From Candidatus Gastranaerophilales bacterium (lineage in GTDB: Bacteria; Cyanobacteriota; Vampirovibrionia; Gastranaerophilales; Gastranaerophilaceae), in the NCBI GenBank assembly GCA_017402995.1, contig JAFQOV010000024.1, positions 1 through 41,212 on the forward strand: 41,212 nt of DNA. The letters are read 5' to 3'. The translations under genes were made by a program, and so were the position numbers. This document shows positions 1 to 41,212 of this stretch, piece by piece (the first letter of the stretch is position 1; every line of letters starts with the position of its first letter). Under the pieces are notes generated by a model. That model was not told the DNA's origin. It saw nothing but the letters and a program-made list of their open reading frames with translations, and made no database searches.

Positions 1-184
1 GACATACGAAAATAAAACCTGAAAGAATTTTATACGCTTTTGAAATTAGTTTTTAGGTTGTTAAACAATTATTGTATAAGGTGTTAAAATTCTTGAATGT
101 TTTATTCAGGAGTTAAGTTTTGAAGCGTTGTAAAGAAACAAAACAATTTAACCAAGCCCAATATTTTCTTCTTTTTTGGTTCCG

Positions 185-279
185 TTTTTTCTTCTTTTGA
201 TTGCGGCGCATGAGCGCAAAAGAAGAAAAAATGAACAAAAGCTTTAGCTTTTAAAAAAATATTCAAGAGCGAAGCTCTT
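185..279. repeat. Three successive inverted repeats (hairpins)
   Basis: Seen directly: a perfect 15-bp inverted repeat (185-199 with 217-231, loop containing gcggcgcat), then aaaagc/gctttt (237-242 with 247-252), then aagagc/gctctt (265-270 with 274-279). The first arm is a pyrimidine tract and its partner a purine tract. The style resembles dispersed intergenic hairpin repeats or stacked terminators for a gene left of the window. Which of these it is cannot be decided from one copy. Confidence 0.6.
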
Positions 280-315
280 TATAAATAAAAAACTTTAGAA
301 TTTCAAAAATACCCC

Positions 316-342
316 TTGTCAAAAAAAAAAAAACGATATAAT
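316..342 (+). promoter_or_regulatory. Promoter with poly-A spacer for the prepilin gene
   Basis: A -35-like TTGTCA (316-321) and a perfect -10 TATAAT (337-342) are separated by 15 bases, 12 of which are A. With the last base of the -35 box, the A run is 13 long (321-333). The start codon at 386 follows by 43 bases. The spacer is two short of the usual 17, so gain of A residues would be predicted to strengthen the promoter. The boxes are seen in sequence; length variation is inference. Confidence 0.55.
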
Positions 343-385
343 CATTTCAAACATAAAATAATACTACCAAAACACAAAGGATAAT

Positions 386-757
386 ATGAAAAAAATAGTT
401 TATTTGAGAGCATTCTCACTTGTTGAGATGCTAATCACGCTTGTCGTGGTTTCAGTACTTTTATCAGCTTTTGTACCTGTTATTACAAAGAAGATGACAA
501 AAAATATTGATATCTCAGCTGGTTCTGTTCCCGTTGGGACAATTGTCATGTTTTTAGGTCAAGAACCACCAAGGGGTTGGTTACTTTGTAATGGTGCAGA
601 ATACAACAAAGATGATTACCCAAAACTAGCAAATCATCTTGGAAAAGATGAAAACAATAAATATACTGTGCCTGATATGAGAGGGTATGTTCCAATTGGT
701 GCAACAGATGATGACATTGATGACGCTAATGATGGAAATAGTTATTACAAGAATTAA
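386..757 (+). CDS. Prepilin-like protein with phage tail-collar domain
   Basis: This is a 123-aa protein. Residues 1-9 are a short basic leader ending RAF. The leader is followed by SLVEM, a type IV prepilin / type II pseudopilin cleavage site with the conserved Glu five residues into the mature protein, and a hydrophobic helix to about residue 31. Residues 46-107 match the phage tail-collar pattern (VPVGTIVMF, PPRGWLLCNG, DYPKLANHLG, YTVPDMRGYVPIG). A short Asp-rich tail ends the protein. Export and cleavage by a prepilin peptidase, with the collar domain displayed outside, is inferred. AAAGG at 376-380 sits 5 bases before the ATG. It probably shares a transcript with the secreted protein 17 bases downstream. 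The prepilin and collar calls are firm; the biological role is unknown. Confidence 0.8.
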   Translation: MKKIVYLRAFSLVEMLITLVVVSVLLSAFVPVITKKMTKNIDISAGSVPVGTIVMFLGQEPPRGWLLCNGAEYNKDDYPKLANHLGKDENNKYTVPDMRGYVPIGATDDDIDDANDGNSYYKN

Positions 758-774
758 TTAAAAAAGGAAATAAT

Positions 775-1353
775 ATGAAAAAGAGTTTAATTATATTTTT
801 AAGTTTGGTTTTTATGAGTTTGAGCGCACATGCTGTTGGGGTGGATTGTTGGGAAGAAGCTGACGTAACGTATCTACCAGAAACAACATCAAAAATGAAA
901 AGTATACTAGGAGATAAAATAGAAATTGTACGCGTGTCAACAAGATTAGAGGCTCTTAGCACAGCAATTGGCTCCATTAAGCTATACTTACCCAAAAGTG
1001 CGGATAGCTATAAAGCAACAGCTGATGGAAAAGATTATTATTTATTAGCACAACCATACACTTCAATAACGCAAAATGGTTTGTTTAGTGAAGCTCTATA
1101 TAATTCAGGGGTTGTATACAGAAACACTGGAACAACTGACGCACTGACTGTAAAAAAATATACGGGTAGCAGTTATTCCTCCTATTATGCTCCGATACAA
1201 TACTACACACGTACAACGTCAATTAACGAAGGCATGATGCTTACAATGTTTCATAGCTTTATCCATACCTATTGCATAGCAAACACAAACTCCGGTGGTG
1301 GTGGCGGAGGGGCGGCAGGTGCTGCTGTGAATTACATCATTAAGGCAGATTAA
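775..1353 (+). CDS. Secreted protein of unknown function, Gly-rich C-terminus
   Basis: This is a 192-aa protein with a clear signal peptide: KK, a hydrophobic core, and AHA as the likely cleavage site near residue 20. The mature part is Tyr/Thr-rich with no family I recognise. It has an aromatic HSFIHTYC segment and then a run of six glycines before AAGAAVNYIIKAD. The Gly run and terminal motif resemble the flexible tails of surface or appendage proteins. AAAGGA precedes the ATG. It lies 17 bases after the prepilin/collar gene, so an operon and a shared surface structure are plausible. Function is unassigned. Confidence 0.7.
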   Translation: MKKSLIIFLSLVFMSLSAHAVGVDCWEEADVTYLPETTSKMKSILGDKIEIVRVSTRLEALSTAIGSIKLYLPKSADSYKATADGKDYYLLAQPYTSITQNGLFSEALYNSGVVYRNTGTTDALTVKKYTGSSYSSYYAPIQYYTRTTSINEGMMLTMFHSFIHTYCIANTNSGGGGGGAAGAAVNYIIKAD

Positions 1354-1370
1354 GCAATCAATTACCAACC

Positions 1371-1453
1371 GTCATGCTGAACTTGTTTCAGCATCTGAAG
1401 AACTATCACTCATATTGAACGTTGCTAAGACCCTGAAACGAGTTCAGGGTGAC
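1371..1453. repeat. REP-like double-hairpin repeat
   Basis: Outer ends are gtca (1371-1374) and tgac (1450-1453). Inside lie two hairpins: atgctga/tcagcat (1374-1380 with 1388-1394) and ccctgaa/ttcaggg (1431-1437 with 1443-1449). This 'GTCATGCTGAA...TTCAGGGTGAC' form is a familiar dispersed palindromic repeat in many bacterial genomes. It lies in the space between convergent genes, the usual site for such elements. Confidence 0.7.
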
Positions 1454-1470
1454 AAATGAAAATTAAATAA

Positions 1471-1556
1471 TGTCATTGCGAGAAAACCGTAGGTTTTCGT
1501 GGCAATCTTGATAGGAAAAGACGAGGTTGCTTGTCGTTTCACTCTTTGCAATGACA
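1471..1556. repeat. Dispersed repeat with tgtcattgc/gcaatgaca ends
   Basis: Nine-base terminal inverted repeats (1471-1479 and 1548-1556) enclose an internal hairpin gaaaacc/ggttttc (1482-1488 with 1492-1498). The 'TGTCATTGCGAG...GCAATGACA' form is a common non-coding dispersed repeat of MITE/REP type. No coding capacity. Confidence 0.65.
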
Positions 1557-1560
1557 GAAA

Positions 1561-1630
1561 GGTAGACTAAAGTCTACCCTACAATAAAATTTTATCATAT
1601 TATTTTTGTTTTAGTGGGGGCTACGCCCCC
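1561..1630. repeat. Two further palindromes in the repeat cluster
   Basis: ggtagac/gtctacc (1561-1567 with 1572-1578) is followed by gggggc/gccccc with a tac loop (1616-1621 with 1625-1630). Together with the two units to the left they make a chain of short palindromic repeats filling the 372-base gap between convergent genes. No gene is visible in that gap. Confidence 0.6.
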
Positions 1631-1676
1631 TTGTTTTTAACCCGAAGGGCAAGGAGCTGACGACAACAAAAACTAA

Positions 1677-1708
1677 AAAACCCTCTGTGAAACATCACAG
1701 AGGGTTTT
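1677..1708 (-). terminator. Intrinsic terminator for the SLH-protein gene
   Basis: A perfect 13-bp stem (aaaaccctctgtg, 1677-1689, with 1696-1708) has a six-base loop. On the minus strand it is followed by a run of T. It lies 18 bases after the stop of the minus-strand gene at 1726. It could also stop rightward transcription, since TTTT is present on the plus strand. Confidence 0.9.
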
Positions 1709-1725
1709 AAATTATTCATCAATCC

Positions 1726-3144
1726 TTAGAAAATAACTGTAAATTCTTCGTTTGGATTCAATGCAGATGAATTTGAAACAGATGGAACAATTGTATATAA
1801 CAATTCGTCACCGATTTCATATACTATACCAAAAGTACCTGAAACCGCGGTTTTAACAATGTTATAAACGCCTTTTCCAACAGTAACAAATGACATACCA
1901 AAGCTCTTAACACCTGAGCCAAGGTGTCCTGTCATTGGTTCAACCAATGTATCAGATAATCTGTCGCCATATTCTTCTAAGCCATTAGCTGTGATATCAA
2001 CAACTTCGCCAATACCACGTCCTGTAACACCAACAATTCTTGAAGCAGTGTTTAATGGAAGTCCAAGTAATCTTGCAAAGAAGTTTGGATTGCCAATTTT
2101 ATCTGCATTAACGCTTGTTAATTGTTTTGGGAAGCAAGCTGTACATTCACCATTTTTAATTTCTGTAAATTTAACAGAAATTGAACCAGGGAATTTGTTT
2201 AAGCCAGGTCTTTGAACAGTAACAACTTCACCATAAACTTTTGAGCCAGCTGGGAAAGTTTTACCTTCAACTGTAACTTCTTCAGTTGTTGCAGCAACAA
2301 ATTTGTCACCGATATTTGAATGTTTAGCATCAATTCTGTCTAACATTTTAATTTTAATTGCAACAGGAGCTGCGCCAATGTTAAATGCGTCGCCAACTAA
2401 TTTTCCATTTGCACCAAATTTCATTCTTAATTCAGCAATGAAATATGCAACTTGTTGTCTTGTTAAATAAGCATTTGCAAATAATGCTTTTTCATCTGGA
2501 AGATTGTCAATTAAACCAGAAGCAACAACTTCTTTTGTGCAACCATAAGCCCAAGTTGGAATATTTTCAATTACTTTTCCGTTTAAAGTTGGTGCTGAAC
2601 CGTCATTTGTATATTCAACATCAATTAATTTTGCAATTGTAGCAAAAACTTCTGCTTTTGTGATTGCTTGGTCTGGTTTAAATGATTTATCCGGATAACC
2701 AATCATTACATCAGCTGCAGTAGCTTTTGTAATTTCTTCATTTGCCCAATAGCTTGCAGTTACGTCTGTATATTTTTGAGCAACTTTAGCGTCTTGAATA
2801 TTTAAACCTTCAGATAACATATAAGCAAGTTCAGAACGAGAAATTGGAACTTTGATATCAAATTGTCTGTCACCTTTTCTAACGCTCATAGATTTTAATA
2901 AATCTTTTGCCCATGCGCTAACATAAACGTTTTCTTTATTAACAAGTTTTATGCCTTTTTGTTTTAAAAGCTTGCCGCCAATACGATATACGCTATCAGC
3001 ATCTTTAACATCTGTTGCATCAGCGTTCATCAATGATGGGTGAGCATAAACTTGCACTTTTTCTTGAGCACATTTTGCCATAACATTTGAACAAGTCAAA
3101 AACATAGCCAATGTTACAGATAAAACTTGTGTAATTTTTCTCAT
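1726..3144 (-). CDS. SLH-domain envelope protein
   Basis: This 472-aa protein has a signal peptide (about 1-23, ending VMA). SLH repeats are visible at about 123-170 (YTDV..SYWA..EI..A...MIGYPDKSFKPDQAITKAE) and, more diverged, about 195-240, with a partial one before. SLH domains normally tie proteins to peptidoglycan-linked polymers; in cyanobacteria and relatives they occur in outer-membrane proteins. Residues 262-330 look like a beta-barrel 'tunable property' module (IGDKFVAAT, FPAGSKVYGEVV). The Gly-rich C-terminal third is unassigned. AGGAG (3151-3155) is six bases before the ATG. It has its own terminator. Confidence 0.8.
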   Translation of the reverse strand: MRKITQVLSVTLAMFLTCSNVMAKCAQEKVQVYAHPSLMNADATDVKDADSVYRIGGKLLKQKGIKLVNKENVYVSAWAKDLLKSMSVRKGDRQFDIKVPISRSELAYMLSEGLNIQDAKVAQKYTDVTASYWANEEITKATAADVMIGYPDKSFKPDQAITKAEVFATIAKLIDVEYTNDGSAPTLNGKVIENIPTWAYGCTKEVVASGLIDNLPDEKALFANAYLTRQQVAYFIAELRMKFGANGKLVGDAFNIGAAPVAIKIKMLDRIDAKHSNIGDKFVAATTEEVTVEGKTFPAGSKVYGEVVTVQRPGLNKFPGSISVKFTEIKNGECTACFPKQLTSVNADKIGNPNFFARLLGLPLNTASRIVGVTGRGIGEVVDITANGLEEYGDRLSDTLVEPMTGHLGSGVKSFGMSFVTVGKGVYNIVKTAVSGTFGIVYEIGDELLYTIVPSVSNSSALNPNEEFTVIF

Positions 3145-3224
3145 GTTTTACTCCTATTCTTAATCAACAAACCAAAAATGGTTGTTTTAATTATCTAAGA
3201 ATAGAAAAAAGTTGTCAAGAAAAT

Positions 3225-4433
3225 TTAAAGAGCTTTTATGTCGTTGTAAATAATCTCTGAAGCGTCTTGTATCAAGACTTTTGCGCCAAAATCATTCTTT
3301 GGTCTTTTAACCAAAATTGTAACAATATATTTTTTGCCATTATCTGTGTAAATAACGCCGCTATCGCCAATCATGTTTGCAATATTTCCAGTTTTGTGCA
3401 AAACCATTGCGCTCTGTGGCAATTTTTCTTTTAAAAGATGAATATTGCGAGTGTTTCCAAGATATTCTTTAATAATTGATTTGTATTTTGGATTAATATA
3501 ATTTGGATTATCAAGATTATATAAAACTTCGGAGATTTCTCTTGCGCTGATTTTGTTTTCACCGTCTAAATCTGGCAACCATTCGTTCATTGAAATTGTT
3601 TTCAAACCCAAAGAGCGCATTGCGCGGTTGAACCCGTCAACCCCACCTATTTCATAAAGCAACATATTTGTTGCAGAATTGTCAGAGTTTGCAATTGTGA
3701 TATTTGCCAAATAATCAAGAGAATAAAAAACGTTTGTTTTTGTATATTGCAAATCTCCAGAACCTAGGGTTTTAAATTGTTCTGTATATTGCCTTTTGTC
3801 CTGTAAAGTGATTCGATTATTTGTTTTTGATGAATAATCGATTTTTCTGATTAATTCATAAACTAATGGGATTTTAATTATGCTCGCAGCAGGATAAATT
3901 TTATCTGCGTTAATTTCAAAACCGTATCCTGTTGAATATTCCCAAACAAAAACGCTTGGCTCAAGCTTTGAATATCCTTCAAACAGTTTTAAAAGCTTTT
4001 GCTTTGTTCCGGTCATTTCAGAAATTATTTTAATTTTTGAAATTTGTTTTGATTTTGCAGCATATGGGCTTAGCTGATAATCTCCTAAAAAATAGGAATT
4101 ATATAGATATTTTGTGGTTGGGTTGATATAATCTGATACATTTAAATCAAGGTTTCGATTTAAAAATCTGTTTACAAAAAGCGGTTTTAAATAGTTTTGG
4201 TAGTTATATGGGCAAACGTAATAGCCGTACAAACCCAAAAGTGCAAGTGCAAAAAAGCAAGCAATTAAATTTCTTTTTGCTTTTTTTGGCGCAGTTTTTT
4301 TGTTCTTAAGTTTAACTTTTTTAATCTGTGGAACATAATCATAATCATAATACGAGGCACTTTGCTCGTAAAAATCATGATATCCATACGCATTATTCAC
4401 TTTTCGTAAAGAATTTGGCAACACTAAAACCAC
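3225..4433 (-). CDS. Membrane-anchored class A beta-lactamase-like protein
   Basis: This 402-aa protein has a basic Tyr-rich cytoplasmic N-terminus, one membrane helix (about 55-73) and an extracytoplasmic serine-hydrolase domain of the class A beta-lactamase family. The signature motifs are present: SIIK (Ser184, Lys187), SDN (250-252) and KTG (347-349). In the omega-loop the class A E166xxLN box appears, by eye, as WLPDLD, so the deacylating Glu seems to be Leu. True beta-lactamase activity is therefore doubtful; a cell-wall or penicillin-binding role fits better. The start used is GTG at 4433 without a strong SD; a GTG eleven codons later is an alternative. It is divergent from the GGDEF gene. 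Confidence 0.75.
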   Translation of the reverse strand: MVLVLPNSLRKVNNAYGYHDFYEQSASYYDYDYVPQIKKVKLKNKKTAPKKAKRNLIACFFALALLGLYGYYVCPYNYQNYLKPLFVNRFLNRNLDLNVSDYINPTTKYLYNSYFLGDYQLSPYAAKSKQISKIKIISEMTGTKQKLLKLFEGYSKLEPSVFVWEYSTGYGFEINADKIYPAASIIKIPLVYELIRKIDYSSKTNNRITLQDKRQYTEQFKTLGSGDLQYTKTNVFYSLDYLANITIANSDNSATNMLLYEIGGVDGFNRAMRSLGLKTISMNEWLPDLDGENKISAREISEVLYNLDNPNYINPKYKSIIKEYLGNTRNIHLLKEKLPQSAMVLHKTGNIANMIGDSGVIYTDNGKKYIVTILVKRPKNDFGAKVLIQDASEIIYNDIKAL

Positions 4434-4518
4434 TTTTACTACCCCACTAGTTTAAACAATATGTCAAATAAAAACATGGTACATATATATGAATTGAAGA
4501 ATTTGAAAACAAAAATAT

Positions 4519-4527
4519 GTTATAATT
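4519..4527 (+). promoter_or_regulatory. Extended -10 promoter of the GGDEF-hisF unit
   Basis: TG at 4519-4520, one base, then TATAAT at 4522-4527 form an extended -10 element. No good -35 is visible at the expected distance, as is usual for extended -10 promoters. AGGAG at 4537-4541 and ATG at 4550 follow. Confidence 0.55.
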
Positions 4528-4549
4528 TATCTGATAGGAGATTAGTATT

Positions 4550-5425
4550 ATGAATATTGTAATTTATTCAAATGGCGCTCAATCTGAGCTTGCAGAGTTA
4601 ATTGAACTTAATGATGAAGATGAAATCAGACAATTTGACGTTTCAGAAATTGAAAACTATAAACAATATAATCCAGCATTATTGATTTTAGATATGGAAG
4701 AAGATAAAATCAGAGAATTTTGCGCAGTTCGAAAACTTGAATGTTGCGTATTAGCACCTGTTAAAGAAATTCCTGAAAGTTTGATTATCCGCGCACTTAG
4801 CCACGATTTTATTAAACTTCCAGCAAATAAAAAAGAGCTTAATACTCGCGTAGCGGCGCTTTTAAAAACAGCGGAAATCAAGAAAAACTTGATTAAAACA
4901 GCAATTTGCGACGAACTAACAGGCTTATACAACAGAAAATATCTTCATTCTAGACTTGAAGCCGAAATTTCTCGTTCAAAACGTTATGGCACACCATTAT
5001 CTTGTTTATTGTTAGATATTGACTATTTCAAAATCGTTAACGATATGTATGGATATGATTGGGGCGATATTTTACTTCGCAAAATTGCACAAATGTTGAG
5101 TGCATTAGTCAGAAAAGAAGACGTTTTGACAAGATATGGCGACGAAGAATTTATTATTATCTTGCCTGAAACAACAGAACAACAAGCAAAAATCTTTGCT
5201 GAACGCTTTAGAGCAGATGTTGAAAAAATGGAATTTGTTCCAGCAAACGAAGAAGAACGCCACCCAATCACAATCAGCGGCGGTATTTCATCTTTCCCAT
5301 GTATGGACGAAGTTGATGAAAATGCAAACACAATAATTCGTTACGCAGAACACGCACTATACAACGCAAAACAAACCGGCAAAAATAAAATCGTTGAATT
5401 TTCAAAAATGAACCTAGGAATGTAA
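4550..5425 (+). CDS. GGDEF-family protein with receiver-like N-terminus
   Basis: This is a 291-aa protein. Residues 1-105 have the shape of a response-regulator receiver domain, with LLILD (Asp48) as the phospho-acceptor position and a KLP motif near 89. Residues 118-285 are a GGDEF domain: DELTGLYNR (121-129), LDIDYFK (155-161), an inhibitory I-site RKED (188-191) and the signature loop. That loop reads GDEEF (197-201) rather than GGDEF/GGEEF. Diguanylate cyclase activity (two GTP to cyclic di-GMP) is the family function, but the second Gly is replaced here. The stop overlaps the hisF start (TAATG), so the two are translationally coupled. AGGAG precedes the ATG. Confidence 0.85.
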   Translation: MNIVIYSNGAQSELAELIELNDEDEIRQFDVSEIENYKQYNPALLILDMEEDKIREFCAVRKLECCVLAPVKEIPESLIIRALSHDFIKLPANKKELNTRVAALLKTAEIKKNLIKTAICDELTGLYNRKYLHSRLEAEISRSKRYGTPLSCLLLDIDYFKIVNDMYGYDWGDILLRKIAQMLSALVRKEDVLTRYGDEEFIIILPETTEQQAKIFAERFRADVEKMEFVPANEEERHPITISGGISSFPCMDEVDENANTIIRYAEHALYNAKQTGKNKIVEFSKMNLGM

Positions 5426-6189
5426 TGAATAATTTAACAAAAAGAATAATACCTTGCCTAGATGTTAAAAACGGCAAGACAGTCAAGGGGATAAATTTTG
5501 AAAATTTAAAAACGATTGGCGACCCTGTGGAATTAGCAAAAAAATATTCCTCATCAGGTGCTGATGAACTTGTTTTTTTAGATATTACAGCGACAAATGA
5601 AAAAAGAAAAACAATTGTCGAGCTTGTAGAGCGCGTTGCACGCGAGGTTTTTATCCCTTTTTGCGTTGGTGGCGGAATTTCATCTATTGAAGATATCAAA
5701 ATGATTTTAGCTGCAGGCGCTGACAAAATTTCAATTAATTCATCTGGAGTTAAAAACCCAGAAATCTTATCAGACATTGCAAACTATTTCGGTTCACAAT
5801 GTCTTGTTGTAGCGCTTGACGCAAAAAGAGTTGATGGCGAATTTTATGTGCACATTAATGCGGGCAAAAAAAATACCGGCATAAAAGCGCTTGATTGGGC
5901 AAAAGAAGTTGAAAAAAGAGGCGCAGGCGAAATCCTTTTAACATCAATGGATTATGACGGCACTCAAAAAGGCTTTGACCTTGAATTGAATAATTTAATT
6001 TCAAACGCGGTTAATATTCCTGTCATTGCTTCTGGTGGTGCTGGTGCTGATAGCAACCATTTTATTGACGTATTTAAAAAAACTAATGTTGATGCAGCAT
6101 TGGCAGCTTCAATTTTCCATTATGATACTTTGCCAATTGAAAAATTAAAAAAAGACCTAGCTCAATCAGGCATCAAAACGCGCATTTAA
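5425..6189 (+). CDS. hisF: Imidazole glycerol phosphate synthase cyclase subunit HisF
   Basis: This 254-aa beta/alpha barrel makes imidazole glycerol phosphate and AICAR from PRFAR, using ammonia delivered by HisH. It starts with the typical LTKRIIPCLDVKNG. The two catalytic aspartates are at Asp13 (family Asp11) and Asp132 (family Asp130, in VVALDAKR). Phosphate loops CVGGGI and ASGGAG are present. The length is the family norm. No hisH or other his gene is in the window. The stop-start overlap with the GGDEF gene means it is not in a classical his operon. A HisF-like role in surface-sugar amidation (as for WbuZ) cannot be excluded, though all core motifs favour HisF. Confidence 0.88.
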   Translation: MNNLTKRIIPCLDVKNGKTVKGINFENLKTIGDPVELAKKYSSSGADELVFLDITATNEKRKTIVELVERVAREVFIPFCVGGGISSIEDIKMILAAGADKISINSSGVKNPEILSDIANYFGSQCLVVALDAKRVDGEFYVHINAGKKNTGIKALDWAKEVEKRGAGEILLTSMDYDGTQKGFDLELNNLISNAVNIPVIASGGAGADSNHFIDVFKKTNVDAALAASIFHYDTLPIEKLKKDLAQSGIKTRI

Positions 6190-6201
6190 AGCAAAAACAG
6201 C

Positions 6202-6220
6202 TAGCCAAATTGGGCTATTT
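6202..6220 (+). terminator. Weak hairpin after hisF
   Basis: tagcc/ggcta (6202-6206 with 6213-6217) followed by ttt lies 13 bases after the hisF stop. The stem is short and the T tract is poor, so termination here would be partial at best. Confidence 0.3.
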
Positions 6221-6253
6221 CAAAAAATATTAAAATGATAAAAAATTCTTTAT

Positions 6254-7561
6254 ATGAGAATTTTAATTTTGATATTATTTTTATTAAATTTTTGCGCAAA
6301 AGCAAACGTATATAATATAAACACCGATTTTTTTACAAGGTTTAATGATGAATGTTTTGAAAAATATATTTTTCAAGCGCTATCCAATAACCACGATTTA
6401 AAAAGCATTAATGAAAAAGTTAAACAATACCGATATGAGATATCTAATTCGTTATCTAGTGAACTTCCAAAACTCTCAGTTGGAAGTAATTATCTAGGTG
6501 CAAAATTTCCAACTGGCGATACTAATTTTTTAATTAAAAGAAATTCTTATGTTTTACCAATAATAGCAAGCTACGAACCAGATTTTTTGTTAAAAAATAG
6601 AGATAAAACACGCTCAACTAAAAAAATATATGAAGCAGAATTATCCAAGCAAAAAGCAAGCTATATCTCGCTTTTAGGTGATGTTGCAAATGGGTATATA
6701 AATATTTTATTGTTTGATTTTTTAATCAAAAAACAAGAAGAAATTGTTAAAAATGTATCTAAAAATCTTGTTTTTAACAAGCAAAAATTTAATTATGGGG
6801 TTATTGATTTAATAAATTTGTCCAAAGAAAAAGAGGCAGTTGAAATTCAAAAAGTACTTTTAAACACTTTTATCAAGCAAAGAAACCAACTTTTATATAA
6901 TTTTGCTACGTTAATTTCAATTAGCCCAAACTGTATTGAAGATATTAAACGAAAAACCTTAGAAGAATTTGAATATCAAAAAGAAATCCCGAAAGAGATT
7001 CCATACGAAACATTATCAAATCGCCCCGATTTAATTGAACTTGAAAAACGATTAAAAAGCGCAAAGATAGATATTACTGTTGCTAAAAAAGATTTTTTTC
7101 CCAGCTTTAATATAACAGCTGCGCTGGTTTTTGACACAGCTGGTGGTGGAAACTTTTTTTCTTGGAATTCATCTTTTGCGTATTTAATCGCCGGTTTAAC
7201 ACAAGACATTTTTAAAGGTGGGGCAAAAATTGCCAATTTAAAAATTAAAAAAGCGCGCTTTATGGAGTTGTTAGAAAAATATAAACAAACTGACCTAAAC
7301 GCAATTAAAGAGGTGAACAATTCACTAAATTTAATTTTAGAGGACACAAAATCTAATGAAAGTTTAAAAAAACAAGTTGCTTTTGAAAAAGAAAGATTTT
7401 TTGCAACAAAGAAAAAATATCTCGCAGGGTCAGCTTCAGTAATTGATTATTTAGAAGACAAAAATTCACTTTTACAGCAAGAACAATTGCTTGGAAACTC
7501 AAAAGCAACAAGATTAATGGATTACATAACGCTTTATAAGGCACTTGGTGGTGAATTATGA
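6254..7561 (+). CDS. TolC-family outer-membrane efflux protein
   Basis: This 435-aa protein has a signal peptide (about 1-17). The body shows the two OEP repeats of long helices separated by strand segments; RPDLIELEKRLKSAKIDITVAK is the typical second-repeat signature, and RFMELLEKYKQ lies in the helical barrel. It forms the outer-membrane exit duct for a tripartite exporter. No Shine-Dalgarno precedes the ATG. The stop overlaps the next start by four bases (ATGA), beginning a five-gene chain that encodes every part of the exporter. Confidence 0.85.
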   Translation: MRILILILFLLNFCAKANVYNINTDFFTRFNDECFEKYIFQALSNNHDLKSINEKVKQYRYEISNSLSSELPKLSVGSNYLGAKFPTGDTNFLIKRNSYVLPIIASYEPDFLLKNRDKTRSTKKIYEAELSKQKASYISLLGDVANGYINILLFDFLIKKQEEIVKNVSKNLVFNKQKFNYGVIDLINLSKEKEAVEIQKVLLNTFIKQRNQLLYNFATLISISPNCIEDIKRKTLEEFEYQKEIPKEIPYETLSNRPDLIELEKRLKSAKIDITVAKKDFFPSFNITAALVFDTAGGGNFFSWNSSFAYLIAGLTQDIFKGGAKIANLKIKKARFMELLEKYKQTDLNAIKEVNNSLNLILEDTKSNESLKKQVAFEKERFFATKKKYLAGSASVIDYLEDKNSLLQQEQLLGNSKATRLMDYITLYKALGGEL

Positions 7562-8400
7562 AGAAAAAAATTTTTATTATTGTAATTATTTTGATTTTAA
7601 TTGCCCTTGTTTTTTTATTTTTTCATCTAAATAAAAAAACAAACACGATTAAAACCTATGGAAATATTGAAATTAGGCAAGTTGAACTATCGTTTCAAGT
7701 TGATGGAATAATTAACAATTTATTTAAAGAAGAAGGCGATTACATCAAAAAAGGTGAGCTTTTAGCAACCATTGATGATAGAGACTACATTGCAAATTTT
7801 AACAAAGCGCTGCATCAAAAAAATTCAACATTTTATAAATCAAAAGATGATTTTGAAAAATATAAAAGAAATTACCCGCTTTGCAAAGATAATACAATTT
7901 CAAAAGAAAAATGTGACGAGCTTTTAAACAACAAAGATAAATCAAAAGCAGATTTTGAATATTTTAAATCAGAGCTCGAATTTCAAAAAAACCAACTTGG
8001 CTACACAAAACTTTTTGCAGCGCAAGATGGAATTATTACAACAAGAGTTCAAGAAAAAGGTGCAAGGGTTTCAAAAGGGCAAATAGTCTATATTTTAAGC
8101 CTAAATAGACCAATTTGGGTCAGAACATATATTAAAGAAACAGATCTTGGAAAAATAAAATATGGCAAAATCGCGCGAGTAATTACAGATACAAAAGATG
8201 AAACAGGGAAAAACAAAGAATATAAAGGTTATGTTGGTTATATTTCACCGGTTGCAGAATTTTCCCCAAAAACTGTACAAACAGAAGACTTAAGGGTCGA
8301 TTTGGTTTATCGTATTCGAGTTTATATTGATGATATAGATGAATTTTTAAGACAGGGAATGCCCGTCACGGTAGAGTTTGAAGATGACAAATTGCGTTGA
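7558..8400 (+). CDS. HlyD/YbhG-type membrane-fusion protein
   Basis: This 280-aa periplasmic adaptor has an N-terminal membrane helix (about 4-22). The first half of a lipoyl-like domain follows (VELSFQVDGIINNLFKEEGDYIKKGELLATID), then a coiled coil (about 80-150), the second lipoyl half (FAAQDGIITTRVQEKGARVSKGQ) and a beta-barrel part (RPIWVRTYIKE). It bridges the inner-membrane ABC transporter to the TolC-like protein encoded just upstream. Size and gene order match YbhG-like adaptors. It overlaps both neighbours. Confidence 0.85.
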   Translation: MKKKIFIIVIILILIALVFLFFHLNKKTNTIKTYGNIEIRQVELSFQVDGIINNLFKEEGDYIKKGELLATIDDRDYIANFNKALHQKNSTFYKSKDDFEKYKRNYPLCKDNTISKEKCDELLNNKDKSKADFEYFKSELEFQKNQLGYTKLFAAQDGIITTRVQEKGARVSKGQIVYILSLNRPIWVRTYIKETDLGKIKYGKIARVITDTKDETGKNKEYKGYVGYISPVAEFSPKTVQTEDLRVDLVYRIRVYIDDIDEFLRQGMPVTVEFEDDKLR

Positions 8401-9874
8401 AATTAAAAATTTAAGTAAAAATTTTGAAAATATAAAAGCCTTAAAAGAAATAAATTTTTCAATCGAAAAAGGGAAAATTATAGCCCTTTTGGGTGCTGAT
8501 GGTTCAGGAAAAACCACTCTTTTAAGGTTAATTTGCGGTTTGTTGTGTCAAAATGAAGGCGAAATTAAAGTTTTAAATTTAGACCCATTAAAAGACAAGG
8601 AAAAACTTAGCGATTTTTTAAGTTATATGCCACAAAAATTTGGCTTATATGAGGATTTAAGTGTTATTGAAAACTTAAATTTATATAAAGAACTTAAAAA
8701 TACAAACGAAGATTTTGATGAGCTTTTGAGTTTTTGTGGCTTGAAACCCTTTAAAAACAGGCTTGCAATGAATTTATCTGGTGGAATGAAGCAAAAATTG
8801 GGGCTTGCTTGCGCACTTTTAGGGAAACCAAAAATATTAATATTAGACGAGCCATCTGTTGGCGTTGACCCAATTTCAAGATTGGAATTGTTTGAACTTG
8901 TTAAAAAAACAATTGATGAAAATACGACAGTAATTTGGTCAACAGCATATCTTGATGAGGCTTTTAGCTTTGATTTGAGCATAATTTTAGACAAAGGAAA
9001 ATTAATTTTTAACGGCGATACAAAAACTTTAGGCGAAAACCTTGAAAATTTCGAAGAAAAAATCATTGAGCTTATGGGAGGATATGAACAAAAAAATTCA
9101 ATCATTGCAAAAAATTACCATATTAAAGATGAAAACGTCGAATATTGCGTTATTGCAGATAATTTATCGAAAAATTATGGTGATTTTTGGGCAGTTAAAA
9201 ACAATAGCTTTTCTATTAAAAAAGGGGAGATTTTTGGTCTTTTGGGTCCAAATGGCGCCGGAAAATCAACAACTTTTAAAATGATGTGTGGGCTTATAAA
9301 ACCAAGCAAGGGAAAGGGTTTTATTATGGGGATAAATATTGAAAAACACCCACAAAAAGCACGCGAATATCTTGGATATATGGCGCAAAAATTTTCCTTA
9401 TATCAAAGATTAAGCGTGTTAGACAATCTTGAATTTTTCTCGGGCGCATATGGGCTTTTTGGGCAAAATAAAAAAGAAAAAATTCAAAAAATTATAGATG
9501 TTTTTGAGCTTGAAGAATATAAAAACACAAAAACAGATTTGCTCCCTCTTGGCTTCAAACAGCGTCTTTCGCTTGGTTGCGCGCTAATCCATGAACCAAA
9601 CATTTTATTTTTAGATGAACCAACTTCTGGCGTTGACATTATTCAAAGAAAAGAATTTTGGACACATATCAAAGCCTTATCTAATCTTGGAGTCAGCGTT
9701 TTAGTCACAACACATTTTATGGACGAAGCAAAATTTTGTGACACGATTAGTCTTTTTTATGATGGCGAAATAATTGCGCTAAATACCCCCGAAAACATAA
9801 TTAAACAAGCAAATGCAAACTCTATGCAAGAAGCGTTTATCAAGCTAATTAAAAAATCAAAAGAGGCAAAATGA
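8384..9874 (+). CDS. Double-NBD ABC transporter ATPase (YbhF-like)
   Basis: This protein carries two fused nucleotide-binding domains in about 496 aa. NBD1 has Walker A GADGSGKTT (37-45), signature LSGGMKQ (131-137), Walker B ILILDEP (151-157) and Ala188 where the switch His is expected (STAYLDEA). NBD2 has Walker A GPNGAGKST (288-296), a degenerate signature LPLGFKQR (387-394), Walker B ILFLDEP (407-413) and switch His444. The defects fall on the same composite site, so one ATP site should be competent and one degenerate. I take ATG 8384 as the start; a TTG six bases earlier is in frame. It powers the two ABC-2 permeases that follow. Confidence 0.87.
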   Translation: MTNCVEIKNLSKNFENIKALKEINFSIEKGKIIALLGADGSGKTTLLRLICGLLCQNEGEIKVLNLDPLKDKEKLSDFLSYMPQKFGLYEDLSVIENLNLYKELKNTNEDFDELLSFCGLKPFKNRLAMNLSGGMKQKLGLACALLGKPKILILDEPSVGVDPISRLELFELVKKTIDENTTVIWSTAYLDEAFSFDLSIILDKGKLIFNGDTKTLGENLENFEEKIIELMGGYEQKNSIIAKNYHIKDENVEYCVIADNLSKNYGDFWAVKNNSFSIKKGEIFGLLGPNGAGKSTTFKMMCGLIKPSKGKGFIMGINIEKHPQKAREYLGYMAQKFSLYQRLSVLDNLEFFSGAYGLFGQNKKEKIQKIIDVFELEEYKNTKTDLLPLGFKQRLSLGCALIHEPNILFLDEPTSGVDIIQRKEFWTHIKALSNLGVSVLVTTHFMDEAKFCDTISLFYDGEIIALNTPENIIKQANANSMQEAFIKLIKKSKEAK

Positions 9875-10992
9875 AAATTTGTGTTGCTTTAATTAAAAAA
9901 GAATTTTTACAAATTATAAGAGACATTTCAAGCATTTTAATTGCTTTTGTTTTGCCGTTAATAATTCTTTTTCTTTATCGATATGGCGTTAATTTAGATA
10001 CTGTCAAAATTTCTCTTGGAATAAAAAACGACGATATTAATCCCAAAATTTCAACATTAATCAATTCTTTTGATAAAAACAACTACATCAAAACAAAATA
10101 TTTCAATTCAAAAGATAAATTATATTCAGAAATTAAAAATTCAAAACTGAAAGGTGGGGTGATTTTACCAAACAATTTCACAACAAACCTTTCAAAAGGG
10201 CAAAATGCTGATATTTTCATTATTACAGATGGGTCAGAAGCCAACATGGCAAATTTCACGCAAGGTTATTGCACACAGATTATCAACGATTGGCTTTATC
10301 AAGTTTCAGATTTTAAATATCAAACCAAAAAGCCTCTAATTCAATCTCAAACAAGATATTGGTTTAATCAAGATATTAATTCGCACTATTTTATTTTGCC
10401 AGGGTCATTAGCTGTGACAATGAATTTGATTGGAATTTTGCTAACTGCTTTAGTTATTTCAAGAGAATGGGAAAGGGGGACAATTGAAGCATTATTTTCA
10501 ACTAAAATTAAAAAAATCGATTTTGTTTTGGGGAAATACATACCCTATTTTATCTTGGGCTTTTCTTCTTTCGTTTTTAACATTTTTTTGTGTATTTGTA
10601 TATTTAAAATCCCTTTTCGCGGAAATTTACTAGTTTTATTGTTTGTCGGAGGTTTGTATCTTTTCTGTTGTTTGGGCGTTGGCTTAATTATTAGCTCAAG
10701 TTATAAAGAGCAATTTTCATCTTCTCAAATGGCAATGTCTTTTGGTTTATTACCCGCAATGCTTTTGTCTGGATTGATTTATCCAATTTCATCAATGCCA
10801 AAAATTTTTCAATTTTTAACTATGATTTTACCACCAAGATATTTTATTACCTTTATTCAAAGTGAATTTATGGCGGGGACTATTCCAAAAATTGTCTTAT
10901 TAAATTCACTTTTTTTGTTTTGTTTGGGAGGGCTTTTGTTTTTATTGGTATATCGAAACATTAATTTGAGGCTTGAAAAATGCGCGCAATGA
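9871..10992 (+). CDS. ABC-2 type permease (YbhS-like)
   Basis: This 373-aa protein has one membrane helix near residues 22-42, then a large extracytoplasmic domain to about 170, then five membrane helices. SREWERGTIEALFSTKI marks the cytoplasmic coupling segment typical of ABC2_membrane_3 proteins, and PPRYFITFIQSEF closes the last loop. It forms half of the transmembrane channel. It overlaps the ATPase gene by four bases (ATGA), with GAGG as ribosome site inside the upstream gene. Confidence 0.85.
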   Translation: MKICVALIKKEFLQIIRDISSILIAFVLPLIILFLYRYGVNLDTVKISLGIKNDDINPKISTLINSFDKNNYIKTKYFNSKDKLYSEIKNSKLKGGVILPNNFTTNLSKGQNADIFIITDGSEANMANFTQGYCTQIINDWLYQVSDFKYQTKKPLIQSQTRYWFNQDINSHYFILPGSLAVTMNLIGILLTALVISREWERGTIEALFSTKIKKIDFVLGKYIPYFILGFSSFVFNIFLCICIFKIPFRGNLLVLLFVGGLYLFCCLGVGLIISSSYKEQFSSSQMAMSFGLLPAMLLSGLIYPISSMPKIFQFLTMILPPRYFITFIQSEFMAGTIPKIVLLNSLFLFCLGGLLFLLVYRNINLRLEKCAQ

Positions 10993-12095
10993 CAAGAATT
11001 AAAGCCTTGATTAAAAAAGAATTTTTAGCAATTTTTAAAGACCCTCAAAATAGAGCAATAATTTTAATCCCGCCAATTTTGCAACTTGTCGTTTTTGCCC
11101 ATGCAATCACGCTTGAGGTTTTAAATATTGATATTTCAATTCTAGATTATTCAAAAAGTTATTATTCAAGAGAGTTAATTTCAAAATTTCAAGCTTCAAA
11201 GTGGTTTAGGAAAATACATTTTGCAAACAATTTAGAAGATATTAAAAACAGTATAAATTTAAAAAGTTCGCAAATGGCACTTGTTATTCAAAACGATTTT
11301 CACAAAAACATCAACTCACAAAAAACAAGTGATATTTTGGTCATTTTAGATGGCAGACAAACAAACTCTGCTGGCATAATTTCAAACTATGCCAATCAAA
11401 TCATAGCAAACTACAATTTTGAGCTTGAGAAAAAATTTAATATCAAAAAGCCGAATATAAATATAATTATAAGAAATTGGTACAATCCAAACATTGACTA
11501 TAAGTGGTTTTTAACGGTTAGTTTGATTGTGCTTTTATCTTTGAGCTTGGGAATTATTTTAAGTGCATTATCTATCGCGCGCGAGCGCGAGCTTGGAACT
11601 TTTAATCAACTTCTAGTTAGCCCCTTAAATCGAGATGAGATATTGATTTCAAAAACAATTCCGCCGCTTTTGGTTGCATTTTTTTCAACAATGATAATCA
11701 CTTTTATTGTTTCCGAATTTTTCAAAATTCCTTTTTCTGGGTCAATTTTTTTATATGCCCTATCGACGTTTATTTCAATGTTTTCAATTATCGGAGTGGG
11801 CTTGTTTATTTCCTCCTTGTCATATACTCAACAACAAGCAATTTTAGGAGTTTTTGTTTTTCAAACGCCCGCAGTTTTGCTATCTGGCTTTGTTTCGCCA
11901 ATTGAAGATATGCCTTTATTTTTTCAATATTTAAGCATGTTGAACCCATTAAGATATTATATGTTAATAAATAAAGGGATTTATTTTAAAAACATGGATT
12001 TTAATACCGTATTTTTAAATTTAATCCCTTTAATTTTAATTGCTTTTTTAACTCTTGGTGTTGCCAGATGGAGTTTTAAACGACAAGCAGATTGA
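10980..12095 (+). CDS. ABC-2 type permease (YbhR-like)
   Basis: This 371-aa protein is built like its neighbour: helix near 25-45, large extracytoplasmic domain, then five helices, with ARERELGTFNQLLVSPL as coupling segment and NPLRYYMLINKGIYF near the end. It is the second half of the permease. ATG 10980 has GAGG eight bases upstream. An ATG at 10989 would make a four-base overlap but with poorer spacing. The stop abuts the infC stop on the other strand with no base between. Confidence 0.85.
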   Translation: MRAMTRIKALIKKEFLAIFKDPQNRAIILIPPILQLVVFAHAITLEVLNIDISILDYSKSYYSRELISKFQASKWFRKIHFANNLEDIKNSINLKSSQMALVIQNDFHKNINSQKTSDILVILDGRQTNSAGIISNYANQIIANYNFELEKKFNIKKPNINIIIRNWYNPNIDYKWFLTVSLIVLLSLSLGIILSALSIARERELGTFNQLLVSPLNRDEILISKTIPPLLVAFFSTMIITFIVSEFFKIPFSGSIFLYALSTFISMFSIIGVGLFISSLSYTQQQAILGVFVFQTPAVLLSGFVSPIEDMPLFFQYLSMLNPLRYYMLINKGIYFKNMDFNTVFLNLIPLILIAFLTLGVARWSFKRQAD

Positions 12096-12626
12096 TTATT
12101 TTGAGCTTGGCGCCAAAATCATGACGACATTTCTGCCTTCAATCATAGGTTTCTTTTCAACAACCACAGAGCCTTCTTCAAATTCAGCTAAAAATTTATT
12201 AATTAAATCCATTGCTAAATGAGAATGTTGCATTTCGCGACCTCTCAACATAACAACAACTTTAACTTTATTTCCAGAAGTCAAGAATTTTTTAGCAGCC
12301 TTTAAACGCACTTCATAGTCATGTACGTCAATTTTATAGCGCATTTTAACTTCTTTAATATCAACAGTGTGTTGCTTTTTCTTTGCTTCTTTTGCTCTTT
12401 TTTCTGTTTCGTATTTATATTTGCCCCAATCTAAAATTTTCGCAACTGGTGGAGCTTGGTTAGGGGATACAACAACTAAATCTAAATCTCTCTCTTTTGC
12501 CATTTGAAGCGCTTTTGATGTTGGAATTGTTCCATGGTTGACGCCTTCGTCGTCGATTAATCTAACTTCTCTGGCTCTGATTTTTTCGTTTAATAACTCA
12601 TTTTGAGCTTTGTAATCTTTACTAAT
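12096..12626 (-). CDS. infC: Translation initiation factor IF-3, ATT start
   Basis: IF-3 binds the 30S subunit, prevents 50S joining and proofs the start codon. The only ATG in the reading frame (12503) would remove the first 41 residues. Reading back, the frame carries the conserved IF-3 N-terminus (NEKIRAREVRLIDDEGVNHG, then TIPTSKALQMAKERDLDLV) and reaches ATT at 12626-12624, with AGGAG (12639-12635) eight bases upstream and an in-frame TAG just before. No ATG, GTG or TTG lies between. The resulting 176 aa is the family length. A rare AUU start is the known autoregulation device of infC in enterobacteria. The usual partners rpmI and rplT are absent downstream. Confidence 0.93.
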   Translation of the reverse strand: MSKDYKAQNELLNEKIRAREVRLIDDEGVNHGTIPTSKALQMAKERDLDLVVVSPNQAPPVAKILDWGKYKYETEKRAKEAKKKQHTVDIKEVKMRYKIDVHDYEVRLKAAKKFLTSGNKVKVVVMLRGREMQHSHLAMDLINKFLAEFEEGSVVVEKKPMIEGRNVVMILAPSSK

Positions 12627-12639
12627 TGTTTTATCTCCT
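12624..12639 (-). promoter_or_regulatory. infC: infC ribosome site with ATT start codon
   Basis: AGGAG at 12639-12635, spacer ATAAAACA, then ATT at 12626-12624. The strong SD and ideal spacing fix this non-canonical start. IF-3 discriminates against AUU, so high IF-3 would repress its own synthesis, as established for E. coli infC. Confidence 0.85.
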
Positions 12640-12697
12640 ATTAACTATTAACATTTTATTTATACCACAAGGGTTTTATTTTTAAAAGCCTTGTATA

Positions 12698-14248
12698 TTA
12701 TATCTTATCGTAATCTATATCGACAGAAATCTTAAAAACTTTAGATTTTTCTTCATTTTGAGCTCTTTCAATATAAGCGTTTTTGATTTTAACGTTTTTA
12801 TATGCACTAAGCCAAATTGCTTGGGCATCTAAAAGTTTATTTGCTCTTTTTTGTTTAATTTCAAAATCGATTTTTGAATATTTTTTATCATTAATATTTT
12901 TTGCAACAAGCAAAATTTCAATATTTTCATCTTTGATTTTATCAAGCAATAAATTTGTTGAATTTAAAAACTCTTTTTTAGACCAAGAATAATTTTTCCA
13001 AGGCGAGTTTTTATCAAAATTCATTGGAATTTGCTCAAACATAAGCAAAATTATTACCAAACTTAAAAGATATTTTTTATTTTTTAAATAATCAATTAAA
13101 CCTGCCATTCCAATTGAAAGAATTAACAGCGCAACAAAAATAAAATTATCGATATATTTGATATTTTCACTCATTGGAATAAAATAATATGCCCATCTAT
13201 AAAAAATTAACGCGCTTAAAGAAAAGGAAAGAAAAATTATTGCAAAAAAGGTTAAAGTTAAAGCGCCTTTGTTTTTTAATTTGATTAATCCAAAAACACC
13301 CAAAACCAGCGCCAAAACACCAAAAGAAAGCGCCAGATTTTCATAGTTTGAAATATAATTTTGAGGAATAAATAAGTTATCTAAAAACGAAACATTGCGA
13401 AACAAAGCGCTAAACGATTTAATTTCTGATAGTGCTTGTGCGATTTCAACAATTTTTTCATTCAACACAACATGATAAACAAAAGGTGTTAAAAGCAAAA
13501 TTATGCCAATAAAATAATAAAATATAAAACGTTGATATGTTTTTAAAAATTTAATTATATAATCGCGCGAAGCTTTCGGGAAAAAAGAAAACAAAACAAA
13601 TAAAATAAGCCCAAAAACCAAGAAAAATCCAAAAGAAAAGCAAGTATAAAATTGCAATAATAAAAATATTGAAAACAAAATAAAATACAAATGATTTTTC
13701 ATTCGCGAATTTTTATCGTTCACTTTTAAAATAAAAATCAAAGCCAAAATAGACAAAAATTGGCTAAAATATTCAATATTTTCAAAGTTATAATATCTGA
13801 TTAAATTAAAAGCAAAAATAAAAGAAGCAAAGCTTGATGCTAATCTTGAAAATTTTAATCTTCGAACAAACAAATAAAAACATTCATAGTTGAGTAAGCA
13901 CAAAATCATTAAAAGAATTTGCAAAGACGTAAATGGGTTTGAAAACAACCTTAAAAACCAATAAATCGGCATATAAGCAAATAATAAATCAAAATTTGCG
14001 ATTATATTTTCATACCCAAAAGGTGCATTGTAAAAAGATAAATGCCCATTTATACCTTTTAAAAATAAAAATGAATGCTCTAAAATATAGTTTGAAATTT
14101 TAACATCAAAACCCGCACCAAACATTAAATCAAAACCAGAAAAAAACATTGGTGCAAAAAATATCAACAAACCAAAAATTAAAAATATATAAAAATATTT
14201 ATTTTTATTCAAATAATTTATAAATTTCATTTGGTTTGAAAATTCCAT
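12698..14248 (-). CDS. Polytopic membrane protein, possible GT-C/YfhO-like
   Basis: This 516-aa protein has about a dozen hydrophobic helices, a first lumenal loop with charged FDVK, and a soluble C-terminal domain of about 110 residues (from KEFLNSTNLLLDKIK). The layout resembles membrane glycosyltransferase (GT-C) or YfhO-like proteins, but I see no diagnostic motif. The start is uncertain: ATG 14248 overlaps mtnA by 44 bases; ATG 14230 reduces this to 26. An imperfect hairpin (acaagg/ccttgt, 12667-12694) follows the stop without a good T run, so read-through into infC is likely. Confidence 0.6.
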   Translation of the reverse strand: MEFSNQMKFINYLNKNKYFYIFLIFGLLIFFAPMFFSGFDLMFGAGFDVKISNYILEHSFLFLKGINGHLSFYNAPFGYENIIANFDLLFAYMPIYWFLRLFSNPFTSLQILLMILCLLNYECFYLFVRRLKFSRLASSFASFIFAFNLIRYYNFENIEYFSQFLSILALIFILKVNDKNSRMKNHLYFILFSIFLLLQFYTCFSFGFFLVFGLILFVLFSFFPKASRDYIIKFLKTYQRFIFYYFIGIILLLTPFVYHVVLNEKIVEIAQALSEIKSFSALFRNVSFLDNLFIPQNYISNYENLALSFGVLALVLGVFGLIKLKNKGALTLTFFAIIFLSFSLSALIFYRWAYYFIPMSENIKYIDNFIFVALLILSIGMAGLIDYLKNKKYLLSLVIILLMFEQIPMNFDKNSPWKNYSWSKKEFLNSTNLLLDKIKDENIEILLVAKNINDKKYSKIDFEIKQKRANKLLDAQAIWLSAYKNVKIKNAYIERAQNEEKSKVFKISVDIDYDKI

Positions 14249-15245
14249 ATTCAGTAATAATGCCCGCTATAAGTTCGTTTGGCGTCACATCAAAACTTGG
14301 ATTAATAACATTAACTTTATCTGTGCAAATTGGCTTATCGTTGATTATTGTCACTTCTTCTTTGTTTCTTAATTCAATAACAATTTCTTCGCCTGTTTTT
14401 ATGCTAGGGTCAATTGTTGATTTTGGAGCCGCAATATAAAATGGAATATTGTGATATTTTGCAGCAATTGCAACCATATATGTCCCAATTTTATTAGCAC
14501 TATCACCGTTTAGGGCAATTCTATCTGCGCCAACTACAACAACATCAATCATTTTTTTGTTCATGAAATATGCACCCATGCCATCTGTGATTAATGTTGT
14601 ATCTATTCCATCTCTAGTTAATTCATATGTGGTTAAGCGCGCGCCTTGTTGGCGTGGGCGAGTTTCATCTGCAAAAACTTTAATTGTTTTATCTTTTGCC
14701 CAAGCGCTTCTAACAACGCCAAGCGCGGTACCGTAACCGACCGTTGCAAGCCCTCCAGCATTACAATGGGTTAAAATTGTAGCGCCTTGAGGGATAATTT
14801 CTGCGCCATAATCTCCAATTTTTTTGTTGATTTCAATATCTTCATCTTCTAATTTTATAGCGTTTTCAATTAAAAGTTTTACAATTTCTTTTGGATTTTT
14901 GTCTTTGTTTTCTTCTAAAACCTTTAATTGCTCATTAATCGCCCAAGCAAGATTAACCGCCGTTGGACGAGAAGAGTTAATATATTGAGCCGTTTTTTTA
15001 GTTTCTTCAATAAAATCTTCTTTATTTAATGCTTCAATTGCACCCAAGCAAACACCGTGTGCACCAGCAATACCAATAGCTGGAGCGCCTCTTACTATCA
15101 TTGTTTTGATGGCAGAAAAAATATCATTTGATGTTTTAATATCAACTTTTTTATATTCATATGGAATTAAAGTTTGGTCTATCATTCTTGAAAAACCGTT
15201 TAATTCGTCAATTTTTATCCATTCAATTGTTTTTTCAATATTCAT
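14205..15245 (-). CDS. mtnA: S-methyl-5-thioribose-1-phosphate isomerase MtnA
   Basis: This 346-aa member of the eIF2B-like isomerase family converts methylthioribose-1-phosphate to methylthioribulose-1-phosphate in methionine salvage. Catalytic Cys161 (THCNAGGLATVGYGTALG) and Asp241 (VGADRIALNGDSANKIGTY) are both present, as is the VRGAPAIGIAGAHG box near residue 51. It sits in the same minus-strand run as metG, three bases after the 159-aa membrane protein gene. No other methionine-salvage gene is in the window. Confidence 0.92.
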   Translation of the reverse strand: MNIEKTIEWIKIDELNGFSRMIDQTLIPYEYKKVDIKTSNDIFSAIKTMIVRGAPAIGIAGAHGVCLGAIEALNKEDFIEETKKTAQYINSSRPTAVNLAWAINEQLKVLEENKDKNPKEIVKLLIENAIKLEDEDIEINKKIGDYGAEIIPQGATILTHCNAGGLATVGYGTALGVVRSAWAKDKTIKVFADETRPRQQGARLTTYELTRDGIDTTLITDGMGAYFMNKKMIDVVVVGADRIALNGDSANKIGTYMVAIAAKYHNIPFYIAAPKSTIDPSIKTGEEIVIELRNKEEVTIINDKPICTDKVNVINPSFDVTPNELIAGIITEYGIFKPNEIYKLFE

Positions 15246-15248
15246 TAA

Positions 15249-15728
15249 TTAATCCTCAATTTTAATATCTAGTGGAGCGTCGTGGTTTTGCGGTTTTTTT
15301 TCAAAATATTTTAAAACATATGCTATTCCCATTCCACTTGCCGAATTTGTCAAGGCAAAAATAAAGCAAACCATCAAAACTACGACAAAAAACAGCCACA
15401 TAGCGTCGTTTAGCATATATGGAATTGCATAAGAGTAATAGCCTTTAAAGATTAAATGCAAAATGCAAACCATAGGGCAAAAGCTTGCAAAAAAGCCAAC
15501 ACCAGCAAAAAAGCCGATTAAACCGCCCAAAATAGCACCTTGTTCATTTGTTAAAAAACCAAGATGTTTTTCATTTCTTTTCATATAAAAAATCACAATA
15601 GCGCTTGACAAAAAAGACAAAACAAAAAGCATTGCGCCGATTGCTTGCGGAATTAAAGAAATTAAACCGATAATTGCGCCTAATATCAAAGAAAAAACAC
15701 AGGCTCTTTTTGCAACTACTTCATTCAT
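15249..15728 (-). CDS. Small membrane protein, unknown function
   Basis: This 159-aa protein has four hydrophobic segments (about 10-28, 30-48, 64-95, 105-135) and an acidic/basic cytoplasmic tail. I recognise no family. The start overlaps the ruvC stop by four bases and its stop lies three bases before mtnA. It is therefore part of the metG-ruvC-mtnA transcription unit. Confidence 0.65.
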   Translation of the reverse strand: MNEVVAKRACVFSLILGAIIGLISLIPQAIGAMLFVLSFLSSAIVIFYMKRNEKHLGFLTNEQGAILGGLIGFFAGVGFFASFCPMVCILHLIFKGYYSYAIPYMLNDAMWLFFVVVLMVCFIFALTNSASGMGIAYVLKYFEKKPQNHDAPLDIKIED

Positions 15729-16213
15729 TTTATCTCCTCCTTAAACCTTGCGTTTTGCGCATGGCAAATTGCAAGTGCTATCGAATCTATTGTATCATCT
15801 AATTTAATATTTTGGTCTAATTCTATATATTTGTTTACCATCATTTTGACAGTAGCCTTGTCAGATCTGCCGTGTCCTGTGATTGTTTGTTTTACAACCA
15901 AAGGGGTATATTCAAAACTTACAACATTATTTTCCTCTAAACAACACAAAATCACCCCTCTTGCTTGCGCGACAGGAATAATTGTCTTTTGATTTTTAAA
16001 GAAAAATAATTGCTCAATTGAAGCACAATCTGGCTGATATTTTTTAATTAAAAAATCAATATCAGTCTTTAATTCAAGCAAGCGCTTCGGGTGCGGGGCA
16101 GTTTTGTCCGTTTGAATCGACCCAGAGGTAATCAAATTCAAATTATCATTTTTAAATTCAATAAAACTATACCCTGTAATCCCAATCCCAGGGTCTATCC
16201 CCATTATAAGCAT
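15725..16213 (-). CDS. ruvC: Holliday junction resolvase RuvC
   Basis: This 162-aa RNase H-fold endonuclease cuts Holliday junctions together with RuvAB. The acidic catalytic set is visible: Asp7 (MGIDPGIGITGY), Glu67 (SIEQLFFFKN), Asp140 and Asp143 (DDTIDSIALAICH). The QARGV and YTPLVVKQTITGHGRSDK segments are typical. Length is normal. Its ATG overlaps the metG stop by one base (TAATG). Confidence 0.93.
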   Translation of the reverse strand: MLIMGIDPGIGITGYSFIEFKNDNLNLITSGSIQTDKTAPHPKRLLELKTDIDFLIKKYQPDCASIEQLFFFKNQKTIIPVAQARGVILCCLEENNVVSFEYTPLVVKQTITGHGRSDKATVKMMVNKYIELDQNIKLDDTIDSIALAICHAQNARFKEEIK

Positions 16214-17772
16214 TATTTTTTCTTGCTTTTATCTGCTAATTCGCTATCTAATCTTAAAAATACCGGTACAATTTCTTCTTTTGAAATTAATTTACCTGTT
16301 TTAATGTTTTCAATTTTAATATCATCTAATTTTGTATTGATATCATATTTTAATTGACTAGCCATTTTTGTAGCTATATTTGGACAATAAGGATAAATCA
16401 AAGAAGAAATTACGCACATAATTTCTAAAACAGTATATAAAACAACGCCACATTCAGTCATTTTTTCTTCTTTTGCTAGTGTCCAAGGAGCGTTGTCTGT
16501 AACATATTTATTTGTTTTATCAACAAGTTCGACAATTTTTTGCGCAGCTTCAGAAACTTCAAAATAATCAAAATGATGTTTTACTTCTTTAATTGCTTGA
16601 ATAGCATCATCAAACAGTGGTGATTTTTGTACAAATTCAGGTTTAATTTCGCCATCAAAATATTTAACAAGCATTGATAATGTTCTATTTAAAAGGTTAC
16701 CCATTGAATTTGCTAAATGAGCATTAACTTTTTCTTTAAAATCATCATCTGAATAGTTGCCATCTTTGCCGCAAGGTGCTGCTGTTGCCATATAATAGCG
16801 CAATGCGTCAGGCTCTTCTAAATTAAAGCTATCCATAACACTATCTGGTGAAACAACATTTCCTAATGATTTTGACATTTTTGCTTCGTCAATTGTTATC
16901 CAACCATGTGCAAGCAAATGTTTTGGTAATTCAATATCTAAAGCCATTAAAAGCGCAAGCCAATAAATTGAATGGAATTTTAAAATATCTTTTCCGATAA
17001 CTTGAACCTCTGCTGGCCAATATTTTTTGAATTTTTCTGATGGATTTTCTGTGTCATATCCTAGCGCTGTGATATAGTTTGAAAGTGCATCAATCCAAAC
17101 GTAAATTACTTGTTCAGGGTCATCTAAAACATCAATACCCCAAGAAACGTTTGTTTTCGCCCTTGAAACAGAGATATCTTCAATATTTTCTAATTGATTT
17201 AAAACTTCGTTTGCTCTAAAACTTGGAACAATAAAATCTGGGTTTTGTTTAATGTGGTCGATAATTCTTTGTTTATATTTTGTTAATTTAAAGAAATAAT
17301 TTTCTTCTGAAACTTCTTCTGGTTTTTTCTTGTGAATTAAACAACAACCTTCTTCGTCTAAATCTTTATCAGACAAAAATGCCTCGCAACCAGCACAATA
17401 TAGACCTTTATATGAATTTTTATAGATATCACCTTGTTCAATTAATTTTTTAAATATTTTTTGAACTGTTTTTTTGTGCTCTTCACTTGTTGTTCTAATT
17501 AATTGAGAATAGTTAATATCAAGGCGTTTCCACGCGTCAGCAAATTTTTGAGCATTTGTATCGCAAAGCTCTTTTGGTTCAATTCCCATAGATTGAGCTA
17601 ATTTTTGGATTTTTATACCGTGTTCATCAACGCCTGTTAACATATAAGGGTCAGATACTCTTTGCGTGAAGTGTCTATAAATTACGTTTGTTAAAATCTT
17701 TTCATATGCATGCCCAATATGAGGAGCACCATTAACGTAATCAATCGCTGTTGTAGTATAAAATTTATCCAT
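16213..17772 (-). CDS. metG: Methionyl-tRNA synthetase
   Basis: This 519-aa class I synthetase charges tRNA-Met. HIGH is at 18-21 (APHIGHAYEK) and KMSKS at 298-302. A zinc-knuckle-like insertion has C126xxC129 and C143/C144 with His147. The anticodon-binding helical domain contains NAHLANSMGNLLNRTLSM. It lacks the C-terminal tRNA-binding (Arc1p/EMAP-like) domain found in longer forms. It leads the minus-strand operon metG-ruvC-membrane protein-mtnA-membrane protein-infC. Confidence 0.95.
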   Translation of the reverse strand: MDKFYTTTAIDYVNGAPHIGHAYEKILTNVIYRHFTQRVSDPYMLTGVDEHGIKIQKLAQSMGIEPKELCDTNAQKFADAWKRLDINYSQLIRTTSEEHKKTVQKIFKKLIEQGDIYKNSYKGLYCAGCEAFLSDKDLDEEGCCLIHKKKPEEVSEENYFFKLTKYKQRIIDHIKQNPDFIVPSFRANEVLNQLENIEDISVSRAKTNVSWGIDVLDDPEQVIYVWIDALSNYITALGYDTENPSEKFKKYWPAEVQVIGKDILKFHSIYWLALLMALDIELPKHLLAHGWITIDEAKMSKSLGNVVSPDSVMDSFNLEEPDALRYYMATAAPCGKDGNYSDDDFKEKVNAHLANSMGNLLNRTLSMLVKYFDGEIKPEFVQKSPLFDDAIQAIKEVKHHFDYFEVSEAAQKIVELVDKTNKYVTDNAPWTLAKEEKMTECGVVLYTVLEIMCVISSLIYPYCPNIATKMASQLKYDINTKLDDIKIENIKTGKLISKEEIVPVFLRLDSELADKSKKK

Positions 17773-17817
17773 TTATGTCTCCATCTATTCTTTTAAAAAA
17801 TTATATCACAAAATGCT

Positions 17818-18447
17818 TTATTTATCTCCAGCGCGATAACCGTTATATGTGTATATGAACGGTAAAATCTTATCTACGGGGATTTTTTCGGCAAATTCTT
17901 TAAAACCGATTTTAATTGTAGCAACAACGTCATCAAAATTTGTGAAAGTGTCTTTGTATGTATATTTTCTATGTGGTTCATCTTTATCTTTCATTGCATT
18001 ATGCAAATTTGTAGCAACAAAAGCACCGCCAACCATAGCAGCAGCAGAACCGATAATTTTCACAGCTTTATTATTTTTTAAACTTTTATTTTTATTGCAA
18101 ACTGCTAAAAATGAGCTAACCATAAGCATCGGCGCTGTAACATTAAGCATTTGGAAACCTGCTTCTTTCCATTTTTTCTCTTTTTGCTCTTTTGTCGCAC
18201 CAATAGAACCGCCTAAAACACCACCAACGTTAGCTCCAGCTGCCATAATAATCATTCTTGAAGCTTCTTGAAAAGCAGATAAATCTTTTTTCTTGAACAT
18301 CACATTTGTTAAAGCGATTGTGCCCACCATGCCGGCAGTTGCGCCAACTAAAGCCTTAGTATTTAATTTTTTCTTAGGCTTTTGGGCACTATTTTTATAG
18401 TGATTATATGATTTAAAATTAAAATATACGTTGTTTTCTACTGACAT
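17818..18447 (-). CDS. Membrane protein, unknown function
   Basis: This 209-aa protein has a basic N-terminus, then four Gly/Ala-rich hydrophobic segments (about 33-50, 62-82, 98-116, 128-147) with short Lys-rich links and an amphipathic C-terminal part. No known family is recognised. A minus-strand -10-like TATGAT lies at 18474-18469. It is 45 bases upstream of metG, in the same direction, and divergent from the highly expressed-looking gene at 18673. Confidence 0.6.
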   Translation of the reverse strand: MSVENNVYFNFKSYNHYKNSAQKPKKKLNTKALVGATAGMVGTIALTNVMFKKKDLSAFQEASRMIIMAAGANVGGVLGGSIGATKEQKEKKWKEAGFQMLNVTAPMLMVSSFLAVCNKNKSLKNNKAVKIIGSAAAMVGGAFVATNLHNAMKDKDEPHRKYTYKDTFTNFDDVVATIKIGFKEFAEKIPVDKILPFIYTYNGYRAGDK

Positions 18448-18672
18448 GATGATCTTCGCCAGATATAATCATAGCAAAAACAAAGTTTTTTTCTAGTCTT
18501 TTTTAAAAAAATATTTTGTTAACAACCCCAAAAGCTTGTTTTAGCACGCTTTTTATTATTTTTTGTTACAAATGTTAATAAAAACAAAATAAAAAAGTCA
18601 ATTTTTTCAAAAAATTAAACTTTATAGAAGCATAGGAGAATTATTTTTAAGATACAAGGGGGGTTCATTACT
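18448..18672. promoter_or_regulatory. Divergent promoter region
   Basis: This is a 225-base, very AT-rich spacer between two divergent genes. The left gene has TATGAT (18469-18474, minus strand). A small palindrome ttgttaacaa lies near 18518. The right gene has two purine-rich ribosome-like sites: AGGAG near 18634-18638, and AAGGGGGG at 18656-18663, the latter nine bases before its ATG. Confidence 0.45.
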
Positions 18673-19860
18673 ATGACATCAGCAATTAATGCTTCTGCAT
18701 ACGATTGGGAAGCAAGAACACAAGCATACTTAGCAGGCAAAACTGGTCAATACAACAACCAAACAAGCGCATACGTCGAAGATGGTTCTGTATTTAATGG
18801 ACAAACAGGAGCAGTCAGCCAAGAAACAGGTAACACATGTACAGATGGCAAAGATGACGGTAAAATCGGTTTCTTTGGAGCTATCGGAAGCGCAATTAAA
18901 GGTATCGGCAAAGGTATCGTAAACGGCGTTAAAGGCATGTTTACTGGAAAAGACGGTAAATTCTCATTAGGTAAAACATTATTATCAATTGGTACAGTTG
19001 CTCTTTGTGTGGCTTGTCCAGCAGTTGGGGCAGTTGCCTGCGGTATCGGCGTAGTCGCTGGTGGTGCTAAAGTTATCGGTGGCGCAGTTAAAGCAGCAAA
19101 CGCAAAAACAGACGCAGAAGCAAAAGACGCTTGGGAAAATATGGGCGACGGCGCATTTACAGCAGTAGCTTCAGCATACGGGGCAAAAGCAAGCATTGGC
19201 GCAATGAAATCTGCAGCATCAGCTTCAAAAGCAGGAAGCGCTCTAAGCTCACTAGATGACACAGCTACAATTGGTCAAAAAATCTCAGCATTTGGTAAAG
19301 ACGCAGTTAATTCAACAAAATATAACTTAAGTAAAGTTAAAGCTGGCGCTACAAACAAACTGAACGTAGCAAAAGAAGTGGCAGATATCAAAAAGCTTGA
19401 AGCTAAAGTATCAAAAATTGATGGCGCAAAAAGTGCAGATGATCTGGCAATGATTAGGGAATTAGATGCAAGAAAAGCATTTATGAGTGACGAAGCAAAA
19501 GCCGCATTGAATACAATTGACGACGCAACAGCAGCAGCTTCTAAAGCAAAAACAGGCTTTGGCAAAACAGTTAAAACAAAAGCACATGACGTAGCAGCAA
19601 GTGCGAAAGAAGCAGCTAAACACCCATTTACAACGGCTAAAACCGCAGCAAGAGGTACAATCAACAAACTAAGATCAATAAGTCCTAAAAACTTAGCAAC
19701 TAAAATCAAAAACTTGCCAGCAACAACAAAAGAAATCTTGACAAAATTAAATAGCAAAGGTCATTCATATGACTCAGTAGTCCAAGAATATGGATGGGAA
19801 AGCGTAAACCAAGCATTAACAGCTTTCGCAGGTTACCAAAAAACAACAACAACGGTTTAA
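18673..19860 (+). CDS. Ala/Lys/Gly-rich protein with hydrophobic glycine-zipper core
   Basis: This 395-aa protein has no signal peptide. The N-terminus (1-60) is polar, with repeated 'AYxxGxTG'-like strings (QAYLAGKTGQY, VFNGQTGAV). Residues 65-100 are Gly/Lys-rich. Residues 102-137 form a hydrophobic Gly/Ala/Cys segment (SIGTVALCVACPAVGAV). Residues 190-345 are Ala/Lys-rich helices suited to coiled coil. The very strong SD, own terminator and codon choice suggest high expression. I recognise no family; a surface, secreted or structural protein of this lineage is a guess only. Confidence 0.65.
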   Translation: MTSAINASAYDWEARTQAYLAGKTGQYNNQTSAYVEDGSVFNGQTGAVSQETGNTCTDGKDDGKIGFFGAIGSAIKGIGKGIVNGVKGMFTGKDGKFSLGKTLLSIGTVALCVACPAVGAVACGIGVVAGGAKVIGGAVKAANAKTDAEAKDAWENMGDGAFTAVASAYGAKASIGAMKSAASASKAGSALSSLDDTATIGQKISAFGKDAVNSTKYNLSKVKAGATNKLNVAKEVADIKKLEAKVSKIDGAKSADDLAMIRELDARKAFMSDEAKAALNTIDDATAAASKAKTGFGKTVKTKAHDVAASAKEAAKHPFTTAKTAARGTINKLRSISPKNLATKIKNLPATTKEILTKLNSKGHSYDSVVQEYGWESVNQALTAFAGYQKTTTTV

Positions 19861-19879
19861 CTATACTTCCATAAACTAT

Positions 19880-19907
19880 AAAGCGGAGCAATTGCTCCGC
19901 TTTTCTT
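19880..19907 (+). terminator. Intrinsic terminator
   Basis: The 24-base palindrome 19880-19903 (arm aaagcggagcaa) is followed by a T run. It lies 19 bases past the stop at 19860 and 10 bases before the stop of the convergent gene at 19917, so it may serve both strands. Confidence 0.85.
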
Positions 19908-19916
19908 CATTTAAAA

Positions 19917-20909
19917 CTATTTTGAACGAGATAATTTAAATTCGTGATTATCCAAGATTTCTTTTTTGCTTCCTAAAATAACTTTTTCAGCTTCTTCTAA
20001 AACTTTAACAATCATATATCCATTTTCGCCATCTGAACGTGGGGTTTTGTCATTTTTAATGCAATTTAAGAAATGTTGACATTCTAATTTTAATGGCTCA
20101 ATTTCAAGATAATCAAACACTTCAATGTCATTTTGTGCATTTTTCTTATTGTCATATATTTTTAATTTGCCTTCTGCAATAGTATCGTCTAATATTGCAG
20201 TTGCTTTTTCGCCCCTAACAAGCAAAGAAACTCTTTTTTGTGGGTGAATCCAAGAATCAGAAACTTGTCCAATAACACCATCTTCAAATTCAATTGTTAG
20301 ATGAGTAATATCGCAAATATTTTCAAATTCAGAATCTACACCAACAGCATTTAAAACTCTTAAAGGTTTTTTACCTGTAACATGTGCAATCATTGAAACA
20401 TCATGCGGAGCTAAGTCCCACATAACACTTCTGTCATTTTTAAAATAGTTAATATTTAATCTGTCAGATTGAGCATATTTAATTTTACCCAAAGCGCCTT
20501 CTGCGATTAACATTTTAAGTCTATTTACAGCTGGGTGATACAATAATAAATGTCCAACCAAAAGTTTAACATTCATTTTTTCTGCTAATTCTTTTAATTC
20601 CAATGTTTCAGCAGAAGATGTTGAAATTGGTTTTTCAACATAAACATGTTTTCCAGCCAAAAGCGCTTTTTTAACCATGTTAAAATGTGTATGACTTGGA
20701 GTAATAATACAAACAGCGATAATATCAGGATTTGATAAGATTTCATTAAAATCTTGGGTGATATTAACGTCATTATATGCTTCAGATACCATTTTTAAAT
20801 TTTCAGTATCCAAATCACAAACACTATGTAAAGCGTTTAAGTTATAAAAATTTCTTACAATATTTCGACCCCATAAACCACAGCCAACAACGGCAACACA
20901 CTTTTCCAT
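19917..20909 (-). CDS. Gfo/Idh/MocA-family NAD-dependent oxidoreductase
   Basis: This 330-aa sugar dehydrogenase-type protein has an N-terminal Rossmann fold with GCGLWG (9-14) and CDLD at the end of strand 2. The EKP motif (92-94) follows SHTHFNMVKKALLAGKHVYV, and the C-terminal domain has WDLAPHDVSM. The best-known relatives act on UDP-sugars (WlbA-like 3-dehydrogenases) in surface polysaccharide synthesis. The neighbouring WecG/TagA/CpsF glycosyltransferase gene, divergent across 111 bases, supports such a role. The exact substrate is unknown. Confidence 0.82.
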   Translation of the reverse strand: MEKCVAVVGCGLWGRNIVRNFYNLNALHSVCDLDTENLKMVSEAYNDVNITQDFNEILSNPDIIAVCIITPSHTHFNMVKKALLAGKHVYVEKPISTSSAETLELKELAEKMNVKLLVGHLLLYHPAVNRLKMLIAEGALGKIKYAQSDRLNINYFKNDRSVMWDLAPHDVSMIAHVTGKKPLRVLNAVGVDSEFENICDITHLTIEFEDGVIGQVSDSWIHPQKRVSLLVRGEKATAILDDTIAEGKLKIYDNKKNAQNDIEVFDYLEIEPLKLECQHFLNCIKNDKTPRSDGENGYMIVKVLEEAEKVILGSKKEILDNHEFKLSRSK

Positions 20910-21008
20910 GTTATTTTCCTTTATACTCTTCTATGTAAATTTTAAATAATAAACAAGTGTTAGTCAAATAAAGATTGTATCAAGTTTCAAAAAACAATTT
21001 GTTTATGT

Positions 21009-21014
21009 TATGAT
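21009..21014 (+). promoter_or_regulatory. -10 box directly before the glycosyltransferase start
   Basis: TATGAT (21009-21014) is followed by only six bases and then ATG 21021, with no Shine-Dalgarno. A start of transcription at or next to the ATG (leaderless mRNA) is inferred. Confidence 0.45.
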
Positions 21015-21020
21015 TATTTT

Positions 21021-21752
21021 ATGAGTATTAGAACAACTGTCCTAAATTGCCCTGTTGACTTATGCGATAGTGCTTACGCGCTGAGCCAAGTGTTACATGC
21101 CGTTAATTCAAAACAAAATTATCATATTGTGACAATTAATCCCGAAATGATTATGAACGCACAAGAAAATGAGAATTTTTTCAAAATTTTGAATAAATCG
21201 GATTTAAATATTATTGATGGAGTCGGGGTTAAAATTGCCCTCAAATTAAAAGGAATCAACCAAGAGCAAATCAGAGGGGTTGATTTTGCAAGAAAACTTG
21301 TTGAACTTGCAAACGAAAATGATTTTAAAATTGGCTTTTTAGGCGCAAAAGAAGAAGTTATTTCAAAAGCTATTGAAAACTTTAAAAAACAATATACTAA
21401 TTTAAATGTTGTTTATTCAAGAAACGGATATTTTAATTCAGATGATGAAATAATTGAAGAAATTGTTAAAGCACAACCGCAAATTTTGCTTGTTGGGCTT
21501 GGCTCACCAAAACAAGAAGAATTGATTGTTAAATTAAAAAACAATCTTTCTGGAACTGTTTTAATTGGTGTTGGTGGTAGCTTTGATGTATTTTCGGGAA
21601 TTGTCAAAGAAGCCCCTATGATTTATCGAAAACTTGGACTTGAATGGCTTTATCGCACTGCGAGTGATCCAAAACGTTTCAAACGCATATTTCCGACTTT
21701 GCCATTATTCCTAATAAAGTGTATAATTAGTAATGTAATTAAGAAGGGTTGA
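21021..21752 (+). CDS. WecG/TagA/CpsF-family glycosyltransferase
   Basis: This 243-aa enzyme is of glycosyltransferase family 26. Motifs: TINPEMIMNAQ (active-site region), IDGVGVKIALKLKG, RGVDFARKL, FLGAKEEV, LVGLGSPKQEELI, IGVGGSFDVFSG and LGLEWLYRTASDPKRFKR. Members add ManNAc or similar sugars to GlcNAc-diphospho-undecaprenol in teichoic acid, enterobacterial common antigen or capsule synthesis. Length is typical. There is no SD; see the adjacent -10 box. The stop lies just before the transketolase start in an apparent five-gene operon that follows. Confidence 0.9.
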   Translation: MSIRTTVLNCPVDLCDSAYALSQVLHAVNSKQNYHIVTINPEMIMNAQENENFFKILNKSDLNIIDGVGVKIALKLKGINQEQIRGVDFARKLVELANENDFKIGFLGAKEEVISKAIENFKKQYTNLNVVYSRNGYFNSDDEIIEEIVKAQPQILLVGLGSPKQEELIVKLKNNLSGTVLIGVGGSFDVFSGIVKEAPMIYRKLGLEWLYRTASDPKRFKRIFPTLPLFLIKCIISNVIKKG

Positions 21753-21757
21753 GTATT

Positions 21758-22561
21758 TTGAAAACTTTTTGCAATTCAATCAGACAAGATGTCATCAAAA
21801 TGATACATAATGCAAAATCAGGACACCCTGGCGGAGCTTTTTCATGTGTTGATATCCTAGCGGTACTATACAAAAAAGTGTTAAATGTGCCTGTTGAATG
21901 GGATAGAGCGGTTGATTTTAACAAAAGAGACAGATTTATCTTATCCAAAGGACACGCTTCAACTGCACTTTATGCAACATTAGCACATTGTGGGTTTTTT
22001 TCAAAAAATCTTTTGATGGGTTTTAGAATGCTTGGCTCTAAGCTTCAAGGACACCCTAGCTCAAGAACAAAATTACCAGGGATTGAAGTTTCAACTGGTT
22101 CATTAGGTCAAGGGCTTTCAATTGGCGTTGGGCTTGCTTTAGCTTTGCGTTTAGATAAAATCAATTCAAAAGTTTGGGTTTTAATGGGCGATGGCGAAAT
22201 GCAAGAAGGAAACGTCTGGGAAGGCTTGATGAACGCTAACAATCGCCAATTGGACAATTTGGTTGTAATTATCGATAAAAATAATTTACAAATTGATGGT
22301 GCAACATCTGATGTTAAAACAATTGACCCATTAGATGACAAATTGAAAGCTTTTGGTTTTGAAGTATATTCAATTGACGGACACAATTACGAACAAATTG
22401 AAAAAACTTTATTAGAAGTTAAAAAATCTAAAAAATTATGCGCAGTAATTGCAAATACAGTTAAAGGCAAAGGTGTTTCGTTTATGGAAAACAATGCAGG
22501 CTGGCACGGCAAAGCTCCAAATGACGAACAATTACAAGCTGCATTGGAGGAATTAAAATAA
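21758..22561 (+). CDS. Transketolase, N-terminal subunit
   Basis: This 267-aa thiamine-pyrophosphate-binding half of a split transketolase works in the pentose phosphate pathway. Motifs: SGHPGG (21-26), SKGHAS (63-68), STGSLGQGLS (112-121) and the TPP motif GDGEMQEG (144-151) followed by the IIDKNN segment. I choose TTG 21758 because AAGAAGGG (21741-21748) is nine bases upstream. The TTG at 21749 directly touches that SD. Its stop overlaps the start of the C-terminal subunit gene (TAATG). Confidence 0.9.
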   Translation: MKTFCNSIRQDVIKMIHNAKSGHPGGAFSCVDILAVLYKKVLNVPVEWDRAVDFNKRDRFILSKGHASTALYATLAHCGFFSKNLLMGFRMLGSKLQGHPSSRTKLPGIEVSTGSLGQGLSIGVGLALALRLDKINSKVWVLMGDGEMQEGNVWEGLMNANNRQLDNLVVIIDKNNLQIDGATSDVKTIDPLDDKLKAFGFEVYSIDGHNYEQIEKTLLEVKKSKKLCAVIANTVKGKGVSFMENNAGWHGKAPNDEQLQAALEELK

Positions 22562-23514
22562 TGTTAAGCAAAAATCAAGAAATCAAATCTCCAAGAAATG
22601 CCTACGGCGAAACTCTAGTTAAATTGGGCGAAAAAAATCCAAATATTGTTGTTTTAGATGCAGATTTATCTTGTTCAACTCAAACCTGCAAATTTGCAAA
22701 AGCTTTTCCTGAAAGATTTTTCAACTGCGGGATTGCAGAACAAGACATGATGACAACGGCAGCTGGTCTTGCATATGGCGGAAAAACAGTATTTGCAAGC
22801 ACATTTGCAATGTTTGCAACAGCAAGATGTTTAGATCAAATTAGAAACACAATTTGCTATTCAAAACTTGATGTTAAAATTGTTGCAACCCATGGCGGTA
22901 TCACAGTTGGCGAAGACGGGGCTTCTCACCAAGCCTTAGAAGATATCTCATACATGCGCTCAATTCCAGATATGAAAGTTATTGTCCCATCAGATTGCTC
23001 AGAAGTTGAACAAGTAATTGAATATGCAGCAAATACCCCTGGACCAATGTATATCCGCATTCCAAGAACAAATTTACAATGTATTTTTGACCCTGAAGCA
23101 TATAAATTCAACCCAACAGCAGGGGTGAAAATCAGAGACGGTAAAGATTTAACAATTGTTTCAAATGGCGAAACATTAATTGAAGTATTAAACGCAGCTC
23201 AAAAACTTCATGAAATCGGCATTGAAGCAGATGTATTGCATTATCCAATTGTTAAACCTTTCTATCATACAGTTTTAAAAGAAAGCGCAAGAAAAACAAA
23301 AAAAGTTGTAATTGTCGAAAACCACAGCGTCATTGGCGGGCTTGGTTCAGCAGTTTGTGAATCATTATCACAATTTGCGCCTTCAAAAGTCTATCGCATT
23401 GGCACAAAAGACACCTTTGGTCAATCTGGCGAGCAAAGACAATTAATGGAATTTTACGGTTTGACCGATAAAAAAATATATGAAAAAATTATTAAATTCA
23501 TGGATGTTAAATAA
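22561..23514 (+). CDS. Transketolase, C-terminal subunit
   Basis: This 317-aa pyrimidine-binding plus C-terminal domain half pairs with the preceding gene. Motifs: VVLDADLSCST, FNCGIAEQDMMTTAAGLA (catalytic Glu in IAEQ), a GEDGASHQALED loop, and the C-terminal VENHSVIGGLGSAV. The ribosome site GGAGG lies inside the end of the previous gene. The stop overlaps the ftsE start (TAATG), so sugar metabolism and cell-division genes are translated in a chain. Confidence 0.9.
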   Translation: MLSKNQEIKSPRNAYGETLVKLGEKNPNIVVLDADLSCSTQTCKFAKAFPERFFNCGIAEQDMMTTAAGLAYGGKTVFASTFAMFATARCLDQIRNTICYSKLDVKIVATHGGITVGEDGASHQALEDISYMRSIPDMKVIVPSDCSEVEQVIEYAANTPGPMYIRIPRTNLQCIFDPEAYKFNPTAGVKIRDGKDLTIVSNGETLIEVLNAAQKLHEIGIEADVLHYPIVKPFYHTVLKESARKTKKVVIVENHSVIGGLGSAVCESLSQFAPSKVYRIGTKDTFGQSGEQRQLMEFYGLTDKKIYEKIIKFMDVK

Positions 23515-24188
23515 TGATTGTATTAAGAGACGTAGTAAAACAATATAAAAACAAATATGCGCTTAGAGGCGTAAATTTGCACATTCAACCAGGCGAGTTT
23601 GTCTTTTTAGTCGGCTCATCTGGCGCTGGCAAATCAACAATGATGAAGATGTTATATCTTGAAGAACGTCCAACAAGAGGCAATGTTTACGTTGCAGGGA
23701 TTGATATTGGCAACTTATCACCAAACAAAATTCCAAGCTTAAGACGTTGCATGGGCATAGTTTTCCAAGATTATAAACTTTTGCAAAACCATACAGTATA
23801 TGACAATATTGCCTATGTTATTCGAACAATGGGTATTTCATCTCGCGAAATTGAATCACGCGTAATGGGCGCATTAAAGGTTGTTGGCTTAGAGGACAAA
23901 TATAAATCACGTCCTTGCGAATTATCTGGCGGGGAACAGCAAAGGGTTTCGATTGCAAGAGCAATTGTAAACGGTCCGCCATTATTAATTGCAGACGAAC
24001 CAACAGGAAACCTTGATCCTAAAAACTCTTTGGAAGTTATGCAAATCCTAGAACAAGTCAACCAAAGAGGAATTACAATATTAGTATCAACTCATGATCA
24101 TTCAATGGTTAATTACTTTAGAAAAAGAGTAATCACTTTAGAGCATGGGCAAATAATTAAAGATGTACAAGCAGGGACATATGACTAG
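23514..24188 (+). CDS. ftsE: Cell-division ATP-binding protein FtsE
   Basis: This 224-aa ABC ATPase partners FtsX to control septal peptidoglycan hydrolases. Walker A GSSGAGKST (34-42), Q-loop FQDYKLL (84-90), signature LSGGEQQR (137-144), Walker B LLIADEP (157-163) and switch His in STHD are all intact. Length is typical of FtsE. It is directly followed by ftsX, which overlaps by eight bases. Confusion with a LolD-type ATPase is unlikely given that partner. Confidence 0.93.
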   Translation: MIVLRDVVKQYKNKYALRGVNLHIQPGEFVFLVGSSGAGKSTMMKMLYLEERPTRGNVYVAGIDIGNLSPNKIPSLRRCMGIVFQDYKLLQNHTVYDNIAYVIRTMGISSREIESRVMGALKVVGLEDKYKSRPCELSGGEQQRVSIARAIVNGPPLLIADEPTGNLDPKNSLEVMQILEQVNQRGITILVSTHDHSMVNYFRKRVITLEHGQIIKDVQAGTYD

Positions 24189-25101
24189 AAGAACAAAATC
24201 AAAAGCTCAAAACTTGAAGCAAAAAGTAAAGGCTCGCATTCCAAAAGATTGGATGTCTGAAGTCAGAATTACATATCGTATTGCAATGGAAACAATCAAA
24301 GGGATTGCGCAAGCAGGCTTGGTTAATATTGCAATCATCACAACTATTGCTGCAATTTTAACAATTTTTGGTTCAATTTTTAGAGTCACATTAGCGCTTG
24401 ATTCTTTTATTGATTCAATGGGTTCAGCACTTGAAATTAGTGCTTATTTATCGCCTGAGGCTGATGTTAACGAAACTGTTGGAAAAATCAAAGAATTAGA
24501 ACATGTTAAAAAAGTAACGTTCATCTCAAAAGACGCGTCTTGGGCGCAATTAAAAAGAGAAATTGATGTCCCAGACATTTCAAACCCTCTGCCTGATACA
24601 TTACATGTCAAATTAGATGACACAAAAAATATTTCAAAATTAATGACACAATTAAAAACAATCAAAGGCATTAACGACACAAGTTATGCAAAAGATTTGG
24701 TGCAAAAATTTGAAATGATTAACGCAATCATAAACACGGCGACCTTGATTTTTGTTGCAATTGTCTGTGTATTAACAATTGCAATCATTAACAATACAAT
24801 CGAGCTTGTAATTCAATCAAGAAAAGAAGAGATTGAAATTATGCGATTGATGGGGGTATCAAACTGGTATATTAAAACTCCATTAATCCTACAAGGTGCA
24901 ATCTATGGCTTCTTAGGTGCTTTGGTGGCAATTATCCCAATAGATATTGTTCAAAGTTATATCATAAAAATGCATGAATTTTTCATGATTACAATTGACC
25001 CATGGGCACAGTTTACAGTATTATTTAGTGTATTGACTCTTGGTGTTGCCTTTAGTTCGGTGGGTAGTTTCTTAAGTATTAAAAAGCACTTGCAGGTATA
25101 A
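24181..25101 (+). CDS. ftsX: Cell-division protein FtsX
   Basis: This is a protein of about 306 aa with four membrane helices: one near 45-70, then three after about residue 185. It has an extracytoplasmic domain with the PEADVN..VGKIKELEHVKKVTFISKD pattern (FtsX_ECD) and the C-terminal FtsX permease core (RKEEIEIMRLMGVSNWYIKTPLILQGAIYGFLGA). I take ATG 24181; an in-frame ATG at 24163 adds six residues but has no SD. AGGGA (24173-24177) lies inside ftsE, close to the start. It transmits FtsE ATP hydrolysis to periplasmic cell-wall hydrolases. Confidence 0.92.
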   Translation: MTRRTKSKAQNLKQKVKARIPKDWMSEVRITYRIAMETIKGIAQAGLVNIAIITTIAAILTIFGSIFRVTLALDSFIDSMGSALEISAYLSPEADVNETVGKIKELEHVKKVTFISKDASWAQLKREIDVPDISNPLPDTLHVKLDDTKNISKLMTQLKTIKGINDTSYAKDLVQKFEMINAIINTATLIFVAIVCVLTIAIINNTIELVIQSRKEEIEIMRLMGVSNWYIKTPLILQGAIYGFLGALVAIIPIDIVQSYIIKMHEFFMITIDPWAQFTVLFSVLTLGVAFSSVGSFLSIKKHLQV

Positions 25102-25109
25102 ACACACAA

Positions 25110-25943
25110 ATGATGAATAACAACAACAATCCAAATAAATTAGATCCGCAACAAGTCGTGGCAGAATTTAAAGACATTCCGCCAATGCCAAACGTTATGC
25201 TTAAAGCATTAACAGTCATCAAAAACCCGACAACAGGCATTGCAGAATTAGCAAAAATTATGCAGATTGACCAAGCTATTTCGACAAAAACTCTTGGCTT
25301 GGTAAACTCTGCTTTTTATGGTTTTAGACAACAAATCACATCAATTAATAAAGCTTTGGTCATTTTGGGTATGATGAAAGCAAAAAATATCATCATGAGT
25401 CTTGCATTAAAACAGATGATGACTGCTCAAGGTAGCCGCGAATTATGGGAGCATTCAATTCGTTGTGCTGTTGCTTCTGAAATTTTAGCTAAAGAATTTA
25501 AAGTAATTAACCCTGATGATGCTTTTGTTATCGGCTTTTTACATGACATTGGCAAAATGCTTTTGAATATTAAAAATCCTTTAAAATATTCAAAAGTACG
25601 CTATTTAGCAACGCAAGGAAACGTCAATCTTGTTGATGTTGAAGATTCACAATTTGGCACAAACCACTGTGTTTTAGGTGCTTTAGTTTCTAAAAAATGG
25701 CAATTGCCTGTTATTTTAACAAATTGCATTAGATATCACCACGACCCTGCACAAAGTTCATTACCAAGCGTATGCGGAATTGTTTATTGCGCAGATAGAT
25801 TAGTTCAAGCGCAAATGCCAACGCCACTTTTAGAGACAAAAGTGATGAGCAAGCTTGATTTTTCAATTCAAGACCCTGTTGCTTTAAGGGAAACAATTCT
25901 TGCTAAAGCAAACATTTTCTTAAAAGAAATGTCAGGTCCGTAA
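25110..25943 (+). CDS. HDOD-domain signalling protein
   Basis: This 277-aa protein is a single HDOD domain: IPPMPNVMLKALTVIKNPTTG, QIDQAISTKTLGLVNSAFYG, ITSINKALVILGMMKAKNI, then FLHDIGKMLL (HDIGK 145-149). HDOD proteins are HD-fold relatives, mostly non-catalytic, that act as scaffolds in regulatory circuits. This one keeps an HD pair. It begins eight bases after ftsX, so it likely belongs to the same transcript. Its stop TAA directly abuts the stop of the convergent gene. Confidence 0.85.
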   Translation: MMNNNNNPNKLDPQQVVAEFKDIPPMPNVMLKALTVIKNPTTGIAELAKIMQIDQAISTKTLGLVNSAFYGFRQQITSINKALVILGMMKAKNIIMSLALKQMMTAQGSRELWEHSIRCAVASEILAKEFKVINPDDAFVIGFLHDIGKMLLNIKNPLKYSKVRYLATQGNVNLVDVEDSQFGTNHCVLGALVSKKWQLPVILTNCIRYHHDPAQSSLPSVCGIVYCADRLVQAQMPTPLLETKVMSKLDFSIQDPVALRETILAKANIFLKEMSGP

Positions 25944-28250
25944 TTAATACGTTGTTATTTTTGTTGTTGAACCTTGTTTGTTTTCTTTACTTGCGTACCA
26001 TTCAAAAGTATATTCTTCGTCATCTCCGCGTGGAATTCTATATTCTTCGCCATCTTCGTTTTCTATTGTTACATAGCTATTTGTAACTTTGGTAATTTCA
26101 TATTCGCCAACAGGAACAAATGGGGAAGAATCCTCATCAAACCAATATTTTTTAGATATTTCAATAAAAGCGTCCATGTCATAGTCTTGAACATTATCTA
26201 AAATATTTGCAACTTGGCTTGGTTTATAATTTACCAAGCTAACGTTTGTATATTTTGTTCCGTTTATGCTTGAAGATGAGTTAGATGAACTTGATGTTGT
26301 TGAAATTGTTTTATTTGCGCTATATACAATCTTGTTAATCATATCTGCACATTTTGTTTCAAATTGAGATGAAGATGTGCCACGCTCAATTTTAACGTTT
26401 GTGCCTTCAACATCTAAATAGACATAATCATCTGTAACTTTAACAATATTATATGCTTCATTGCTATCAAAGTTCACATTTTTGTTTGTAAATTCATCAT
26501 ACATTTTAATATCATCATCAAAATAGATATTTGCCTTGTAATTTCCTGCGTCTTGTAAGTTGTTTAAGACATTTTTAACTTCATTTTTTGTATCAAGAGA
26601 AGATGAATTAATTATTCTTGAAGAATAGGTAAAGCTTGTTGATTTAGCTGTATTTGTAATGCGTTCATCAGCATTAATTCTTGCTTCTTCAATTGCGTCT
26701 TGGCATAAATATTCAAAACCTTTAGAGCTTGAGGTTGTTCCTCTTTTAACTCTAACTTCTTCGCCATCAACATCAAGTGTAATGTAATTTTTTTCAACAT
26801 TAACAATGTCATATGTTTCACCATCACTTAATGTGATTCTGTCACCATATTCATCATATACTTTAACATCATCTTTCATCTCAACAGAGGCGTTATATTC
26901 TGCTGATGATTTTAAATTATCTAAAGTGTTTTTGATTTCTGATGTTGTATCTAATTTTGATGAAACTAGGGTTGTATTGTACCTGTAATCATCATCAGAA
27001 TATCTATCATCATCGTCATCATTTTCTGTTGCAGAAGAACTAAATTTCGTATCTGCGTTGATAATTGCTTTTTTAATTGCGTCTTGGCATAAATATTCAA
27101 AACCTTTGGTGCTTGAAGTTGTTCCTCTTTTGACTTTAATTTCTTCGCCATCAACGTCAATTGTGACATAGCTTGAAGAAACTTCTAAAATGTCATAGGA
27201 TTGACCATTTGCTAATTTGATTTTATCGCCATAATTATCATAAACATTTACGTTTTGATTCATTGTAAATGTTGCATTAAAATCGCCTTCAGATTTTAAA
27301 TCGTTAAGAAGATTTTTGATTTCAGATGTTGTATCTAAATCGGAAGAGTATAGAGTTGATTTATATCTATAATCGTCGTCGTCATAGCGATTGTTGCTTT
27401 CGTAATCATCATCATAGCGATTATTGTTGTCGTTGTCAGGTGATTCATAATCATAATAGTAATTAATGAATTTTCTCATATCGTCAAGAGAAAATTTCTC
27501 ATGGAATTCATTACCAGCGGCAATATTCGCCTTTTTCCAATTGTTAAATTCTTCTCCCTGTACAAGCTGTGTTTTTGTGACATCAGCACCAAATCTGTCT
27601 TTCACAAAGTTTTTAACTTCGGTTTGCGAAATCTTACCATCAACTTTATTATTTCCATCAGCATTTTTGCCAATCCAAGCTTCATTTGCCAATAAATGAT
27701 AGTAAATTTCATATGTTCCTGACGAATTGCTTGAATAATATTGCAATACGTCATCTACATTAAATCCGCCATCAACGCTAGTGTTGTTAGACAAGCCTTG
27801 ATTATCTAACCACTTTTGAATATCGCTTCTTGAAACGCCATTTTCATTTTTAAATTGGTTAATGTTTGAATTTTTAACAAGTTTAGACAACGCTTCAACA
27901 CGTTCTTTAGTTGAGCCTGTACCTGCTTTATGTTCTACTTGTTTAGCTGAAACAGGTGCTGCATATGAAGTTTTTGCAATTTCTGCTTCAAAATTACCAT
28001 CTTCCAATAAAATTTCAGTCAATTCATCTTCATTTATCTGACGTGTAACGTAATTTCCCTTGTCATCAAGTTCTGTCAAAAAAGTATCGTTATCTTGTTC
28101 TCTAAAAACAGTCTTATTTGTTGCAGCATTATGTTGCACAGAATATTTGTAATCTGTTAAATTAACTTTGCCTTCTTCTTTTGTCTGTTTTTTATAAGAA
28201 TTTAAGATTTTAATTTCCAACTCTTTTGGATTTACTGATTCAAAACCCAT
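25944..28250 (-). CDS. Modular repeat protein with EF-hand-like and Asp-rich segments
   Basis: This is a protein of about 768 aa with no signal peptide or membrane helix. Residues about 130-265 contain loops resembling degenerate EF-hands (DGKISQTE, NGVSRSDIQKWL). An Asp/Asn/Tyr-rich linker (about 268-300) leads to four modules of roughly 85-98 residues at about 304-401, 432-529, 551-646 and 670-753. Each shows DxxxEIKNxLxxL, a YDI.xV...YVTLDVDGEE..VKRGT strand core and, in the first three, a Cys-containing helix (EYLCQDAI). Linkers repeat DDDDDRYSDDDYRY. I take ATG 28250 because AAGGA is seven bases upstream; the GTG at 28256 is too close to it. Function is unknown. It is co-transcribed with the LysM-like gene upstream. 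Confidence 0.75.
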   Translation of the reverse strand: MGFESVNPKELEIKILNSYKKQTKEEGKVNLTDYKYSVQHNAATNKTVFREQDNDTFLTELDDKGNYVTRQINEDELTEILLEDGNFEAEIAKTSYAAPVSAKQVEHKAGTGSTKERVEALSKLVKNSNINQFKNENGVSRSDIQKWLDNQGLSNNTSVDGGFNVDDVLQYYSSNSSGTYEIYYHLLANEAWIGKNADGNNKVDGKISQTEVKNFVKDRFGADVTKTQLVQGEEFNNWKKANIAAGNEFHEKFSLDDMRKFINYYYDYESPDNDNNNRYDDDYESNNRYDDDDYRYKSTLYSSDLDTTSEIKNLLNDLKSEGDFNATFTMNQNVNVYDNYGDKIKLANGQSYDILEVSSSYVTIDVDGEEIKVKRGTTSSTKGFEYLCQDAIKKAIINADTKFSSSATENDDDDDRYSDDDYRYNTTLVSSKLDTTSEIKNTLDNLKSSAEYNASVEMKDDVKVYDEYGDRITLSDGETYDIVNVEKNYITLDVDGEEVRVKRGTTSSSKGFEYLCQDAIEEARINADERITNTAKSTSFTYSSRIINSSSLDTKNEVKNVLNNLQDAGNYKANIYFDDDIKMYDEFTNKNVNFDSNEAYNIVKVTDDYVYLDVEGTNVKIERGTSSSQFETKCADMINKIVYSANKTISTTSSSSNSSSSINGTKYTNVSLVNYKPSQVANILDNVQDYDMDAFIEISKKYWFDEDSSPFVPVGEYEITKVTNSYVTIENEDGEEYRIPRGDDEEYTFEWYASKENKQGSTTKITTY
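25992..27341 (-). repeat. Four tandem coding modules
   Basis: The modules occupy about 27341-27048, 26957-26664, 26600-26313 and 26243-25992. The first two are close at DNA level (for example the cttggcataaatattcaaaa segments at 26699 and 27087), the third less so, and the last is degenerate. This pattern suggests successive duplication with the most recent event between modules one and two. Confidence 0.75.
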
Positions 28251-28277
28251 ATGCACGTCCTTCTTTTATAATTTTAA

Positions 28278-28910
28278 TTATGAAAACAATTTGCCCAAAA
28301 AGCTTTTTTCTGGTAAATCCACTTTTGAACCAACTCGCAAATTGTGTTCAGGATAGCCTCTTAAAGCATCTGTTGTAACATAATCCTTTAATGCTTTATT
28401 TCCAAACTTTTCATAAATAGATGTTTGAGTATCTCCAGGTTGAATTTCGTAAAAAACTCGTCCGTCTTGAGTTTTATAAAATCCAGTCATAGGATTACCC
28501 TCATCATCTTTAAACTCTAGCGCTTGCGGTTTAATATCTTCCCCGCGAATAGTGATTTTTGTTCCTTCTTTTGGAACATAACTATCATAGTTTCCGCTAA
28601 TTGTTTGGAAAAGTTTATAATTTGAATTTTTTAAAGCACCATCTTCAAGCCCAATCTCTTCTTTAATTTGAGCAAAAGATTTTTTACCATCAGCCGTTAA
28701 AATATAATTTCCGGTTTTAAACAAGCCAAAAAGTTTTTCCGGCTTCAACATTCCGTCTTCAACCATTTCTTCTAATGACATTAATTCATTTTCATCAGTT
28801 TGTGACTGATTTTTTACTTCCTCTTTTTTCTGAGTTTTTTCAGCAGGTTTTTTATTATCAATTTCATATACAGGTTTTGATGAACCTACACTACCTACAT
28901 TATTGCCCAT
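28278..28910 (-). CDS. LysM-like domain protein
   Basis: This 210-aa protein lacks a signal peptide. The N-terminal 50 residues are polar and Lys/Glu-rich. Residues about 67-121 (NYILTADGKKSFAQIKEEIGL...GTKITI) and 152-199 (VFYEIQPGDTQTSIYEKFG...HNLRVGSKVDLP) have the shape of LysM repeats, the second more convincing. LysM binds GlcNAc-containing glycans such as peptidoglycan. GAGG precedes the ATG. It ends 27 bases before the modular repeat protein, so the pair is probably one unit. Confidence 0.65.
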   Translation of the reverse strand: MGNNVGSVGSSKPVYEIDNKKPAEKTQKKEEVKNQSQTDENELMSLEEMVEDGMLKPEKLFGLFKTGNYILTADGKKSFAQIKEEIGLEDGALKNSNYKLFQTISGNYDSYVPKEGTKITIRGEDIKPQALEFKDDEGNPMTGFYKTQDGRVFYEIQPGDTQTSIYEKFGNKALKDYVTTDALRGYPEHNLRVGSKVDLPEKSFLGKLFS

Positions 28911-29080
28911 AGTTATACCTCGATTAGTACTACACTTTTAAATAACTCGTCATTTTTTTAAAATACTTTATGGTTTTCAAAATTATTTTCATATTTCTTA
29001 ACAAAAAACAAATCGCAAAGATTGAAAACCTCAACTCAATTTGTTATCATGAAAAAGGAATAGCGTTTTGAAAGGCAATT

Positions 29081-30118
29081 ATGCCCTCAAATAAAAAGAG
29101 TTTATCTCCAGAAGATTACTTAAAATATTACTACGATATACCATACGAAGGTTCAACCTCTGCGGGCAAACCCCTAAGGCGCCTAAGAAACATAATTTGC
29201 CCTTATCGCGGAATAAAAATCATTCCAAGCACAGCAATAAAAGACTTTGAAAAAAGACTTGAAAAATGCAAAACTGCTTCTGACGCGCTTAATCTTTTGT
29301 CTAATTATTATGATAATTTTTTACCAACAGAAAAAGCAATCTATGCGATTTTTAAAGATTTCGTATCAATCAATCCAAACGACAACTTAAAAAATTGCCT
29401 TCAAATGATTAGAAGAAATTGTCTGACTAAATTAAAACTAGAAGAGCTTGAAGTTTTAGATGAAGTTGATTTATTAACCCACAAGCTTTGTGCCTCAAGT
29501 GCCCTAGAAGTGCGCGAAAAAACAACAAAATGTCGCCAAATTATTATTTCAGAAAACGAAAAAGACTTTTTTAAACGTAAAATCTTTTTAGCTTCGCTAG
29601 AAGGAATTATCCCAAAAGAAAACGAGCGCGAAATCTTTGCAGATATCAAAAATAAAGCGCTTTTTTTGCCGACATCTGAAAGCAGCAAAAACGCTTTTGT
29701 TGTGAAATATTCAAAACGAACTCAAAAAGAAATCGCAAGAAGGCTATTTATCGCTTCAACCGCTACAATTGAGCACATTACCCCAGCTTCTTTAGGTGGA
29801 ACAAACAATATTGGTAATTTTTTACTAACAAGTGCAAGCGGAAATAGATATAGAGAAAATATGCCCCTTGTTGAATATATAAAAAGACATGAAAAAATTC
29901 CACAATATACGCAAGCCTATATTGATTGCGTCATTGAAGAAATTCACAAAGGAAACATGCAAGGAAGTGAAACTTATCCATATATAATTAAGAAAAAACT
30001 TTTTGAAGAATCTAAAGGCAGAATTTTAATTAGCTTATCAAATTATAAATATTCTGAAGACGACGCCATTTTGATGGTGAAAGAATATGAGCATAAATGG
30101 GATAAATATAAAAAATAG
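29081..30118 (+). CDS. HNH endonuclease-like protein
   Basis: This is a 345-aa protein. The C-terminal part contains IEHITPASLGGTNNIGNFLL...SGNR (230-255), matching the HNH frame in which Glu231-His232 replaces the usual [DE]H, the GG(T/S)N-N box follows, and Asn255 takes the last position. The zinc-binding cysteines of many HNH proteins are absent. The N-terminal 220 residues are helical and unassigned. AAAGG lies five bases before the ATG. It is divergent from the LysM gene and borders the nuclease/methylase cassette. Nuclease activity is inferred only. Confidence 0.65.
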   Translation: MPSNKKSLSPEDYLKYYYDIPYEGSTSAGKPLRRLRNIICPYRGIKIIPSTAIKDFEKRLEKCKTASDALNLLSNYYDNFLPTEKAIYAIFKDFVSINPNDNLKNCLQMIRRNCLTKLKLEELEVLDEVDLLTHKLCASSALEVREKTTKCRQIIISENEKDFFKRKIFLASLEGIIPKENEREIFADIKNKALFLPTSESSKNAFVVKYSKRTQKEIARRLFIASTATIEHITPASLGGTNNIGNFLLTSASGNRYRENMPLVEYIKRHEKIPQYTQAYIDCVIEEIHKGNMQGSETYPYIIKKKLFEESKGRILISLSNYKYSEDDAILMVKEYEHKWDKYKK

Positions 30119-30481
30119 TTATTGTATATTGTCTTGCAGTTTGAGTATAAATATCAGTATTCATGAGAATCTCCCCAGGTCGGAACCGAACCAATGTGAT
30201 TTATTATAGGGGATACGAGAAACGAACTCGTTTTTTTGAATATGATTAATTGAAATTTGCAACTTTCAAAAAATATTTTACATTAACACATTAACTCTGT
30301 TTTAATCACATTTCAAGTCCTTTTAGGGAAAATATATTTTCCCCGTGAGAAAAGTTCCAAAACGCAGTTTGTTAAACACTTACTAAAATTTAGCCTAATT
30401 TTGATAAATTTTAAGAGCCGAAAACCATTGATTTTCCGTTACAAAAATGAGAAAAGTTTACGAAGAAATGTTAATTTTATA
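30119..30481. other. Non-coding gap beside the accessory cassette
   Basis: No gene seen. It holds the terminator at 30215, a 23-base motif (30128-30150) that recurs at 40571-40593 with two mismatches, and a T-arm-like string on the minus strand (ggttcggttcc, near 30181-30192). There is also a perfect 18-base palindrome gggaaaatatattttccc (30326-30343). It looks like scar sequence at the edge of an inserted block. Confidence 0.45.
30215..30237 (+). terminator. Terminator after the HNH gene
   Basis: acgag/ctcgt (30215-30219 with 30227-30231) with a seven-base loop runs into seven T. It lies about 97 bases beyond the HNH stop. The stem is short but the T tract is good. Confidence 0.6.
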
Positions 30482-31156
30482 TTAATTATTTTTCTCTTTA
30501 AGAATTGTTTCTACCTCTGTTTCATTTACTTTTCCAAAGTAGTGTACAGATACTTTTTTAATCTGTGGGTTTTCTGGGGCATATGCTTCCATTGTACAAT
30601 TTAACACATCTCCATTACAAAGACTTATAGTATGTTCATTTAGCAAATTTATTATTAAACTTACATATTGTACTATTCTTAAATTTATTCCAAGTAAATT
30701 CTCTTCATTATTGGAAAACGGGTTTTTTGAATGCAACACACAAGACATTTCGTCGTATGCTTTTTCAAATAATTCCTCTGTTAATGTATTTTCTGCTTTA
30801 TTTTCCCATTCGCATACAACCTTAGGATATTTTGAAGGTTTTCTTCTTACACCAACAGGAAAATAATTTGGATTTATTTGTTTTATTGTTTTTATTATTG
30901 GTTTTGCATTCCAGTCTGTTCGAAAACTTTTTCTAACTGTCTCATATTGTTTTCTATTTGCGACTAAATTTCCTAATGCTATTAACTCCAATATTTTTCT
31001 TAATTGCAAAGCCATAAATTCTATGTTTGTGATAGGAAATGGTGTTGAATATTTTTTATCATAAATCATTCTAATCGCTTCTGTACGTTTTTTAATTTCT
31101 TCCATACATGTTGCATATAGATTTACCGTTGTTTGTATCTCTTGTTCTTTAGGCAT
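30482..31156 (-). CDS. Partner protein of the nuclease/methylase, unknown
   Basis: This 224-aa soluble protein is mostly helical, with a central Lys/Arg-rich region (PVGVRRKPSKYPK) and a conserved-looking DEMSCVLHSKNPF segment. I do not recognise a named domain. It starts three bases after the stop of the 823-aa gene and must be its operon partner. A specificity, regulatory or immunity role is possible but not shown by sequence. Confidence 0.6.
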   Translation of the reverse strand: MPKEQEIQTTVNLYATCMEEIKKRTEAIRMIYDKKYSTPFPITNIEFMALQLRKILELIALGNLVANRKQYETVRKSFRTDWNAKPIIKTIKQINPNYFPVGVRRKPSKYPKVVCEWENKAENTLTEELFEKAYDEMSCVLHSKNPFSNNEENLLGINLRIVQYVSLIINLLNEHTISLCNGDVLNCTMEAYAPENPQIKKVSVHYFGKVNETEVETILKEKNN

Positions 31157-31159
31157 AAC

Positions 31160-33631
31160 TTACACGCACTCAAATTCAATAACATCTTCTTGTAAAAATC
31201 CATAATTATACAGTTGTGGTAACAGTTTTTCTGATAATTTTTTATGTGCATTTTTTAAATTTTCAATTTCTTCTGAACCTATATTTGCTTGTTTAAGTGC
31301 TTGTTTTATTTGCCATAAGCCGACGTCCCAATTTTGAATTTTATAGTCTAACCATCTTGTATTGCATATTTCCTTATAAAAATACTTATATAATTGTTTC
31401 CCATCATTTAAAACAATTGTTGCGTCTTGCGATAAAGTTTTATTTTCTAAATAAGCAGCTAAAAACCTATCTTCATTAGCTGATGCAATTTGTAAACTAA
31501 TATCAGACATAGGGCATTCCCAAGTTTTTACTTCCTTAAGTAAATATGGATATAAATTGTTTTTAATTTGATAAATTTGGTTTTTATATTTAACATCTTT
31601 TAGTGAAACTGTATTATTTGAATCAGCAAACGCACTCCAAACAACACAATCTAAAATAAATTCCTCTAAAAGATTATCGGTATTTGGACTATAAAATAAA
31701 TCCCTATCGTTTGTCCAGTTTGCAAAAGGCAATCTTCTGACGGTGTGTAATATCATTGATTTTTCAAAATTATTTGGTGTTACAGAAAAAGCACCCGCAC
31801 TCACGTATGGTGCAGATAAAATGAAAACACTATTTTGATTTTGTATATCATTACCTTTGCTTGCCAACGAACACAAAAAGTTGTTTGTAACTCTATCTCT
31901 TACATCTTTGTTATCTCCAGCAAAAGAAATAGCACTTTTGAATGGGGGCATTATTGTTTCATTCTTATACCTGTCAATCCATTCTGTGATTGGCTTTGTA
32001 TCTTTTTCTTGAAAAATGGTCTTTGTTCCATATTTTTCTAAATTACTATTGAAAACATCTAATGTTACCATTTGCGAATTTATAGTTTTATTTTTTGTCA
32101 AATTCCATATTAAAAATCCTACTGGGAAATTGCCTTTTGCACCATGAAAATGTTTAGAAGAAAAAACAAAACCTTTTTTAAATTCATATTGAAAAAATGT
32201 TTCTCGTATTTTGTTGTCATTTTTAGCATTTATATATTTTATTTTTGAGAATAAGCATAAATGAGCATTTTTATTTTTAAATTCTTTGCTTATTCTATAT
32301 AAAAATTGCGTAAATAATTCTCTGCTCGATTCTCCTAAATTGTCCTTATTCATTAATGTTCTGATTTTAGTCATAGAAACATTATCTTTTGAAATTTTAC
32401 CTGTTTCTTTGCCTGTTTTATTGCTTGTTGCAAAAGGTGGATTAATAAATATAATCCATTTTAGATTTGGATTTTTTAAATCATCTACTAATTTTTGGGG
32501 CATTTTAGGTTGCATAAATTCTAAATTTAAATTTTCGCCAAGAAAACCAATATCATCATTCAAATAATCATATTGAAAGCATGTTGCAGAAGGAAATATT
32601 CTTTTACAATAATTTGCATCATCTTCTAAAAGAGTCGAAATATAACAATACTTTAGTGCTGATTCAGGTAATTTAAATTCTAAATTTCCTGTTCCTGCTG
32701 CCATATCCCAAAAACGATATTCTCCGCTTTCCCACCAATTTTTGCCGATAACTTTTTCTAAATATTTTAAACCTTTTTCAGCATATTCAACAGGTGTATA
32801 AAATTCTCCTGTAAAACGTCTTTCATAATCATTGGAAATTCTATCAACTTTTTGTCTTATCGCAAAAATATCTTTGCTTTCAACTTTATCATATATTGAC
32901 CAAAAATAGTCATAGTCTTTCATCGGCAAAGTTTTTAATTTAGCATTGCCATCGCCTAAATCGAAAGCAATTTGATTATTATTAAATTTATTACTTTTTC
33001 CAATTTCTATATCAGATAAAAAATATTCAGAAGCTTTTCTACCATTTTCAACATACTTTCCAAATAAATGTGACCAATATTTATAAACATCAAGAAAATT
33101 ATCTTCATTTATGGATTTTTTATCAGAAAAAGCCAAAGTTGTTTGTTGTGCCGAATAAGTATTGTAATACTTTATAAATAATTCTTCTTCTGTTTCGTTT
33201 GGCAAACTATAAACATGAATATTTTTTGTGATATCAAATTTTTCAATATCTGCTATCAACTTAGGACAAGGACAGCTTGCTGCTCTATCCCAATCATATT
33301 TGTCACTTGTTGAAGTATAAAACTTTTTATATTTTGCTGTTTCAAAAAAAAATGCTTCATTTCTATCGATAACAAAAATAAACGGTGGTAATGGATTTGC
33401 AGTTCTACCATATTTTAAATACCTAGCATAATACATTGTTTGAGCAATAACCGCTGAAATGTTTTTTATATTCTTGAAATTTTTATCTAATTTAAATTCG
33501 TGCAGAATGCTTTTTGTATAATGGTCTATTAAGCCATCAGCATTAATTTTAAATTTAAAAAATTTCGCAAACTCTGATTTTACTTCTTCCTCTTTTTTAC
33601 ATGTTTTTAGAACATCATACAATCTTTTCAT
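31160..33631 (-). CDS. Fused nuclease / N6-adenine DNA methyltransferase (type IIG-like)
   Basis: This is an 823-aa protein. Residues 32-68 carry a PD-(D/E)xK-like signature: Asp36, then EFK (Glu45, Lys47) and QTMYY (Gln64-Tyr68), in the RecB-like QxxxY style. Residues 270-430 are an N6-adenine methylase core with FTGEFYTP (273-280), SAM motif I DMAAGTGNLE (309-318) and catalytic NPPF (397-400). The gamma-class order and the long C-terminal part, probably target recognition, fit type IIG enzymes that both modify and cut. No separate restriction subunit is present. Codon use is slightly less regular than in core genes nearby. Confidence 0.8.
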   Translation of the reverse strand: MKRLYDVLKTCKKEEEVKSEFAKFFKFKINADGLIDHYTKSILHEFKLDKNFKNIKNISAVIAQTMYYARYLKYGRTANPLPPFIFVIDRNEAFFFETAKYKKFYTSTSDKYDWDRAASCPCPKLIADIEKFDITKNIHVYSLPNETEEELFIKYYNTYSAQQTTLAFSDKKSINEDNFLDVYKYWSHLFGKYVENGRKASEYFLSDIEIGKSNKFNNNQIAFDLGDGNAKLKTLPMKDYDYFWSIYDKVESKDIFAIRQKVDRISNDYERRFTGEFYTPVEYAEKGLKYLEKVIGKNWWESGEYRFWDMAAGTGNLEFKLPESALKYCYISTLLEDDANYCKRIFPSATCFQYDYLNDDIGFLGENLNLEFMQPKMPQKLVDDLKNPNLKWIIFINPPFATSNKTGKETGKISKDNVSMTKIRTLMNKDNLGESSRELFTQFLYRISKEFKNKNAHLCLFSKIKYINAKNDNKIRETFFQYEFKKGFVFSSKHFHGAKGNFPVGFLIWNLTKNKTINSQMVTLDVFNSNLEKYGTKTIFQEKDTKPITEWIDRYKNETIMPPFKSAISFAGDNKDVRDRVTNNFLCSLASKGNDIQNQNSVFILSAPYVSAGAFSVTPNNFEKSMILHTVRRLPFANWTNDRDLFYSPNTDNLLEEFILDCVVWSAFADSNNTVSLKDVKYKNQIYQIKNNLYPYLLKEVKTWECPMSDISLQIASANEDRFLAAYLENKTLSQDATIVLNDGKQLYKYFYKEICNTRWLDYKIQNWDVGLWQIKQALKQANIGSEEIENLKNAHKKLSEKLLPQLYNYGFLQEDVIEFECV

Positions 33632-33798
33632 AGTTAAATTTTACTATAAAAATACAAAGTTATTTGATTATTACATTTTATTCAATACTTGATAATAAAT
33701 CTTATTCATATTTATGTGTCTGTATGTAAAACTTTTCCTGCTTTTTCGCTTTTTTAACTTCTTTCATGTATTGTGTTTCGTGATAGACGGAGGGGATT

Positions 33799-34011
33799 AT
33801 GGAAGAAGCAGGATACAATATTACAAATAAAGAATTTAAGCAAATTAGCAAATGGGCAGAGAATGTTTATAACATAGCCGTTATAGTTGATTACTTCGTT
33901 AGCAATCAACCTGAAATAGAAGAATGTTACAACCTCGCACCTGTAATTAAAAATTTAAGATATAACGCAGATTTATTAAATGCATTTTTTATTGATAATG
34001 AAAAGTCATAA
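33799..34011 (+). CDS. Small hypothetical protein
   Basis: This 70-aa acidic protein (EEAGYNITNKEFKQISKWAENVYN...) is probably helical and has no recognised domain. GGAGGGG directly upstream of the ATG (five-base spacing) makes it credible as a gene. It is divergent from the nuclease/methylase gene across 167 bases and lies before the tRNA-Phe repeats. Confidence 0.55.
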   Translation: MEEAGYNITNKEFKQISKWAENVYNIAVIVDYFVSNQPEIEECYNLAPVIKNLRYNADLLNAFFIDNEKS

Positions 34012-34511
34012 TTTGTCAGTCGAAATTTTGACAAACTTTAAGTCAAATTTTTAAAAATTTTCTGTGCCTAAAATTTCACAAGTGGCGAAAAATACGCATT
34101 TGAGTGCAATAAAAATTTTTGTGGCTAAAATAATTGCTATTACTATATTTGAACCAAATGTCATACCCCCCGACAAAAATCGACACTTTCTTGCCAAACC
34201 GGACTTTTGAAATGCTTATTTTTCGACACTTCCGACCAAAGTATAGCCTTTACAACGAGCGAGTTTTAGCCTAAATTTCCGACCTGTCGATTAATACGCA
34301 AATGGCATGATACATTACAGTTATCTTAAGAGCGATTGCTCCGAGACGCAGTCTGCACAATTAACAACCCATCAAACATAAAAAATTTGCCGCGTCTCAC
34401 TCTGCCGAGAAAAAGTTACCCCGATGGGTAAGTTTTTCGAGAGGGCATAAGCGAAGCGATTGCTCCGAGACGCTTGCCTATACAATTAATTATTATTAAA
34501 CATAAAAAATT
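34012..34511. other. Non-coding region beside tRNA-Phe
   Basis: There is no gene in 500 bases. The left half is AT-rich with scattered cgacactt strings (near 34169 and 34218). The right half contains the tRNA-linked direct repeat and an almost perfect 13-bp hairpin, gaaaaagttaccc/gggtaagtttttc (34409-34437, one mismatch, loop cgat). That hairpin could terminate transcription in either direction. Base composition and repeats suggest an integration scar. Confidence 0.5.
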
Positions 34512-34522
34512 TGCCGCGTCTC
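34332..34522. repeat. Direct repeat carrying the 3' end of tRNA-Phe
   Basis: Two 67-base copies (34332-34398 and 34456-34522) share an identical 18-base left part (gcgattgctccgagacgc) and an identical 25-base right part (34374-34398 and 34498-34522), with a diverged middle of equal length. The right part of the second copy is the last 11 bases of tRNA-Phe including its discriminator, plus its 3' flank. The first copy is therefore a detached tRNA 3' end, as left by tRNA-targeted integration. Confidence 0.75.
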
Positions 34523-34584
34523 GGAATCGAACCAAGGACACAGGGATTTTCAGTCCCTTGCTCTACCAACTGAGCTAACGCGGC
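34512..34584 (-). tRNA. tRNA-Phe (GAA)
   Basis: This is a complete 73-base cloverleaf on the minus strand: acceptor GCCGCGT/ACGCGGC with discriminator A, D-arm TTAGCTCAGTTGGTAGAGC, anticodon loop CTGAAAA with GAA, and T-loop TTCGATT. CCA is not encoded. Partial direct and inverted copies lie on both sides. Confidence 0.95.
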
Positions 34585-34714
34585 AAATCGCCATTTATTT
34601 ATTCAATTTTCACTTTGATTGCTTTTGTTAGCTCAGTTGGTTGAAGTTCTTATCGGCCCCGACAAGCTCGCCTTGGCTAACGTGCGCAAATCGCCATTTA
34701 TTTATTCAATTTTC
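34585..34714. repeat. tRNA-Phe 5'-flank duplication and inverted D-arm remnant
   Basis: A 27-base sequence next to the tRNA 5' end (34585-34611) is repeated exactly at 34688-34714. Before the second copy, ggctaacgtgcgc resembles the tRNA 5' end. In addition gttagctcagttgg (34627-34640) is a perfect 14-base inverted copy of the D-arm at 34566-34579. It looks like a decayed or template-switched tRNA copy, not a functional tRNA. Confidence 0.7.
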
Positions 34715-34750
34715 TTCTTTTATATTACCAAATCAAAGCATATTGTCAAA

Positions 34751-35788
34751 TTAATTTTCAAGCAAAATTTTAATCACTTCACCATCTCTGTGCATTTCAA
34801 TTGCACGTTTTGCATATTTCATATCCATTTTTTTGGTAATTAATTTTTGAATGTCCATTTTACCACTTGAAATCAAATCAAGCGCTTCTCTAAAATATTT
34901 TGGCGTATGATGAAAAGAGCTAATAATATTTACTTCATCATAATGCAACCTTCTTGTGTCCAAGTTAACGCTTGTCCCACTTGCGCAACCACCAAAGAAA
35001 TGTATAGAGCCACCTTTTCTGACTAATCTAAACATTTGCTCCCAAATCTCTGGCAAGCCAACGCACTCGATTGCGACGTCTAGTCCCCTATTTTCTTCAG
35101 TCAAACTCAAAATGAACTCTTCAATATTTTCATGCTTTTTAAGATCAACAATAATATCTGCCCCAGCAAATTCTTGCGCCATTTTAAGCTTCAAAGGGTT
35201 TCTGCCCATTGCAATTACTCTTGCGCCTTTTAATTTTGCCAATTTTGCAAACATCAAACCAATCGGTCCAATTCCAACAATACCAACAGTATCGCCTTTT
35301 TGTATTGGCGTTTTAGCCATGCCATGAACAACATTTGCCAAGGGTTCCGAAAAAGCTGCAGAAGCAAAATCAAGATTATCTGGAATAATCAAAGTGTTTT
35401 TTTCAACAATTCTTTTTGGAACGACAATATATTGCGCATATGCGCCATTTAACAAGTCCAAGTTTTCGCAAAGCTCGAATTCATTTTTCTTACAATGAAA
35501 ACACTCCCCACAAGGTGCAGAATTAGCGCAAACAACCCTATCGCCAATATTCAAATTTTTAACTGCGTCGTCTTTTTGAACAACAACCCCAGAAAACTCA
35601 TGTCCAAAACCAGACGGCGTTTTTTTAATTAAAACAGGGTGTCCACGGCGAAAAGTCTTAACGTCTGTTCCACAAGTTAGCGCAGCTTTTACTTGCACCA
35701 AAATTTCACCCTCTTGAAGTTCTGGGATTTTTATTTCTTCATATCTAATATCATTTGGCGCATAATAGCGCACTGCTTTCATTTTCAT
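34751..35788 (-). CDS. Zinc-dependent alcohol/polyol dehydrogenase
   Basis: This 345-aa medium-chain dehydrogenase has catalytic zinc ligands Cys39 and His63-Glu64 (GHE). The structural zinc set is Cys93, Cys96, Cys99 and Cys107 (CGECFHCKKNEFELC), and the NAD fold has GIGPIG. The sequence is closest in style to threonine/sorbitol dehydrogenases. It overlaps its paralogous neighbour by four bases, so the two dehydrogenases are made together. The substrate cannot be read from sequence. Confidence 0.85.
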   Translation of the reverse strand: MKMKAVRYYAPNDIRYEEIKIPELQEGEILVQVKAALTCGTDVKTFRRGHPVLIKKTPSGFGHEFSGVVVQKDDAVKNLNIGDRVVCANSAPCGECFHCKKNEFELCENLDLLNGAYAQYIVVPKRIVEKNTLIIPDNLDFASAAFSEPLANVVHGMAKTPIQKGDTVGIVGIGPIGLMFAKLAKLKGARVIAMGRNPLKLKMAQEFAGADIIVDLKKHENIEEFILSLTEENRGLDVAIECVGLPEIWEQMFRLVRKGGSIHFFGGCASGTSVNLDTRRLHYDEVNIISSFHHTPKYFREALDLISSGKMDIQKLITKKMDMKYAKRAIEMHRDGEVIKILLEN

Positions 35789-36768
35789 ACTTCGATATAA
35801 GCCTTAAAAATCTTATTATTAAAACTATCATCAACCGCTTTAGATAAATTGTCAAGAGAATAACAAGTTGATAAATTTTCAACATTTACAATTTTTTTGT
35901 TCAATAATTCACAAGACAACTCCATATCAAAAACAGAAGGTGAATAGCTTGAAATTATTGACAATTCGCGATAATAAATTTCATTATTTGAAAAACCAGC
36001 AAGGTCATCTTTGACAGATGAAAATACAATGATTTTTCCGCCATCAATAACATGTTTTAATGCTGTTTCAATTGCGCCTGTTGCGCCTGCAGTTAAAAAT
36101 ACGCAATCATATTTTTTGTTTTCATCAAATGAAAATCCATGTTCATGCGCTAAATCCATTCGCTCAGGTGAAATATCAAACCCATATGCGTCAACTTTAA
36201 AGGCTTTTAGCCCCTTTAACATCAAAAGACCAATTGAACCAAGACCAATCACAAGCGAATTAAATTTTGAATTATCTTGCCCATATTCAAACCCTGCACG
36301 TCGAATTGCTCTTAAGCAACAGGAAAGTGGCTCTAAAAAAGCTTTTTCGTCATCTTTTAAAGCATCATTCATTTTATAAACAGTATATTTTAAATGATTT
36401 TCATCAACAAAAATATATTGAGCAAATCCACAAGGAAAAATATTGGATTTTTTAAAAGTTTTACACATTGAATAAGATTGATTTTTGCAATATTCACATT
36501 CAAAACAAGGATAATGATGACCCAGCGCGACTTTGTCGCCAACTTTAAAGCCTTTAATATCACAATTTATTTCTTCAATTATCCCGACAACTTCATGACC
36601 TAAGATAATATTTTTTTCATTTTCATTGTTTACATGGGCAATTTTAACCAAATCTGACCCGCAAAGCCCACAACCCAAGACTTTGATTATTGCACCATTT
36701 TTATTTAAAACGGGTTTATCAACTTCAATTATTTCAATTTTTTTATTAATTAATTTTGCGCATTTCAT
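35785..36768 (-). CDS. Second zinc-dependent dehydrogenase
   Basis: This 327-aa medium-chain dehydrogenase has Cys36, His58-Glu59, a four-Cys structural zinc site (Cys88, 91, 94, 102) and the nucleotide loop GLGSIG. It is shorter and more diverged than its downstream partner. It starts 24 bases from the divergent Fe-S protein gene. On the minus strand TATAAT lies nine bases before the ATG with no SD, which suggests an almost leaderless transcript. Confidence 0.83.
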   Translation of the reverse strand: MKCAKLINKKIEIIEVDKPVLNKNGAIIKVLGCGLCGSDLVKIAHVNNENEKNIILGHEVVGIIEEINCDIKGFKVGDKVALGHHYPCFECEYCKNQSYSMCKTFKKSNIFPCGFAQYIFVDENHLKYTVYKMNDALKDDEKAFLEPLSCCLRAIRRAGFEYGQDNSKFNSLVIGLGSIGLLMLKGLKAFKVDAYGFDISPERMDLAHEHGFSFDENKKYDCVFLTAGATGAIETALKHVIDGGKIIVFSSVKDDLAGFSNNEIYYRELSIISSYSPSVFDMELSCELLNKKIVNVENLSTCYSLDNLSKAVDDSFNNKIFKAYIEV

Positions 36769-36777
36769 AACTTTTAA

Positions 36778-36785
36778 ATTATACT
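36778..36785. promoter_or_regulatory. Overlapping divergent -10 boxes
   Basis: Plus strand: TATACT at 36780-36785, seven bases before ATG 36793. Minus strand: TATAAT at 36783-36778, nine bases before the ATG at 36768. The two boxes share four bases. Neither gene has a Shine-Dalgarno, so both transcripts would begin at or within a few bases of the start codon, and polymerase binding should be mutually exclusive. Confidence 0.5.
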
Positions 36786-36792
36786 ATAAATT

Positions 36793-37830
36793 ATGCTAGA
36801 TGAAGAGATTAAAAAAAGTTTAAAAAAATGTTCTCGTTGCGCGCTTTGTAGCGCTAATTGTCCGATATATGACATTAAAAAAGACGAAAACAATACTTCT
36901 CGCGGGCTAATTTGCAAACTTTTAGGATATGAAAAAGAAGAGTTATCTTTAAAAGAAATTAAAAAAGACTTAAAAATTTGTTTGAATTGTTCAAAATGTC
37001 GAGAAAATTGCCCCGCAAAAATTGATACAATCGGAATTTTTGCCTATAAAAATGCAAATTTTTTCCCAAGCAAAATTAACCAAAAACTCTTTTTAAATCT
37101 CAAGCTTTTGCCAATAAAACTTCTTTATTTTTTAAACTTTTTTAAACCAAAAAAGAAAAATAAACTCCAATCAAATGTTATCTATTTTAAAGGCTGCATT
37201 GCAAAAGCACAGCACAAAACAACCTATTTAGATAGTTTATTTTACACTCCAGATTTTTCTTGTTGCGGTTTGCCATATTTAACAAGTGGAGATATGGCGC
37301 AATATCAAAAATCAAAAGAAAAAAATATTGATTTAATTAAAAATTCTCAACTTGTAATTTTTGATTGCGCAAGCTGTAAAAGCGCAGTTGAAGAGTATTT
37401 TGATGAAAAAGAACAAGAAAAATTTATATTTTTCACAGATTTAATTAAAAACAAAAAATTAAAATTGAAAGAAAATTCAAAATATAAAAATAAAACAATA
37501 ACTTTTCACAAACCTTGTCATATGACAAAAAAAGATTTTGAAACAATTGAAAATATTTTATCTTCAATTGATGAAATTAACTATAAAAAACTTGAAAATC
37601 CTGATTCTTGTTGCGGTTTTGGCGGAAGTTATTTTATTTTCCACCCAATAATTTCATCTTTAATCGCGCTAAAAAAAGCAAAAACAATCAAAAAAACATC
37701 AGCTGTTTTAATCTTAAGCGCATGTCCAAGTTGCGTCTTGGGGTTAAGATATGGGCAATTGATATCTTTTAATTTTAAAAAGACACTAGAGCTCAGAGAT
37801 TTTATTAATCAAGAAATCGTTATAGGCTGA
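36793..37830 (+). CDS. Two-[4Fe-4S] CCG-domain oxidoreductase subunit
   Basis: This is a 345-aa protein. Two ferredoxin-like clusters are at Cys13/16/19/23 and Cys63/66/69/73. Two cysteine-rich CCG boxes follow: SCCGLPYLTSGD (about 155-166) and DSCCGFGGSYF (about 272-282). This is the layout of GlpC, GlcF or LutA-type subunits, which pass electrons from a flavin dehydrogenase to quinone or another acceptor. No flavin subunit is adjacent. The divergent dehydrogenase pair hints at one oxidation pathway. The end overlaps the convergent permease gene by 11 bases. Confidence 0.83.
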   Translation: MLDEEIKKSLKKCSRCALCSANCPIYDIKKDENNTSRGLICKLLGYEKEELSLKEIKKDLKICLNCSKCRENCPAKIDTIGIFAYKNANFFPSKINQKLFLNLKLLPIKLLYFLNFFKPKKKNKLQSNVIYFKGCIAKAQHKTTYLDSLFYTPDFSCCGLPYLTSGDMAQYQKSKEKNIDLIKNSQLVIFDCASCKSAVEEYFDEKEQEKFIFFTDLIKNKKLKLKENSKYKNKTITFHKPCHMTKKDFETIENILSSIDEINYKKLENPDSCCGFGGSYFIFHPIISSLIALKKAKTIKKTSAVLILSACPSCVLGLRYGQLISFNFKKTLELRDFINQEIVIG

Positions 37831-38815
37831 TATAGTGCTTGATAAGTTCAAAAATCTTTTCGTAATTATTTAATACAAACACAACAATGATTGAAACAAA
37901 AAGCCCGATTATTGCTTTTGTAATGTCTTTGATTAAGTGTTTATATACTTTTTTCTCTGTAATAAAGCGCAATCTGTTATATAGTGCGATTTCACGACCT
38001 GCTAAAACTCCCAAAAATACCCAAGTGGTAGACATTGGAATATTATTTACAGTTTGGAAATAAATCAAAATACAAGCATAAACGCAATCGATAATCGTCG
38101 CAGAACGCGGGTCTTGGGTGTTTGTTTTTAATTTAACAATATTTTGAATTTCGCCACCACGATTATAACAAAGAATATATAACAAACCAGCAAAAATAGA
38201 TAAACTTAAAATCATTTGCCATAAAGAAAGTTGTCTTGGAAGATAAACAAACAAAACTGCTCCGTCTTGCAAAAGCCATGCACTCCACAAAAACGCAGTT
38301 GAAAGCCATTTTGCAACAATCCAAGGAGTTGAAATTGGCTTGTTTTTCATATATAAGAATATTTTTTCAACTTTTCTTGCAATAATAAAATATAAAATTA
38401 AAGAAGAAATTAACGCTAAAATATATCCAACGAAAGATTTTGCGACCATTAAGCCAATAACTTTTGGCGCAGAAAATACGCTAATGATTAAAAATGCAGT
38501 CGCAACAGGAACGCCTTTTTTAGTCAAATATAATAATACTACTGGTGGAAGAACGTGCCACCAATAGAAAACTTGCGCATGTGGAACTCTATCCAAACGC
38601 CCAAATGCCATATCGCCATCATTAATTATCCAACCAGCAACAAATGTAATTACCATTACAGCGCTGACATAAAGCCAAATTTGCCAAACAGGGCGATTTT
38701 TTGTTGTATTCAAAAATGTGCCAAGTGTTTGAATGGCATCATTTGAAACGCAAGCGTAAAGGGATAATAAAAACCCTGTAATCATAAATATGTTGCTTGC
38801 TGTTGTTTCTATCAT
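37820..38815 (-). CDS. PiT-like permease (probable phosphate transporter)
   Basis: This 331-aa protein has about nine or ten hydrophobic helices. Two internally similar boxes, SNDAIQTLGTFL near residue 24 and PMSTTWVFLGVLAGREIAL near 258, resemble the repeated signature of PiT-family inorganic phosphate transporters (GANDxxNxxG and PVSTTH). The length is shorter than classical PiT. I call the family with moderate confidence; the ion carried is inferred. It starts 16 bases after the yebC stop, in the same direction. Confidence 0.65.
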   Translation of the reverse strand: MIETTASNIFMITGFLLSLYACVSNDAIQTLGTFLNTTKNRPVWQIWLYVSAVMVITFVAGWIINDGDMAFGRLDRVPHAQVFYWWHVLPPVVLLYLTKKGVPVATAFLIISVFSAPKVIGLMVAKSFVGYILALISSLILYFIIARKVEKIFLYMKNKPISTPWIVAKWLSTAFLWSAWLLQDGAVLFVYLPRQLSLWQMILSLSIFAGLLYILCYNRGGEIQNIVKLKTNTQDPRSATIIDCVYACILIYFQTVNNIPMSTTWVFLGVLAGREIALYNRLRFITEKKVYKHLIKDITKAIIGLFVSIIVVFVLNNYEKIFELIKHYISL

Positions 38816-38831
38816 ACTTCCTCAACTCATA

Positions 38832-39626
38832 TTATACATCAAGTTGGTTCATTATGTCATCACTTGCTTCAAAATTTGAGTAAACATTTTGAACGTCGTC
38901 GTGCTCATCAAGTTTTTCAAGTAAAAGAACAATTTTTTTAGCAATTGCTGGGTCTGTAATTTCACAAGAATTTGAAGGAATTCTTGTTAAGTCAGCGCTT
39001 TTATATTTATAGCCAAGTTTTTCTAAACCTTCAACAGTAGCTTGGAAATTTTCAACAGATGTTTTGATTTTATAGTCGTTTTCATCTTCATCTTCCCAAA
39101 CGTCCATTGGGTCAAATTCCATTGAATCTTCAAAAAGTTGGTCAAAATCAAACATTTTAACTTCTTCTTTTGAGCGCTTGTCTGCTTCTTGCGGTTTATC
39201 GATTGCAATTAAGCCACATGGTTCAAAAATCCAACCCACGCAACCATTTTCGCCAAGGTTACCGCCAAATTTTGTAAAATAGCTTCTAATATCGCCAGCA
39301 GAACGGTTTCTATTATCTGTTGCAGCTTCGATAAAAATAGCAACACCGCCAGCACCATATCCTTCGTAGGTGATTTCTTCGTAATTATCGCCTTGCAAAT
39401 TGCCAGCGCCTTTGTCGATTGCGCGTTTGATTGTGTCGTTTGGCAATCCGCCAGCTTTTGCTTTTTCAACAGCAGTTCTTAAACGAAAGTTGCCGTTGAT
39501 ATCTGCACCGCCAATTTTTGCCGCGATAATAATTTCACGAGAAAATTTTGCAAAGCTAACGCCACGAGCAGCGTCTGTTTTTGCTTTTTTATGTTTAATA
39601 TTTGCCCACTTAGAGTGTCCTGACAT
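38832..39626 (-). CDS. yebC: YebC/PmpR-family (TACO1) protein
   Basis: This is a 264-aa protein. The N-terminus MSGHSKWANIKHKKAKTDA and the GGLPNDTIKRAIDKGAG box define the family, whose members act as DNA-binding regulators or as translation factors helping ribosomes through proline-rich stretches. An acidic insertion (about 160-190, with MDVWEDEDEND) makes it slightly longer than most. AAGGA lies upstream of the ATG. The PiT-like gene follows. Confidence 0.92.
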   Translation of the reverse strand: MSGHSKWANIKHKKAKTDAARGVSFAKFSREIIIAAKIGGADINGNFRLRTAVEKAKAGGLPNDTIKRAIDKGAGNLQGDNYEEITYEGYGAGGVAIFIEAATDNRNRSAGDIRSYFTKFGGNLGENGCVGWIFEPCGLIAIDKPQEADKRSKEEVKMFDFDQLFEDSMEFDPMDVWEDEDENDYKIKTSVENFQATVEGLEKLGYKYKSADLTRIPSNSCEITDPAIAKKIVLLLEKLDEHDDVQNVYSNFEASDDIMNQLDV

Positions 39627-39668
39627 AATTATTCCTTTTTTAAAACTTTTATGTAATAATTAAATCAT

Positions 39669-40139
39669 ATGAATAATGAATTATCAAGAATTGACTACAT
39701 ACGCGAACTTATAGAAGATTGCAGGTATGATGATGCAATGGAAATGTTGCAAATTGCATGCGAAGATGAACCTGAAAATATCGATTACAATTACGAATTA
39801 GCCCGCATTTTTATGGAAATGGGTAATTACGCAAGCGCAATTTCTAATTTAGAATTAGTTGTTGAAAAAACGAGAAACCCATTGCTTTATTACATGCTTG
39901 GCGAAGCATATCAAGCAGATGAACAAATAGACAGGGCTATTGGCGCGTTTTTAAAAGCAATAATGCTAAATGAAAAATTGGCATTGGCATATAAAAAACT
40001 CGGAACTCTATTTTTAGGCAGAAACGATAAAATATCTGCAATTGAATATTTTGAAGACTATCTTGAATTAGATATACCGGAAGAAGAAAAAGTTCAGGTA
40101 CGAAAAATTTTAGATAGGATTAAAGATGAGAAAAATTGA
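39669..40139 (+). CDS. TPR-repeat protein
   Basis: This 156-aa protein is almost wholly tetratricopeptide repeats (about 20-53, 54-87, 88-121, 122-152; e.g. PLLYYMLGEAYQADEQIDRAIGAFLKAI). It is a protein-protein interaction scaffold with unknown partner. No SD precedes the ATG; TAATAAT ends nine bases before it, again suggesting a very short leader. It overlaps the glutaredoxin start by 14 bases. Confidence 0.78.
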   Translation: MNNELSRIDYIRELIEDCRYDDAMEMLQIACEDEPENIDYNYELARIFMEMGNYASAISNLELVVEKTRNPLLYYMLGEAYQADEQIDRAIGAFLKAIMLNEKLALAYKKLGTLFLGRNDKISAIEYFEDYLELDIPEEEKVQVRKILDRIKDEKN

Positions 40140-40380
40140 AATTTACACCCTTGATTATTGCCCATATTGCCAAAAGGCAAAGTTCTTTTTTGACGAGCAC
40201 AATATTGAATACACAGAAATCCCTTGCGAAGACAAGGAAGACGAAGCACGCGAAGAATTGACAAAAAAATGGAACTTGAAATCTTTGGCGACTTTTCCGC
40301 AAATCATTATTGATGGGGAAAATATCGGTGGATATAGCGATTTAATTGCAAAATATAATAATAAAGAAATTAGTTTTTAG
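40126..40380 (+). CDS. Glutaredoxin
   Basis: This 84-aa thioredoxin-fold dithiol oxidoreductase has the active site CPYC (12-15), the cis-proline TFPQI and the glutathione-binding GGYSDL. It reduces disulfides using glutathione or an alternative thiol. AGGA within the TPR gene serves as ribosome site, and the overlap implies coupled translation. Confidence 0.9.
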   Translation: MRKIEIYTLDYCPYCQKAKFFFDEHNIEYTEIPCEDKEDEAREELTKKWNLKSLATFPQIIIDGENIGGYSDLIAKYNNKEISF

Positions 40381-40451
40381 TTTTTTGCTTGTAATTTTTG
40401 ATTTTGTTGATAGAATTGAATTGTAAGAATTCACAGCGTTAGTGCACACAT

Positions 40452-40523
<72 letters not shown>

Positions 40524-40527
40524 AATT

Positions 40528-40552
40528 AAAACCTCCTTAGTGGAGGTTTTTT
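40528..40552 (+). terminator. Terminator after the tRNA
   Basis: aaaacctcc/ggaggtttt (40528-40536 with 40542-40550), loop ttagt, then further T. It lies four bases past the tRNA end. Confidence 0.9.
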
Positions 40553-40925
40553 GTTGAGGGATTCTTACTCATTGTCTTGCAGGGTGAGTATAACCTAACA
40601 GGACTTTTGTGATGGGAGTTTTGTAGAGAAAGTGCCGAGTTTAGGGCAAATGAGGCTAATATATAGTGTTGATATCTGAGGGACAATTTTTGCACTTTCA
40701 TCCCTTTTCTTGCACTATTTTGCACTCATATTTTGTTTTTTTGTCTTTAAACTTGGCTTGAAGTCTTGATATATTTGAATATTACCCTGTGCAATTTTGT
40801 GCAACAAAGTGCAAAAATATTTTATCTTTTAGTTTGATATGTGTCGAAATGTCTCTGAGATTGAGATGCAACAGTTGACTTCTGCCAAGACAAGAGTGAT
40901 GAATGTGTCATAAGGATTTTAAATT
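40553..40925. other. Control region upstream of the transposase gene
   Basis: No gene in 373 bases. It contains the 23-base motif shared with 30128-30150 (here 40571-40593), the six-hexamer array, and TTGACT near 40875 as a possible -35. The left end of a Mu-type element probably lies in here, soon after the tRNA terminator, but I cannot fix its first base. Confidence 0.5.
40686..40818. repeat. Phased TTGCAC / GTGCAA array
   Basis: TTGCAC occurs at 40690, 40710 and 40720. Its reverse complement GTGCAA occurs at 40789, 40799 and 40809. Spacings are 20, 10 and 10, 10 bases. The outermost sites extend to a perfect 13-base inverted repeat (attttt gcacttt 40686-40698 with 40806-40818). The helical phasing suggests a cooperative protein-binding array: repressor operators, transposase end sites or iterons. 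Confidence 0.75.
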
Positions 40926-41212
40926 ATGACAAACTTCACACCAGAAAAATCAAAACAAATAGCACTAGCAAGATTAGATATAATTCATAAATGGCTTGAG
41001 TTTAGGAAGAAATCTCAAAACAAACTTCAAACGGATTATGATTTTGTTAAATTACATAATACTTCAAATTCTCATCTGTTTGAAATTTTAGGTAAAATCT
41101 CTCGTGGAAGTTTACATCGCTGGCATTCAATGCTTAATGAAACAGAAGATTATACAAAACTTTTACCTCAATACAAATATGCAACTGTACGAGAATATCG
41201 TACAGTTCTTAA
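40926..41212 (+). CDS. Mu-type transposase, N-terminal part (cut by window end)
   Basis: The frame is open to the last base (at least 95 codons). AAGGA is nine bases before the ATG. The text MTNFTPEKSKQIALARLDII, then a helix with WLEFRKKSQ, then GKISRGSLHRWHSML and LLPQYKYA, resembles the N-terminal DNA-binding helix-turn-helix part of Mu-like (MuA/rve) transposases. The catalytic DDE domain would lie beyond the window. The tRNA, the terminator and the phased array just upstream agree with the left end of a transposable phage or transposon. Confidence 0.6.
   Translation, partial: MTNFTPEKSKQIALARLDIIHKWLEFRKKSQNKLQTDYDFVKLHNTSNSHLFEILGKISRGSLHRWHSMLNETEDYTKLLPQYKYATVREYRTVL

Follow-up and report, generated by a model that had tools for sequence, protein, structure and literature searches.

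A conserved, helically phased hexamer array in the left end of a cargo-carrying, Mu-type transposon found behind tRNA genes in Gastranaerophilales, with a putative operator/enhancer-like role

Results

The window, by which we mean the whole 41,212-nucleotide stretch analyzed here (contig C24 of a 1.7-Mb Candidatus Gastranaerophilales genome), ends at position 41212 inside a transposase gene, which is cut after 95 codons. Upstream of this gene lie, in order, an element terminus with GGAC-type repeats, an array of phased hexamers, a conserved box, a promoter-like TTGACT-17-GATGAA, and the transposase ATG at 40926 (Table 1). The element sits 65 bp behind a tRNA-Met gene, and that tRNA alone among conserved RNAs in the region passes the Rfam threshold. 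The alignment of homologous loci sets the left terminus at the TATAACC at 40589, outside which the sequences differ, with TATAnnnTTTCAGGACAGTT in common. The array thereby lies ~101 to 225 bp inside the element, and the GGAC-type repeats between it and the terminus are candidate transposase-binding sites.

Table 1. Features of the tRNA-Met locus and of the element left end, in window coordinates
Feature	Position	Strand	Basis
tRNA-Met gene, element inserted behind it	40451..40524	+	ARAGORN; Rfam RF00005
Left terminus, TATAACCTAACAGGACTTTT	40589..40608	+	Homology between unrelated insertion sites begins here; TATAnnnTTTCAGGACAGTT in nearly all loci
Outer left end, about four GGAC/GGC-type repeats, candidate transposase-binding sites	40589..40689	+	Conserved in 31 non-redundant left ends
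Array left block, TTGCAC at 40690, 40710, 40720	40690..40725	+	Sequence; spacing 0/20/30 conserved
Spacer between blocks, 63 bp	40726..40788	.	Variable sequence; length 63-65 bp in 45 six-site copies
Array right block, GTGCAA at 40789, 40799, 40809	40789..40814	-	Sequence
Conserved box TTTGATATGTGTCGAAATGTCTCTGAGATTGAGAT, resembles inverted right end	40833..40867	+	87% mean identity; right-end similarity
Putative transposase promoter, TTGACT, 17 bp, GATGAA	40875..40903	+	Sequence reading; TTGA..ATTAATG conserved in alignment
Transposase (MuA/TnsB type), N-terminal part, cut by contig end	40926..41212	+	Homologues 568-585 aa, rve + Mu-transpos_C; PHROG 310

An earlier note on this DNA had described three TTGCAC sites facing three GTGCAA sites ahead of a Mu-type transposase, and much of that description holds. 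Specifically, all six sites lie exactly where it placed them, the 13-bp inverted repeat of the outer pair is indeed perfect (ATTTTTGCACTTT at 40686-40698 with AAAGTGCAAAAAT at 40806-40818), and the gene belongs to PHROG 310, phage transposase (E 8e-82). The layout in two halves also stands, with the gap between them, given as about 64 bases, measuring 63 bp. Counted from the symmetry center, the sites occupy a 10-bp lattice with four slots per side, three of them filled on each side; in another genome, L194 (the longer stretch around L165) has no slot empty on the left, with TTGCAC at 108, 118, 128, and 138, although the usual left-end motif is missing from that copy. At up to one mismatch per site, the six-site pattern matches at this one place in the window, and 10 shuffled windows gave no match; these shuffles, together with the reversed-pattern control given below, rule out an array arising by chance.

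The array is not peculiar to this copy, the point on which the earlier note had proposed to test it. All six sites (≤1 mismatch each) are present in 45 of 64 homologous Gastranaerophilales loci, perfectly so in 27 of the 45, and comparison of the loci strongly supports both the helical phasing and the conserved two-half geometry. Across these 45 copies the spacer measures 63 bp (n = 24), 64 bp (n = 20), or 65 bp (n = 1). Among 37 non-redundant copies, the hexamers are 97.5% pairwise identical and the linkers 76%, while identity is 91% in the left block, 85% in the right block, 87% in the box, and, in the spacer, 55% on average (median, 44%). Retention of the spacer's length while its sequence drifts suggests a constraint on DNA geometry, and these alignments point to selection on sites and spacing without selection on the spacer sequence. 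Further, when 192 genomes of the order were searched for the DNA pattern (≤1 mismatch) without regard to genes, the left half-array turned up in 49 of them and the reversed control in none. The left-end motif AGTGTTGAGATTTG..GG is directly upstream in most of the 30 half-array loci inspected, and the handful of matches without it are probably chance. The named homologous records are Candidatus Gastranaerophilales/Melainabacteria metagenome assemblies, and no relative of the query fragment was found in viral contigs.

Several copies carry small insertions or variations around this framework. A palindromic insert of ~70 bp separates array sites 2 and 3 in L031, L045, and L074, and small palindromic or MITE-like inserts are seen in the transposase leader of L054 and L071. 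Many spacers hold a REP-like hairpin, GTCACCCTGAACTTGTTTCAGGGTCT, and a similar sequence lies between the tRNA and the left end in L027. In some copies (e.g., L059 and L068), the ribosome-binding site before tnsB is set within a short inverted repeat (GTATGC AAAGGA GCATAC), and a similar leader precedes another small gene in L031 and L042.

Intact copies identify the element as a MuA-type transposon, in that a DDE (rve) plus Mu-transpos_C transposase (568 aa) is followed by an AAA+ ATPase (226 aa), then by two further genes, here gene 3 and gene 4, and then by cargo. The copy in genome G005 spans ~21.7 kb, and its cargo includes a glutamine synthetase and an indolepyruvate-decarboxylase-like enzyme (typed on the near-identical L029), as well as glutamate synthase parts, NadE-, DapF-, and DapL-like proteins that were recognized from sequence only, and HamA/HamB of the Hachiman defense system, which stand next to the right end of the cargo in L121, the G005 element. 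Among the ORFs of the G005 copy, none was noticed that would code for a phage structural protein, and Pfam and NCBIfam returned no TnsA, TniQ, or Cas among the eight proteins after the L029 left end. Right ends sought as a mirror of the left 20-mer gave no matches; those found are of a different sequence and read ATCTCAATCTCA.AGATAATTTAATCTTGTTCTGA.TGTTAAATTAYA.

The right ends bear directly on one identity that the earlier note had offered for the array, that of terminal transposase end sites, for which it suggested asking whether TTGCAC recurs at the other end. It does not recur in the identified right ends, and the terminus, with repeats of its own, lies ~100 bp outside the array, so that this identity is disfavored. 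The other two identities offered there, a repressor operator and a Mu-like enhancer, both stay in contention. A related proposal, that terminal recognition is extended inward and the array forms an inner set of left-end transposase-binding sites, strikes us as improbable. An outer array site is joined in several relatives to a GGAC motif resembling that of the end repeats, and array and left end move together; against this, besides the right ends without TTGCAC, the repeats of the outer end differ from the array, and its inverted right block does not match end-binding arrays.

Most other copies, too, stand behind a tRNA gene. Of 51 assessable copies, 44 follow a tRNA or tmRNA gene encoded on the same strand at a distance of 26-204 bp (median, about 70), where chance would place about 1.1%. 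The targets are tmRNA and tRNAs of ten kinds, and with Rfam a tRNA is found for L075 as well. Given that near-identical elements stand behind different tRNAs, no single tRNA identity is chosen. The spacer was considered as a guide to the target tRNA and rejected, as the near-identical L028, L036, L041, and L044, with nearly the same spacer, are behind tRNA-Ala, tRNA-Leu, tRNA-His, and tmRNA, and the 26-204 bp range likewise rules out a fixed distance from tRNA to end. An empty site was sought by way of the neighboring glutaredoxin gene, which had no adjacent tRNA in the 11 relatives scanned. Direct repeats flank two elements, of 19 bp in L121/L111 (G005:C4; CCCTCTCGAAAAATGCTCA) and of 25 bp in L192 (ATTTTCGCCGTTTTTTAGTRTTGAG), one of these cases being nested insertions; in both, the repeats are far longer than the 5-bp duplication of phage Mu. 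In the right flank of the G005 copy, ~95 bp of a tRNA-Lys tail are duplicated.

Gene 3 and gene 4 are the candidate array binders. Gene 3 (167-185 aa) begins with 50 nearly invariant residues and ends in one or the other of two C-terminal versions (alignment A1; L029:12377-12877 and homologues), and its structure model (pLDDT 90) matches core-binding domains of the lambda-integrase type, with an N-terminus that matches small winged-helix-type DNA-binding proteins. A constant N-terminus joined to either of two exchangeable core-binding domain versions suggests, at the level of the alignment, domain swapping. Gene 4 (about 135 aa; alignment A2) belongs to PHROG 756, DNA-binding protein/terminase-small-like, and has a near-invariant helix-turn-helix (HTH) in a predicted fold of HTH plus long helix. 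Because their DNA-binding regions are nearly invariant, as is the hexamer, either the small HTH protein of gene 4 or the winged-helix/core-binding protein of gene 3 is likely to be the binder.

The core-binding domain of gene 3 also raises the prospect that the array is a recombination or resolution site at which a tyrosine recombinase resolves cointegrates. A longer gene 3 homologue matches Phage_integrase, and most of those found in distant relatives exceed gene 3 in length, reaching 562 aa, with a catalytic region in many. The array, further, recalls Tn4430-like sites, which have several inverted and direct binding motifs. Nevertheless, we regard this as very improbable: gene 3 has no catalytic domain at 167-185 aa, most of the longer homologues have, on our reading of their sequences, a replacement of the first catalytic Arg, the spacer holds no conserved crossover sequence, and steps of 10 bp are unsuited to two half-sites around a 6-8 bp overlap.

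Relatives whose transposases are ~40% identical over the N-terminal fragment have two-block phased arrays of other hexamers. In L125/L126, four to five direct copies of TGGGATA fall on an 11-bp lattice and two more are inverted; L135 has a 10-bp lattice in which TGGGATA is interleaved with TTGAGAA/TGAGAA, again joined by two inverted copies; and L129 carries TTGCA copies along with inverted GTGCAA. The GGGATA (11-bp steps) and TGAGAA (10-bp steps) arrays had no match in 50 shuffles each, and the same scan gave no clear array in most other divergent relatives. Gene 4 was not found in the relatives with GGGATA/TGAGAA arrays. The transposases of the array-bearing distant relatives have an extra N-terminal domain that is missing from the window clade, and it aligns with MuA I-alpha (W-V-x3-K ... 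GGK ... SL) at an hhalign E of 7e-4 and a probability of only 26%. The L125 transposase matches the PHROG 310 profile from position 5, whereas that of L029, in the window clade, without an I-alpha-equivalent domain, matches from position 99. Elsewhere in the element loci of the window clade, I-alpha was absent except in a second, distinct transposase of L063. Both L125 and L153 have Mor-like genes (that of L125 below the Pfam cut-off) and are therefore probably Mu-like prophages; as probable prophages of this kind, L125, L153, and L154 carry a transposase, an AAA+ protein, a degenerate tyrosine-recombinase-like protein, and a Mor-like gene.

Cargo cassettes provide a view of the array apart from the transposase. 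Behind the tRNA-Met of L191, L192, and L193 stand several tandem units, each beginning with left end, array, and box, and holding a 332-aa RhuM-like ORF or a 737-aa restriction-endonuclease-like ORF (names from our reading of the sequences). The promoter after the box differs between units, the two cargo units are in swapped order in L191 versus L192, and the transposase is in the last unit of both. Fragments of older left ends lie between cassettes, which looks like the outcome of new elements inserting into left ends already present. Since array and left end together precede different promoters and genes in the cassettes, the array is a part of the left end and more than an operator of the transposase gene; its presence in cassettes without tnsB favors, from the arrangement of the units, a cis role for the end (as enhancer or architecture) over a pure transposase operator. 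The cassettes would also fit shared transcriptional control of the cargo genes.

These observations weigh on what we see as the main rival to a role in transposition, that the array is purely a transcriptional operator. Here the six sites would be occupied by a repressor, either gene 3 or the HTH protein of gene 4, that loops the DNA and silences the transposase operon, while transposition itself is array-independent. The array ends ~60 bp before the putative promoter of that operon, gene 4 has the near-invariant HTH and the predicted fold given above, and V-K CRISPR-associated transposons (CASTs), which likewise stand behind tRNA genes, code for small proteins that repress their transposition genes (PMC9938897). 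However, unrelated promoters and cargo genes follow the array in the cassettes, where it is always joined to the left end, and no gene 4 was found in the relatives with its GGGATA/TGAGAA counterparts, so that a purely transcriptional operator seems to us a serious but rather doubtful account.

Discussion

On balance, and at slightly better than even chances, we read the array as a cis-acting, operator/enhancer-like assembly site, a kind of site of which the Mu enhancer is the textbook case; the element whose extended left end contains it is a Mu-type transposon with cargo, inserting behind tRNA genes. The array probably serves as a landing pad for the assembly of the transposition machinery or of its repressor. 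Specifically, a DNA-binding protein encoded by the element would bind each TTGCAC, one protomer per helical turn and on one face of the DNA, and the two inverted blocks, about six turns apart, would pair by looping or bridging; looping, like cooperative binding, is here as in the earlier note a prediction. The resulting complex would act like the Mu operator/enhancer, organizing the transposase on the ends and/or repressing early transcription. In distant relatives, the binder may be the transposase's own N-terminal domain.

In phage Mu, the operator/enhancer (IAS) has the left-end transposase sites on one side and the transposase gene on the other (PMC3362531, PMC3820752), as the array does in this MuA-family element; each consists of several copies of a short motif, multiple and phased here, and lies upstream of an early promoter, here a putative one. 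The two differ in geometry, the CTTTT motifs of Mu being ~15-16 bp apart and the sites here keeping strictly to a 10-bp lattice, in two inverted blocks that a gap of 63-64 bp separates. They also differ in their binders. The Mu site is bound by domain I-alpha of MuA (PMC3362531) and by the repressor c, whereas here the transposase lacks I-alpha, and the search for a repressor gene that the earlier note had advised identified none, with no c-like repressor and, outside the second transposase of L063, no I-alpha/c-like domain in the element loci, gene 3 and gene 4 having other DNA-binding folds. Thus, because the transposase of this clade has no equivalent of the MuA enhancer-binding domain, the array falls outside the Mu operator/enhancers in the strict sense, and, with I-alpha missing, the literal Mu mechanism is unlikely for the window clade. 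By analogy, the array nevertheless appears akin to a Mu-type operator/enhancer and to work like one, its membership being putative.

Two other transposon systems invite comparison. V-K CASTs also combine a transposase and an AAA+ protein with cargo and a regulatory region beside the left end (PMC9938897), but the operon proteins examined here gave no Cas or TniQ match, the array is no CRISPR, and the targets are many tRNA kinds plus tmRNA. TnsF of Tn6022, like gene 3, is an operon protein with a tyrosine-recombinase core-binding domain and without a working catalytic domain (PMC10293859); it differs in having zinc fingers where gene 3 has an N-terminal winged helix, in the TniQ that is not seen here, and in its target, comM rather than the region behind tRNA/tmRNA genes. 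The longer gene 3 homologues of distant relatives, most with the first catalytic Arg replaced, likewise bring TnsF to mind. A role for gene 3 as target selector is only an analogy with this protein. A full-text search of the open-access literature, which covers it incompletely, found no published description of the element or the array.

A broader scenario, which we put forward tentatively and judge possible rather than likely, is that these elements form a Mu-derived, non-viral transposon family that homes behind many tRNA and tmRNA kinds by means of a winged-helix/core-binding selector. In such a family, the geometry of the looping array would be inherited while its hexamer changes between clades, and the portability of the array would let transposase-less cassettes be mobilized in trans and stack behind a single tRNA gene.

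The array described here is enhancer-like, strict in geometry, and widespread in one bacterial order. Its motif changes between clades, and it is retained in the window clade even though the transposase there has no domain of the kind expected to bind it. Comparison can hence test how an enhancer and its binder evolve. Further, oriented insertion behind ten tRNA kinds and tmRNA would add a type of tRNA-homing transposon outside CRISPR guidance, and the element is a possible tool for safe-site integration.
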